36,241 bases of DNA from Alphaproteobacteria bacterium (GTDB taxonomy: Bacteria; Pseudomonadota; Alphaproteobacteria; GCA-2731375), in contig JAPYPT010000013.1 in NCBI GenBank assembly GCA_029937535.1, positions 1 to 36,241 on the forward strand. Direction: 5' to 3'. The position numbers and the translations under genes were made by a program. Below the pieces are notes generated by a model. That model did not search any database, was not told the DNA's origin, and saw nothing but the letters and a program-made list of their open reading frames with translations. The stretch's first letter is position 1; each line of letters starts with the position of its first letter. Shown here piece by piece: positions 1-36,241 of the stretch.

Positions 1-178
1 TCGCTCCAGTAGCTCACTGATTTATCCGGCAATACTGTTCTCCGATGCTTTGTTCTCAGGACGCTCTGGGTGCAGCGCCGTATCTGGCTACGGTTAGCCT
101 AAGCCGACATTCACCATTTGGCTTGTCTACCCAAAGCGTACGGCCATAGAAGGCGGCTTTTCAAGAAATTTTTGTCTC

Positions 179-219
179 TAGCGCATGTCGCGTTCACTTG
201 AACGCGAGGCCATGCGCTA
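179..219. repeat. Nested palindrome (REP-like) 1
   Basis: The outer arms tagcgcatg (179-187) and catgcgcta (211-219) are perfect inverted copies. Inside them cgcgttca (189-196) and tgaacgcg (199-206) pair around a 2-base loop. The nested design resembles the extragenic palindromes common in alphaproteobacterial chromosomes. It is non-coding and could act as a transcript end, a protein-binding site or a mobile repeat. Confidence 0.7.
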
Positions 220-233
220 AAACCTTTAAGATC

Positions 234-284
234 GAGCAACTTATCCGCATTCAATTGAATCCAATTGAATGCGGGTTGCTCTAG
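234..284. repeat. Nested palindrome (REP-like) 2
   Basis: The outer arms gagcaac (234-240) and gttgctc (275-281) enclose a perfect 13-bp inner inverted repeat, ccgcattcaattg (245-257) and caattgaatgcgg (262-274), with a 4-base loop. The repeat ends in CTCTAG (279-284), and CTCTAG also occurs at 176-181 just before palindrome 1. The pair may therefore be one composite repeat unit bounded by short direct repeats. Its arm sequences differ from those of the 4236-4501 element, although both end in GCTCTAG. Confidence 0.7.
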
Positions 285-482
285 CCCTACCGCTTGGGAC
301 GTCGTTCAACGCATTTTCAATCGCGCCTGTCCCACCGCTAGCACCGCGCCACGCTGTTCGGCAGTGGCCGCCGATCATACGCCATCTTCCGAATGGCCGA
401 GGCGGCACTGCCGCCGCAGATAGGTTGTGTGCGGCAACGCTACATGTAGTGGGTATCCGCGTTTACCGGATGAGCGGGTTAA

Positions 483-1700
483 TTAATCGCCCGCCAGCCA
501 GCTAAGGATCCCGCCGGGAATAAAGCCGCCGACCGCGGTGCCATTCAGACCGTCATGGATGACCCGTTTCAGGCTGCGTTCCCGTTCGCTGTCAATGCTC
601 ACGCTGACCGTCATGCCGGCGCGAAGCGGCTGGCGGCCGTCCTCGACGACGATGCGCAGGCGGACCGGAATGCGCTGCACAACCTTAACCCAGTTGCCGG
701 AGGCGTTTTGCGGCGGCAGCAGGGCGAACTCGGCCCCCGTCGCCGGTGAAATGCTCTCGACCACGGCTTCGTAGGTATCGTCGGGATAGGCGTCGGCGAT
801 AACCGTGGCCATTTGTCCCAACACCACGTGGGTCAGCTGGGTTTCCTTCAAATTGGCTTCGATCCAGATGTCGCCGGTTTCCACAATGGCAAACACTGGC
901 GTGCCTGCCCGCACATATTCTCCCAGGCGCAGTTTGACGTTGGAGGCGGTGCCATTGGCGGGGGCGGATATGGTGGCGCGTTCCAGATCCAGTTGCGCCA
1001 TGCCGTAGTCAGCCAAAAGTTTCTGATATTTGGGATCCTGGGTCGCCGGGCGTTTCGGGTTGCCGCCCAACTCCGCCAGGATCGTCTGATTGCCCTCTTG
1101 GCGGGTTTTCAGCGCCTTGCGCGCCATTTCCAGATCATGACGGGCGGCATCCTTCCGCGCCGTGGTGCCGACGCCACGTTTGGTCAATTCCGTGGCCCGG
1201 TTGTGTTCCTGATCCATATAACGCACGGCCTCGCGTTTTTCCTCGACCGCCTGCAGGCCGGCGCGGTAGGCCATCTTCTTGGCCTGGATTTCCAGCTTCA
1301 CGTCCTCCATTTGAGCCAAAACCGCATTGACTTCCAGCTGGAAGGGATGGGGATCAATTAGAAACAGAACGTCGCCCTTTTTGATGGCCTGGTTGTCATA
1401 GGCGTTAATCTCCACCACCCGTCCCGATACATCGGCGCTGACGGCGAGGACATGGGATTTCACATAGGCGTTTTCGGTGGAGATATAGCGTAGGCTTTCC
1501 GCCCAAATGCCGGCCCCGTACAAGATGCCGACGAGGGGAAGCACCAACATCAGAACAAAACGGATGGCTCCCTGCAACCAGCGCCGCCGCTGCCTAGGCG
1601 AGGAGCTCGGCAGCTCCGATACCGTTGCACCGGCCTGTTCGTTCGCCGCGCCGCGTTCGTCCGCCATGTCATTATCATCTTTCGTTGCGGCTTCAGCCAT
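483..1700 (-). CDS. EmrA/HlyD-family membrane fusion protein
   Basis: This is a periplasmic adaptor of a multidrug efflux pump (405 aa). Members of the EmrA family join an inner-membrane MFS pump to an outer-membrane channel. A charged cytoplasmic N-terminus is followed by one membrane segment (about residues 44-64), a lipoyl-like half domain (about 88-120), a long helical hairpin rich in Ala, Glu, Lys and Arg (about 120-215), the second lipoyl half and a beta-barrel. The stretch containing LLPPQNASGNWVKVVQRIPV is characteristic of EmrA-type adaptors. The start overlaps the end of the upstream marR gene by 8 bp, so the two are probably translated together. No emrB-like gene follows; the next 480 bases are non-coding. 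Family confident; exported compound unknown. Confidence 0.9.
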   Translation of the reverse strand: MAEAATKDDNDMADERGAANEQAGATVSELPSSSPRQRRRWLQGAIRFVLMLVLPLVGILYGAGIWAESLRYISTENAYVKSHVLAVSADVSGRVVEINAYDNQAIKKGDVLFLIDPHPFQLEVNAVLAQMEDVKLEIQAKKMAYRAGLQAVEEKREAVRYMDQEHNRATELTKRGVGTTARKDAARHDLEMARKALKTRQEGNQTILAELGGNPKRPATQDPKYQKLLADYGMAQLDLERATISAPANGTASNVKLRLGEYVRAGTPVFAIVETGDIWIEANLKETQLTHVVLGQMATVIADAYPDDTYEAVVESISPATGAEFALLPPQNASGNWVKVVQRIPVRLRIVVEDGRQPLRAGMTVSVSIDSERERSLKRVIHDGLNGTAVGGFIPGGILSWLAGD

Positions 1701-2250
1701 TTTGGCGATCCTTCAAACTTTTACGCGTGTCGTTGGTGCTGCGTCCTCTTGCATCACCATTCTCAACCATGTTGCTGAGGTTTCCCTTGATTTTTATCAA
1801 GGTCGCAATAAATCGCTGTTGTTCATCCTCGTCCAGATCCGCCAAAGCTTCCGTCCGCAGATCCGCGGCCACGGCGCGCATGGTGCGCAAAAGCGGCTCA
1901 ACCGCCCGGGCCAGGTATACAAGTTTCACGCGGCGGTCCTTGGGAACCGTTCGTCTTTCGATCCAGCCTTTCGTTTCGAGCCGATCCAACAGGCGTCCCA
2001 GGGTCGCACGTTCAATTTCCAGAATTTCGGACAGGCTCGTCTGCGATAAACCTTCATTAAAATAAAGATGGGTGAGAACCCACCATTGCGACCGTGTGAG
2101 ACCTAATTCCCGCATGCGCCGGTCATAATTGGTGCGCAGTTGCCGGGCGGCGTCGTTTATTAGGAAACCTATATTCCGGTCGGAGGTTTCCTGCGGGTCG
2201 ACATCCATGTCAATCTGCATATGGTCTAAGTTTTGGTTGTTCATGTTCAC
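1693..2250 (-). CDS. MarR-family transcriptional regulator
   Basis: A 185-aa winged-helix repressor of the MarR family, which typically binds a palindrome as a dimer and releases it on binding small phenolic or lipophilic compounds. A variable N-terminus of about 25 residues precedes the domain. The helix-turn-helix spans roughly residues 50-95 (LTRSQWWVLTHL, then SLSEILEIERATLGRLLDRL), and the wing has the family's D-R-R motif (PKDRRVKLVYL). It overlaps the start of the emrA-like gene, an arrangement in which MarR proteins usually control their own efflux pump. A palindrome in the divergent promoter region (2277-2291) is a candidate operator. A C-terminal tail of about 20 polar residues exceeds the core fold. 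Confidence 0.9.
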   Translation of the reverse strand: MNMNNQNLDHMQIDMDVDPQETSDRNIGFLINDAARQLRTNYDRRMRELGLTRSQWWVLTHLYFNEGLSQTSLSEILEIERATLGRLLDRLETKGWIERRTVPKDRRVKLVYLARAVEPLLRTMRAVAADLRTEALADLDEDEQQRFIATLIKIKGNLSNMVENGDARGRSTNDTRKSLKDRQNG

Positions 2251-2276
2251 TGTGGTTCGATATTATCGCCAATTAG

Positions 2277-2318
2277 TTGTCTAGCATACAATAAGCCACA
2301 TTAATGGAACCTTGACAA
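2277..2318 (-). promoter_or_regulatory. Candidate marR promoter with overlapping operator
   Basis: Read on the minus strand, TTGTCA (2313-2318) and TATTGT (2288-2293) form a -35/-10 pair with a 19-base spacer, longer than ideal. The interrupted palindrome ttgtctagcatacaa (2277-2291) overlaps the -10 box, where a MarR dimer would block polymerase. The site lies 27 bases upstream of the marR start and about 70 bases upstream of the divergent dehydrogenase. The symmetry is visible; binding by this MarR is inferred. Confidence 0.4.
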
Positions 2319-2360
2319 CCAACTCTTCCACCAAGTTGCAAATATGATGAGGATAAGTAG

Positions 2361-3104
2361 ATGCCCCTAAATAACGCCATCGATTTAACCGGTCGCCGCA
2401 TCCTATTAACCGGCGCCGCGGGAGGGATCGGCGCCGCCACGGCACGGGCCTGCGCCACATTGGGTGTCAAGGAATTGGTTTTGGCGGATACCGGGTCCCT
2501 GGACCAAATCAGCGATGAACTTCGCGGCCAGGGCGTCACCGTCACCGCCCATCAATGTGATTTGAGCCAGCGCCGGGACAACGCCGAGCTGGTCGCGGCG
2601 GCGGGTGATCTGGACGCCGCCGTTGCCTGTGCCGGAATTTGTCCCCTGGAAGAAGATTGGCTGGATGATCCTGAATGGGACGAGGTTTTTCACAGGGTCA
2701 TGGATGTCAATCTGTTGGGACCGATCCATCTGTGCCGGGAATTACTGCCCGTAATGGCGGCCCGGGGCGCTGGGCAAATCGTTCTGATCGGCTCGATCGG
2801 CGGGCGCATGGGGGGCACGTCGCCCATTGTGCAGCCGCACTATATTGCCTCGAAAGGCGGCGTGCATGCCTTTATCTGGTGGCTGGCCCAGCGGGCGGCG
2901 CCCCAAGGCGTATTGGTCAACGGCATCGCGCCGGGGCCCATCGCCATGACCGCAACGACCATCTATCCGAAAGACCGCTATCCCCTGGGCCGGATTGGCG
3001 AGCCGGAGGAGATCGCCTGGCCGGCGGCTTTTCTGTGTTCGCCCGCGGCTTCGTATTTCTCCGGTTCCATCCTCGACGTCAACGGTGGTTTGTTTGTAGG
3101 GTAG
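2361..3104 (+). CDS. Short-chain dehydrogenase/reductase
   Basis: A classical SDR of 247 aa, a Rossmann-fold NAD(P)-dependent oxidoreductase. It has the cofactor motif TGAAGGIG (residues 17-24), the structural Asn (N117 in DVNLLG), catalytic Ser145 and the YxxxK pair Tyr161/Lys165, plus the usual C-terminal DVNGGLFVG. The family's NAG motif reads CAG at 90-92, an uncommon change. GAGG at 2349-2352 is a good ribosome site 8 bases before the ATG. The gene is divergent from marR and lies 28 bp before mtnA, so it is probably the first gene of the mtnA/aldolase operon. A role in oxidising or reducing an aldehyde or sugar intermediate is inferred from position only. FabG-like and sugar-alcohol dehydrogenase activities remain alternatives. 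Confidence 0.85.
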
Positions 3105-3132
3105 ATGCGGTCGTTATCGAGAGATTCTGAAG

Positions 3133-4239
3133 ATGAAGATTGGCGAAACTCATTACCGCACCATTTGGCTCGGGGAAGACGGCTGGTCGGTTGAGGTAAT
3201 AGACCAGACTCTGCTGCCCCATGTGTTTGAAATCATGCGGCTGACCACGGTTGCGGCGGCGGCATCGGCCATATCGACCATGGTGGTGCGCGGCGCGCCC
3301 CTGATTGGCGCCACGGCGGCCTACGGCATGGCCCTTGCCGCCCGCGAAGACGCCTCGGACCAGGCGCTGGAGCAGGCCTATGCTACATTGCTGGCGACCC
3401 GGCCCACGGCCGTCAACCTAGCTTGGGCCCTGGACGACATGCGGGCCCGTTTGCTGGCGGTGAGGCCCGATCAGCGGCTTAACCTGGCATATGCCAGGGC
3501 GGCCGAGGTCTGTGATGACGACGTGGCCACATGTCAAGCTATCGGCCGTCATGGCAGCGTCCTGATCAGGGACGCTCATGAGCGGAAGGGCGGCGCGGAC
3601 GTGGTCAATGTTTTGACCCATTGCAACGCCGGCTGGCTGGCGACGGTGGATTGGGGCACCGCGCTGGCGCCGATTTATACGGCCCATGATGCTGGTATTC
3701 CGGTGCATGTCTGGGTTGACGAGACCCGGCCCCGCAACCAAGGCGCGGCCCTCACCGCCTACGAATTGGGCAGTCACGGCGTGCCCCACACCGTCATTGT
3801 CGATAATGCCGGCGGCCATTTGATGCAGCACGGCATGGTCGATTTGTGCATCACCGGCACCGACCGCACCACGGCGCATGGCGATGTCTGCAACAAAATC
3901 GGCACCTACCTGAAGGCCTTGGCGGCGCACGATAACGGTGTGCCGTTCTATGTGGGCCTGCCCCACAGCACCATCGATTGGACCTTGGGTGACGGCGTCG
4001 CCGGCATTCCCATCGAACAGCGCGACGGCGCGGAAGTTTCCCACATTCATGGTATCGGCGAGGACGGGCAGGCGGCCACGGTGCGCCTGGTGCCGGCCGG
4101 TGCGCCCGTGGGGAATTACGCCTTCGATGTTACGCCCGCGCGGCTGGTCACGGGGCTGATTACGGAGCGCGGCGTCTGTCCGGCCAGCCGCGAGGGCCTG
4201 CTCGGCCTTTATCCCGAAAAAGCCGCCAACGCTGCCTAG
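3133..4239 (+). CDS. mtnA: S-methyl-5-thioribose-1-phosphate isomerase (MtnA)
   Basis: An aldose-ketose isomerase converting 5-methylthioribose-1-phosphate to 5-methylthioribulose-1-phosphate; some relatives use 5-deoxyribose-1-phosphate. The protein has 368 aa, normal for the family. Diagnostic motifs are VVRGAPLIG (51-59), the catalytic Cys164 in [10 protein letters not shown], and the catalytic Asp244 in [12 protein letters not shown], followed by [10 protein letters not shown]. The Cys-Asp spacing matches characterised MtnA enzymes. No mtnB, mtnC, mtnD or mtnE of the universal methionine salvage pathway is nearby; the next gene encodes a class II aldolase, which points to a DHAP shunt. 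The TAG stop lies inside the left end of an inverted-repeat element (4236-4501). Confidence 0.92.
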
Positions 4240-4501
4240 AGCACTTCCGGGCTATTCTGGGTTATTTGATGGCAACCATAAGCCATTCGGGTAGGCGCGT
4301 CGCGCAGCGCGATGTGGTTCATCGGGCAAGTGGCGCAACACATCCGAATGGCTTAGGGTTGCCACCGCAGGCCGCCCTCCAAGGCCCCGTGGCGGCGTTG
4401 CGGTTCTTGGACGATGTCCCACCATCGACCAGCGAACCGCGCCTACCCACGGGGCCTTGGAGGGTGGTCAAATGACCCAGAATAGCCCGGAAGTGCTCTA
4501 G
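4236..4501. mobile_element. Structured inverted-repeat (MITE-like) element, 266 bp
   Basis: The ends, 4236-4262 and 4475-4501, are perfect 27-bp inverted copies beginning CTAGAGCACTTCCGG. Two more long inverted repeats lie inside: arm A, 21 bp with one mismatch (4270-4290 with 4344-4364), and arm B, 18 bp perfect (4375-4392 with 4447-4464). Arm A contains smaller stems (tcgcgc/gcgcga at 4300-4312; gatgtg/cacatc at 4311-4316 and 4339-4344). The whole can fold as a three-way junction. CTAG at each outer edge looks like a 4-bp target duplication. The short internal open frame has no recognisable motif, so the element appears non-autonomous. GGAAG at 4489-4493 in its right end can serve as ribosome site for the next gene. 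Confidence 0.8.
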
Positions 4502-4502
4502 A

Positions 4503-6530
4503 ATGCAGAACCGCTGGTCGGAAAAAGCGGCCCAGGCCTGGATAAACCGTTGCGGCGGCGAGGGGGTTCCCGAAGATCTGGCCCTGCGACTGTACAGCGC
4601 CCGGCTTTTGGGCCAGGACCGCGCGTTGGTCTTACACGGCGGTGGAAATGCATCCCTGAAGGCGCACCATACCGATGTTCTGGGTGACGAACTGGCGGTG
4701 ATGTACATCAAGGGCAGCGGTTGGGACATGGCGCGCTTGGAAGCCGATGGCTTGCCGCCCGTGCGGCTGGAGCCCCTGCAACGGTTGCAATCCCTGGCGG
4801 TGCTTGACGATCTCAGCATGGTCAATTTGCTGCGCGGTAATCTGCTTGACGCCTCGGCCCCGGATCCCTCCGTGGAAACCCTGCTGCACGCCTTCCTGCC
4901 CCACCCTTTCGTGGATCATACCCACGCCTCCGCCATACTGGCGCTGTCCTGCCAACCGGACGGCGACGAAATTTGTGCCGATACCTTTGCCGAAAAGGCC
5001 GCCGTGGCGCCCTACGCCATGTCCGGGCTGGCCCTGGCCAAGGCGGCGGCGGAGGCGCAATCCGGGCTGCCGGGTTGTCTTGGCTTGATCCTGTCCAAAC
5101 ACGGTGTGGTCAGTTTCGGCGCCACGGCGCAAGCCGCCTACGAAGCCATGATCGAGCTGGTTACCATGGCCGAGGAACGGGTCCGATGGGGCCATCGGGA
5201 GGTCTTTCCGTCCATTTCGTTTCCCAGCCAACCCGCCACGGCGGCCCGGCTCGGCCCTCTTTTGCGCGGCGCCTTGGCGCGCGCGGACGAGGCCATGCCC
5301 GGCGGCTTCCGCCGGATCGTGCTGGACCATCGCGGCGGCGCGGAGGTGATGAATTACGTCAACGGCCGGGACTTGGCCCGCTACAGCCAGGCCGGCGTGG
5401 TCACGCCGGACCATGCCATTCGAACCAAGGGCAAACCCCTCGTTTTGCCGGCAACCGATGACAATAGCGCAATCGCGGAGGCCGTTACGGCCTACATGGA
5501 AGACTATGTTGCATATTTTGAGCGGCATGCGCGGCCTGGAACCATCATGCTGGATCCTTTGCCCAAGGTGATCCTGGCGCCCCGCGTCGGCTTGTTCGCG
5601 GCGGACCGCGGGGCCCGGGACGCGGCCATCGTTGCCGATATCGCCGAAACCGCGATCTCCGTGATCGCGGCGGCGGAGACAATGGGACGCTTTGAAAGTA
5701 TTGCCGAGGCTGATTTGTTCGATATCGAATATTGGTCGTTGGAGCAGGCCAAGTTGGGGCGGGGGAATGAAGGTTCATTGGCGGGCCATGTCGCCGTGAT
5801 CAGCGGCGGCGCGGGCGCCATCGGGGCGGCGACGGCGGCGGCCTTCGCCGCGACGGCGGCGGCGGTCGTTGTCCTGGATCTGGATGGCGAAAAGGCCGCG
5901 GCGGTGGCGGCGGATTTTGGCGGTTTGGGATTGACCTGTGATGTTACGGACACCGGCAGTGTCCAAGACGCCTTTGCGCGCATTTGCGAGACCCATGGCG
6001 GGGTCGACATCGTGGTCTCCAACGCCGGCGCGGCCTGGCAGGGCAGGATCGGCGACGTCGAGGATGAATTACTGCGCCGCAGTTTCGAGTTGAATTTCTT
6101 TGCCCACCAACTGATTGCCAAGACCGCCGTCGGCATCATGACGCGGCAGGAAACGGGCGGCGTGTTGTTGTTCAACGCGTCCAAACAGGCGGTCAATCCG
6201 GGCCTGAATTTCGGGCCCTACGGCTTGCCCAAGGCGGCGACGCTGTCCCTCATGCGGCAATACGCCGTCGACTATGGCGATCAGGGCATCCGCGCCAACG
6301 CCGTCAACGCGGACCGTATCCGCAGCGGATTATTGACGGAGGATATGGTCACGGCGCGGTCCCAGGCGCGCGGCGTGACGGAGGCCGACTATATGGCCGG
6401 AAATCTGCTGGGTCGGGAAGTCCGCGCCGCTGATGTGGCCCGGGCCTTTGTCGATCTGGCCAAATCGGAACGGACCACCGGCGCCATCTTGACCGTCGAC
6501 GGCGGCAACATCGCGGCTGCGTTACGTTAG
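4503..6530 (+). CDS. Bifunctional class II aldolase / short-chain dehydrogenase
   Basis: A 675-aa fusion resembling the rhamnulose-1-phosphate aldolase/alcohol dehydrogenase family. The N-terminal aldolase (about 1-400) shows LHGGGNASLK (44-53), metal-binding His139 and His141 in DHTHAS, and a further His200 in LSKHGVVSFG. Such enzymes split ketose-1-phosphates into DHAP and an aldehyde. The C-terminal SDR (about 428-675) has the cofactor motif SGGAGAIG (434-441), SNAG (506-509), and catalytic Asn531, Ser560, Tyr573 and Lys577; it would oxidise or reduce the released aldehyde. Next to mtnA, the likely substrate is 5-methylthioribulose- or 5-deoxyribulose-1-phosphate rather than rhamnulose phosphate. 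Its stop overlaps that of the convergent kinase. Confidence 0.88.
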   Translation: MQNRWSEKAAQAWINRCGGEGVPEDLALRLYSARLLGQDRALVLHGGGNASLKAHHTDVLGDELAVMYIKGSGWDMARLEADGLPPVRLEPLQRLQSLAVLDDLSMVNLLRGNLLDASAPDPSVETLLHAFLPHPFVDHTHASAILALSCQPDGDEICADTFAEKAAVAPYAMSGLALAKAAAEAQSGLPGCLGLILSKHGVVSFGATAQAAYEAMIELVTMAEERVRWGHREVFPSISFPSQPATAARLGPLLRGALARADEAMPGGFRRIVLDHRGGAEVMNYVNGRDLARYSQAGVVTPDHAIRTKGKPLVLPATDDNSAIAEAVTAYMEDYVAYFERHARPGTIMLDPLPKVILAPRVGLFAADRGARDAAIVADIAETAISVIAAAETMGRFESIAEADLFDIEYWSLEQAKLGRGNEGSLAGHVAVISGGAGAIGAATAAAFAATAAAVVVLDLDGEKAAAVAADFGGLGLTCDVTDTGSVQDAFARICETHGGVDIVVSNAGAAWQGRIGDVEDELLRRSFELNFFAHQLIAKTAVGIMTRQETGGVLLFNASKQAVNPGLNFGPYGLPKAATLSLMRQYAVDYGDQGIRANAVNADRIRSGLLTEDMVTARSQARGVTEADYMAGNLLGREVRAADVARAFVDLAKSERTTGAILTVDGGNIAAALR

Positions 6531-7438
6531 CTGACCGGCGCTATCACAATTTCGCCCTGACGTTCCTTGATCGCGGCGGCGTCGGGCACGCCGTCCTGGG
6601 CGCCGGGCTGCAGGCAGGTGAGGCCGCCCGCCACACTGCCCCAGCGCAGGCAATCCTCAATTCCCCTATCCGCCCCCATGGCGGCGACGAAGGCGCCGAC
6701 AAAGGCATCACCGGCACCGACTGTATCCATGGGCTGAATGGGCAATGCACTGGCCTGCAGAACGACGTTCGGAGCAAAAGCGACGGCGCCTTGACCGCCA
6801 AGAGTCAGCACGACGGTCATCGCGAAACGGTCACGTACCTGGATGCAGGCCTGATGTGGGTGGGCGGGATCGAGGCCGAGATCTTCCGCCAGCATGGCGG
6901 CCTCCACTTCGTTGACGATCAGGACATCCAATTTGGCCAGACTGGCGGGGGGAATGGATTGAAACGGGGCCGCGTTTAGAATGGTTCGCGCGCCCTGGCT
7001 GGCGGCACGGTCAATCCCGGCCCAGATTTCCGTGGGCGGAATTTCCAATTGCTGGAGTACCAGATCACCCATGCCGGCGTTCAATTGCGCCGCGGTCGTG
7101 TCCAGATTGGCGCCCGATGAAACCACGATTTGGTTTTCACCCGCGCTATCAACCGAGATCGTGGCGCAGGCGGTGGGCCGGGCGGCATGGACTATTCCGT
7201 CTAAATTCACCCCGGTCGTCTCAAGATTGATTATGGCGCGCCGCCCGAAATCATCATCGCCGATCGAGGCGGCAAACCGAACATCCGCGCCGGCGCGCGC
7301 GGCCGCCAATGCCTGATTGGCGCCCTTGCCGCCGGGCAACATGGCATAATCGGCCGTAAGGACCGTTTCACCAGGGCGGGGGAGGCGGCGGACCGACTGG
7401 ACGATATCCAACCCGATGGAGCCGAAGACGATGATCAT
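6527..7438 (-). CDS. PfkB/ribokinase-family sugar kinase
   Basis: A ribokinase-like ATP-dependent kinase, 303 aa from the ATG at 7438. It has the first PfkB signature with GGKGAN (36-41), the NEVEA segment (176-180) and the second signature DTVGAGDAF with catalytic Asp244. I chose the ATG at 7438 because the protein then begins MIIVFGSIGLD, as ribokinases do, and GGGCGGG lies just upstream; a TTG start 39 bases earlier is possible but unlikely. It converges on the aldolase/SDR gene, the two stops sharing bases 6527-6530. Ribokinases phosphorylate ribose at O5, but neighbouring MtnA needs a 1-phosphate, so the substrate may be another sugar or nucleoside, or the kinase may act at C1. Confidence 0.85.
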   Translation of the reverse strand: MIIVFGSIGLDIVQSVRRLPRPGETVLTADYAMLPGGKGANQALAAARAGADVRFAASIGDDDFGRRAIINLETTGVNLDGIVHAARPTACATISVDSAGENQIVVSSGANLDTTAAQLNAGMGDLVLQQLEIPPTEIWAGIDRAASQGARTILNAAPFQSIPPASLAKLDVLIVNEVEAAMLAEDLGLDPAHPHQACIQVRDRFAMTVVLTLGGQGAVAFAPNVVLQASALPIQPMDTVGAGDAFVGAFVAAMGADRGIEDCLRWGSVAGGLTCLQPGAQDGVPDAAAIKERQGEIVIAPVS

Positions 7439-7480
7439 GAAGCGCCCGCCCTTTTTTGTGAGGCAAACAGCGGACAATTA

Positions 7481-7669
7481 TCAGAATTTCGCGCCAAACT
7501 TTGAAACCACGCGCTGGCCAAAACGATAGATATTGCCTGTTTGGACAATCTCAGCCTTCTTGTTGGCCATATCATTGAGTTTGTGACGAAGGCGCAAATC
7601 CTTCAGAATTCTGTCTTCCAGGGCCTCGTCCAGGGTCCTCAGGCGTCGCTGCAAATACAAACTTGTCAT
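7481..7669 (-). CDS. Small hypothetical protein (uncertain)
   Basis: A possible 62-aa protein starting MTSLYLQRRL and ending VVSKFGAKF. The first 40 residues look strongly helical and charged (RRLRTLDEALEDRILKDLRL), a pattern loosely like small DUF1127-type proteins; the tail is short and basic. The frame stays open upstream to about 7720 with only a TTG start. Just beyond, a different frame encodes MLDKALSMGLKNLDVGAKIA before a stop, so a frameshifted remnant of a longer gene is also possible. It sits in the 473-base gap between the kinase and the first acyl-CoA dehydrogenase. I do not recognise the family. Confidence 0.3.
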   Translation of the reverse strand: MTSLYLQRRLRTLDEALEDRILKDLRLRHKLNDMANKKAEIVQTGNIYRFGQRVVSKFGAKF

Positions 7670-7843
7670 CGCGGTAAAACTCGCAAACTTAACCAATACG
7701 ATCCGTGCACTAGCGGGCAATTTTGGCCCCGACGTCCAAATTCTTCAGACCCATCGACAGCGCTTTATCTAGCATTTTTGCAATGGGTTTCAAAGGCAGG
7801 ATATAAGTAAAAATGGTTAACGGCGGCGGCGCGCGGCGATCTC

Positions 7844-7872
7844 TTGTCAACGGATGCCGAGAACACTAGCAT
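7844..7872 (+). promoter_or_regulatory. Candidate sigma-70-type promoter for acyl-CoA dehydrogenase 1
   Basis: TTGTCA (7844-7849) and TAGCAT (7867-7872) are separated by exactly 17 bases. Transcription would begin near 7879, leaving a leader of about 33 bases before the ATG at 7912. GGGTGATGGG just before the start could serve as ribosome site. This is the only good promoter match in the gap; it is a pattern match only. Confidence 0.45.
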
Positions 7873-7911
7873 TCCGCCAAATTCGACGGATGTAAAATTG
7901 GGTGATGGGTC

Positions 7912-9108
7912 ATGGATTTGGCTTTTAGTAACGAAGATCTGGCGTTCCGGGAAGAGGTTCGGGCTTTTGTGGCCGACAACTTGCCGGAGGATATCGCCGA
8001 ATCGGTACGCCGGGGCCGGGCTGTCGCCAAGCCCGATATTCAACGCTGGCAGCGCATTTTGTTTGACCGCGGCTGGGCCGCGCCCGCCTGGCCGGTTGAA
8101 TACGGCGGCACCGGGTGGGATGCCACTCGGCGCTATATATTTGACGAGGTGATGGCGGAATTCGACACGCCGGAAACCGTGCCTTTCGGTCTGCTCATGG
8201 TCGGGCCGCTGATCTATACCTTTGGCACCAAAGCACAAAAAGAGCGGTTCCTGCCGGGTATCCTGACCGGCGAGGACGCCTGGTGCCAGGGTTATTCCGA
8301 ACCGGGTTCCGGTTCCGATCTCGCTTCGCTACAGACCAAGGCGGTGCGCGACGGCGACCATTACATCGTCAACGGCACCAAGACCTGGAATTCGTCCGCC
8401 CATGTGGCCGATTGGGTATTCTGCCTGGTGCGTACCTCGAACGAGGGCAAGCAACAGGAAGGTATTTCGTTTCTGCTGATAGATATGACCACGCCGGGGA
8501 TTGACCCCAAGCCGATCATTTCCATCGATGGCGCCCATCATTTGAACATGACGTACTACACTGACGTCCGGGTACCGGTGGAAAACCGCATCGGCGAGGA
8601 GAATAAGGGCTGGACCTATGCCAAATTTCTGCTGGGCCATGAGCGGAACTCCATCGCCGAGGTGGGCCTCTCGAAACAGCGCGTAAGACGGCTGAAGGAG
8701 ATCGCCGGCGCGGAACAGTTCGGCGGCGGCAGCCTGCGCGACGACGCCTCCTTTGCCGGAAAAATCGCGGATGTGGAAATATCCCTGACGGCACTGGAGT
8801 ATCTCAGCCTGCGTTTTCTGGCCGAGGAGGCCGCCGGGCGGCCCATCGGCGCCGAGGTTTCCATGCTCAAAATCAAGGGCACGGAAATTCGCCAACAATT
8901 GACCGAACTGACCATCGAAACCCTGGGCTATTACGCCATTCCCTTCGAACCGGAGCAATTGACCGACCGCTGGAACGAACCCCCCATCGGTCCCGATCAT
9001 GCCGCCGCCCAGATGCCGCAATATCTGTTCAGCCGGGCCGCCACCATTTATGGCGGCAGCAATGAAATTCAACGCAACATCATCGCCAAAATGGTCCTCG
9101 GTCTATAG
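7912..9108 (+). CDS. Acyl-CoA dehydrogenase 1
   Basis: A FAD-dependent acyl-CoA dehydrogenase (398 aa) introducing the alpha-beta double bond in an acyl-CoA. It has WPVEYGGTGW near residue 62, the substrate/FAD region QGYSEPGSGSDLASLQTKA, and the C-terminal IYGGSNEIQRNI. The position that holds the catalytic Glu in medium-chain enzymes (IYEG) is Gly381 here. A Glu at 244 in GHERNS aligns by eye with the base of isovaleryl-CoA and long-chain enzymes, so activity is still expected. It is a close paralogue of the enzyme at 11704-12885, including an identical run QGYSEPGSGSDLASLQTKAV. Substrate unknown; branched, cyclic or side-chain acyl-CoAs are plausible. Confidence 0.92.
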   Translation: MDLAFSNEDLAFREEVRAFVADNLPEDIAESVRRGRAVAKPDIQRWQRILFDRGWAAPAWPVEYGGTGWDATRRYIFDEVMAEFDTPETVPFGLLMVGPLIYTFGTKAQKERFLPGILTGEDAWCQGYSEPGSGSDLASLQTKAVRDGDHYIVNGTKTWNSSAHVADWVFCLVRTSNEGKQQEGISFLLIDMTTPGIDPKPIISIDGAHHLNMTYYTDVRVPVENRIGEENKGWTYAKFLLGHERNSIAEVGLSKQRVRRLKEIAGAEQFGGGSLRDDASFAGKIADVEISLTALEYLSLRFLAEEAAGRPIGAEVSMLKIKGTEIRQQLTELTIETLGYYAIPFEPEQLTDRWNEPPIGPDHAAAQMPQYLFSRAATIYGGSNEIQRNIIAKMVLGL

Positions 9109-9280
9109 CGCCGGAATTGCCGGTTAAATTTGCGCTGTGGTTGGACATCACGGTCAATCGTTCCATCTTGAACAACCAACCATGACAGTATCCGCGCCGG
9201 CGCCACGGGGTTATTCGATTGGCAAATTTCCGTTTTCCAAATGTTCGAATTTTGGCGCGTGAGCAGCAAAAAGGGTTCCC

Positions 9281-11587
9281 GTGAACGACGCATCCCTACA
9301 ACGGTCTCTTATGGACTTGCACTTAGTCCTGGGCGATGTACCCGTTGGCATTTGCGTCTTCGACCTGGACTTTCGCTTTCACTTCGTGAACGATTATTTA
9401 GCGGAAATCAATGGCGTTCCGGTGGTGGACCACATTAGTCGAACGATTTACGAAGCGATTCCGGATGTTGCCGAGCACATTGAAGTTCAACTGCGCCAGG
9501 TCATCCAAACGGGGAAGCCTATTGTCGGCGGTGAGGTTGAAGCGGAAACGCCGGCCTATCCAGGCGAAAAACGGATCTTTCAACATAATTTCACAGCGAT
9601 AAGAGACGAGGACGATACGATTATCGGTTTGACTTGTATTGTCCACGACATTACCGAAAAACGGCGGGCCGAGGATGATTTGCGCAAAAGCGAGAGGCAA
9701 ATTCGCACGATCACGGATTCTTTGCCTGTCCTCATCACCTATATGGACAAGGACCGACGCCTGCAATATGTGAACAAGACGGCCGAGGATTGGTATGGCT
9801 TTCCCACCAGCGAGGTCGTCGGAAAGACAGTTGCTAGCCTTCTGGGAGAGGAAGTGCATGGCAGGCTTGAACCTTATATCAACAAGGCCGTTGCCGGCGA
9901 ACACGTGACGTTCGAGGAAACGATCAGGTATCCGGATCACAAGACGCGGAATGTTCAAATTTCTTTCGTGCCGGATATCGCTGAAGAAGGGGAACTGGGC
10001 GGCTATTTTGGTTTGGTCGTGGATCTGACGGCGTACAAACGGGCGGAAGCCGCGCTGAGCGTTGCTCAATCGTACCTTTCGAGCGCCATTGAGAGTATCC
10101 CGGAAGGGTTCATTTTGTACGATCAAGACGACAAATTCGTCATGTGCAACGACGCGTTCAAAGCCTTCTACCCGCAGATTACGGATACCTTGGTTCCGGG
10201 CGTCAGTTTGGAAGATCTCGCGCGCGTTGCCTTCGAACGCGGCGCTATCACAACGGCCGCCGAAAATGTCGAGGATTGGGTGAAGCTGCGGCTGATGCAG
10301 CAAAAAACCGGGCATGGATCGTTCGAACAGGAATTGCGCGATGGCAGGTGGCTCTTGTGCGGTGTCCGAAAAACGGCGGGCGGCTATACGGTCGGCATCC
10401 ACACGGATATCACCGAAATCAAGCAGACTGGAGAAGATTTGCGTCAAGCACAAAAGATGGAAGCAATTGGCCAGCTAACCGGCGGCGTGGCCCATGATTT
10501 CAATAACCTGCTGGCGGTTATCATGGGCAATTTGGAGCTTTTACAGGCGCGGACCGAGCCGGACGGCAAGATTGCTACGTTCGCGGCACGCGCCGCCGCG
10601 GCCGCCCAACGCGGCGCCGATTTGACGTCTCGCCTTTTAGCCTTTTCACGTAAACAGCCCTTGCAACCGGTTTCCATCAGTATTCAGCAGTTGGTCGAAA
10701 GTATGCACGAATTGCTGGCGCGCACGCTGGGTGAAACCATAGAGGTCGAGTTGGTGGTGGGCGCTGATCTTTGGCAATGCAAGGTCGATCCGGGACAATT
10801 GGAAAACGCCATCCTCAATCTGTCGATCAACGCCCGTGATGCCATGCCTCTGGGGGGCCGCCTCACCATCAGGATTTCGAATACCCGCATTGACGATGGG
10901 TTTGCCGATAGTCTGGAAAACGTAAAACCGGGTGAATATGTACATTTGGCAATTGGCGATACTGGAACCGGTATGTCGGCGGAGGTTATCGAACAGGCGT
11001 TCGAGCCGTTTTTCACCACCAAGGAGGTGGGGAAGGGCAGCGGCCTTGGTCTCAGTATGATTTACGGCTTCGTCAAGCAATCAGACGGCCATTTGAACAT
11101 TCAGAGCGAACCCGGCGTTGGGACCACGGTTGATCTGTATCTGCCGCGATCCGCCACCGCCACGGGCGCCCTGAAGACGAAAAACATGCGGGTCGCCGTT
11201 GATACAGCGGCACGCGGCGAAAGCGTCATGGTGATCGAGGATGATGCCGATGTGCGCGCCGTGACCGTCAGCTTCCTGGACGAACTGGGTTACGACGTGA
11301 GTGAAGCCGGCACCGGCGAAGCCGCATTGGAACAATTTCGGCGAAACGGAAAGGTCGATTTGCTGGTCGCCGATGTGATCTTGCCGGGGGGCATGGATGG
11401 CCGGGAATTGGCGGACAAGGCGTCGAGCCTGTTGCCCGGCCTCAAGGTCTTGTACATCTCGGGCTATACCAAGGATGCAATGATCCACTATGGCCGATTG
11501 GATGATGACGTGCAGTTATTGGTGAAACCATTTACCAAGGCCGACCTGGCGGCGAAAGCGCGTCAATTGCTCGACGGCACACTCTAA
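9281..11587 (+). CDS. Soluble PAS-containing hybrid histidine kinase
   Basis: A 768-aa sensor kinase with no membrane segment, hence probably cytoplasmic. Order: three PAS domains (about 8-125, 140-255 and 262-375), a phospho-acceptor helix with His405 in GGVAHDFNNLL, a GHKL ATPase domain (N box LSINARDAMP near 510, G1 IGDTGTGMS, G2 GKGSGLGLSM near 584), and a C-terminal receiver with acidic pocket IEDD, phospho-acceptor Asp698 in VADVILP, and Lys in VKPF. I use the GTG start at 9281, preceded by AAGGG; an ATG at 9311 would trim PAS1. No separate response regulator lies nearby, so output probably passes through a phosphotransfer partner. It sits between two paralogous acyl-CoA dehydrogenase genes. 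Ligand unknown. Confidence 0.9.
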   Translation: MNDASLQRSLMDLHLVLGDVPVGICVFDLDFRFHFVNDYLAEINGVPVVDHISRTIYEAIPDVAEHIEVQLRQVIQTGKPIVGGEVEAETPAYPGEKRIFQHNFTAIRDEDDTIIGLTCIVHDITEKRRAEDDLRKSERQIRTITDSLPVLITYMDKDRRLQYVNKTAEDWYGFPTSEVVGKTVASLLGEEVHGRLEPYINKAVAGEHVTFEETIRYPDHKTRNVQISFVPDIAEEGELGGYFGLVVDLTAYKRAEAALSVAQSYLSSAIESIPEGFILYDQDDKFVMCNDAFKAFYPQITDTLVPGVSLEDLARVAFERGAITTAAENVEDWVKLRLMQQKTGHGSFEQELRDGRWLLCGVRKTAGGYTVGIHTDITEIKQTGEDLRQAQKMEAIGQLTGGVAHDFNNLLAVIMGNLELLQARTEPDGKIATFAARAAAAAQRGADLTSRLLAFSRKQPLQPVSISIQQLVESMHELLARTLGETIEVELVVGADLWQCKVDPGQLENAILNLSINARDAMPLGGRLTIRISNTRIDDGFADSLENVKPGEYVHLAIGDTGTGMSAEVIEQAFEPFFTTKEVGKGSGLGLSMIYGFVKQSDGHLNIQSEPGVGTTVDLYLPRSATATGALKTKNMRVAVDTAARGESVMVIEDDADVRAVTVSFLDELGYDVSEAGTGEAALEQFRRNGKVDLLVADVILPGGMDGRELADKASSLLPGLKVLYISGYTKDAMIHYGRLDDDVQLLVKPFTKADLAAKARQLLDGTL

Positions 11588-11703
11588 AATTTATTTCCGC
11601 CGGATTTTTGCGATCGGCATCGGATCAACTTTAAATACCGGATGGCCGGTAGAAAATTTCGTGTAAAAAGGCCTGACCGAAATTTGTCTCAGGAGCCTGC
11701 CCC

Positions 11704-12885
11704 ATGGATATGCAATTTCGCGAAGAGGACCTGGTCTTCCGGGACGAAGTGCGCCAGTTCATCAACGACAATCTGCCCGTGGAATTGCGGGAAAAGGTCC
11801 AACGCGGGTTGCATCTGGGCAAGGATGATTTTGTATTCTGGCAAAAAAAATTAAACGAACGGGGTTGGTTCGCGCCCCATTGGCCGGTCGAACTGGGCGG
11901 CGTGGCATGGAATTCGACCCAGCATTACCTGTTTCAGAACGAACAGGTGGAAGGCAACTGCCCCTCTGTCATTCCCTTTGGCGTGCGCATGGTGGCGCCG
12001 GTCATCTTCACCTTTGGCAATGATGAGCAAAAACAACGCTTCCTGCCCGATATTCTGGATAGCAGCGTGTGGTGGTGTCAGGGCTATTCGGAGCCCGGCT
12101 CCGGCTCTGATCTCGCCTCGCTGCAGACCAAGGCGGTGCGTGACGGCGATCACTATGTGGTCAACGGTACCAAGACCTGGACCACATTGGCGCAATACGC
12201 CGATTGGATCTTCTGTCTGGTCCGCACATCGGGCGAGGGCAAGCCCCAGGAAGGCATTTCATTCCTGCTCATCGATATGAAAAGCCCGGGCATCGAGGTG
12301 ACGCCAATTATTACAATCGATGGCTCCCACGAGGTTAATAGCGTGTTTTTCACGGATGTCCGGGTGCCGGCGGAAAATCTGATCGGGGAAGAGAACAAGG
12401 GCTGGACCTACGCCAAGTTCCTGTTGCTGTTCGAACGCTCCAATAGTTTGACGGGCGGCCTGAAGCAGCAATTGCGCCGTCTGCGCGGTATTGCCGAACA
12501 AGAGCTCGCCGGTGGCGAGGCCCTGTGCAAAGACCCTGGCTTCGCGGCCAAACTGGCCGACTGCGAAGTTCAATTGCGCACCTATGATGCCCTGGAGCTG
12601 CGGACCTTGGGTAAGGCGGAACCGGGCGCCGAGGCATCGTATCTAAAAATCCTCGGCACGGATTTACAGCAATTGGCGTCCGAATTGACCCTGCGGGCGG
12701 TGGCCTACTACGGCAATCCCTTCATCCCCGATGCCCTGGTGCATGGCTATAACGAACCTTTCGTGGGTCCTGATTATGCCGCGCCCGCCGCGCCGCAATA
12801 TTTCAATTACCGCAAGACCGCGATTTACGCCGGATCGAACGAAATTCAACGCAATATTCTGTCCAAGGCCGTACTGGGTATGTAG
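11704..12885 (+). CDS. Acyl-CoA dehydrogenase 2
   Basis: A FAD-dependent acyl-CoA dehydrogenase of 393 aa, paralogous to the one at 7912-9108. It starts MDMQFREEDLVFRDEVRQF, carries WPVELGGVAW and QGYSEPGSGSDLASLQTKA, and ends IYAGSNEIQRNILSKAVLGM. The medium-chain catalytic Glu position is Ala376, while Glu244 in LLFERSN is conserved with paralogue 1 and sits where isovaleryl-CoA and long-chain enzymes have their base. GGAG upstream (11691-11694) provides a ribosome site. A third, different acyl-CoA dehydrogenase begins 63 bp downstream, suggesting an alpha-beta heteromeric enzyme as known for mycobacterial steroid side-chain dehydrogenases. Substrate unknown. Confidence 0.92.
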   Translation: MDMQFREEDLVFRDEVRQFINDNLPVELREKVQRGLHLGKDDFVFWQKKLNERGWFAPHWPVELGGVAWNSTQHYLFQNEQVEGNCPSVIPFGVRMVAPVIFTFGNDEQKQRFLPDILDSSVWWCQGYSEPGSGSDLASLQTKAVRDGDHYVVNGTKTWTTLAQYADWIFCLVRTSGEGKPQEGISFLLIDMKSPGIEVTPIITIDGSHEVNSVFFTDVRVPAENLIGEENKGWTYAKFLLLFERSNSLTGGLKQQLRRLRGIAEQELAGGEALCKDPGFAAKLADCEVQLRTYDALELRTLGKAEPGAEASYLKILGTDLQQLASELTLRAVAYYGNPFIPDALVHGYNEPFVGPDYAAPAAPQYFNYRKTAIYAGSNEIQRNILSKAVLGM

Positions 12886-12948
12886 GTGCTTTGCGGCGGC
12901 GCTGGATCGTGTTAATCCAGTATTAGAAACTTTTGGTAGGAGAGCGTC

Positions 12949-14079
12949 ATGGATTTTTCCCTCAGCGAAGAACAGCAAATGCTGAAGGACAGCGTGCAGC
13001 GCTTTGTACGCGACGAATACCAGCTGGAGACACGGCGTAAACTGGTCGCCTCCGACACCGGTTATAGCGAAAAAAATTGGGCCAAGATGGCGGACTTGGG
13101 CTGGCTGGCCCTGTCCTTGCCGGAAGATTTCGGCGGCATCGGCGGCGGTCCCGTTGACACCATGGTGTTGATGGAGGAATTCGGCCGCGGCCTTGTAGTG
13201 GAACCCTACATGACCTCCATCGTGATCGGCGGCGGCTTCCTCATGGCGGGCGGCAGCACGGCGCAAAAAACCGAATTACTGCCCAAGCTGGGGGCCGGCG
13301 AGTTGAAACTGGCCTTTGCCTACGCTGAGCGGCAGTCCCGCTTCGATCTCACGGACGTTGAATTCAAGGCGGAAGCCAGCGGCGATGGTTATATCTTGAG
13401 CGGCCACAAGGGCGTGGTTTTCCACGCCGCGTCGGCGGACAAGATCATCGTCTCCGCCCGCACCTCCGGCGGCAGCCGGGACAGGAGTGGCATCACGCTG
13501 TTCCTCGTCGACAACAATTGCGCCGGTTTGAGCCGACGTGACTATCCCACCGTGGACGGGCTGCGTGCTTCCGAACTTGAAATGGACGGCGTCACGGTCG
13601 GCGCCGATGCTGTTTTGGGCCAGGTCGGCGGCGGTGCCGCCCTGATGGACGAGGTGGTCGGCCAGGCCATCGCCGCCATCTGTGCCGAGGCCGTGGGCTG
13701 CATGGACGTGTTGCAGGAAACCACCAACGAATACCTGAAAACCCGTGTGCAGTTCGGCGTGCCCCTGTCGAAGTTTCAGGTCCTCCAGCACCGCATGGTG
13801 GACATGTTCATGGAATGCGAACAGGCCCGCTCCATGTGCTACATGGTCAATCTGAAGATCGCCGAGGAAGACAAGGTCGAGCGGGAAAAGGCCGTCTCCG
13901 CCGCCAAGGTGCAGATCGGCAATTCCGGCCGCTACGTGGGCCAGCAATCCGTGCAGCTGCACGGCGGCATGGGCATGACGGATGAATTGCACGTGGGCCA
14001 CTATTTCAAACGCCTGACCATGATCGACACCATGTTCGGCAACAAGGACCATCATTTGAAGCGCTACGCGGATTTGTAG
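12949..14079 (+). CDS. Acyl-CoA dehydrogenase 3 (divergent, possible partner subunit)
   Basis: A 376-aa member of the acyl-CoA dehydrogenase family, starting MDFSLSEEQQMLKDSVQRFV. It keeps the FAD-contact motif QLHGGMGMTDE near residue 340 but ends LTMIDTMFGNKDHHLKRYADL, with no Glu at the medium-chain base position and no xER motif in the helix where paralogues 1 and 2 have Glu244. In known heterotetrameric acyl-CoA dehydrogenases one subunit lacks the base and supplies FAD contacts, and this gene fits that role beside gene 2. A strong AGGAGA ribosome site lies 6 bases before the ATG. A stand-alone enzyme with another base cannot be excluded. Confidence 0.9.
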   Translation: MDFSLSEEQQMLKDSVQRFVRDEYQLETRRKLVASDTGYSEKNWAKMADLGWLALSLPEDFGGIGGGPVDTMVLMEEFGRGLVVEPYMTSIVIGGGFLMAGGSTAQKTELLPKLGAGELKLAFAYAERQSRFDLTDVEFKAEASGDGYILSGHKGVVFHAASADKIIVSARTSGGSRDRSGITLFLVDNNCAGLSRRDYPTVDGLRASELEMDGVTVGADAVLGQVGGGAALMDEVVGQAIAAICAEAVGCMDVLQETTNEYLKTRVQFGVPLSKFQVLQHRMVDMFMECEQARSMCYMVNLKIAEEDKVEREKAVSAAKVQIGNSGRYVGQQSVQLHGGMGMTDELHVGHYFKRLTMIDTMFGNKDHHLKRYADL

Positions 14080-14154
14080 CGCCGTATTCAATATCTAGCG
14101 GGCCGGTCCAGACCATGGGCCGGCCCCTTCCAGTTTGGGAGAATGGGAGCCGTC

Positions 14155-14931
14155 ATGCTGACCGCCGCACAGATCGCCGAATACCATGAAAAAGGTTATG
14201 TCGTTCCCGACTACCGTCTGAGCGCGGAAACGCTGGCGGCGATCCGCCGGGATCATGACCGCCTGCTGGCGCGCCATCCCGATTTCAGGGACAATTGCCC
14301 GGCCCTGCTGTCCCATGACACGGCGTTTTTGAATTACGCCCGTGACAATGAAATTCTGGACATGGCGGAACAGTTGATTGGCCCCGATATCGCCCTATGG
14401 AACATGAGCTTCTTCGCCAAGCCGGCGGTGAATGGCAAGAAGACGCCGTTTCATCAGGACGGAGAATACTGGCCGATCCGCCCCATGGCGACCACCACGG
14501 TCTGGATCGCCGTGGACGCGGCAACGGTGGAAAACGGCTGTCTGCGGATTATCCCCGGTTCCCACAAGGACAAGCGCCTGATGGCGCACGAACAGAAAAA
14601 CGATCCGAACTACACCCTGCAACAGGAATTGCGTCCGGAGGAATACGACGAGGGCCAGGCGGAGGATCTGATCCTGGAAGCCGGCCAGATGTCCTTTCAC
14701 GATGTTTTCCTGGCGCATGGCTCCGAGATCAATACCTCGTCAAAGCCCAGGCGCGGCATGACCCTGCGTCTGATGCCCACCTCGTCCGTCTTCGACCGGG
14801 ATGTGGCCGCCGAGATGAACCGCGCCAGAGGCGGCGTTACCCTGGCCGAACATTCGCTGTTTTTACTGCGCGGGAGAGACCTATCGGGCGAAAACGATTT
14901 TCGTCTGCGTCTGCCCCAGGCGGCCGCCTGA
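14155..14931 (+). CDS. Phytanoyl-CoA dioxygenase (PhyH) family protein
   Basis: A non-haem Fe(II)/2-oxoglutarate-dependent dioxygenase of 258 aa. The iron site is visible as His100-x-Asp102 in FHQDGEYWP and distal His188 in LAHGSEINTS; the Arg-rich stretch KPRRGMTLRLMP that follows would hold 2-oxoglutarate. NGCLRIIPGSHK is typical of the family. I prefer the ATG at 14155 because GGGAG (14145-14149) is well spaced from it, whereas the ATG at 14143 has its purine run almost touching it. The gene follows acyl-CoA dehydrogenase 3 by 75 bases and is probably co-transcribed, so hydroxylation of a branched or cyclic acyl substrate is plausible. Its stop abuts the stop of the convergent cyclase gene. 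Confidence 0.88.
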   Translation: MLTAAQIAEYHEKGYVVPDYRLSAETLAAIRRDHDRLLARHPDFRDNCPALLSHDTAFLNYARDNEILDMAEQLIGPDIALWNMSFFAKPAVNGKKTPFHQDGEYWPIRPMATTTVWIAVDAATVENGCLRIIPGSHKDKRLMAHEQKNDPNYTLQQELRPEEYDEGQAEDLILEAGQMSFHDVFLAHGSEINTSSKPRRGMTLRLMPTSSVFDRDVAAEMNRARGGVTLAEHSLFLLRGRDLSGENDFRLRLPQAAA

Positions 14932-14937
14932 TCAGGC
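14926..14937. other. Palindrome holding both convergent stop codons
   Basis: The 12-bp perfect palindrome gcctgatcaggc is centred on the junction of two convergent genes. The plus-strand TGA (14929-14931) and the minus-strand TGA (14932-14934 reversed) are its central halves. It is GC-flanked but lacks T-runs, so a role in bidirectional transcript ending is only possible. Confidence 0.5.
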
Positions 14938-16704
14938 CGGCAGGCCGGCTTTCAGCAGAGCCTGGCGGTGGTGATCCTCGGCAGGCTCTTCGATGTAGTG
15001 CAGCGTGGACAAATGTTTCTCGATTGAGAATTCGGGATCTTGTTGCTCAACTAACTGCTTATGCCGTTCGGCGCGGTCCATATGGCCCAGTTGGGCATGG
15101 GCCGCGGCGAGGCAGGCATTTTGACCTACATCCAGGTCATTGCAGTGCCGAAAAGCGTCGATCGCCGCCTCATAGTTTCGGGCGACAAAATAAGCCCGGC
15201 CCAAATGCCCCCAAAAGCGCTCCGGGTGATAGGGATTGAGACGCATGGCCTTCAAAATCCACTCGGCGCCCTCTTCTCCTTTACCCTTCCAAGTCAGAAG
15301 CTCGCCCTGTTGTACAACGATCAAATCGTCGTTGGGGTTCAGTTCCAGTGCCCTATTCTGGTGATAATTGGCCTTGTCGAAATCCCCGAACACAAGGTTC
15401 AGGCTCGATAAGATGCGATGTACGTCGCTGTAATTGTCGTCCAACGCCAGGGCGGTATCCAGCGCTTTTCGGCCCGTCGACAGGATCGCATCTATATCCT
15501 CCACGAAGCCAAGGGCATAGGCTTGTCCCAATACGCAGGCCTTCCAGGCATGTGCGTGCGCGTATTGCGGGTCCAGCGCGATGGCCCGATCCAGCATTTC
15601 CTGGGCGCGGGCATTATCCTCCCGCGTACCGCGATGATGCAGGCGTTTTCCGGTTAACAGACATTCATAAGCCGCCATGTTTTCCGTCGGTTTACGCTCC
15701 ACCCGCACGCGGGTCGCGGCTTCCACGCGGCCCGGCAGTATGGACACAATGGCCTGGGTCAATTCATCCTGGATATCGAAGATATCTTCCAGGTCCCGGT
15801 CATATTTCTCGGCCCAGACATGCTGGTCGGAGGCGGCATCGATCAACTGCACGGTGACGCGGATACGGTTGCCGGCCTTGCGCACGCTGCCTTCGACCAC
15901 GAATTGCACGTCCAGTTCCTTGGCCACCTCGGGAATGCTTACGTCCTTGCCCTTGAAGGCGAAGGACGTCGTCCGGGAGATCACCACCAGATCGCGGAAC
16001 CGGGACAATTCGGTCAGGATATCTTCGGTAATACCGTCGGTGAAAAAATCCTGATCCGGATCGCGGCTCATATTGACGAACGGCAGTACCGCAATCGAGG
16101 GTTTGTCGTGACTGGCGCCCAAAACCGCTACCTTGGCCGGGGTCTTTTCAGGTTCGGCCGTCGGAGTCGTCTCGCCGTCGGTTCGCCAACCCCAGACCCG
16201 GATCGCCCGGGAAATGTTCTTGACCTCCCGCGCGCCGAGGTCGGTGAACTCCACATCGAGTTTGTCACGCACCTGATTATGGGCATCATCCGATATACAG
16301 ACGCCGCCCGGCGCCGCCAACATCTCCAGACGGGCGGCGATATTGACGCCGTCGCCGTAGATATCTCCGTCTTCCACGATGACATCACCCAGGTTCACGC
16401 CGATACGGAATATGATGCGTTGCTCCTCGGGCAGGTTCAGGGACCGTTGATAGACAGCCTCCTGAACCTCGATGGCGTTGCGCACGGCTTCAACAATGGA
16501 AGGGAATTCGATCAACAGGCCGTCGCCCATGGTCTTGACCACGGTGCCGTTACGCCGTTCCAGGCCGGGATCGATGATCTCCGTACGGATGGCCCGCAAC
16601 TCCGCCAGGGTGGCCTCTTCGTTCCGACCCATCATGCGGCTGTAGCCGACGACGTCCGCTAATAGGATGGCGGCAAGCTTCCGTGAACTCGTGCTATTGG
16701 CCAT
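14932..16704 (-). CDS. Class III adenylate cyclase with TolB-like and TPR domains
   Basis: A soluble 590-aa nucleotide cyclase fused to a protein-interaction module. Residues 8-175 form the catalytic domain: metal-binding Asp17 (LLADVVGYS) and Asp61 (MGDGLLIEF), adenine-selecting Lys57, and transition-state Asn121 and Arg125 (VNIAARLE), so it appears active. Residues about 200-335 match the TolB N-terminal/FlgO-like fold (SIAVLPFVNMS, DGITEDILTELS, VEGSVRKAGNRIRV). Residues about 345-575 are TPR-like helices. There is no membrane segment. This architecture is common and often multi-copy in Rhizobiales and Rhodospirillales. The start is a clear ATG following MANSTSSRKLAAILL. The activating signal is unknown. 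Confidence 0.9.
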   Translation of the reverse strand: MANSTSSRKLAAILLADVVGYSRMMGRNEEATLAELRAIRTEIIDPGLERRNGTVVKTMGDGLLIEFPSIVEAVRNAIEVQEAVYQRSLNLPEEQRIIFRIGVNLGDVIVEDGDIYGDGVNIAARLEMLAAPGGVCISDDAHNQVRDKLDVEFTDLGAREVKNISRAIRVWGWRTDGETTPTAEPEKTPAKVAVLGASHDKPSIAVLPFVNMSRDPDQDFFTDGITEDILTELSRFRDLVVISRTTSFAFKGKDVSIPEVAKELDVQFVVEGSVRKAGNRIRVTVQLIDAASDQHVWAEKYDRDLEDIFDIQDELTQAIVSILPGRVEAATRVRVERKPTENMAAYECLLTGKRLHHRGTREDNARAQEMLDRAIALDPQYAHAHAWKACVLGQAYALGFVEDIDAILSTGRKALDTALALDDNYSDVHRILSSLNLVFGDFDKANYHQNRALELNPNDDLIVVQQGELLTWKGKGEEGAEWILKAMRLNPYHPERFWGHLGRAYFVARNYEAAIDAFRHCNDLDVGQNACLAAAHAQLGHMDRAERHKQLVEQQDPEFSIEKHLSTLHYIEEPAEDHHRQALLKAGLPA

Positions 16705-16770
16705 GTTTACTCCGGGTGGGACCGGAACCGAGTCTAGCAGCTACGACCCTGCAATGCCATCATCCCGAAA

Positions 16771-17547
16771 TTAGGCCGCTGCCTCAATCTCGCACCAGAC
16801 GGGCGTGTGGTCGGAGGGGCGCTCCTTGCCCCTTGGCGTGCGGTCGATCGCCACGTCGCCCAAGCGGTCGGCGGCTTGCGGGCTTAAAAACAGATGGTCG
16901 ATGCGCACGCCGTTGTCTTTTTGCCAGGCCCCGGCCTGATAATCCCAATAAGAGTAGGCGGTTATATCCGGGTGGCGGGCACGGAAGGCCTCCGTCAGGC
17001 CGAGATACTGTAATTCGCGCCAGCGCGCCCGGCTTTCGGGCCGGCACAGAGCGTCCGCGGCGAAACCGGCCGGGTCGTAACAATCCCGGTCCTCGGGAAT
17101 GACGTTGTAATCGCCGCCTAGGACGGTGGCCTCTTCAAGCTGCAACAGCCCGCGTGCATGTTCGATCAGGCGGTCCATCCAGGCCAGCTTGTAGGGAAAT
17201 TTTTCGCTGTCCGTGGGGTTGCCGTTGGGCAGATAGATGGAGGCCACGCGCACCGTATCGATGGTCGCCTCGATATAGCGGGCCTGTTCATCACTATTGT
17301 CGCCGGGCAGGCCGCGCTGGACGTCCTCAATGGGCCGTTTCGAGAGGATGGCGACACCGTTGTAGGTCTTTTGCCCATGGGTGGCGATGTTGTAGCCAAG
17401 ATCTTCGATGGGTTCGCGGGGGAACGCCTCGTCGGTGACCTTCAATTCCTGTAAAAGCGCCACATCGGGTTGCGCGGCTTCTAGCCATTCCAGAACACGG
17501 GGCAGCCGCGCCTTGATCGAATTCACGTTCCAGGTGGCGATTTTCAT
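16771..17547 (-). CDS. xth: Exodeoxyribonuclease III
   Basis: An AP endonuclease/3'-5' exonuclease of base-excision repair, 258 aa, close to the usual 260-270. It shows the conserved N-terminus MKIATWNVNSIKARLP, the metal-binding Glu in LLQELK, GGDYNVIPEDRDCYD, the turn RIDHLFLS, and the terminal catalytic SDHTPVW. It lies 21 bases downstream of erpA on the same strand, so the two are probably co-transcribed. A 66-base gap separates it from the cyclase gene, which may or may not share the transcript. Confidence 0.95.
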   Translation of the reverse strand: MKIATWNVNSIKARLPRVLEWLEAAQPDVALLQELKVTDEAFPREPIEDLGYNIATHGQKTYNGVAILSKRPIEDVQRGLPGDNSDEQARYIEATIDTVRVASIYLPNGNPTDSEKFPYKLAWMDRLIEHARGLLQLEEATVLGGDYNVIPEDRDCYDPAGFAADALCRPESRARWRELQYLGLTEAFRARHPDITAYSYWDYQAGAWQKDNGVRIDHLFLSPQAADRLGDVAIDRTPRGKERPSDHTPVWCEIEAAA

Positions 17548-17568
17548 GGGTGCCGAAGGGGCTATAAA

Positions 17569-17895
17569 TTAAATTGCGAACGAAGTTCCGCAGCCGCAGG
17601 CGGAGGAGGCGTTGGGATTCTCGATCTTGAACGCCGCCGCCATCAGATCCTCGACATAATCGATCTTCGAGCCGGCCAGGAATTCCAGGGAGGTCTCGTC
17701 GATCAACACCACCGCATCGTCCAGTTCGATGATCAGATCGTCGTCATGCACTTCGGTGTCAAAGCGAAAGCCATAACTGAAGCCCGAACAGCCGCCGCCC
17801 TGCACTTCAATGCGCAGCTTGGCGTTCTTGCCTTCCTCCCGCATCAAAAAAGCGATGCGCTTGGCGGCGTCCCCGGTAAGTGTCACGTTTTCCAT
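17569..17895 (-). CDS. erpA: Iron-sulfur cluster insertion protein ErpA
   Basis: An A-type Fe-S carrier (108 aa) that delivers clusters to apo-enzymes. The three cluster-binding cysteines are Cys36 in GGGCSGF and Cys100 and Cys102 in ACGCGTSF, at the standard spacing. The length and SYGFRFDTE stretch fit ErpA/HesB-like proteins better than SufA, though IscA-type paralogues cannot be separated by eye. AAGG precedes the ATG. A good promoter (17926-17953) drives it divergently from dgt. The cluster carrier could serve the [2Fe-2S] dehydratase elsewhere in this window, but that is inference. Confidence 0.92.
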   Translation of the reverse strand: MENVTLTGDAAKRIAFLMREEGKNAKLRIEVQGGGCSGFSYGFRFDTEVHDDDLIIELDDAVVLIDETSLEFLAGSKIDYVEDLMAAAFKIENPNASSACGCGTSFAI

Positions 17896-17925
17896 TCTTG
17901 GACCTTATCCCCATAAAGTTAACTG

Positions 17926-17953
17926 AATGTAAGATCAGACGGCGAAATGTCAA
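17926..17953 (-). promoter_or_regulatory. Candidate erpA-xth promoter
   Basis: On the minus strand a perfect TTGACA (17948-17953) and TACATT (17926-17931) lie 16 bases apart, placing the transcript start about 25 bases before the erpA ATG. The site would overlap any dgt start upstream at 17947, which supports the later dgt start at 18037. Confidence 0.55.
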
Positions 17954-18036
17954 TTGTTTCCCTAGGTTGTTGCAGGAGGTGGAAACCCCGCCGGGCACAC
18001 TGGCGTGACGCCGCCGTTGGGTTTAGGTTGCCGGCC

Positions 18037-19182
18037 ATGGCCAGTTCGGAACATCTCGCACCCTTCGCATCCCGGCCGGAGAAGAGCCGGGGGCGGTTGT
18101 TCCCCGAGCCCGAAAGCCTGACCCGCACGGCGTTCCAAAGGGACCGGGACCGTATCATCCATTCCGCCGCTTTTCGCCGCCTGCAATATAAAACCCAGGT
18201 CTTCGTCTATCACGAGGGCGATCACTACCGCACGCGGCTGACCCACTCGTTGGAAGTGGCGCAGATCGCCCGCTCCATCTGCCGGGCCCTGGGGTTGAAC
18301 GAAGATCTGGCGGAGGCCCTGGCCCTGGCCCATGATCTGGGCCACACCCCGTTCGGGCATGCGGGCGAGGACGTGCTGGACGGTCTCATGGCCCCCCATG
18401 GCGGCTTTGATCATAACGCCCAGGCCTTGCGGGTCATCACCTTGCTGGAGCATCGCTATGCCGATTTTCCGGGCCTGAACCTGACCTGGGAAACCTTGGA
18501 GGGCACGGTCAAGCATAACGGCCCCGTGCTCGATGATCCGCTGCCCCTCGCCACGGCGGAATATATCGCCGGCCACGATCTGGAATTGATGACCCATGCC
18601 GGACCGGAGGCCCAGGTCGCCGCCCTGGCCGATGATATCGCCTATGATAATCATGATATTGATGACGGCCTGCGGGCGGAATTGTTTCCCCCTGGCGATC
18701 TGGCCCAGGTGCCCCTGGTGGCGCCCGTGCTGGCGGAGCTTGGCGGGCGCTATAAGGATCTGGAGCGGGAACAATTGGCGCATGAGACCGTGCGCCGCCT
18801 GATCGGCGCCATGGTCGACGATGTTATTGGCGAAAGCCGGGAGCGGTTACGGGCGGCGGGGGCGGGGCGGGTTGAGGAGATCCGCGCGCTTTCCCATCCC
18901 GTGATCGCCTTTTCCCCGTCCATGACAGCGGCGCAAAAGGCGCTGAAAGCGTTTTTATACACGCAGATGTACCGCCATCCACGGGTCAACGAAATGACCG
19001 AGAAGGCGCGCCGGGTTGTCAGCGATTTGTTCGGGTTGTATACGGCGCAACCGGAACATTTGCCGCGCAGCCGTGGCGCCCATGAACCTGATACCCACAG
19101 GCGGGTGGCGGATTTTATCGCCGGCATGACCGACCGTTTCGCACTGGAAGAACACCGCCGCCATTTTGGCGAGCAGATTTAA
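18037..19182 (+). CDS. dgt: dGTP triphosphohydrolase-like HD protein
   Basis: A deoxyguanosinetriphosphate triphosphohydrolase-like protein that trims dNTP pools, 381 aa from ATG 18037. The HD metal site is visible as His70 ([11 protein letters not shown]) and His99-Asp100 ([17 protein letters not shown]). An earlier in-frame ATG at 17947 would add 30 residues rich in Arg and Trp unlike the family and would lie across the erpA promoter; the protein from 18037 begins normally before the conserved SRGR and [15 protein letters not shown]. The argS gene follows by 17 bases, as in many Alphaproteobacteria. It belongs to the shorter type-2 dGTPase group. Confidence 0.92.
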
Positions 19183-19199
19183 GGACCCGATCCCGGAAC

Positions 19200-20951
19200 A
19201 TGGACCCTTACGCCTATATCCGCGAACAAATCATTGCCTCTGTCGGCGCCCTGGCTGACGCCGGCATTGTGCCCAGCAACATGGATTTCGCCAATCTGGC
19301 GGTGGAAGCGCCGCGCGATCCATCGCATGGCGATGTCGCCACCAACGCCGCCCTGGTCCTGACCAAGCAGGCTGGAATGAAGCCGCGCGATATCGCCGCC
19401 CCCCTGGCCGAACGCCTGGCCGGGCTGGAGCACGTAACGGCGGCTGACATCGCCGGACCGGGCTTTATCAACCTGCGGCTTTCCGATGATTTTTGGCGCG
19501 CCCGCCTGGGCGATGTGCTCGCCGCCGGGCCCGGCTATGGAGATTCCACCCAGGCCAATGGCGCCAAGATCAATGTGGAATATGTCTCGGCCAATCCCAC
19601 GGGGCCCCTGCATGTGGGTCACGTGCGCGGCGCGGTCTACGGCGACGTCCTGGCGAATTTGCTGAGCAAGGTCGGCTATGATGTTTGCAAGGAATATTAC
19701 ATCAACGATGCCGGCTCCCAGGTGGATGAACTGGCGCGCTCCGTGCACCTGCGCTATCGCGAGGCCCTGGGCGAGGATATCGGCGCCATGCCCGAAGGTC
19801 TATATCCGGGCGACTACCTGATCCCCGTGGGCCAGGCCATCGCCGCCCGCGATGGTGACGATTGGTTGAATAGGGCCGAGACCGAGTGGCTGGCCGAATT
19901 CCGGAGTTTCTCGGTGGATGCCATGATGGACCTGGTGCGCGCGGATTTGGCCAGCCTTGGCATCGAACAGGATGTGTTTTTTTCCGAAGAGGGACTGCAT
20001 AACGAAGGCGGGATTACCAGCGGCGTAGACAGTCTGGCCGGCAAGGGTTTGATCTACACCGGCGTGTTGGAACCACCAAAAGGCAAGACGCCCGAGGACT
20101 GGGAGCCAAGGCCGCAAACCCTGTTCAAGGCCAGTGAGTTCGGCGATGACGTGGACCGGCCGCTGAAAAAGTCGGACGGCGCCTGGACTTATTTCGCCGC
20201 CGACGTGGCCTATCATCACGACAAGTTGCAGCGCGGTTATCTGCAGATGGTCGATGTTTTGGGCGCCGATCATGGCGGCTATGTCAAACGTCTGAAGGCG
20301 GTCGTCAAAGCCTTGAGCGATGATCAGGGCAGCCTGGATGTACGCCTGTGCCAGATGGTGCGGTTGTTGCGCGGCGGCGAGGTCGTGGTGATGTCCAAAC
20401 GGGCGGGCAATTTCGTCACCTTGCGGGAATTGGTCGAGGAAGTGGGCCGGGACGTGGTGCGCTTCATGATGCTGACGCGCAAGAACGACGCGCCGCTGGA
20501 TTTTGATTTCGATGCGGCCAGGGAGCAGTCCAAGGATAATCCGGTGTTTTATGTGCAATACGCCCACGCCCGCATCTGTTCCGTGTTGCGCCGGGTGGCG
20601 GACGAATTACCCGAACTGGCCGTCGAGCCGGAAAATCTGGCCGGGGCCGATCTGGCGCGCCTGACTGATTCGGCGGAAATCGACCTGATCAAGCAAATGG
20701 CCGCTTGGCCCCGCGCCGTGGAGGCTGCGGCACAGGCCCGGGAGCCGCACCGAATTGCGTTTTATTTGAATGAGTTAGCGTCTTCTTTTCATGCGCTATG
20801 GAACAAAGGTAACGCGGAACCGAACCTGCGCTTTATCATGGCTGCGGATCAGCCTACCACCCAGGCGCGGTTGGCCCTGATAAAGGGCGTGGCGTTTGTG
20901 CTGGCATCGGGTTTGGCCATCATTGGCGTGGAACCGGCTGAAACCATGTAG
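19200..20951 (+). CDS. argS: Arginyl-tRNA synthetase
   Basis: A class I aminoacyl-tRNA synthetase charging tRNA-Arg, 583 aa. It contains the N-terminal Arg-tRNA-synthetase domain (1 to about 95), the HIGH-type motif HVGH (138-141) in [16 protein letters not shown], and the KMSKS counterpart VVMSKRAGN (Met398-Ser399-Lys400), then a DALR anticodon-binding domain from about residue 450 with [18 protein letters not shown] after the dgt stop is a weak, distant ribosome site, suggesting coupling to dgt. Confidence 0.97.
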
Positions 20952-21016
20952 AAGCCATGTATTTGCGGCCGCGATAAATAAGTGACCGGTGAATAATTGA
21001 CCAGGGAAGGGACCCC

Positions 21017-22171
21017 ATGTCTGCTGCTGAGCCGGACGAGAGTGGGCCGGAAGAGGAAAATGGGGGGGTGGTTGGCGAGACCTTGCGCCATTGGGGCCGG
21101 ATGGGCGGCATTGTCGCCGCGTTGGCCATGTCGGGGCTGTTCGCCGTTGCCGCTTGGTATGCCTTGCAGCGGGCGGACCTGCAATCATCCACAATGGTGG
21201 AGATCCCCTTGATCAAGGCCGATCCCGGCCCGGTCAAGGAAAAACCCGAAGATCCCGGCGGTCTGAAGATCCCCAACCAGGACAAGCTGGTGTTTGAGCG
21301 GATCACGCCGAAGGCGCAGGCCCCCGTGGCTGAAAAATTGGCGCCAGCGCCCGAAGAACCCATCGTCAAGGCCGCCGAAACCGAAGCAGCTGAAAAACCA
21401 GCGCCCGCCGCGCCCGTCATCGCGAAACCGGAGGCGGAACCCGAAAAAATCACGGAAACCGCTGATAAAACCGCTAAAAAAGCGGCTGTACAGACAAAAA
21501 TTAAGGCTAAAACCGAGGCCAAGGTTGAAAAGGTGCGCGAGCATACGGCGCCGCCCGCCATTACCCCCAAGCCGCCGAAATTGGCGGCGGTGCCAAAACC
21601 GGACACCGTTGAAAAATCCGCTCCCGCCGCCCCCAAGGTGGAGAGCCTGTTACCCGCCGGCAAGCCGGCTGATGCCGGCAGGACCCAGGAACGCGGCGAT
21701 GCCCCGTTGCCCAAAACCAAGGACGTGGCACAAACTGTCACGGAAACCGCCAAGACGGCTGTCCCGGTAAAATCTGTCCCGGAAAAGGCCGCCATTGCGA
21801 AACCGGCGGCAACGAAAGCGCCGGTGGTGAAAGCGCCGGTGGTGAAAGCGCCAACCGCTCAAACCCCAACCGTGCAACCGCCGGCCGCCAAGGCCGCGCC
21901 CGAAAAAGCCTTGAAATCAGCTTTCCGGATCCAGATCGCCGCCCATCGCAGCGCGGCCAACGCGGCTGCGTCCTGGGCTAAAATGCGGAAGGCCCATGGC
22001 GCCATTATCGGGTCCCTGACCCCCCATACGGAACGGGTCGATCTGGGCACGCGGGGCATTTTTTTCCGTGTTCAGGCGGGAAATTTCAAAACCGCTGGCG
22101 AGGCCGGCGCCATCTGCGGCAAATTGAAGGCGAAAGGTCAGGGTTGCATCATTGTCCGGCCAAAAAAGTAG
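21017..22171 (+). CDS. SPOR-domain cell-envelope protein
   Basis: A 384-aa bitopic membrane protein. A short acidic cytoplasmic tail is followed by one membrane helix (about 29-50), a long low-complexity linker rich in Ala, Lys, Pro and Glu (about 60-300), and a C-terminal SPOR domain (about 302-384, FRIQIAAHRSAANAAASWAK through FFRVQAGNFKTAGEAGAIC). SPOR domains bind denuded septal peptidoglycan, so a role at the division site is likely. The order argS-SPOR-nagZ is usual in Alphaproteobacteria. GGGAAGGG (21003-21010) precedes the ATG. The linker contains a tandem 15-bp repeat coding for VVKAP. Confidence 0.85.
   Translation: MSAAEPDESGPEEENGGVVGETLRHWGRMGGIVAALAMSGLFAVAAWYALQRADLQSSTMVEIPLIKADPGPVKEKPEDPGGLKIPNQDKLVFERITPKAQAPVAEKLAPAPEEPIVKAAETEAAEKPAPAAPVIAKPEAEPEKITETADKTAKKAAVQTKIKAKTEAKVEKVREHTAPPAITPKPPKLAAVPKPDTVEKSAPAAPKVESLLPAGKPADAGRTQERGDAPLPKTKDVAQTVTETAKTAVPVKSVPEKAAIAKPAATKAPVVKAPVVKAPTAQTPTVQPPAAKAAPEKALKSAFRIQIAAHRSAANAAASWAKMRKAHGAIIGSLTPHTERVDLGTRGIFFRVQAGNFKTAGEAGAICGKLKAKGQGCIIVRPKK
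21815..21852 (+). repeat. Tandem 15-bp repeat in the SPOR linker
   Basis: The unit aaagcgccggtggtg occurs twice exactly (21815-21829, 21830-21844) with a third partial copy of 8 bases. It stays in frame and encodes K-A-P-V-V repeats, so copy changes would simply lengthen the disordered linker. Confidence 0.85.
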
Positions 22172-22180
22172 TCTGATGCC

Positions 22181-23179
22181 ATGACCGATCCCCTGGCTGC
22201 GGTTTTTGGTTGCGCCGGCGAGACACTACAGCCCGGCGAAGCGGCGTTTTTTCGTGATTGCGATCCCCTTGGTTTCATACTGTTCGCGCGCAATTGCCGG
22301 ACACCGGAACAAATCCGCCGGTTGACCGGTGATTTGCGCCACGCCGTGGGCCGTGCCGACGCCCCGGTTCTGATGGACCACGAGGGAGGGCGCGTGCAAA
22401 GACTGCCCAGTCCGCCCTGGCGCAAAGTCCCGGCGCCCGCCGATTTGGGCCGGCTGCCTCCCCACGAGGCCGCCCTTGCGGTGGCCTTGAATGCCCAGCT
22501 CATGGCCCTGGAATTGGCCGACGTGGGCGTCGATGTGAACTGCGTGCCCTGCCTTGATGTCAACGACCCCGCCGGCCATCAAGTGATCGGCAACCGGGCC
22601 TTTTCCGCCGACCCCGGTATTGTTGCCCTATTGGGCCGGGCCCAGGCGGACGGCTTGCGGCGGGGCGGCGGCCTGCCGGTGATCAAGCACATGCCCGGTC
22701 ACGGCCGCGCCACGGTGGATAGCCACCTGGAACTGCCCATCGTGAGGGCGAGCCAAGGGGAACTGGCCGATCGGGATTTTCAACCATTCATGGCACTTGC
22801 GGATTTACCTCTCGGCATGACGGCGCATGTGCTGTTTCCCGAGCTGGATCCCGATCATCCGGCAACTTTGTCAAAGCGGATCATCGGCGAAATTATCCGG
22901 GAGCGGATCGGCTTCCATGGGCTGCTCTTCACGGACGATTTGTCCATGCAAGCCTTGGGCGGAGAGATCGGGCAGCGTGCGGCGGCGGCCCTGGCGGCAG
23001 GCTGTGACGTCGCCTTGCATTGCAATGGCATCCTGGCGGAAATGCAATCCGTCGCCGTGTCATGCCCGCCTCTCTCCACCCAGGCACAAGGCCGCTGGCA
23101 GCGTGCGTTGGCGTGGCGGCAAACAGCGCAACCGGCGTCGCGGGTGGAAATCCTCAAAGAATTGGAGGCGTTGACCTAG
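22181..23179 (+). CDS. nagZ: Beta-N-acetylhexosaminidase
   Basis: A glycoside hydrolase family 3 enzyme of peptidoglycan recycling, releasing GlcNAc from GlcNAc-anhydroMur peptides in the cytoplasm. The 332-aa protein has MDHEGGRVQRL (65-75), the family motif KHMPGHG (169-175) with the acid/base Asp-His region TVDSHLELP, and the nucleophile Asp in FTDDLSM (262-263). There is no signal peptide, as expected for NagZ. It starts 9 bases after the SPOR gene and precedes scpA, a conserved alphaproteobacterial arrangement. Confidence 0.93.
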   Translation: MTDPLAAVFGCAGETLQPGEAAFFRDCDPLGFILFARNCRTPEQIRRLTGDLRHAVGRADAPVLMDHEGGRVQRLPSPPWRKVPAPADLGRLPPHEAALAVALNAQLMALELADVGVDVNCVPCLDVNDPAGHQVIGNRAFSADPGIVALLGRAQADGLRRGGGLPVIKHMPGHGRATVDSHLELPIVRASQGELADRDFQPFMALADLPLGMTAHVLFPELDPDHPATLSKRIIGEIIRERIGFHGLLFTDDLSMQALGGEIGQRAAAALAAGCDVALHCNGILAEMQSVAVSCPPLSTQAQGRWQRALAWRQTAQPASRVEILKELEALT

Positions 23180-23231
23180 GCCTATTTTGCGATTTGGAAG
23201 AAGTTACCCACAAGATATTGCGTTTATCGGC

Positions 23232-23260
23232 TTGGGCCAGACGTCTGTATCGGGTATAAT
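23232..23260 (+). promoter_or_regulatory. Promoter with consensus -10, possibly leaderless scpA start
   Basis: TTGGGC (23232-23237) and a perfect TATAAT (23255-23260) are 17 bases apart. The expected transcript start, about 7 bases past the -10 box, falls on the scpA ATG at 23267. There is no good ribosome site between them. This suggests a leaderless scpA transcript in addition to read-through from nagZ. Confidence 0.5.
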
Positions 23261-23266
23261 CAGGTG

Positions 23267-24109
23267 ATGAACCAGAACGACACCGCCAACAAAGCCGCCA
23301 ATAACACCACTGCGGAACCGCAGGGGGGCGATGCCTTTGAAGGGCCGCCGCCGAACGTTGATCAGGCCAGAGGGCGGGAGACCGGTTTTCAGGTCACCCT
23401 GGATGGTTACGAAGGTCCGTTGGATGTCTTGTTGACCCTGGCCCGGCAGCAAAAACTGGATCTGACCGGGATTTCCATTTTGGCGCTGGCGGAACAATAT
23501 CTGACCTTTATTGCGCAAGCCCATCGCATGCGGTTGGAAGTGGCGGCGGATTATCTGGTCATGGCGGCCTGGCTGGCCTATTTGAAATCGCGCCTGTTGT
23601 TGCCCGCGCAACCCGGTGACGAGGAACCCACCGGCGCGGAACTGGCGGCCCGCCTGCAACACCAATTGCAGCGCCTGGAAGCCATGCGCGAGGCGGCGGA
23701 TATCCTGATGCAGCGGGAACGCCTGGGCGTGGATGTTTTTCCACGCGGCGAACCCGAAGGCATTACCGTTATCCGCAAGTCCCGATACGAATGCAGTGTT
23801 TATGATCTGTTGATGGCCTATGTGAGCCAGGTTGACCGTTCCGTGGTGACCTCCATTACGCCGCGCCCGCCGGCCATTCTTTCCGTTGAGGAGGCCTTGC
23901 GCCGGTTGATCTCGGTCTTGGGCGAGATGCCTGATTGGGCCAGCCTGGAGGCGTTTTTGCCGGCTGAATTGCGGGCTGGCATGGCATTGCGGTCGGCCTT
24001 GGCCTCCACCTTCACCGCATCATTGGAATTGGCCAAGCAGGGACGGTTGCATCTGCGCCAGGGCCAGACGTTCGGCCCGCTCTATATCAAGGAGGTCGAG
24101 GGATCATGA
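23267..24109 (+). CDS. scpA: Segregation and condensation protein A
   Basis: ScpA is the kleisin subunit that bridges the SMC ATPase heads and works with ScpB in chromosome condensation. The 280-aa protein has a variable acidic N-terminus, the conserved YEGPLDVLLTLARQQKLDLT with ADYLVMAAWLAYLKSRLLLP (N-terminal SMC-binding domain, about 45-120), and a C-terminal winged-helix region. I use ATG 23267; a GTG immediately before it is an equivalent start. Its last 4 bases overlap scpB, so translation is probably coupled. Confidence 0.93.
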   Translation: MNQNDTANKAANNTTAEPQGGDAFEGPPPNVDQARGRETGFQVTLDGYEGPLDVLLTLARQQKLDLTGISILALAEQYLTFIAQAHRMRLEVAADYLVMAAWLAYLKSRLLLPAQPGDEEPTGAELAARLQHQLQRLEAMREAADILMQRERLGVDVFPRGEPEGITVIRKSRYECSVYDLLMAYVSQVDRSVVTSITPRPPAILSVEEALRRLISVLGEMPDWASLEAFLPAELRAGMALRSALASTFTASLELAKQGRLHLRQGQTFGPLYIKEVEGS

Positions 24110-24846
24110 CCGCCGACACGGGAACCGCTGAAAGTGTTGATGAGACTGCCCAGGACGGCCCGGAAATGGAAGAGGAAGCGGGATATCTGCGCATGGTCGA
24201 GGCGTTGTTGTTCGCCGCGACCGAACCCTTGGACGTGGCCAGCCTGACCGCCCGTTTGCCCGATGGCGCGGATGTGCCGGTATTGCTGGAACAGCTATCG
24301 GCGAACTATGCCAACCGGGGTGTCAATCTGATGCAGGTCGCGGGCAAATGGGCCCTGCGCACGGCGCCTGACTTGCATTTTCTGTTGCAAGAGCATCGCC
24401 AGCAGACCCGTAAATTGTCCCGCGCGGCGCTGGAAACGCTCGCCATCACCGCCTATCACCAGCCCGTCACGCGGGCCGAGATCGAAGACGTGCGCGGCGT
24501 CAGCCTTTCCAAGGGGACGTTGGATTTGTTGATGGAGTTGGGCTGGGTACGCATACGGGGCCGCCGCCGGACGCCTGGACGGCCGGTGACTTACGGCACC
24601 ACGGAGGGATTTTTGGAGCATTTCGGGTTCCAGAACGTAAAGGATCTGCCGGGTCTGGACGAATTGAAGGCGGCTGGTCTGTTGGAAGGCCAGGCGCGCA
24701 CGGATCTATTGCCTCTGTCCCACCGTGAGCCCGAAGACCCCTTGGAAGAGGGCGACGACGGCAGCCAGGCCATATTGCCCGAAGACGACGCCGAGGCCGT
24801 TGAAACCGCCGGCTCGTCGGCGGAAATCATCGACCTGCAGGGATAG
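24106..24846 (+). CDS. scpB: Segregation and condensation protein B
   Basis: The partner of ScpA in the Smc-ScpAB complex, 246 aa. It carries two winged-helix domains; diagnostic stretches are MVEALLFAATEPL (about 29-41), LSRAALETLAITAYHQPVTRAEIE and RGRRRTPGRPVTYGTTEGFLEHFG. The N- and C-terminal extensions are acidic and probably disordered. The start ATGA overlaps the scpA stop. Confidence 0.93.
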   Translation: MTADTGTAESVDETAQDGPEMEEEAGYLRMVEALLFAATEPLDVASLTARLPDGADVPVLLEQLSANYANRGVNLMQVAGKWALRTAPDLHFLLQEHRQQTRKLSRAALETLAITAYHQPVTRAEIEDVRGVSLSKGTLDLLMELGWVRIRGRRRTPGRPVTYGTTEGFLEHFGFQNVKDLPGLDELKAAGLLEGQARTDLLPLSHREPEDPLEEGDDGSQAILPEDDAEAVETAGSSAEIIDLQG

Positions 24847-24880
24847 TATTTCGGCCTTTTCGTCCCATATTTGAGGTACA

Positions 24881-24909
24881 TTGCGTCCTGGCATGGCTTC
24901 TGCCATATT
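24881..24909 (+). promoter_or_regulatory. Candidate tatABC promoter
   Basis: In the 155-base gap after scpB, TTGCGT (24881-24886) and CATATT (24904-24909) are 17 bases apart, with TGC before the -10 box. Transcription would start near 24916, leaving a leader of about 85 bases. Moderate match only. Confidence 0.35.
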
Positions 24910-25001
24910 GCCGGCAAATGTGGGGTGCGCGAACTGGCGCCCCGACAACGTTACAACCTTGCAACCCTGCATAGGGCTAACGAGCGAATGGAGTTTATCT
25001 C

Positions 25002-25232
25002 ATGGGTTTGAGTTTTTGGCAGATCGCCATCGTGGTCCTTTTGGTCGTGCTGCTATTCGGCCGTGGCAAACTCTCGGCCCTGATGGGCGACATGGCCAAG
25101 GGCATTAAAAGCTTTAAGGCCGGCATGGCCGAGGAACCCACAGTTGCCGCCAAGCCGCAGGAGAGCGTTGGCGGTGACGATGCCCAAACCGTCCAGGCCA
25201 GCGTTGCCAAGGACGAGACGGCAAAAAGCTAG
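25002..25232 (+). CDS. tatA: Sec-independent translocase TatA
   Basis: The pore-forming subunit of the twin-arginine export system, 76 aa. An N-terminal membrane helix (about 5-20), the hinge FGRGKL (19-24) and an amphipathic helix ([17 protein letters not shown]) are followed by an unstructured polar tail. GGAG sits 8 bases before the ATG. It is followed by tatB and tatC. Confidence 0.95.
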
Positions 25233-25279
25233 AACCTCCGCCGCCGCGGTTTCACCAACCCGGGCGGGGATAGGGCGCC

Positions 25280-25723
25280 ATGCTGGACATAGGTTGGAGC
25301 GAAATGTTTATGATCGCCGTTGTGGCGATCGTGGTCATCGGACCCAAGGAATTGCCGCGCACTCTGCGCACCATTGGCCAATGGATTGGCAAGGCCCGCG
25401 CCATGACTCGGGATTTTCAGAACAGCGTCAGCGATATGATTGCCGAGACCGAGCTCGATGAACTGCGTAATTCCGCCAATAGCATCAGCGATTTCGACAG
25501 CAATAATATGCTGGACGACATGTCGTCATCGAACATGAACACCTCCACGCCGCCGCCGCCGACGCCGCAAAAATGGCCGCCAGACGACAACCCGGCCGAC
25601 GATCCGGACGATGACATTGATGCCTCTGACGAAGAGATGGCGCAATACCAGGCCGATATGGTTGCTGAAGATCAAGACAGTAGCTCGACGAGCGAGCCTA
25701 AAGCCAAAGTCACGGATTCCTAA
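25280..25723 (+). CDS. tatB: Sec-independent translocase TatB
   Basis: The receptor-side partner of TatC, 147 aa. It starts MLDIGWSEMFMIAVVAIVVI, with the GPKELP hinge (about 21-26), a long amphipathic helix to about residue 75, and an acidic, proline- and serine-rich tail (PPPPTPQKWPPDD). The longer body, the Glu in the membrane segment and the Pro-Lys-Glu-Leu hinge separate it from TatA. It ends 3 bases before tatC. Confidence 0.95.
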   Translation: MLDIGWSEMFMIAVVAIVVIGPKELPRTLRTIGQWIGKARAMTRDFQNSVSDMIAETELDELRNSANSISDFDSNNMLDDMSSSNMNTSTPPPPTPQKWPPDDNPADDPDDDIDASDEEMAQYQADMVAEDQDSSSTSEPKAKVTDS

Positions 25724-25726
25724 AAC

Positions 25727-26563
25727 GTGTCTCAGGATCCTTTGGAATTGACCCAGGCGGAACAGGAAGACGGCGCGGAGGACGGGGCCGAAGGCGAGAA
25801 GATGCCTCTGATCCAGCATCTGATCGAGCTGCGCAACCGTCTGTTGTGGTCCATCGGCGCCTTGGTGGTCGGGTTCGTGCTCTGCTACATCGTGGCGGAA
25901 GAAATGTACACCTTTCTGGTCCAGCCCCTGGCGGATTTGATGGAGGGGCAGCCGGGCCGGCGGTTGATCTATACCGGCCTGCATGAAGCCTTTTTTACTT
26001 ATCTGAAAATTGCCTTTTTTGGCTCTGTCTGCCTGACTTTCCCCATTGTCGCCGGGCAAATGTGGGCCTTTATCGCGCCCGGGCTTTACAAACACGAACG
26101 CCACGCCTTTCTGCCCTTTTTGATGGCCACGCCAGTGTTGTTCCTGATGGGCGCATCGCTGGTCTATTATTTGATTTTTCCCTTGGCTTGGCAATTTTTC
26201 ATGAGCTTCGAGAGCGCGGGCGGGGCCGGCACCCTGGCCATCGTGATGGAGCCCAAGGTCAATGAATACCTTTCCCTGGTGATGAAGCTGATCTTTGCCT
26301 TTGGGCTGTCCTTTCAGCTTCCCGTGGTCCTGATGCTCATGGCCCGGGCCGGCATGGTCTCGTCCAAGGGCCTGGCGGAAAAACGTAAATATGCCGTGGT
26401 TATCACCTTTGCCGCCGCCGCCCTGCTGACGCCGCCAGACATCATCAGCCAGATCGGCCTCGGAATTCCGATTTTATTGTTGTACGAAATCTCCATCATC
26501 GGCACTAAGCTGGTGGAGAAAAAACGGGCACAGCGCGAGGCTGCGGAAGACGACGCTAGTTAA
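25727..26563 (+). CDS. tatC: Sec-independent translocase TatC
   Basis: The multispanning receptor for twin-arginine signal peptides, 278 aa with six expected membrane helices. The cytoplasmic start contains the conserved MPLIQHLIELRNRLL, and the family stretch FAFGLSFQLPVVLMLMARAG is present. Translation starts at a GTG 3 bases after the tatB stop. The acidic N-terminal extension of about 25 residues is common in Alphaproteobacteria. The gene after it is not serS, often found there, but a transporter operon. Confidence 0.95.
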   Translation: MSQDPLELTQAEQEDGAEDGAEGEKMPLIQHLIELRNRLLWSIGALVVGFVLCYIVAEEMYTFLVQPLADLMEGQPGRRLIYTGLHEAFFTYLKIAFFGSVCLTFPIVAGQMWAFIAPGLYKHERHAFLPFLMATPVLFLMGASLVYYLIFPLAWQFFMSFESAGGAGTLAIVMEPKVNEYLSLVMKLIFAFGLSFQLPVVLMLMARAGMVSSKGLAEKRKYAVVITFAAAALLTPPDIISQIGLGIPILLLYEISIIGTKLVEKKRAQREAAEDDAS

Positions 26564-26728
26564 ACATCTCCGCCCGGAAGATCAATTATTGCTGATCGTA
26601 TTTCATTATCGCAATTTCCATATTGTTTGAAACTGTTATTGCGTCTAGGCTTGCGCACTGAATGTGAAACGTAACTCCAAATAAACAACAGAGAACGCGT
26701 CACACAAACATGCCTTAGGGAGGTAGAT

Positions 26729-27976
26729 ATGCGTAGAAGGACATTTTCCAAAATACTTGTACCGGCAATTGCGCTGGCGTTGATGGCGACACCGGCCATG
26801 GCGGCGAAAAAGAAACCCGTCAAGATCGGTCTTTTGTATGCCCTGTCCGGCCTGGCGGCCGTTTACACCAAGGGCACGGTTATTGGCCATCAAATTGCGG
26901 CGGAAGAAATCAATGCCGCCGGCGGCGTCCTGGGGGGACGCAAGATTAAGTTCGTGACCCGGGACAACAAACTAAAACCCGGCATCGCGGTGAAGGAATT
27001 TCGCCGCCTTGTGACCCGCGACAAAGTCGATTTTGTCATGGGCGTCATTTCCTCCGGCATCGCCCTGGCCGTCAGCCAGGTGGCCAAGGAAATGAAGGTA
27101 TTGTTCGTGGACACGATTGCCCAGACGGCGGCGTTGACCGGCGAACAGGGCCACAATTATGTGATCCGCACCAACACCAACTCCACCGTGATTGGCCGCA
27201 CGGCCGCGCTTGCCGCGTCCAGGCAGGATTGGAAGAAATACTACTTCATCGGCCCTGACTACGAATGGGGCCACCGTGTGAACGCCGACTTCTGGGATTT
27301 CCTGCGGGTCAAGAAGCAGGGTGTGGAAAAGTTGGGCGATTTATGGCCAAAACTGGGCGAGCGTGATTATTCCGCGCACATCACGGCCATGTTGAACGCC
27401 AAACCCGACGCGGTCTTCTCCTCGCTCTGGGGCGGTGATTTGATTGCCTTCATCAAACAGGCCAGCGCCTATGGCTTCTTCGATAAAATCCAGTACATCT
27501 CCACCGGTGGCGGCGATCTGGATATCCTGAAACCACTTGGCAAGGAAATGCCCGACGGCGTCATGGCGACCTACCTCTATGCCTTTGACACCAGCCCGGT
27601 GAAACAGGCGGAGAACAAGAAGTTCATCGCCGAGTTCAAAAAGCGGGCCGGTTATATTCCGAAGTCCGGTGACATCATCGGTTATGTCTCCACCTATATG
27701 CTGGCCGAGGCCATGAACAAGGCGGGTAGTGCCGATTCAGACGCCATTGTGAAGGCCATGCGTGGTTCCAAATTTGCAACCATTCTGGGTGATATCGAGG
27801 TTCGGAAGATCGACGGTCAGGCGACCTTTGCCTATCACGCCGGCTTTACCTACACCCACCCCAAGTATCCCTTCAAACGTCTGAAGGACGTAACCCGAGC
27901 GGAAGGCTTGGAAGTCCTGCGCACCGATGCGGAAGTCGAAAAAGCGCGCATGGAGTACAAGAAGAAAGGCAGCTAG
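26729..27976 (+). CDS. Substrate-binding protein of a HAAT/Liv-type ABC transporter
   Basis: A periplasmic type I binding protein (415 aa) related to LivJ/amide-binding proteins. The signal peptide is MRRRTFSKILVPAIALALMA with predicted cleavage after PAMA (about residue 26). Its RRTFSK matches the twin-arginine pattern RRxFxK. The mature part begins KIGLLYALSGLAAVYTKG and shows AAEEINAAGGVLGGRKI. GGGAGG is a strong ribosome site 6 bases upstream. The ligand is uncertain: family members bind branched-chain amino acids, amides, urea, aromatic acids or other small polar acids. The permeases and ATPases follow downstream. Expression is probably higher than theirs because a hairpin separates it from the permease genes. 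Confidence 0.9.
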   Translation: MRRRTFSKILVPAIALALMATPAMAAKKKPVKIGLLYALSGLAAVYTKGTVIGHQIAAEEINAAGGVLGGRKIKFVTRDNKLKPGIAVKEFRRLVTRDKVDFVMGVISSGIALAVSQVAKEMKVLFVDTIAQTAALTGEQGHNYVIRTNTNSTVIGRTAALAASRQDWKKYYFIGPDYEWGHRVNADFWDFLRVKKQGVEKLGDLWPKLGERDYSAHITAMLNAKPDAVFSSLWGGDLIAFIKQASAYGFFDKIQYISTGGGDLDILKPLGKEMPDGVMATYLYAFDTSPVKQAENKKFIAEFKKRAGYIPKSGDIIGYVSTYMLAEAMNKAGSADSDAIVKAMRGSKFATILGDIEVRKIDGQATFAYHAGFTYTHPKYPFKRLKDVTRAEGLEVLRTDAEVEKARMEYKKKGS

Positions 27977-28030
27977 GGTTTCGCTTCGAAATGCGGGCCT
28001 AACAGCCGTGTTGGCTTTACGAAAGTGAGT

Positions 28031-28065
28031 GACCGGGGTCGCGTGAAATTCACGGGGTCCCGGTC
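28031..28065 (+). terminator. Long hairpin between binding-protein and permease genes
   Basis: gaccggg (28031-28037) pairs with cccggtc (28059-28065), and inside it cgtgaa and ttcacg form a second stem. It lies 54 bases after the binding-protein stop in a 237-base gap. Only a weak pyrimidine run follows, so it is more likely an attenuator or an RNA-stabilising hairpin than a full terminator. Confidence 0.5.
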
Positions 28066-28213
28066 TTCGCCCTCTCGGCCTGACGAATCTTTTGCCGCTT
28101 TGTGCCGCTGTCCAAGTAATATCCATCTGAGCAATCCGACTAAGTAGATTGTTCAACATCCATGGTTGCCCCTGGCACGGTTTTCCAAGGGCCCTACGTC
28201 ACGGAGTACCGGT

Positions 28214-29107
28214 ATGGTCGATTTCTTCACCAATGTGTTTTTCGTCCAACTCGTCAACGGGTTGTTTATTGCCGCCGGCATTTATCTGGTGGCGTCTGGC
28301 CTGTCACTGGTGTTTGGCGTGCTGGGTATTTTGAATTTCGCGCACGGCTCCTTTTATATGTACGGCGCATTTTTTGTCTTTACCTATGTCGGATTTACCG
28401 CTGGAGATTTCTGGCCGGCGCTATTTATCGCCCCCATGGTCGTCGTCATTTTGGGCGTGGTCATGGAGGTTGTCTTTCTGCGGCCGATCTACAAGGCTGA
28501 TCCGCTTTACCAGCTCTTGCTGACCTACGCGATGGTCTTAATATTCGGCGATCTGGTGAAGATCCTCTATGGGGCCGAAAATTTATCGGTGGCGCGGCCG
28601 GAAGGTTTCGAAGGTACGGTTACAATTGCCGGCAGCTTGTTCCCCAGCTACCAGATATTCGTGCTCCTGCCCGCCGGCTTTTTGACCGTCCTGGGGCTGT
28701 ATTTGTTCCTCAACCGCACCAATGTGGGGCGCACGGTGCGGGCGGCGACCCAGGACCGGGAAATGATCGGCGCCCTCGGCGTCAATGTACGGCTACTTTA
28801 CACCGGGGTCTTTGCCATCGGCGCCTTTTTGGGTGGTTTGGGCGGCGCTGTCCTGGCGCCCATGGGGGCGCTGTATCCGGGCATGGATTTCGACGTCATC
28901 ATCGAGGTTTTCCTGGTCGTGGTCTTGGGCGGCCTCGGCTCCATGGCCGGTACCGCCTTGGGCGCGCTGATCTATGGCGAGTTGAAGTCTTTCGGCATTC
29001 TTTGGGTGCCGGAACTCGAATCCGTATTCATCTATGTTCTCATGGCCGTGGTCCTGGTGGCCCGGCCGCAGGGCCTGTTGGGTAAAAAGGTTGAAGGTGG
29101 TCATTAG
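28214..29107 (+). CDS. HAAT/Liv-type ABC permease (LivH-like)
   Basis: An inner-membrane permease of 297 aa with about eight membrane helices. It begins MVDFFTNVFFVQLVNGLFIA and contains GLSLVFGVLGILNFAHGSFY, the hallmark of LivH/BraD permeases, and the ATPase-contact loop around GRTVRAATQDREMIGALGVN. I chose ATG 28214, preceded by GGAG (28203-28206); an upstream TTG would add 16 unlike residues. It pairs with the larger permease 49 bases downstream. Confidence 0.93.
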   Translation: MVDFFTNVFFVQLVNGLFIAAGIYLVASGLSLVFGVLGILNFAHGSFYMYGAFFVFTYVGFTAGDFWPALFIAPMVVVILGVVMEVVFLRPIYKADPLYQLLLTYAMVLIFGDLVKILYGAENLSVARPEGFEGTVTIAGSLFPSYQIFVLLPAGFLTVLGLYLFLNRTNVGRTVRAATQDREMIGALGVNVRLLYTGVFAIGAFLGGLGGAVLAPMGALYPGMDFDVIIEVFLVVVLGGLGSMAGTALGALIYGELKSFGILWVPELESVFIYVLMAVVLVARPQGLLGKKVEGGH

Positions 29108-29156
29108 TCCCCGCGGATTGATGGCGGCATGAGTAGGCAAGATTAGGAGAGCTGGC

Positions 29157-30623
29157 GTGGCGACTTCGCAAGATAGTTTACAAGATACCGCGGGAGCGGT
29201 TGGCAAGGGCCAGAGCGCATTTCGGGATCCCGTGCTCTGGGGTTTCCTGGTGGCATTGGTGCTGTTTTTCTGGACGCCGGAACTGATCATTTATATGGAG
29301 TGGGCGGATTTCTGGATCATCTTCCTCACGGAAGCGTTCATCTGGTCCCTATTCGCCGTCGCCTTTAATCTGCTCATGGGTTATGGCGGTTTGATCTCGT
29401 TCGGTCAGGCGGCTTATTTGGGCATCGGCGGCTATACCGCCGGATTATTGTTGAAATATCTGGTCTGGATGAATTTCTACGTCGCCTTGGTCGCCGCGCC
29501 CATCGGCGGCGCCCTTGCCGCCCTGGTGATCGGTTATTTCTGTATCCGCCGGACCCACATCTATTTCGCCATTCTGACCCTGGCCTTCGGCCATATCGTC
29601 TACCTTATCGCCTTCAAATGGTATGATTTCACGGGCGGCGATAACGGTTTGATTGGGATTCCGGTCCCGGAATGGATTAAGGACCCGACCTTTGTCAGTT
29701 ATTACAAATTCGTGCTGGTGATTTGCATGGTGTCGATCTATCTGCTCTGGCGGATCGTCAATTCGCCGTTCGGCAAGACCTTGACGGCGATCCGGGAGAA
29801 CGAGGTGAGGGCCGATTTCGTGGGCATCAATGTCCAGCGCCACAAGCTCTATGCCTTCATGATCGCCGGCGCCTTCTCCGCTCTCGCCGGCGCCTTGATC
29901 ATGATCAACGAGCGCAGCGTCTACCCCGATCTGGCCCATTGGACCCAATCGACCCAGGTGCTGCTGATGAGCCTTTTGGGCGGCGTTTACACCTTTTTCG
30001 GGCCCGTCGTCGGCGCTTTTCTACTGCTGACCATGGATGCGGATATCACCCAGAACTATCCGGAAATCTGGCAACTGTTCCTGGGCGGCACACTCGTGCT
30101 GATCCTGTTTGCGCTGCCTGGTGGAATTGTCGGCTTTATTCAGGAACGCGACGAGAATGCGGCCGATGACATGGCAACGCGCATGGCCAAATTGATGGCC
30201 CAGTTCAGCCGAAAATCCTGGTATTTCTTTGGCGGCGCGGTGAGTTTCACGGTATTTTTCTCGATTTTACAGACACCGGATTCGTGGTGGATCTCGGAAG
30301 ATTGGGATTTTGAGCTGTTGTCGCTGATCACCTGGGGCATCCTGCCCCGGACCATCCTGCAACTCGTCGTTGGCGCGGCCATTCTGTGGTGGCTGCTGCG
30401 CGGCATTCAATCCTTTCAGGCGATGCATCGTTGGCTGTTATTGGCCTTCACTGTTTTGTCGCTCGCCCTGCATATCTACCTGGAAACGCCTTTGTCGGGT
30501 CTGTTGTTGGTGTTTTTGTGGGCCGTCTATAGTTTCTATTGTCTGTTCGAACCGGATACCCGGCAGGCCTTCAGTGGCGGTATCGAGGTTGTAAAGGACG
30601 CCGCCCAGGAAGCGGCCGAATAA
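29157..30623 (+). CDS. HAAT/Liv-type ABC permease (LivM-like) with C-terminal extension
   Basis: The second permease, 488 aa against roughly 300-420 for most LivM proteins. The core (about 1-330) is typical: FNLLMGYGGLISFGQAAYLG, TLAFGHIVYLIAFKW, and the contact loop FGKTLTAIRENEVRADFVGI. After residue about 330 there is an extra region of about 155 residues with four or five hydrophobic segments, including ILQLVVGAAILWWLLRGI and PLSGLLLVFLWAVYSFYCLF. The GTG start is preceded by AGGAG. The extension could be an accessory membrane domain; I do not recognise it. Confidence 0.9.
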   Translation: MATSQDSLQDTAGAVGKGQSAFRDPVLWGFLVALVLFFWTPELIIYMEWADFWIIFLTEAFIWSLFAVAFNLLMGYGGLISFGQAAYLGIGGYTAGLLLKYLVWMNFYVALVAAPIGGALAALVIGYFCIRRTHIYFAILTLAFGHIVYLIAFKWYDFTGGDNGLIGIPVPEWIKDPTFVSYYKFVLVICMVSIYLLWRIVNSPFGKTLTAIRENEVRADFVGINVQRHKLYAFMIAGAFSALAGALIMINERSVYPDLAHWTQSTQVLLMSLLGGVYTFFGPVVGAFLLLTMDADITQNYPEIWQLFLGGTLVLILFALPGGIVGFIQERDENAADDMATRMAKLMAQFSRKSWYFFGGAVSFTVFFSILQTPDSWWISEDWDFELLSLITWGILPRTILQLVVGAAILWWLLRGIQSFQAMHRWLLLAFTVLSLALHIYLETPLSGLLLVFLWAVYSFYCLFEPDTRQAFSGGIEVVKDAAQEAAE

Positions 30624-30666
30624 ACAGTTTTGGCCATATACCGCGCGTCTCAGGGAGTTTTAGAAA

Positions 30667-31407
30667 ATGTTGCTTCGCGTTGAAAACGTTACCATGTCGT
30701 TCGGTGGCTTTATCGCCACGAACAATGTTTCCTTGAATGTGGAAAAGGGCCAGATGGCCTGTATCATCGGCCCCAACGGCGCCGGTAAATCGACCCTGTT
30801 CAACCTGATCACCGGCCATTTGACACCGACCATGGGCAAGATTTTTTTCCACGATCAGGATATTACCGGCAAGGCGCCCCACACCATTTGCCAGCTTGGC
30901 ATGGGGCGGTCCTTTCAGCGAACGAATATATTCCCCCGCCTTACGGTTTTTGAAAACGTCCAGGTGGCAGTGCTCTCCCATACCCGCAAGACCCTCAATT
31001 TCCTGACACCGGCGAAGACCATGGTGCAGGAAGCGACATTCGCCTTGCTGGAAGATGTCGGCCTGGTGGATCAGGCGAAATCCACGTCGGGCACTTTATC
31101 TTATGGCTATCAAAAACAACTGGAATTGGGCATCACCCTGGCCAGTGACCCGGAAATTCTGTTGCTGGACGAACCCACCGCCGGGATGTCGCCCCAGGAA
31201 ACCACCAATAGTATTGAATTGATCGCGCGGATCTCGCGGGAACGGGGTCTGACGCTGCTGTTCACGGAGCATGACATGGACGTGGTGTTTTCCGTGGCCG
31301 AGAAAATCACCGTGCTGCATCAGGGCGCGGTTCTGGCCGAGGGCGCGCCAGAGGACGTCAAGAACGATCCGGACGTGCAACGCATCTACCTGGGAGAAGC
31401 GGCATGA
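30667..31407 (+). CDS. HAAT/Liv-type ABC ATPase (LivG-like)
   Basis: One of two cytoplasmic ATPases powering the transporter, 246 aa. Walker A is GPNGAGKST (35-43), the Q-loop region GMGRSFQRTNIFP, the signature LSYGYQKQLELG, Walker B ILLLDEPTAGMSP and the switch His in FTEHDMDVVF. The signature has YGYQ rather than SGGQ, as usual for LivG proteins. GGGAG lies upstream of the ATG, and the stop overlaps the next ATPase by 4 bases. Confidence 0.95.
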   Translation: MLLRVENVTMSFGGFIATNNVSLNVEKGQMACIIGPNGAGKSTLFNLITGHLTPTMGKIFFHDQDITGKAPHTICQLGMGRSFQRTNIFPRLTVFENVQVAVLSHTRKTLNFLTPAKTMVQEATFALLEDVGLVDQAKSTSGTLSYGYQKQLELGITLASDPEILLLDEPTAGMSPQETTNSIELIARISRERGLTLLFTEHDMDVVFSVAEKITVLHQGAVLAEGAPEDVKNDPDVQRIYLGEAA

Positions 31408-32117
31408 TCCTGGAAGTCAACGATATCTACACCTCCTATGGTTTGAGCCAGATTTTGTTCGGCATTTCCATCAACGTGGACGAAGGTGAATGTGTCGCCC
31501 TGCTGGGCCGCAACGGCGTCGGCAAGACCACCACCCTGCGCTCCATCATGGGGCTGACAGCGCCGACAAAGGGCAGTGTGGTTTATAAAGGCAATGATAT
31601 TACCGGCCGGGCCTCCTTCCGCGTGGCCAAGATGGGGGTTGGCTTCGTACCGGAAGAACGCCGCATATTCTCCGATCTATCGGTGCGCGAGAACCTGGAA
31701 ACCGGCCGCAAGCCCGCCGCCAATGGCGCCAATGGCGGCAAGGAATGGACCATCGACCGGGTACACGAAATTTTCCCCATCCTGGAAGGGTTGAGCGACC
31801 GCAAGGGCGGGTATTTGAGCGGTGGCGAACAGCAAATGCTCACCGTGGGGCGCACGCTCATGGGCAATCCCGATCTATTGCTTCTCGACGAACCTTCGGA
31901 AGGCCTCGCACCCCTGGTGGTCCGCGATCTTAGTAATCAAATCGCCCGCCTGAAGGAAGAAGGCATGACGATCCTGCTGTGTGAACAGAACGCCAAATTC
32001 GCCACGGGGCTCAGCGACCGCGCCTATATTCTGGAAAAAGGCCAGGTCCGTTTCGGCGGCACCATCGATGAGTTGCAGGAAAACGAGGAAATCCGGGACC
32101 AATACCTGGGCCTGTAA
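31404..32117 (+). CDS. HAAT/Liv-type ABC ATPase (LivF-like)
   Basis: The second ATPase, 237 aa, starting within the previous gene's stop (ATGA). Walker A is GRNGVGKTT (35-43), signature LSGGEQQML, Walker B LLLLDEPSEGLAPL and switch region CEQNAKFATGLSDRAYILEKG. The short C-terminus fits LivF. It ends the transporter set; an IlvD-like dehydratase gene begins 105 bases later and may share the transcript. Confidence 0.95.
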   Translation: MILEVNDIYTSYGLSQILFGISINVDEGECVALLGRNGVGKTTTLRSIMGLTAPTKGSVVYKGNDITGRASFRVAKMGVGFVPEERRIFSDLSVRENLETGRKPAANGANGGKEWTIDRVHEIFPILEGLSDRKGGYLSGGEQQMLTVGRTLMGNPDLLLLDEPSEGLAPLVVRDLSNQIARLKEEGMTILLCEQNAKFATGLSDRAYILEKGQVRFGGTIDELQENEEIRDQYLGL

Positions 32118-32222
32118 AATAACTGCAAAATTTCCGACCGCTATAACCTGGAGCGTGTCGCGGCTAATCTGCTATAAGCGGTGCCGCGTGTTGTATCACG
32201 TCGAAAAACAGGGAGAGCGGCC

Positions 32223-34022
32223 ATGTCAGCGGACAAATCAAAAACGAAATTGCGCAGCCAGCGCTGGTTCAACGATCCGGACCATCAGGAAATGTCGGCG
32301 CTGTATCTGGAGCGTTATCTTAACTTCGGCCTGACGCCCGAAGAGCTGCGTTCGGGCCGGCCGATCATCGGCATCGCCCAGACGGGTAGTGATCTTGCCC
32401 CCTGTAACCGCCACCATATCGAATTGGCCAAACGGGTCACGGCCGGAATTCGCGATGCGGGCGGCGTACCGATCGAATTTCCGGTGCATCCCATACAGGA
32501 GACCGGCAAACGCCCCACGGCGGCCCTGGACCGCAATCTGCAATATCTCTCCCTGGTCGAGGTGCTGCACGGCTATCCCATTGATGGCGTGGTGCTGACC
32601 ACGGGCTGCGACAAGACCACCCCCGCCATGCTGATGGGCGCGGCGACGGTCAATATTCCCGCCATCGCCCTGCCGGGCGGCCCCATGTTGAACGGCCATC
32701 ACGAGGGCCAGCGCACGGGCTCCGGCACCATTGTCTGGGACGCGCGGCTGAAATTGAGCGCCGGTGAAATCGATATCGATAAATTCGTCGAACTGGTGGC
32801 CTCGTCCGCGCAAAGCGTTGGCCATTGCAATACCATGGGCACCGCCACCTCCATGAATTCCCTGGCCGAGGCCCTGGGCATGACCCTGACCGGCTCCGCC
32901 GCCATTCCGGGACCCTACCGGGAGCGGGGACAGATGGCCTACCGCACCGGTTTGCGGATCGTCGATATGGTGCACGAGAATTTAAGGCCCTCGGACGTGA
33001 TGACCCGGGATGCCTTCATCAACGCCATCGTAACCTCTTCGGCCATTGGCGGTTCGTCCAACTGCCCGGTCCATCTGGCCGCCATCTCCCGCCATATGGG
33101 GGTGGAATTGAACCTGGAGGATTGGCAGACCTACGGCCATGACATTCCCCTGTTGGTCAACCTGCAGCCGGCCGGCGAATATCTGGGCGAGGATTATCAC
33201 AAGGCCGGCGGCGTGCCCCGGGTGATGCTGGAGCTTAAGGGCGCTGGCAAATTGAATGAGGGCGCCATGACCGTAACCGGCAAGACCATGGGTGAAAATC
33301 TGGATGCGGCCCACGCAGCCAGCTCCTACGTCAACCGCGACGTCATCAAAGCTTATGATCAACCCATGATGCAACACGCCGGCTTCGTGGTTCTGTCGGG
33401 CAATCTGTTCGACAGCGCGGTGATGAAGACGTCCGTCATCGACGACAGTTTCCGCGGCCGCTATCTTTCCAACCCCGGCGATGAAAACGCCTATGAAGCC
33501 CGCGCCATTGTCTTCGAGGGGCCGGAGGATTACCACGACCGGATCAATGATCCATCCCTTGAAATCGGTATCCACAGCATTCTTGTGATCCGGGGCTGCG
33601 GCCCGGTTGGCTATCCCGGCTCGGCGGAGGTCGTGAACATGACCCCGCCCGACGCCTTGGCCGCACAGGGGATCGAGGATCTGTCCTGCATGGGCGACGG
33701 GCGGCAGAGTGGCACCTCCGGCAGCCCCTCCATCCTTAATGTTTCGCCCGAAAGCGCCGTCGGCGGCGGCCTGGCGATCCTGGAGACCGGCGACATGGTG
33801 CGGGTCGATCTGAACACCCGTACCGTCGATGTGATGTTGGACGCAGGGGAAATAGAGAAACGCAAGGCCGCCTGGACCGCGGATTTCCCCGGCTCGCAAA
33901 CGCCGTGGGAGGATATTTACCGGTCCATGGTCGGGCCATTGGAAACCGGCGGTTGCCTGGAACCGGCGACCATGTTCGTCAATGTGATAGAGGAGCGGGG
34001 CGAGTCCCGAGATAGTCACTAA
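32223..34022 (+). CDS. IlvD/Edd-family dehydratase (pentonate-dehydratase-like)
   Basis: A 599-aa Fe-S dehydratase of the IlvD/Edd family. The three cysteines expected to hold the cluster are Cys61 (SDLAPCNRHH), Cys129 (TTGCDKTTPAM) and Cys201 (GHCNTMGTATSMN), the layout seen in [2Fe-2S] sugar-acid dehydratases. The C-terminal MGDGRQSGTSGSPSILNVSPE differs from the IlvD form and is nearer L-arabinonate/D-xylonate dehydratases. I chose ATG 32223, with GGGAG nearby, over an upstream start adding 14 basic residues. It probably dehydrates an aldonate or dihydroxy acid delivered by the adjacent transporter. Biosynthetic IlvD is less likely given the context. Confidence 0.88.
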   Translation: MSADKSKTKLRSQRWFNDPDHQEMSALYLERYLNFGLTPEELRSGRPIIGIAQTGSDLAPCNRHHIELAKRVTAGIRDAGGVPIEFPVHPIQETGKRPTAALDRNLQYLSLVEVLHGYPIDGVVLTTGCDKTTPAMLMGAATVNIPAIALPGGPMLNGHHEGQRTGSGTIVWDARLKLSAGEIDIDKFVELVASSAQSVGHCNTMGTATSMNSLAEALGMTLTGSAAIPGPYRERGQMAYRTGLRIVDMVHENLRPSDVMTRDAFINAIVTSSAIGGSSNCPVHLAAISRHMGVELNLEDWQTYGHDIPLLVNLQPAGEYLGEDYHKAGGVPRVMLELKGAGKLNEGAMTVTGKTMGENLDAAHAASSYVNRDVIKAYDQPMMQHAGFVVLSGNLFDSAVMKTSVIDDSFRGRYLSNPGDENAYEARAIVFEGPEDYHDRINDPSLEIGIHSILVIRGCGPVGYPGSAEVVNMTPPDALAAQGIEDLSCMGDGRQSGTSGSPSILNVSPESAVGGGLAILETGDMVRVDLNTRTVDVMLDAGEIEKRKAAWTADFPGSQTPWEDIYRSMVGPLETGGCLEPATMFVNVIEERGESRDSH

Positions 34023-34023
34023 A

Positions 34024-34926
34024 ATGAGTAGCCTCATACACGACCACAGCCATTGGGGGCCGGGCGACCAGCTTGGCGCCGCCAACCAATTGAGCCCCGA
34101 AAGCACCCTGGCGGCCCTGGCCCTGGCCAAGACCGGCCAGGTGCTGGACCTGAGCCACGTGATCGAGAACGGCGCGCCCTTCATGGCGCCGAACCAGACG
34201 CCCTATGTCATTACCTCCGGCGCCACGGCCCGTAATAGTCAAAAGGTCAGGGCCGCCCTGGGCGCCACCAATCAGGTTGGCGCCAACCTGGAGCGGGTCG
34301 GCATGACCATGCACGTGGGCACCCATATTGATGCTCTCGGCCATTTCAGTATCGGCGAGCATCTCTATGGCGGCCACAATATCAACGACAGCATGGGTGA
34401 TTTCGGCCTGATCGATCTGGGCATCGAGAACATTCCCCCCATGATCACCCGTGGTTTGTGCCTGGATGTTTCGGGCCTGGACGGGGCCGAACACCTTAAT
34501 CCGGGCCGGGCGGTGACGGCGGATGATTTACGGCGCTGTTGCGAGGCCCAGGACGTCGAACCCCAGGCCGGGGATGCGGTGTTGATCAACACCGGCTGGG
34601 GCCGCTACTTCATGACCGACAACGCCACGTATCTGGAGGGAGAGCCGGGCCCCGACGAGGGCGCGGCGCAATGGCTGACGGAGCAGGGCGTGGTCGCCAT
34701 CGGCGCCGATAACATGGCGCTGGAGGTCCTGCCCGGCACCAATCACCCAGAGGTCATGATGCCCGTACACCAACACTGCCTGGTGGAGGCAGGCGTCCAT
34801 ATTATCGAAAACATGGTGCTGGCCGATCTGGCGCGCGATGGCGTGAGCAGTTTTTGCTTCATCCTGTTGCCGGTCAAGTTCAAGGGCGCCACCGGCTGCC
34901 CGGTCCGCCCGGTGGCTATTCTGTAG
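34024..34926 (+). CDS. Cyclase-family metal hydrolase
   Basis: A 300-aa member of the cyclase family (kynurenine formamidase/isatin hydrolase-like). The metal motif HxGTHxDxxxH is present as His97, His101, Asp103 and His107 in MHVGTHIDALGHF. NTGWGRYF and the C-terminal PVHQHCLVEAGVHIIENM also fit. These enzymes open or hydrolyse cyclic amides, formamides or lactone-like rings. It begins 1 base after the dehydratase stop, so the two are tightly coupled and probably act on successive intermediates. Its end overlaps the convergent gene by 11 bases. Confidence 0.87.
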   Translation: MSSLIHDHSHWGPGDQLGAANQLSPESTLAALALAKTGQVLDLSHVIENGAPFMAPNQTPYVITSGATARNSQKVRAALGATNQVGANLERVGMTMHVGTHIDALGHFSIGEHLYGGHNINDSMGDFGLIDLGIENIPPMITRGLCLDVSGLDGAEHLNPGRAVTADDLRRCCEAQDVEPQAGDAVLINTGWGRYFMTDNATYLEGEPGPDEGAAQWLTEQGVVAIGADNMALEVLPGTNHPEVMMPVHQHCLVEAGVHIIENMVLADLARDGVSSFCFILLPVKFKGATGCPVRPVAIL

Positions 34927-35350
34927 ATTTAGCTCTGTCCGGGTAGCCGAGTTCCCAGTGGGAGCCCGGCAAATGTGGCAGCCCGTCGGCAAATTTTATC
35001 CACGGCACCATGCCGTCCACCCAGATGTGATCGTCGGGTTTGACAAGGGCGGGATCGTCCAGGGCGGCGGCGGAGATATCCAGTTCGTCGCCGTGGTCGT
35101 CAGAGGCATAACCCAGCGTGGTGCCGCAGGTGCCGCAAAAGCTTCGCCGGATCACGGGGGAGGAGCGATAAACCGTCGGCGTGCCCTGGGTGTAGGCGAA
35201 GCCCTCCGGCGGCAGGGTAATCCAGGTGATAAACGGCGCCCCCGTCGCCTTGCGGCAGGTCGCGCAATGGCAATGGCTGACCACCAGGGGCTCGCTCGTG
35301 ATTTCAAAACGGATATCGCCGCACAGACAACCGCCAACCATTTTTCTCAT
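34916..35350 (-). CDS. GFA (glutathione-dependent formaldehyde-activating)-like protein
   Basis: A small zinc protein of 144 aa, with cysteines Cys8 and Cys10 (GGCLCGD), Cys27, Cys29 and Cys32 (SHCHCATCRK), and Cys72 and Cys75 (FCGTCGTTLG), the standard GFA zinc pattern. I chose ATG 35350, preceded by GGGGAG; the frame extends upstream, but the added 54 residues are Cys- and Arg-rich and lie over the sulfatase gene. Although named for Gfa, most such proteins have unknown function. It is transcribed with the sulfatase gene ending 19 bases upstream. Confidence 0.85.
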   Translation of the reverse strand: MRKMVGGCLCGDIRFEITSEPLVVSHCHCATCRKATGAPFITWITLPPEGFAYTQGTPTVYRSSPVIRRSFCGTCGTTLGYASDDHGDELDISAAALDDPALVKPDDHIWVDGMVPWIKFADGLPHLPGSHWELGYPDRAKSTE

Positions 35351-35369
35351 TGTTTTTCGCTCCCCGGTG

Positions 35370-36241
35370 TTACCAGACGCCGAAAATATAGCCGCGCGCC
35401 TTGGCGTTGCCCGTGCGCCGTTCCACGGTGTCATTGGACATCGCCGTGCGCATGTGCCGGCCGCGCAGCCAGTGGAACAGTCTTTCATGCAATATGGCCC
35501 GCTGTTCCCCATGGGCCGGATCGGTTCCCAAGTCAGATTGTTCGTTCGGGTCTTCCGCCAGATGGAACAGTTGGGGTGGGAAGCCTTCGTAGAAGATATA
35601 TTTCCAGTCCGCCGTCCGGATCATGTAGGCCCGTGCCTCATTGGGGCCCAGGCCCAGGGCGCGGCGGGCGGGGTGAAAGGTGTAATCAGTTTCTGAAAAC
35701 ACCGCGTCGCGCCAATCTTCGATTTCATCGCCCCGCAGCAGCGGCAAAAGGGAGCGGCCCTCCAGACGGTGATCGTGCCGGTCGCCGCCCTGACTGTCCA
35801 GAAAGGTGGGGATCAGATCGATGGCTTCCACTAAACGGTCGTCCACGGCGCCACGGCGGCCATCGGCGGCGGTGTCGGGGTCATAAATGATCATGGGAAT
35901 GCGCGCGACCTCTTCATGCAGCAGGTCCTTTTCGGCCAGGCCATGATCGCCCAGGTAATCCCCGTGGTCCGAGGTCAGCACGATCATGGTGTCATCCATC
36001 CGGCCCTGGTCTTCCAGATAGGCTATGAGGCGGCCGAACTGGTCGTCGCACTGGGCGATAAGGCCCATGTAGGCGGGGATCACCGTGCGGCGCACCTCGT
36101 CGCGGCGGAAATTCTCGCTGCCCTCGTGATCCATGAAGGCGCCGACCACGGGGTGGCGGTCCGCCAATTCCCCCTGGCCCATATTGGCGGGCAGGATCTG
36201 GTTGGGGCCGTACATATCGTTGTAGGGGCGGGGCACCACAT
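35370..36241 (-). CDS. Sulfatase/phosphonate monoester hydrolase-like protein (partial)
   Basis: The C-terminal part, about 290 residues, of an alkaline-phosphatase-superfamily sulfatase; the N-terminus lies beyond the window, including the CxPSR formylglycine site. Seen are the metal-binding TSDHGDYLGDHGL, KDLLHEEVARIPMIIYDPD, and the C-terminal substrate-side segments AYMIRTADWKYIFYEGFPPQ and LFHLAEDPNEQSDL. The pattern fits arylsulfatase/phosphonate-monoester-hydrolase types. It could remove sulfate from a carbohydrate or aromatic ester. The GFA-like gene follows on the same strand. Confidence 0.88.
   Translation of the reverse strand, partial: VVPRPYNDMYGPNQILPANMGQGELADRHPVVGAFMDHEGSENFRRDEVRRTVIPAYMGLIAQCDDQFGRLIAYLEDQGRMDDTMIVLTSDHGDYLGDHGLAEKDLLHEEVARIPMIIYDPDTAADGRRGAVDDRLVEAIDLIPTFLDSQGGDRHDHRLEGRSLLPLLRGDEIEDWRDAVFSETDYTFHPARRALGLGPNEARAYMIRTADWKYIFYEGFPPQLFHLAEDPNEQSDLGTDPAHGEQRAILHERLFHWLRGRHMRTAMSNDTVERRTGNAKARGYIFGVW

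Follow-up and report, generated by a model that had tools for sequence, protein, structure and literature searches.

A predicted C-terminal membrane extension on the LivM-like permease of an alphaproteobacterial ABC importer

The closest described systems are the LivM-type permeases of the BPD_transp_2 family (PF02653), which usually end soon after the family core and are encoded in one operon with a binding protein, a second permease and two ATPases. Also considered for comparison were the TRAP small subunit DctQ/SiaQ (PF04290), TctB (PF07331), which is a small membrane protein, and DUF6867 (PF21741), a small membrane protein encoded by a separate gene next to liv genes. SiaQ is described (PMC9971032) as a four-helical scaffold with both ends inside and tryptophan enriched at the membrane edge, and contact with the binding protein is predicted for its outside loops.

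The stretch of DNA analysed here, henceforth referred to as the window, comprises 36,241 nucleotides of an alphaproteobacterial contig. As judged from gene content and family matches, the window operon is a five-gene ABC importer of the branched-chain amino acid type, containing a binding protein, LivH, LivM, LivG and LivF. The coordinates of the genes and of the predicted features of the LivM-like protein are collected in Table 1. The K-H-M-G-F gene set was found adjoining in all six related loci, and the K, H, G and F proteins of two of these (L014 and L047) display 71-80% identity to their window counterparts. NCBIfam transporter equivalogs all scored below cut-off for the window importer, and the branched-chain amino acid substrate is a prediction from family. 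A promoter and terminator scan of positions 26500-32400 returned a site count not above that of shuffles.

Table 1. Liv operon of the window and predicted parts of the LivM-like protein (residue numbers are those of the LivM-like protein).
Feature	Position	Strand	Basis
Periplasmic substrate-binding protein, LivK-like (Peripla_BP_6)	26729..27976	+	Pfam E 1.6e-72; operon place same in related loci
LivH-like permease	28214..29107	+	Pfam BPD_transp_2 E 1.5e-34
LivM-like permease with C-terminal extension, 488 aa	29157..30623	+	Open frame, 488 codons; BPD_transp_2 residues 56-317
LivM core, residues 56-317	29322..30107	+	Pfam BPD_transp_2 E 5.5e-42
Charged linker (predicted helix), residues 329-354, probably on the cytoplasmic side	30141..30218	+	Model helix, charges; side inferred
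Extra helix 1 (predicted), residues 355-373	30219..30275	+	Hydropathy in 6/7 members; model
Outside loop (predicted), residues 374-391; rich in acidic residues and Trp in the window's clade	30276..30329	+	Invariance: 17/18 positions in window clade (n=4), 2/18 in all seven
Extra helix 2 (predicted), residues 392-415, starts TWGxxP	30330..30401	+	Hydropathy, model; TWG and P invariant in 7/7
Extra helix 3 (predicted), residues 426-443	30432..30485	+	Hydropathy, model
TPLSG hairpin, residues 444-448	30486..30500	+	Invariant in 7/7, between helices 3 and 4
Extra helix 4 (predicted), residues 449-465	30501..30551	+	Hydropathy, model
C-terminal polar end, residues 466-488	30552..30620	+	Low conservation
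LivG-like ATPase	30667..31407	+	ABC_tran and BCA_ABC_TP_C
LivF-like ATPase	31404..32117	+	ABC_tran; in NCBIfam, UrtE and LivF score highest but under cut-off

The window LivM resembles described LivM permeases in its operon and in its core, which aligns to positions 5-269 of the 269-position BPD_transp_2 profile. From this alignment, the core is assigned to the BPD_transp_2 family and the tail is regarded as an addition. Unlike ordinary LivM, which ends soon after the core, the window protein continues for 160 residues past residue 328 and adds approximately 135 residues with four likely helices beyond the ordinary end. An earlier note on this DNA had claimed a region beyond the normal LivM core, and this was confirmed by the family match being limited to the core and by the NCBIfam LivM and UrtC models, which stop at residues 326-342. 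The possibility that the region aligns with ordinary LivM C-termini was contradicted by the same model ends and by the tail-less relatives inspected, all of which (18 of 18) end shortly past the core, with livG directly next in several; L003, which lies at a contig end, and L008 were left out of this judgement. The end position given in the note (30623) matches the open frame, while its start (30145) is out of frame, residue 331 beginning at 30147.

When searched alone, residues 329-488 had no accepted Pfam, NCBIfam or PHROGs family, the sole Pfam match being DUF6358 (E 0.11), below its cut-off. The seven tails known to us, when scanned singly against Pfam, had no family in common. The best single-tail match, TM7S3_TM198 (E 0.0049), appeared in only one of the seven members, and weak matches of this kind were taken as chance because the other tails lacked them. 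The absence of a known domain was likewise upheld by profile comparison and fold search, and the tail was absent from the literature searched, in which coverage of subscription papers was small. A survey of LivM proteins, which had been proposed as a check, identified the tail in seven LivM proteins from different assemblies. Since the same join recurs in all seven assemblies, assembly fusion is an unlikely source of it. The tail is judged to be a genuine membrane extension, carried by an ABC permease that is ordinary in other respects.

The membrane character previously ascribed to the tail agrees with its four predicted helices, which favor the lower of the "four or five" hydrophobic segments first counted. 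Using a Kyte-Doolittle threshold of 1.3, three segments pass in the window protein, with the first falling below threshold, and four pass in each of the six other proteins. Compared with composition-keeping shuffles, hydropathy gave P values of 0.2 for the window tail and 0.015-0.085 for the other six. Hydropathy alone is therefore only weakly beyond composition, and it is the conservation of the tail that exceeds chance. Enrichment in tryptophan, also claimed previously, is clear (5.7% in residues 331-488 vs 3.3% in residues 1-330), and that in leucine is slight (15.2% vs 13.3%).

Most lysine and arginine residues of the tail fall in the linker, the C-terminal end and the loop joining helices 2 and 3, a placement consistent with both tail ends lying inside. 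The outside loop of the window protein reads PDSWWISEDWDFELLSL. Within the window's clade, 17 of the 18 loop positions are invariant compared with 82 of 132 in the whole tail (hypergeometric P 0.0013, for a segment picked post hoc among four near relatives). In the other clade, the loop is not specially conserved (7 of 18 positions invariant), and its two K/R residues and fewer acids make the topology and acidic-loop arguments weaker in that clade. A loop that is fixed inside a clade and altered between clades might behave like a recognition surface. It is the one hint bearing on the partner binding, altered substrate route or regulation that the note had proposed as possible roles. The last residues of some tail-less relatives, SQFSRKA, resemble AQFSRKS of the tailed proteins, which suggests that the addition starts near residue 354 and that the ordinary LivM end was retained.

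Structure prediction of the tail alone produced a model with a pLDDT of 62 and a pTM of 0.55, in which the outside loop fell below 50. The full-length model was poor (pLDDT 42), so packing of the tail on the core was not visible. Foldseek comparison of the tail model with the PDB gave no match at E ≤0.001, and nothing under E 0.001 was obtained from a viral fold library. VIA analysis of the same tail model (pLDDT 62) returned Z values up to 10.0 for generic helical bundles, within the range of the tool for helical models. SiaQM-type chains were not among the Foldseek or VIA matches listed, and a PDB sequence search returned no LivM relative.

The distribution of the tail was determined by searches whose genome sets overlap. 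A single pass over genome contigs, with the whole protein as the one query, identified five loci with best-segment identities of 92, 88, 84, 70 and 69%. Searching with the tail alone, four of 61 genomes were positive, all of one genus and including the window's own; the other three correspond to L013, L016 and L017. The tail was present in 4 of 15 genomes of the window's order and in 3 of 76 genomes of the order of the Reyranella genome, one of which was new (G401, with the protein taken from L047). Samples of the class (385 genomes) and of the phylum (398 genomes), with at most nine candidates scored per genome, contained no believable tail beyond the window's genome. One class match (G304, E 0.004) sits in a protein judged by eye to be a phosphate permease and was attributed to chance. 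A standalone form of the tail was not seen in the order, class or phylum searches, viral contigs contained no relative, and no plasmid match covered 80% of the LivM-like protein. Based on the genus, order, class and phylum counts, the tail appears to be rare and patchy, and apparently confined to a small alphaproteobacterial group.

Identity to the window tail is 44-86% among the six others, and the nearest tail-less LivM cores display 42-50% identity. In a tree of 25 LivM cores, the seven tailed proteins form one clade with a support of 99/100 and a long stem; several distant rows of this tree are long-branched and unsure in position, and L031 and L034 carry an X at one stop codon within the match. 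The tail may have been acquired in a single event, in the common ancestor of a small LivM subfamily, and retained since.

Tail dN/dS, calculated for residues 335-466, was below 1 in all 21 pairs (0.046 to 0.60), compared with 0.012 to 0.14 for the core; many pairs approach saturation at synonymous sites, which makes the ratios rough. Tail dN was approximately 3-7 times core dN, showing that the tail evolves faster. Values as low as 0.05 were observed within the window's clade, and pairs with L047 gave 0.5-0.6, a range in which constraint on the tail may be slight. Taken together, these values show the tail behaving like translated sequence that is constrained at the protein level, though much more loosely than the core. 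A tail that is selected yet loosely constrained would be as expected for a peripheral domain. The elevated dN and the dN/dS values up to 0.6 would also suit a nearly neutral leftover of an old read-through or fusion, harmless in the membrane and with hydrophobicity alone kept, as would the hydropathy segments close to composition expectation and the standalone relative not found in the genome searches. This explanation is considered unlikely, as the tail is present in all seven clade members with no stop codon in any of them, the TPLSG and TWG motifs are invariant, and dN/dS reaches its low values within the window's clade.

Descent from a known small membrane protein was assessed by profile comparisons, all of which are limited by a tail profile built from seven close sequences; L070 (out of frame as cut), L083 and L084 (internal stop; annotated gene begins inside the piece) were left out. 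Kinship with DctQ, prompted by the helix layout and by TRAP neighbours, was rejected at the sequence level, as hhalign gave 0.5% for the tail, 0.4% for the reversed control and 100% for DctQ halves against each other. One single DctQ compared with the tail gave 0.9%. TctB, prompted by a GxxPR-like stretch, gave 0.3% with a higher reversed control; a TctB gene is located at 631-1026 of the L014 contig. DUF6867, represented by a profile holding two proteins, gave at most 0.5%, about the level of reversed controls, and a DUF6867 search in the window's genome gave no match. Pfam models of DctQ, TctB and DUF6867 did not match any of the seven tails at E 10. Partial duplication of either permease, LivH or LivM, was also rejected: LivH gave 0.1%, and a 97.2% match to the LivM core consisted only of 20 joint residues present in both inputs. 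Comparison with TatC gave nothing.

As predicted, the tail would resemble DctQ/SiaQ in having four helices, ends inside, tryptophans near the helix ends and an outside loop that might meet the binding protein; the two differ in transporter class and have no sequence or profile kinship. This resemblance is one of design and not of kinship. The same SiaQ features (PMC9971032) could be accommodated by a captured small subunit, either TRAP DctQ or TctB, or by a captured DUF6867 protein, that has diverged past sequence recognition, and DctM genes do adjoin the tailed operon in L014, L015 and L047, as DUF6867 adjoins liv genes in two other genomes. With profile scores about level with reversed controls, DctQ halves that recognize each other fully, and none of the seven tails matched by the Pfam models, such a capture is regarded as very improbable.

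The genes surrounding the operon differ between the two clades. Following the liv operon of the window, positions 32181-34926 contain one gene of the dihydroxy-acid dehydratase family (NF009560, above cut-off) and one of the Cyclase family. This pair also follows the liv operon in L013, L016 and L017; in L017 an amidohydrolase gene lies in between. In the second clade (L014, L015 and L047), the tailed liv operon adjoins TRAP transporter genes, identified as DctM by Pfam in all three. Separately, L018 and L019, from two other members of the class, encode DUF6867 proteins of ~116 aa next to their liv ATPase and binding-protein genes.

Beyond the five pump genes, no neighbour common to both clades was seen in the related loci, and the dehydratase/cyclase and TRAP neighbours thus indicate no single partner. 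A bracing role with a partner-facing loop is considered most likely, and is tentatively ranked above a regulatory function and a leftover that is tolerated. On this reading, which is possible, if somewhat short of probable, the tail would be an accessory membrane domain, specific to this lineage, bracing the permease and presenting an outside surface to a partner, for instance the binding protein. Four helices with both ends cytoplasmic would be joined to the ordinary LivM end by the charged linker helix, and the resulting bundle would pack at the lipid edge of the LivH-LivM pair, anchored by interface tryptophans. Loop 374-391 would provide an extra contact for the partner, most simply the cognate binding protein, while the transport path would be confined to the ordinary core.

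A regulatory or partner-recruiting module, which would bind another membrane protein or sense the state of the membrane or substrate and tune the pump with neither bracing nor docking, could account for rapid evolution combined with one clade-fixed loop, and for ordinary LivM proteins managing without a tail. It is rather unlikely given that no non-pump neighbour was seen in both clades. A bolder form of the bracing and docking proposal, drawn from the SiaQ analogy, is that the tail represents a new family of fused accessory subunit in ABC importers, a Trp-anchored four-helix scaffold whose loop helps dock the binding protein and has been re-tuned between clades; this is viewed as quite doubtful. 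If the tail is functional, the protein would offer a natural ABC importer with an added membrane module, suited to tests of docking vs bracing. If it is functionless, it would neatly illustrate how a membrane add-on can be tolerated.

At the far end of the window, positions 34916-36239 of the - strand hold two genes, one of the GFA family (34916-35512) and one for a sulfatase (from 35370, running off the window end). As listed, they overlap by ~140 bases, which is probably a start-site artefact.
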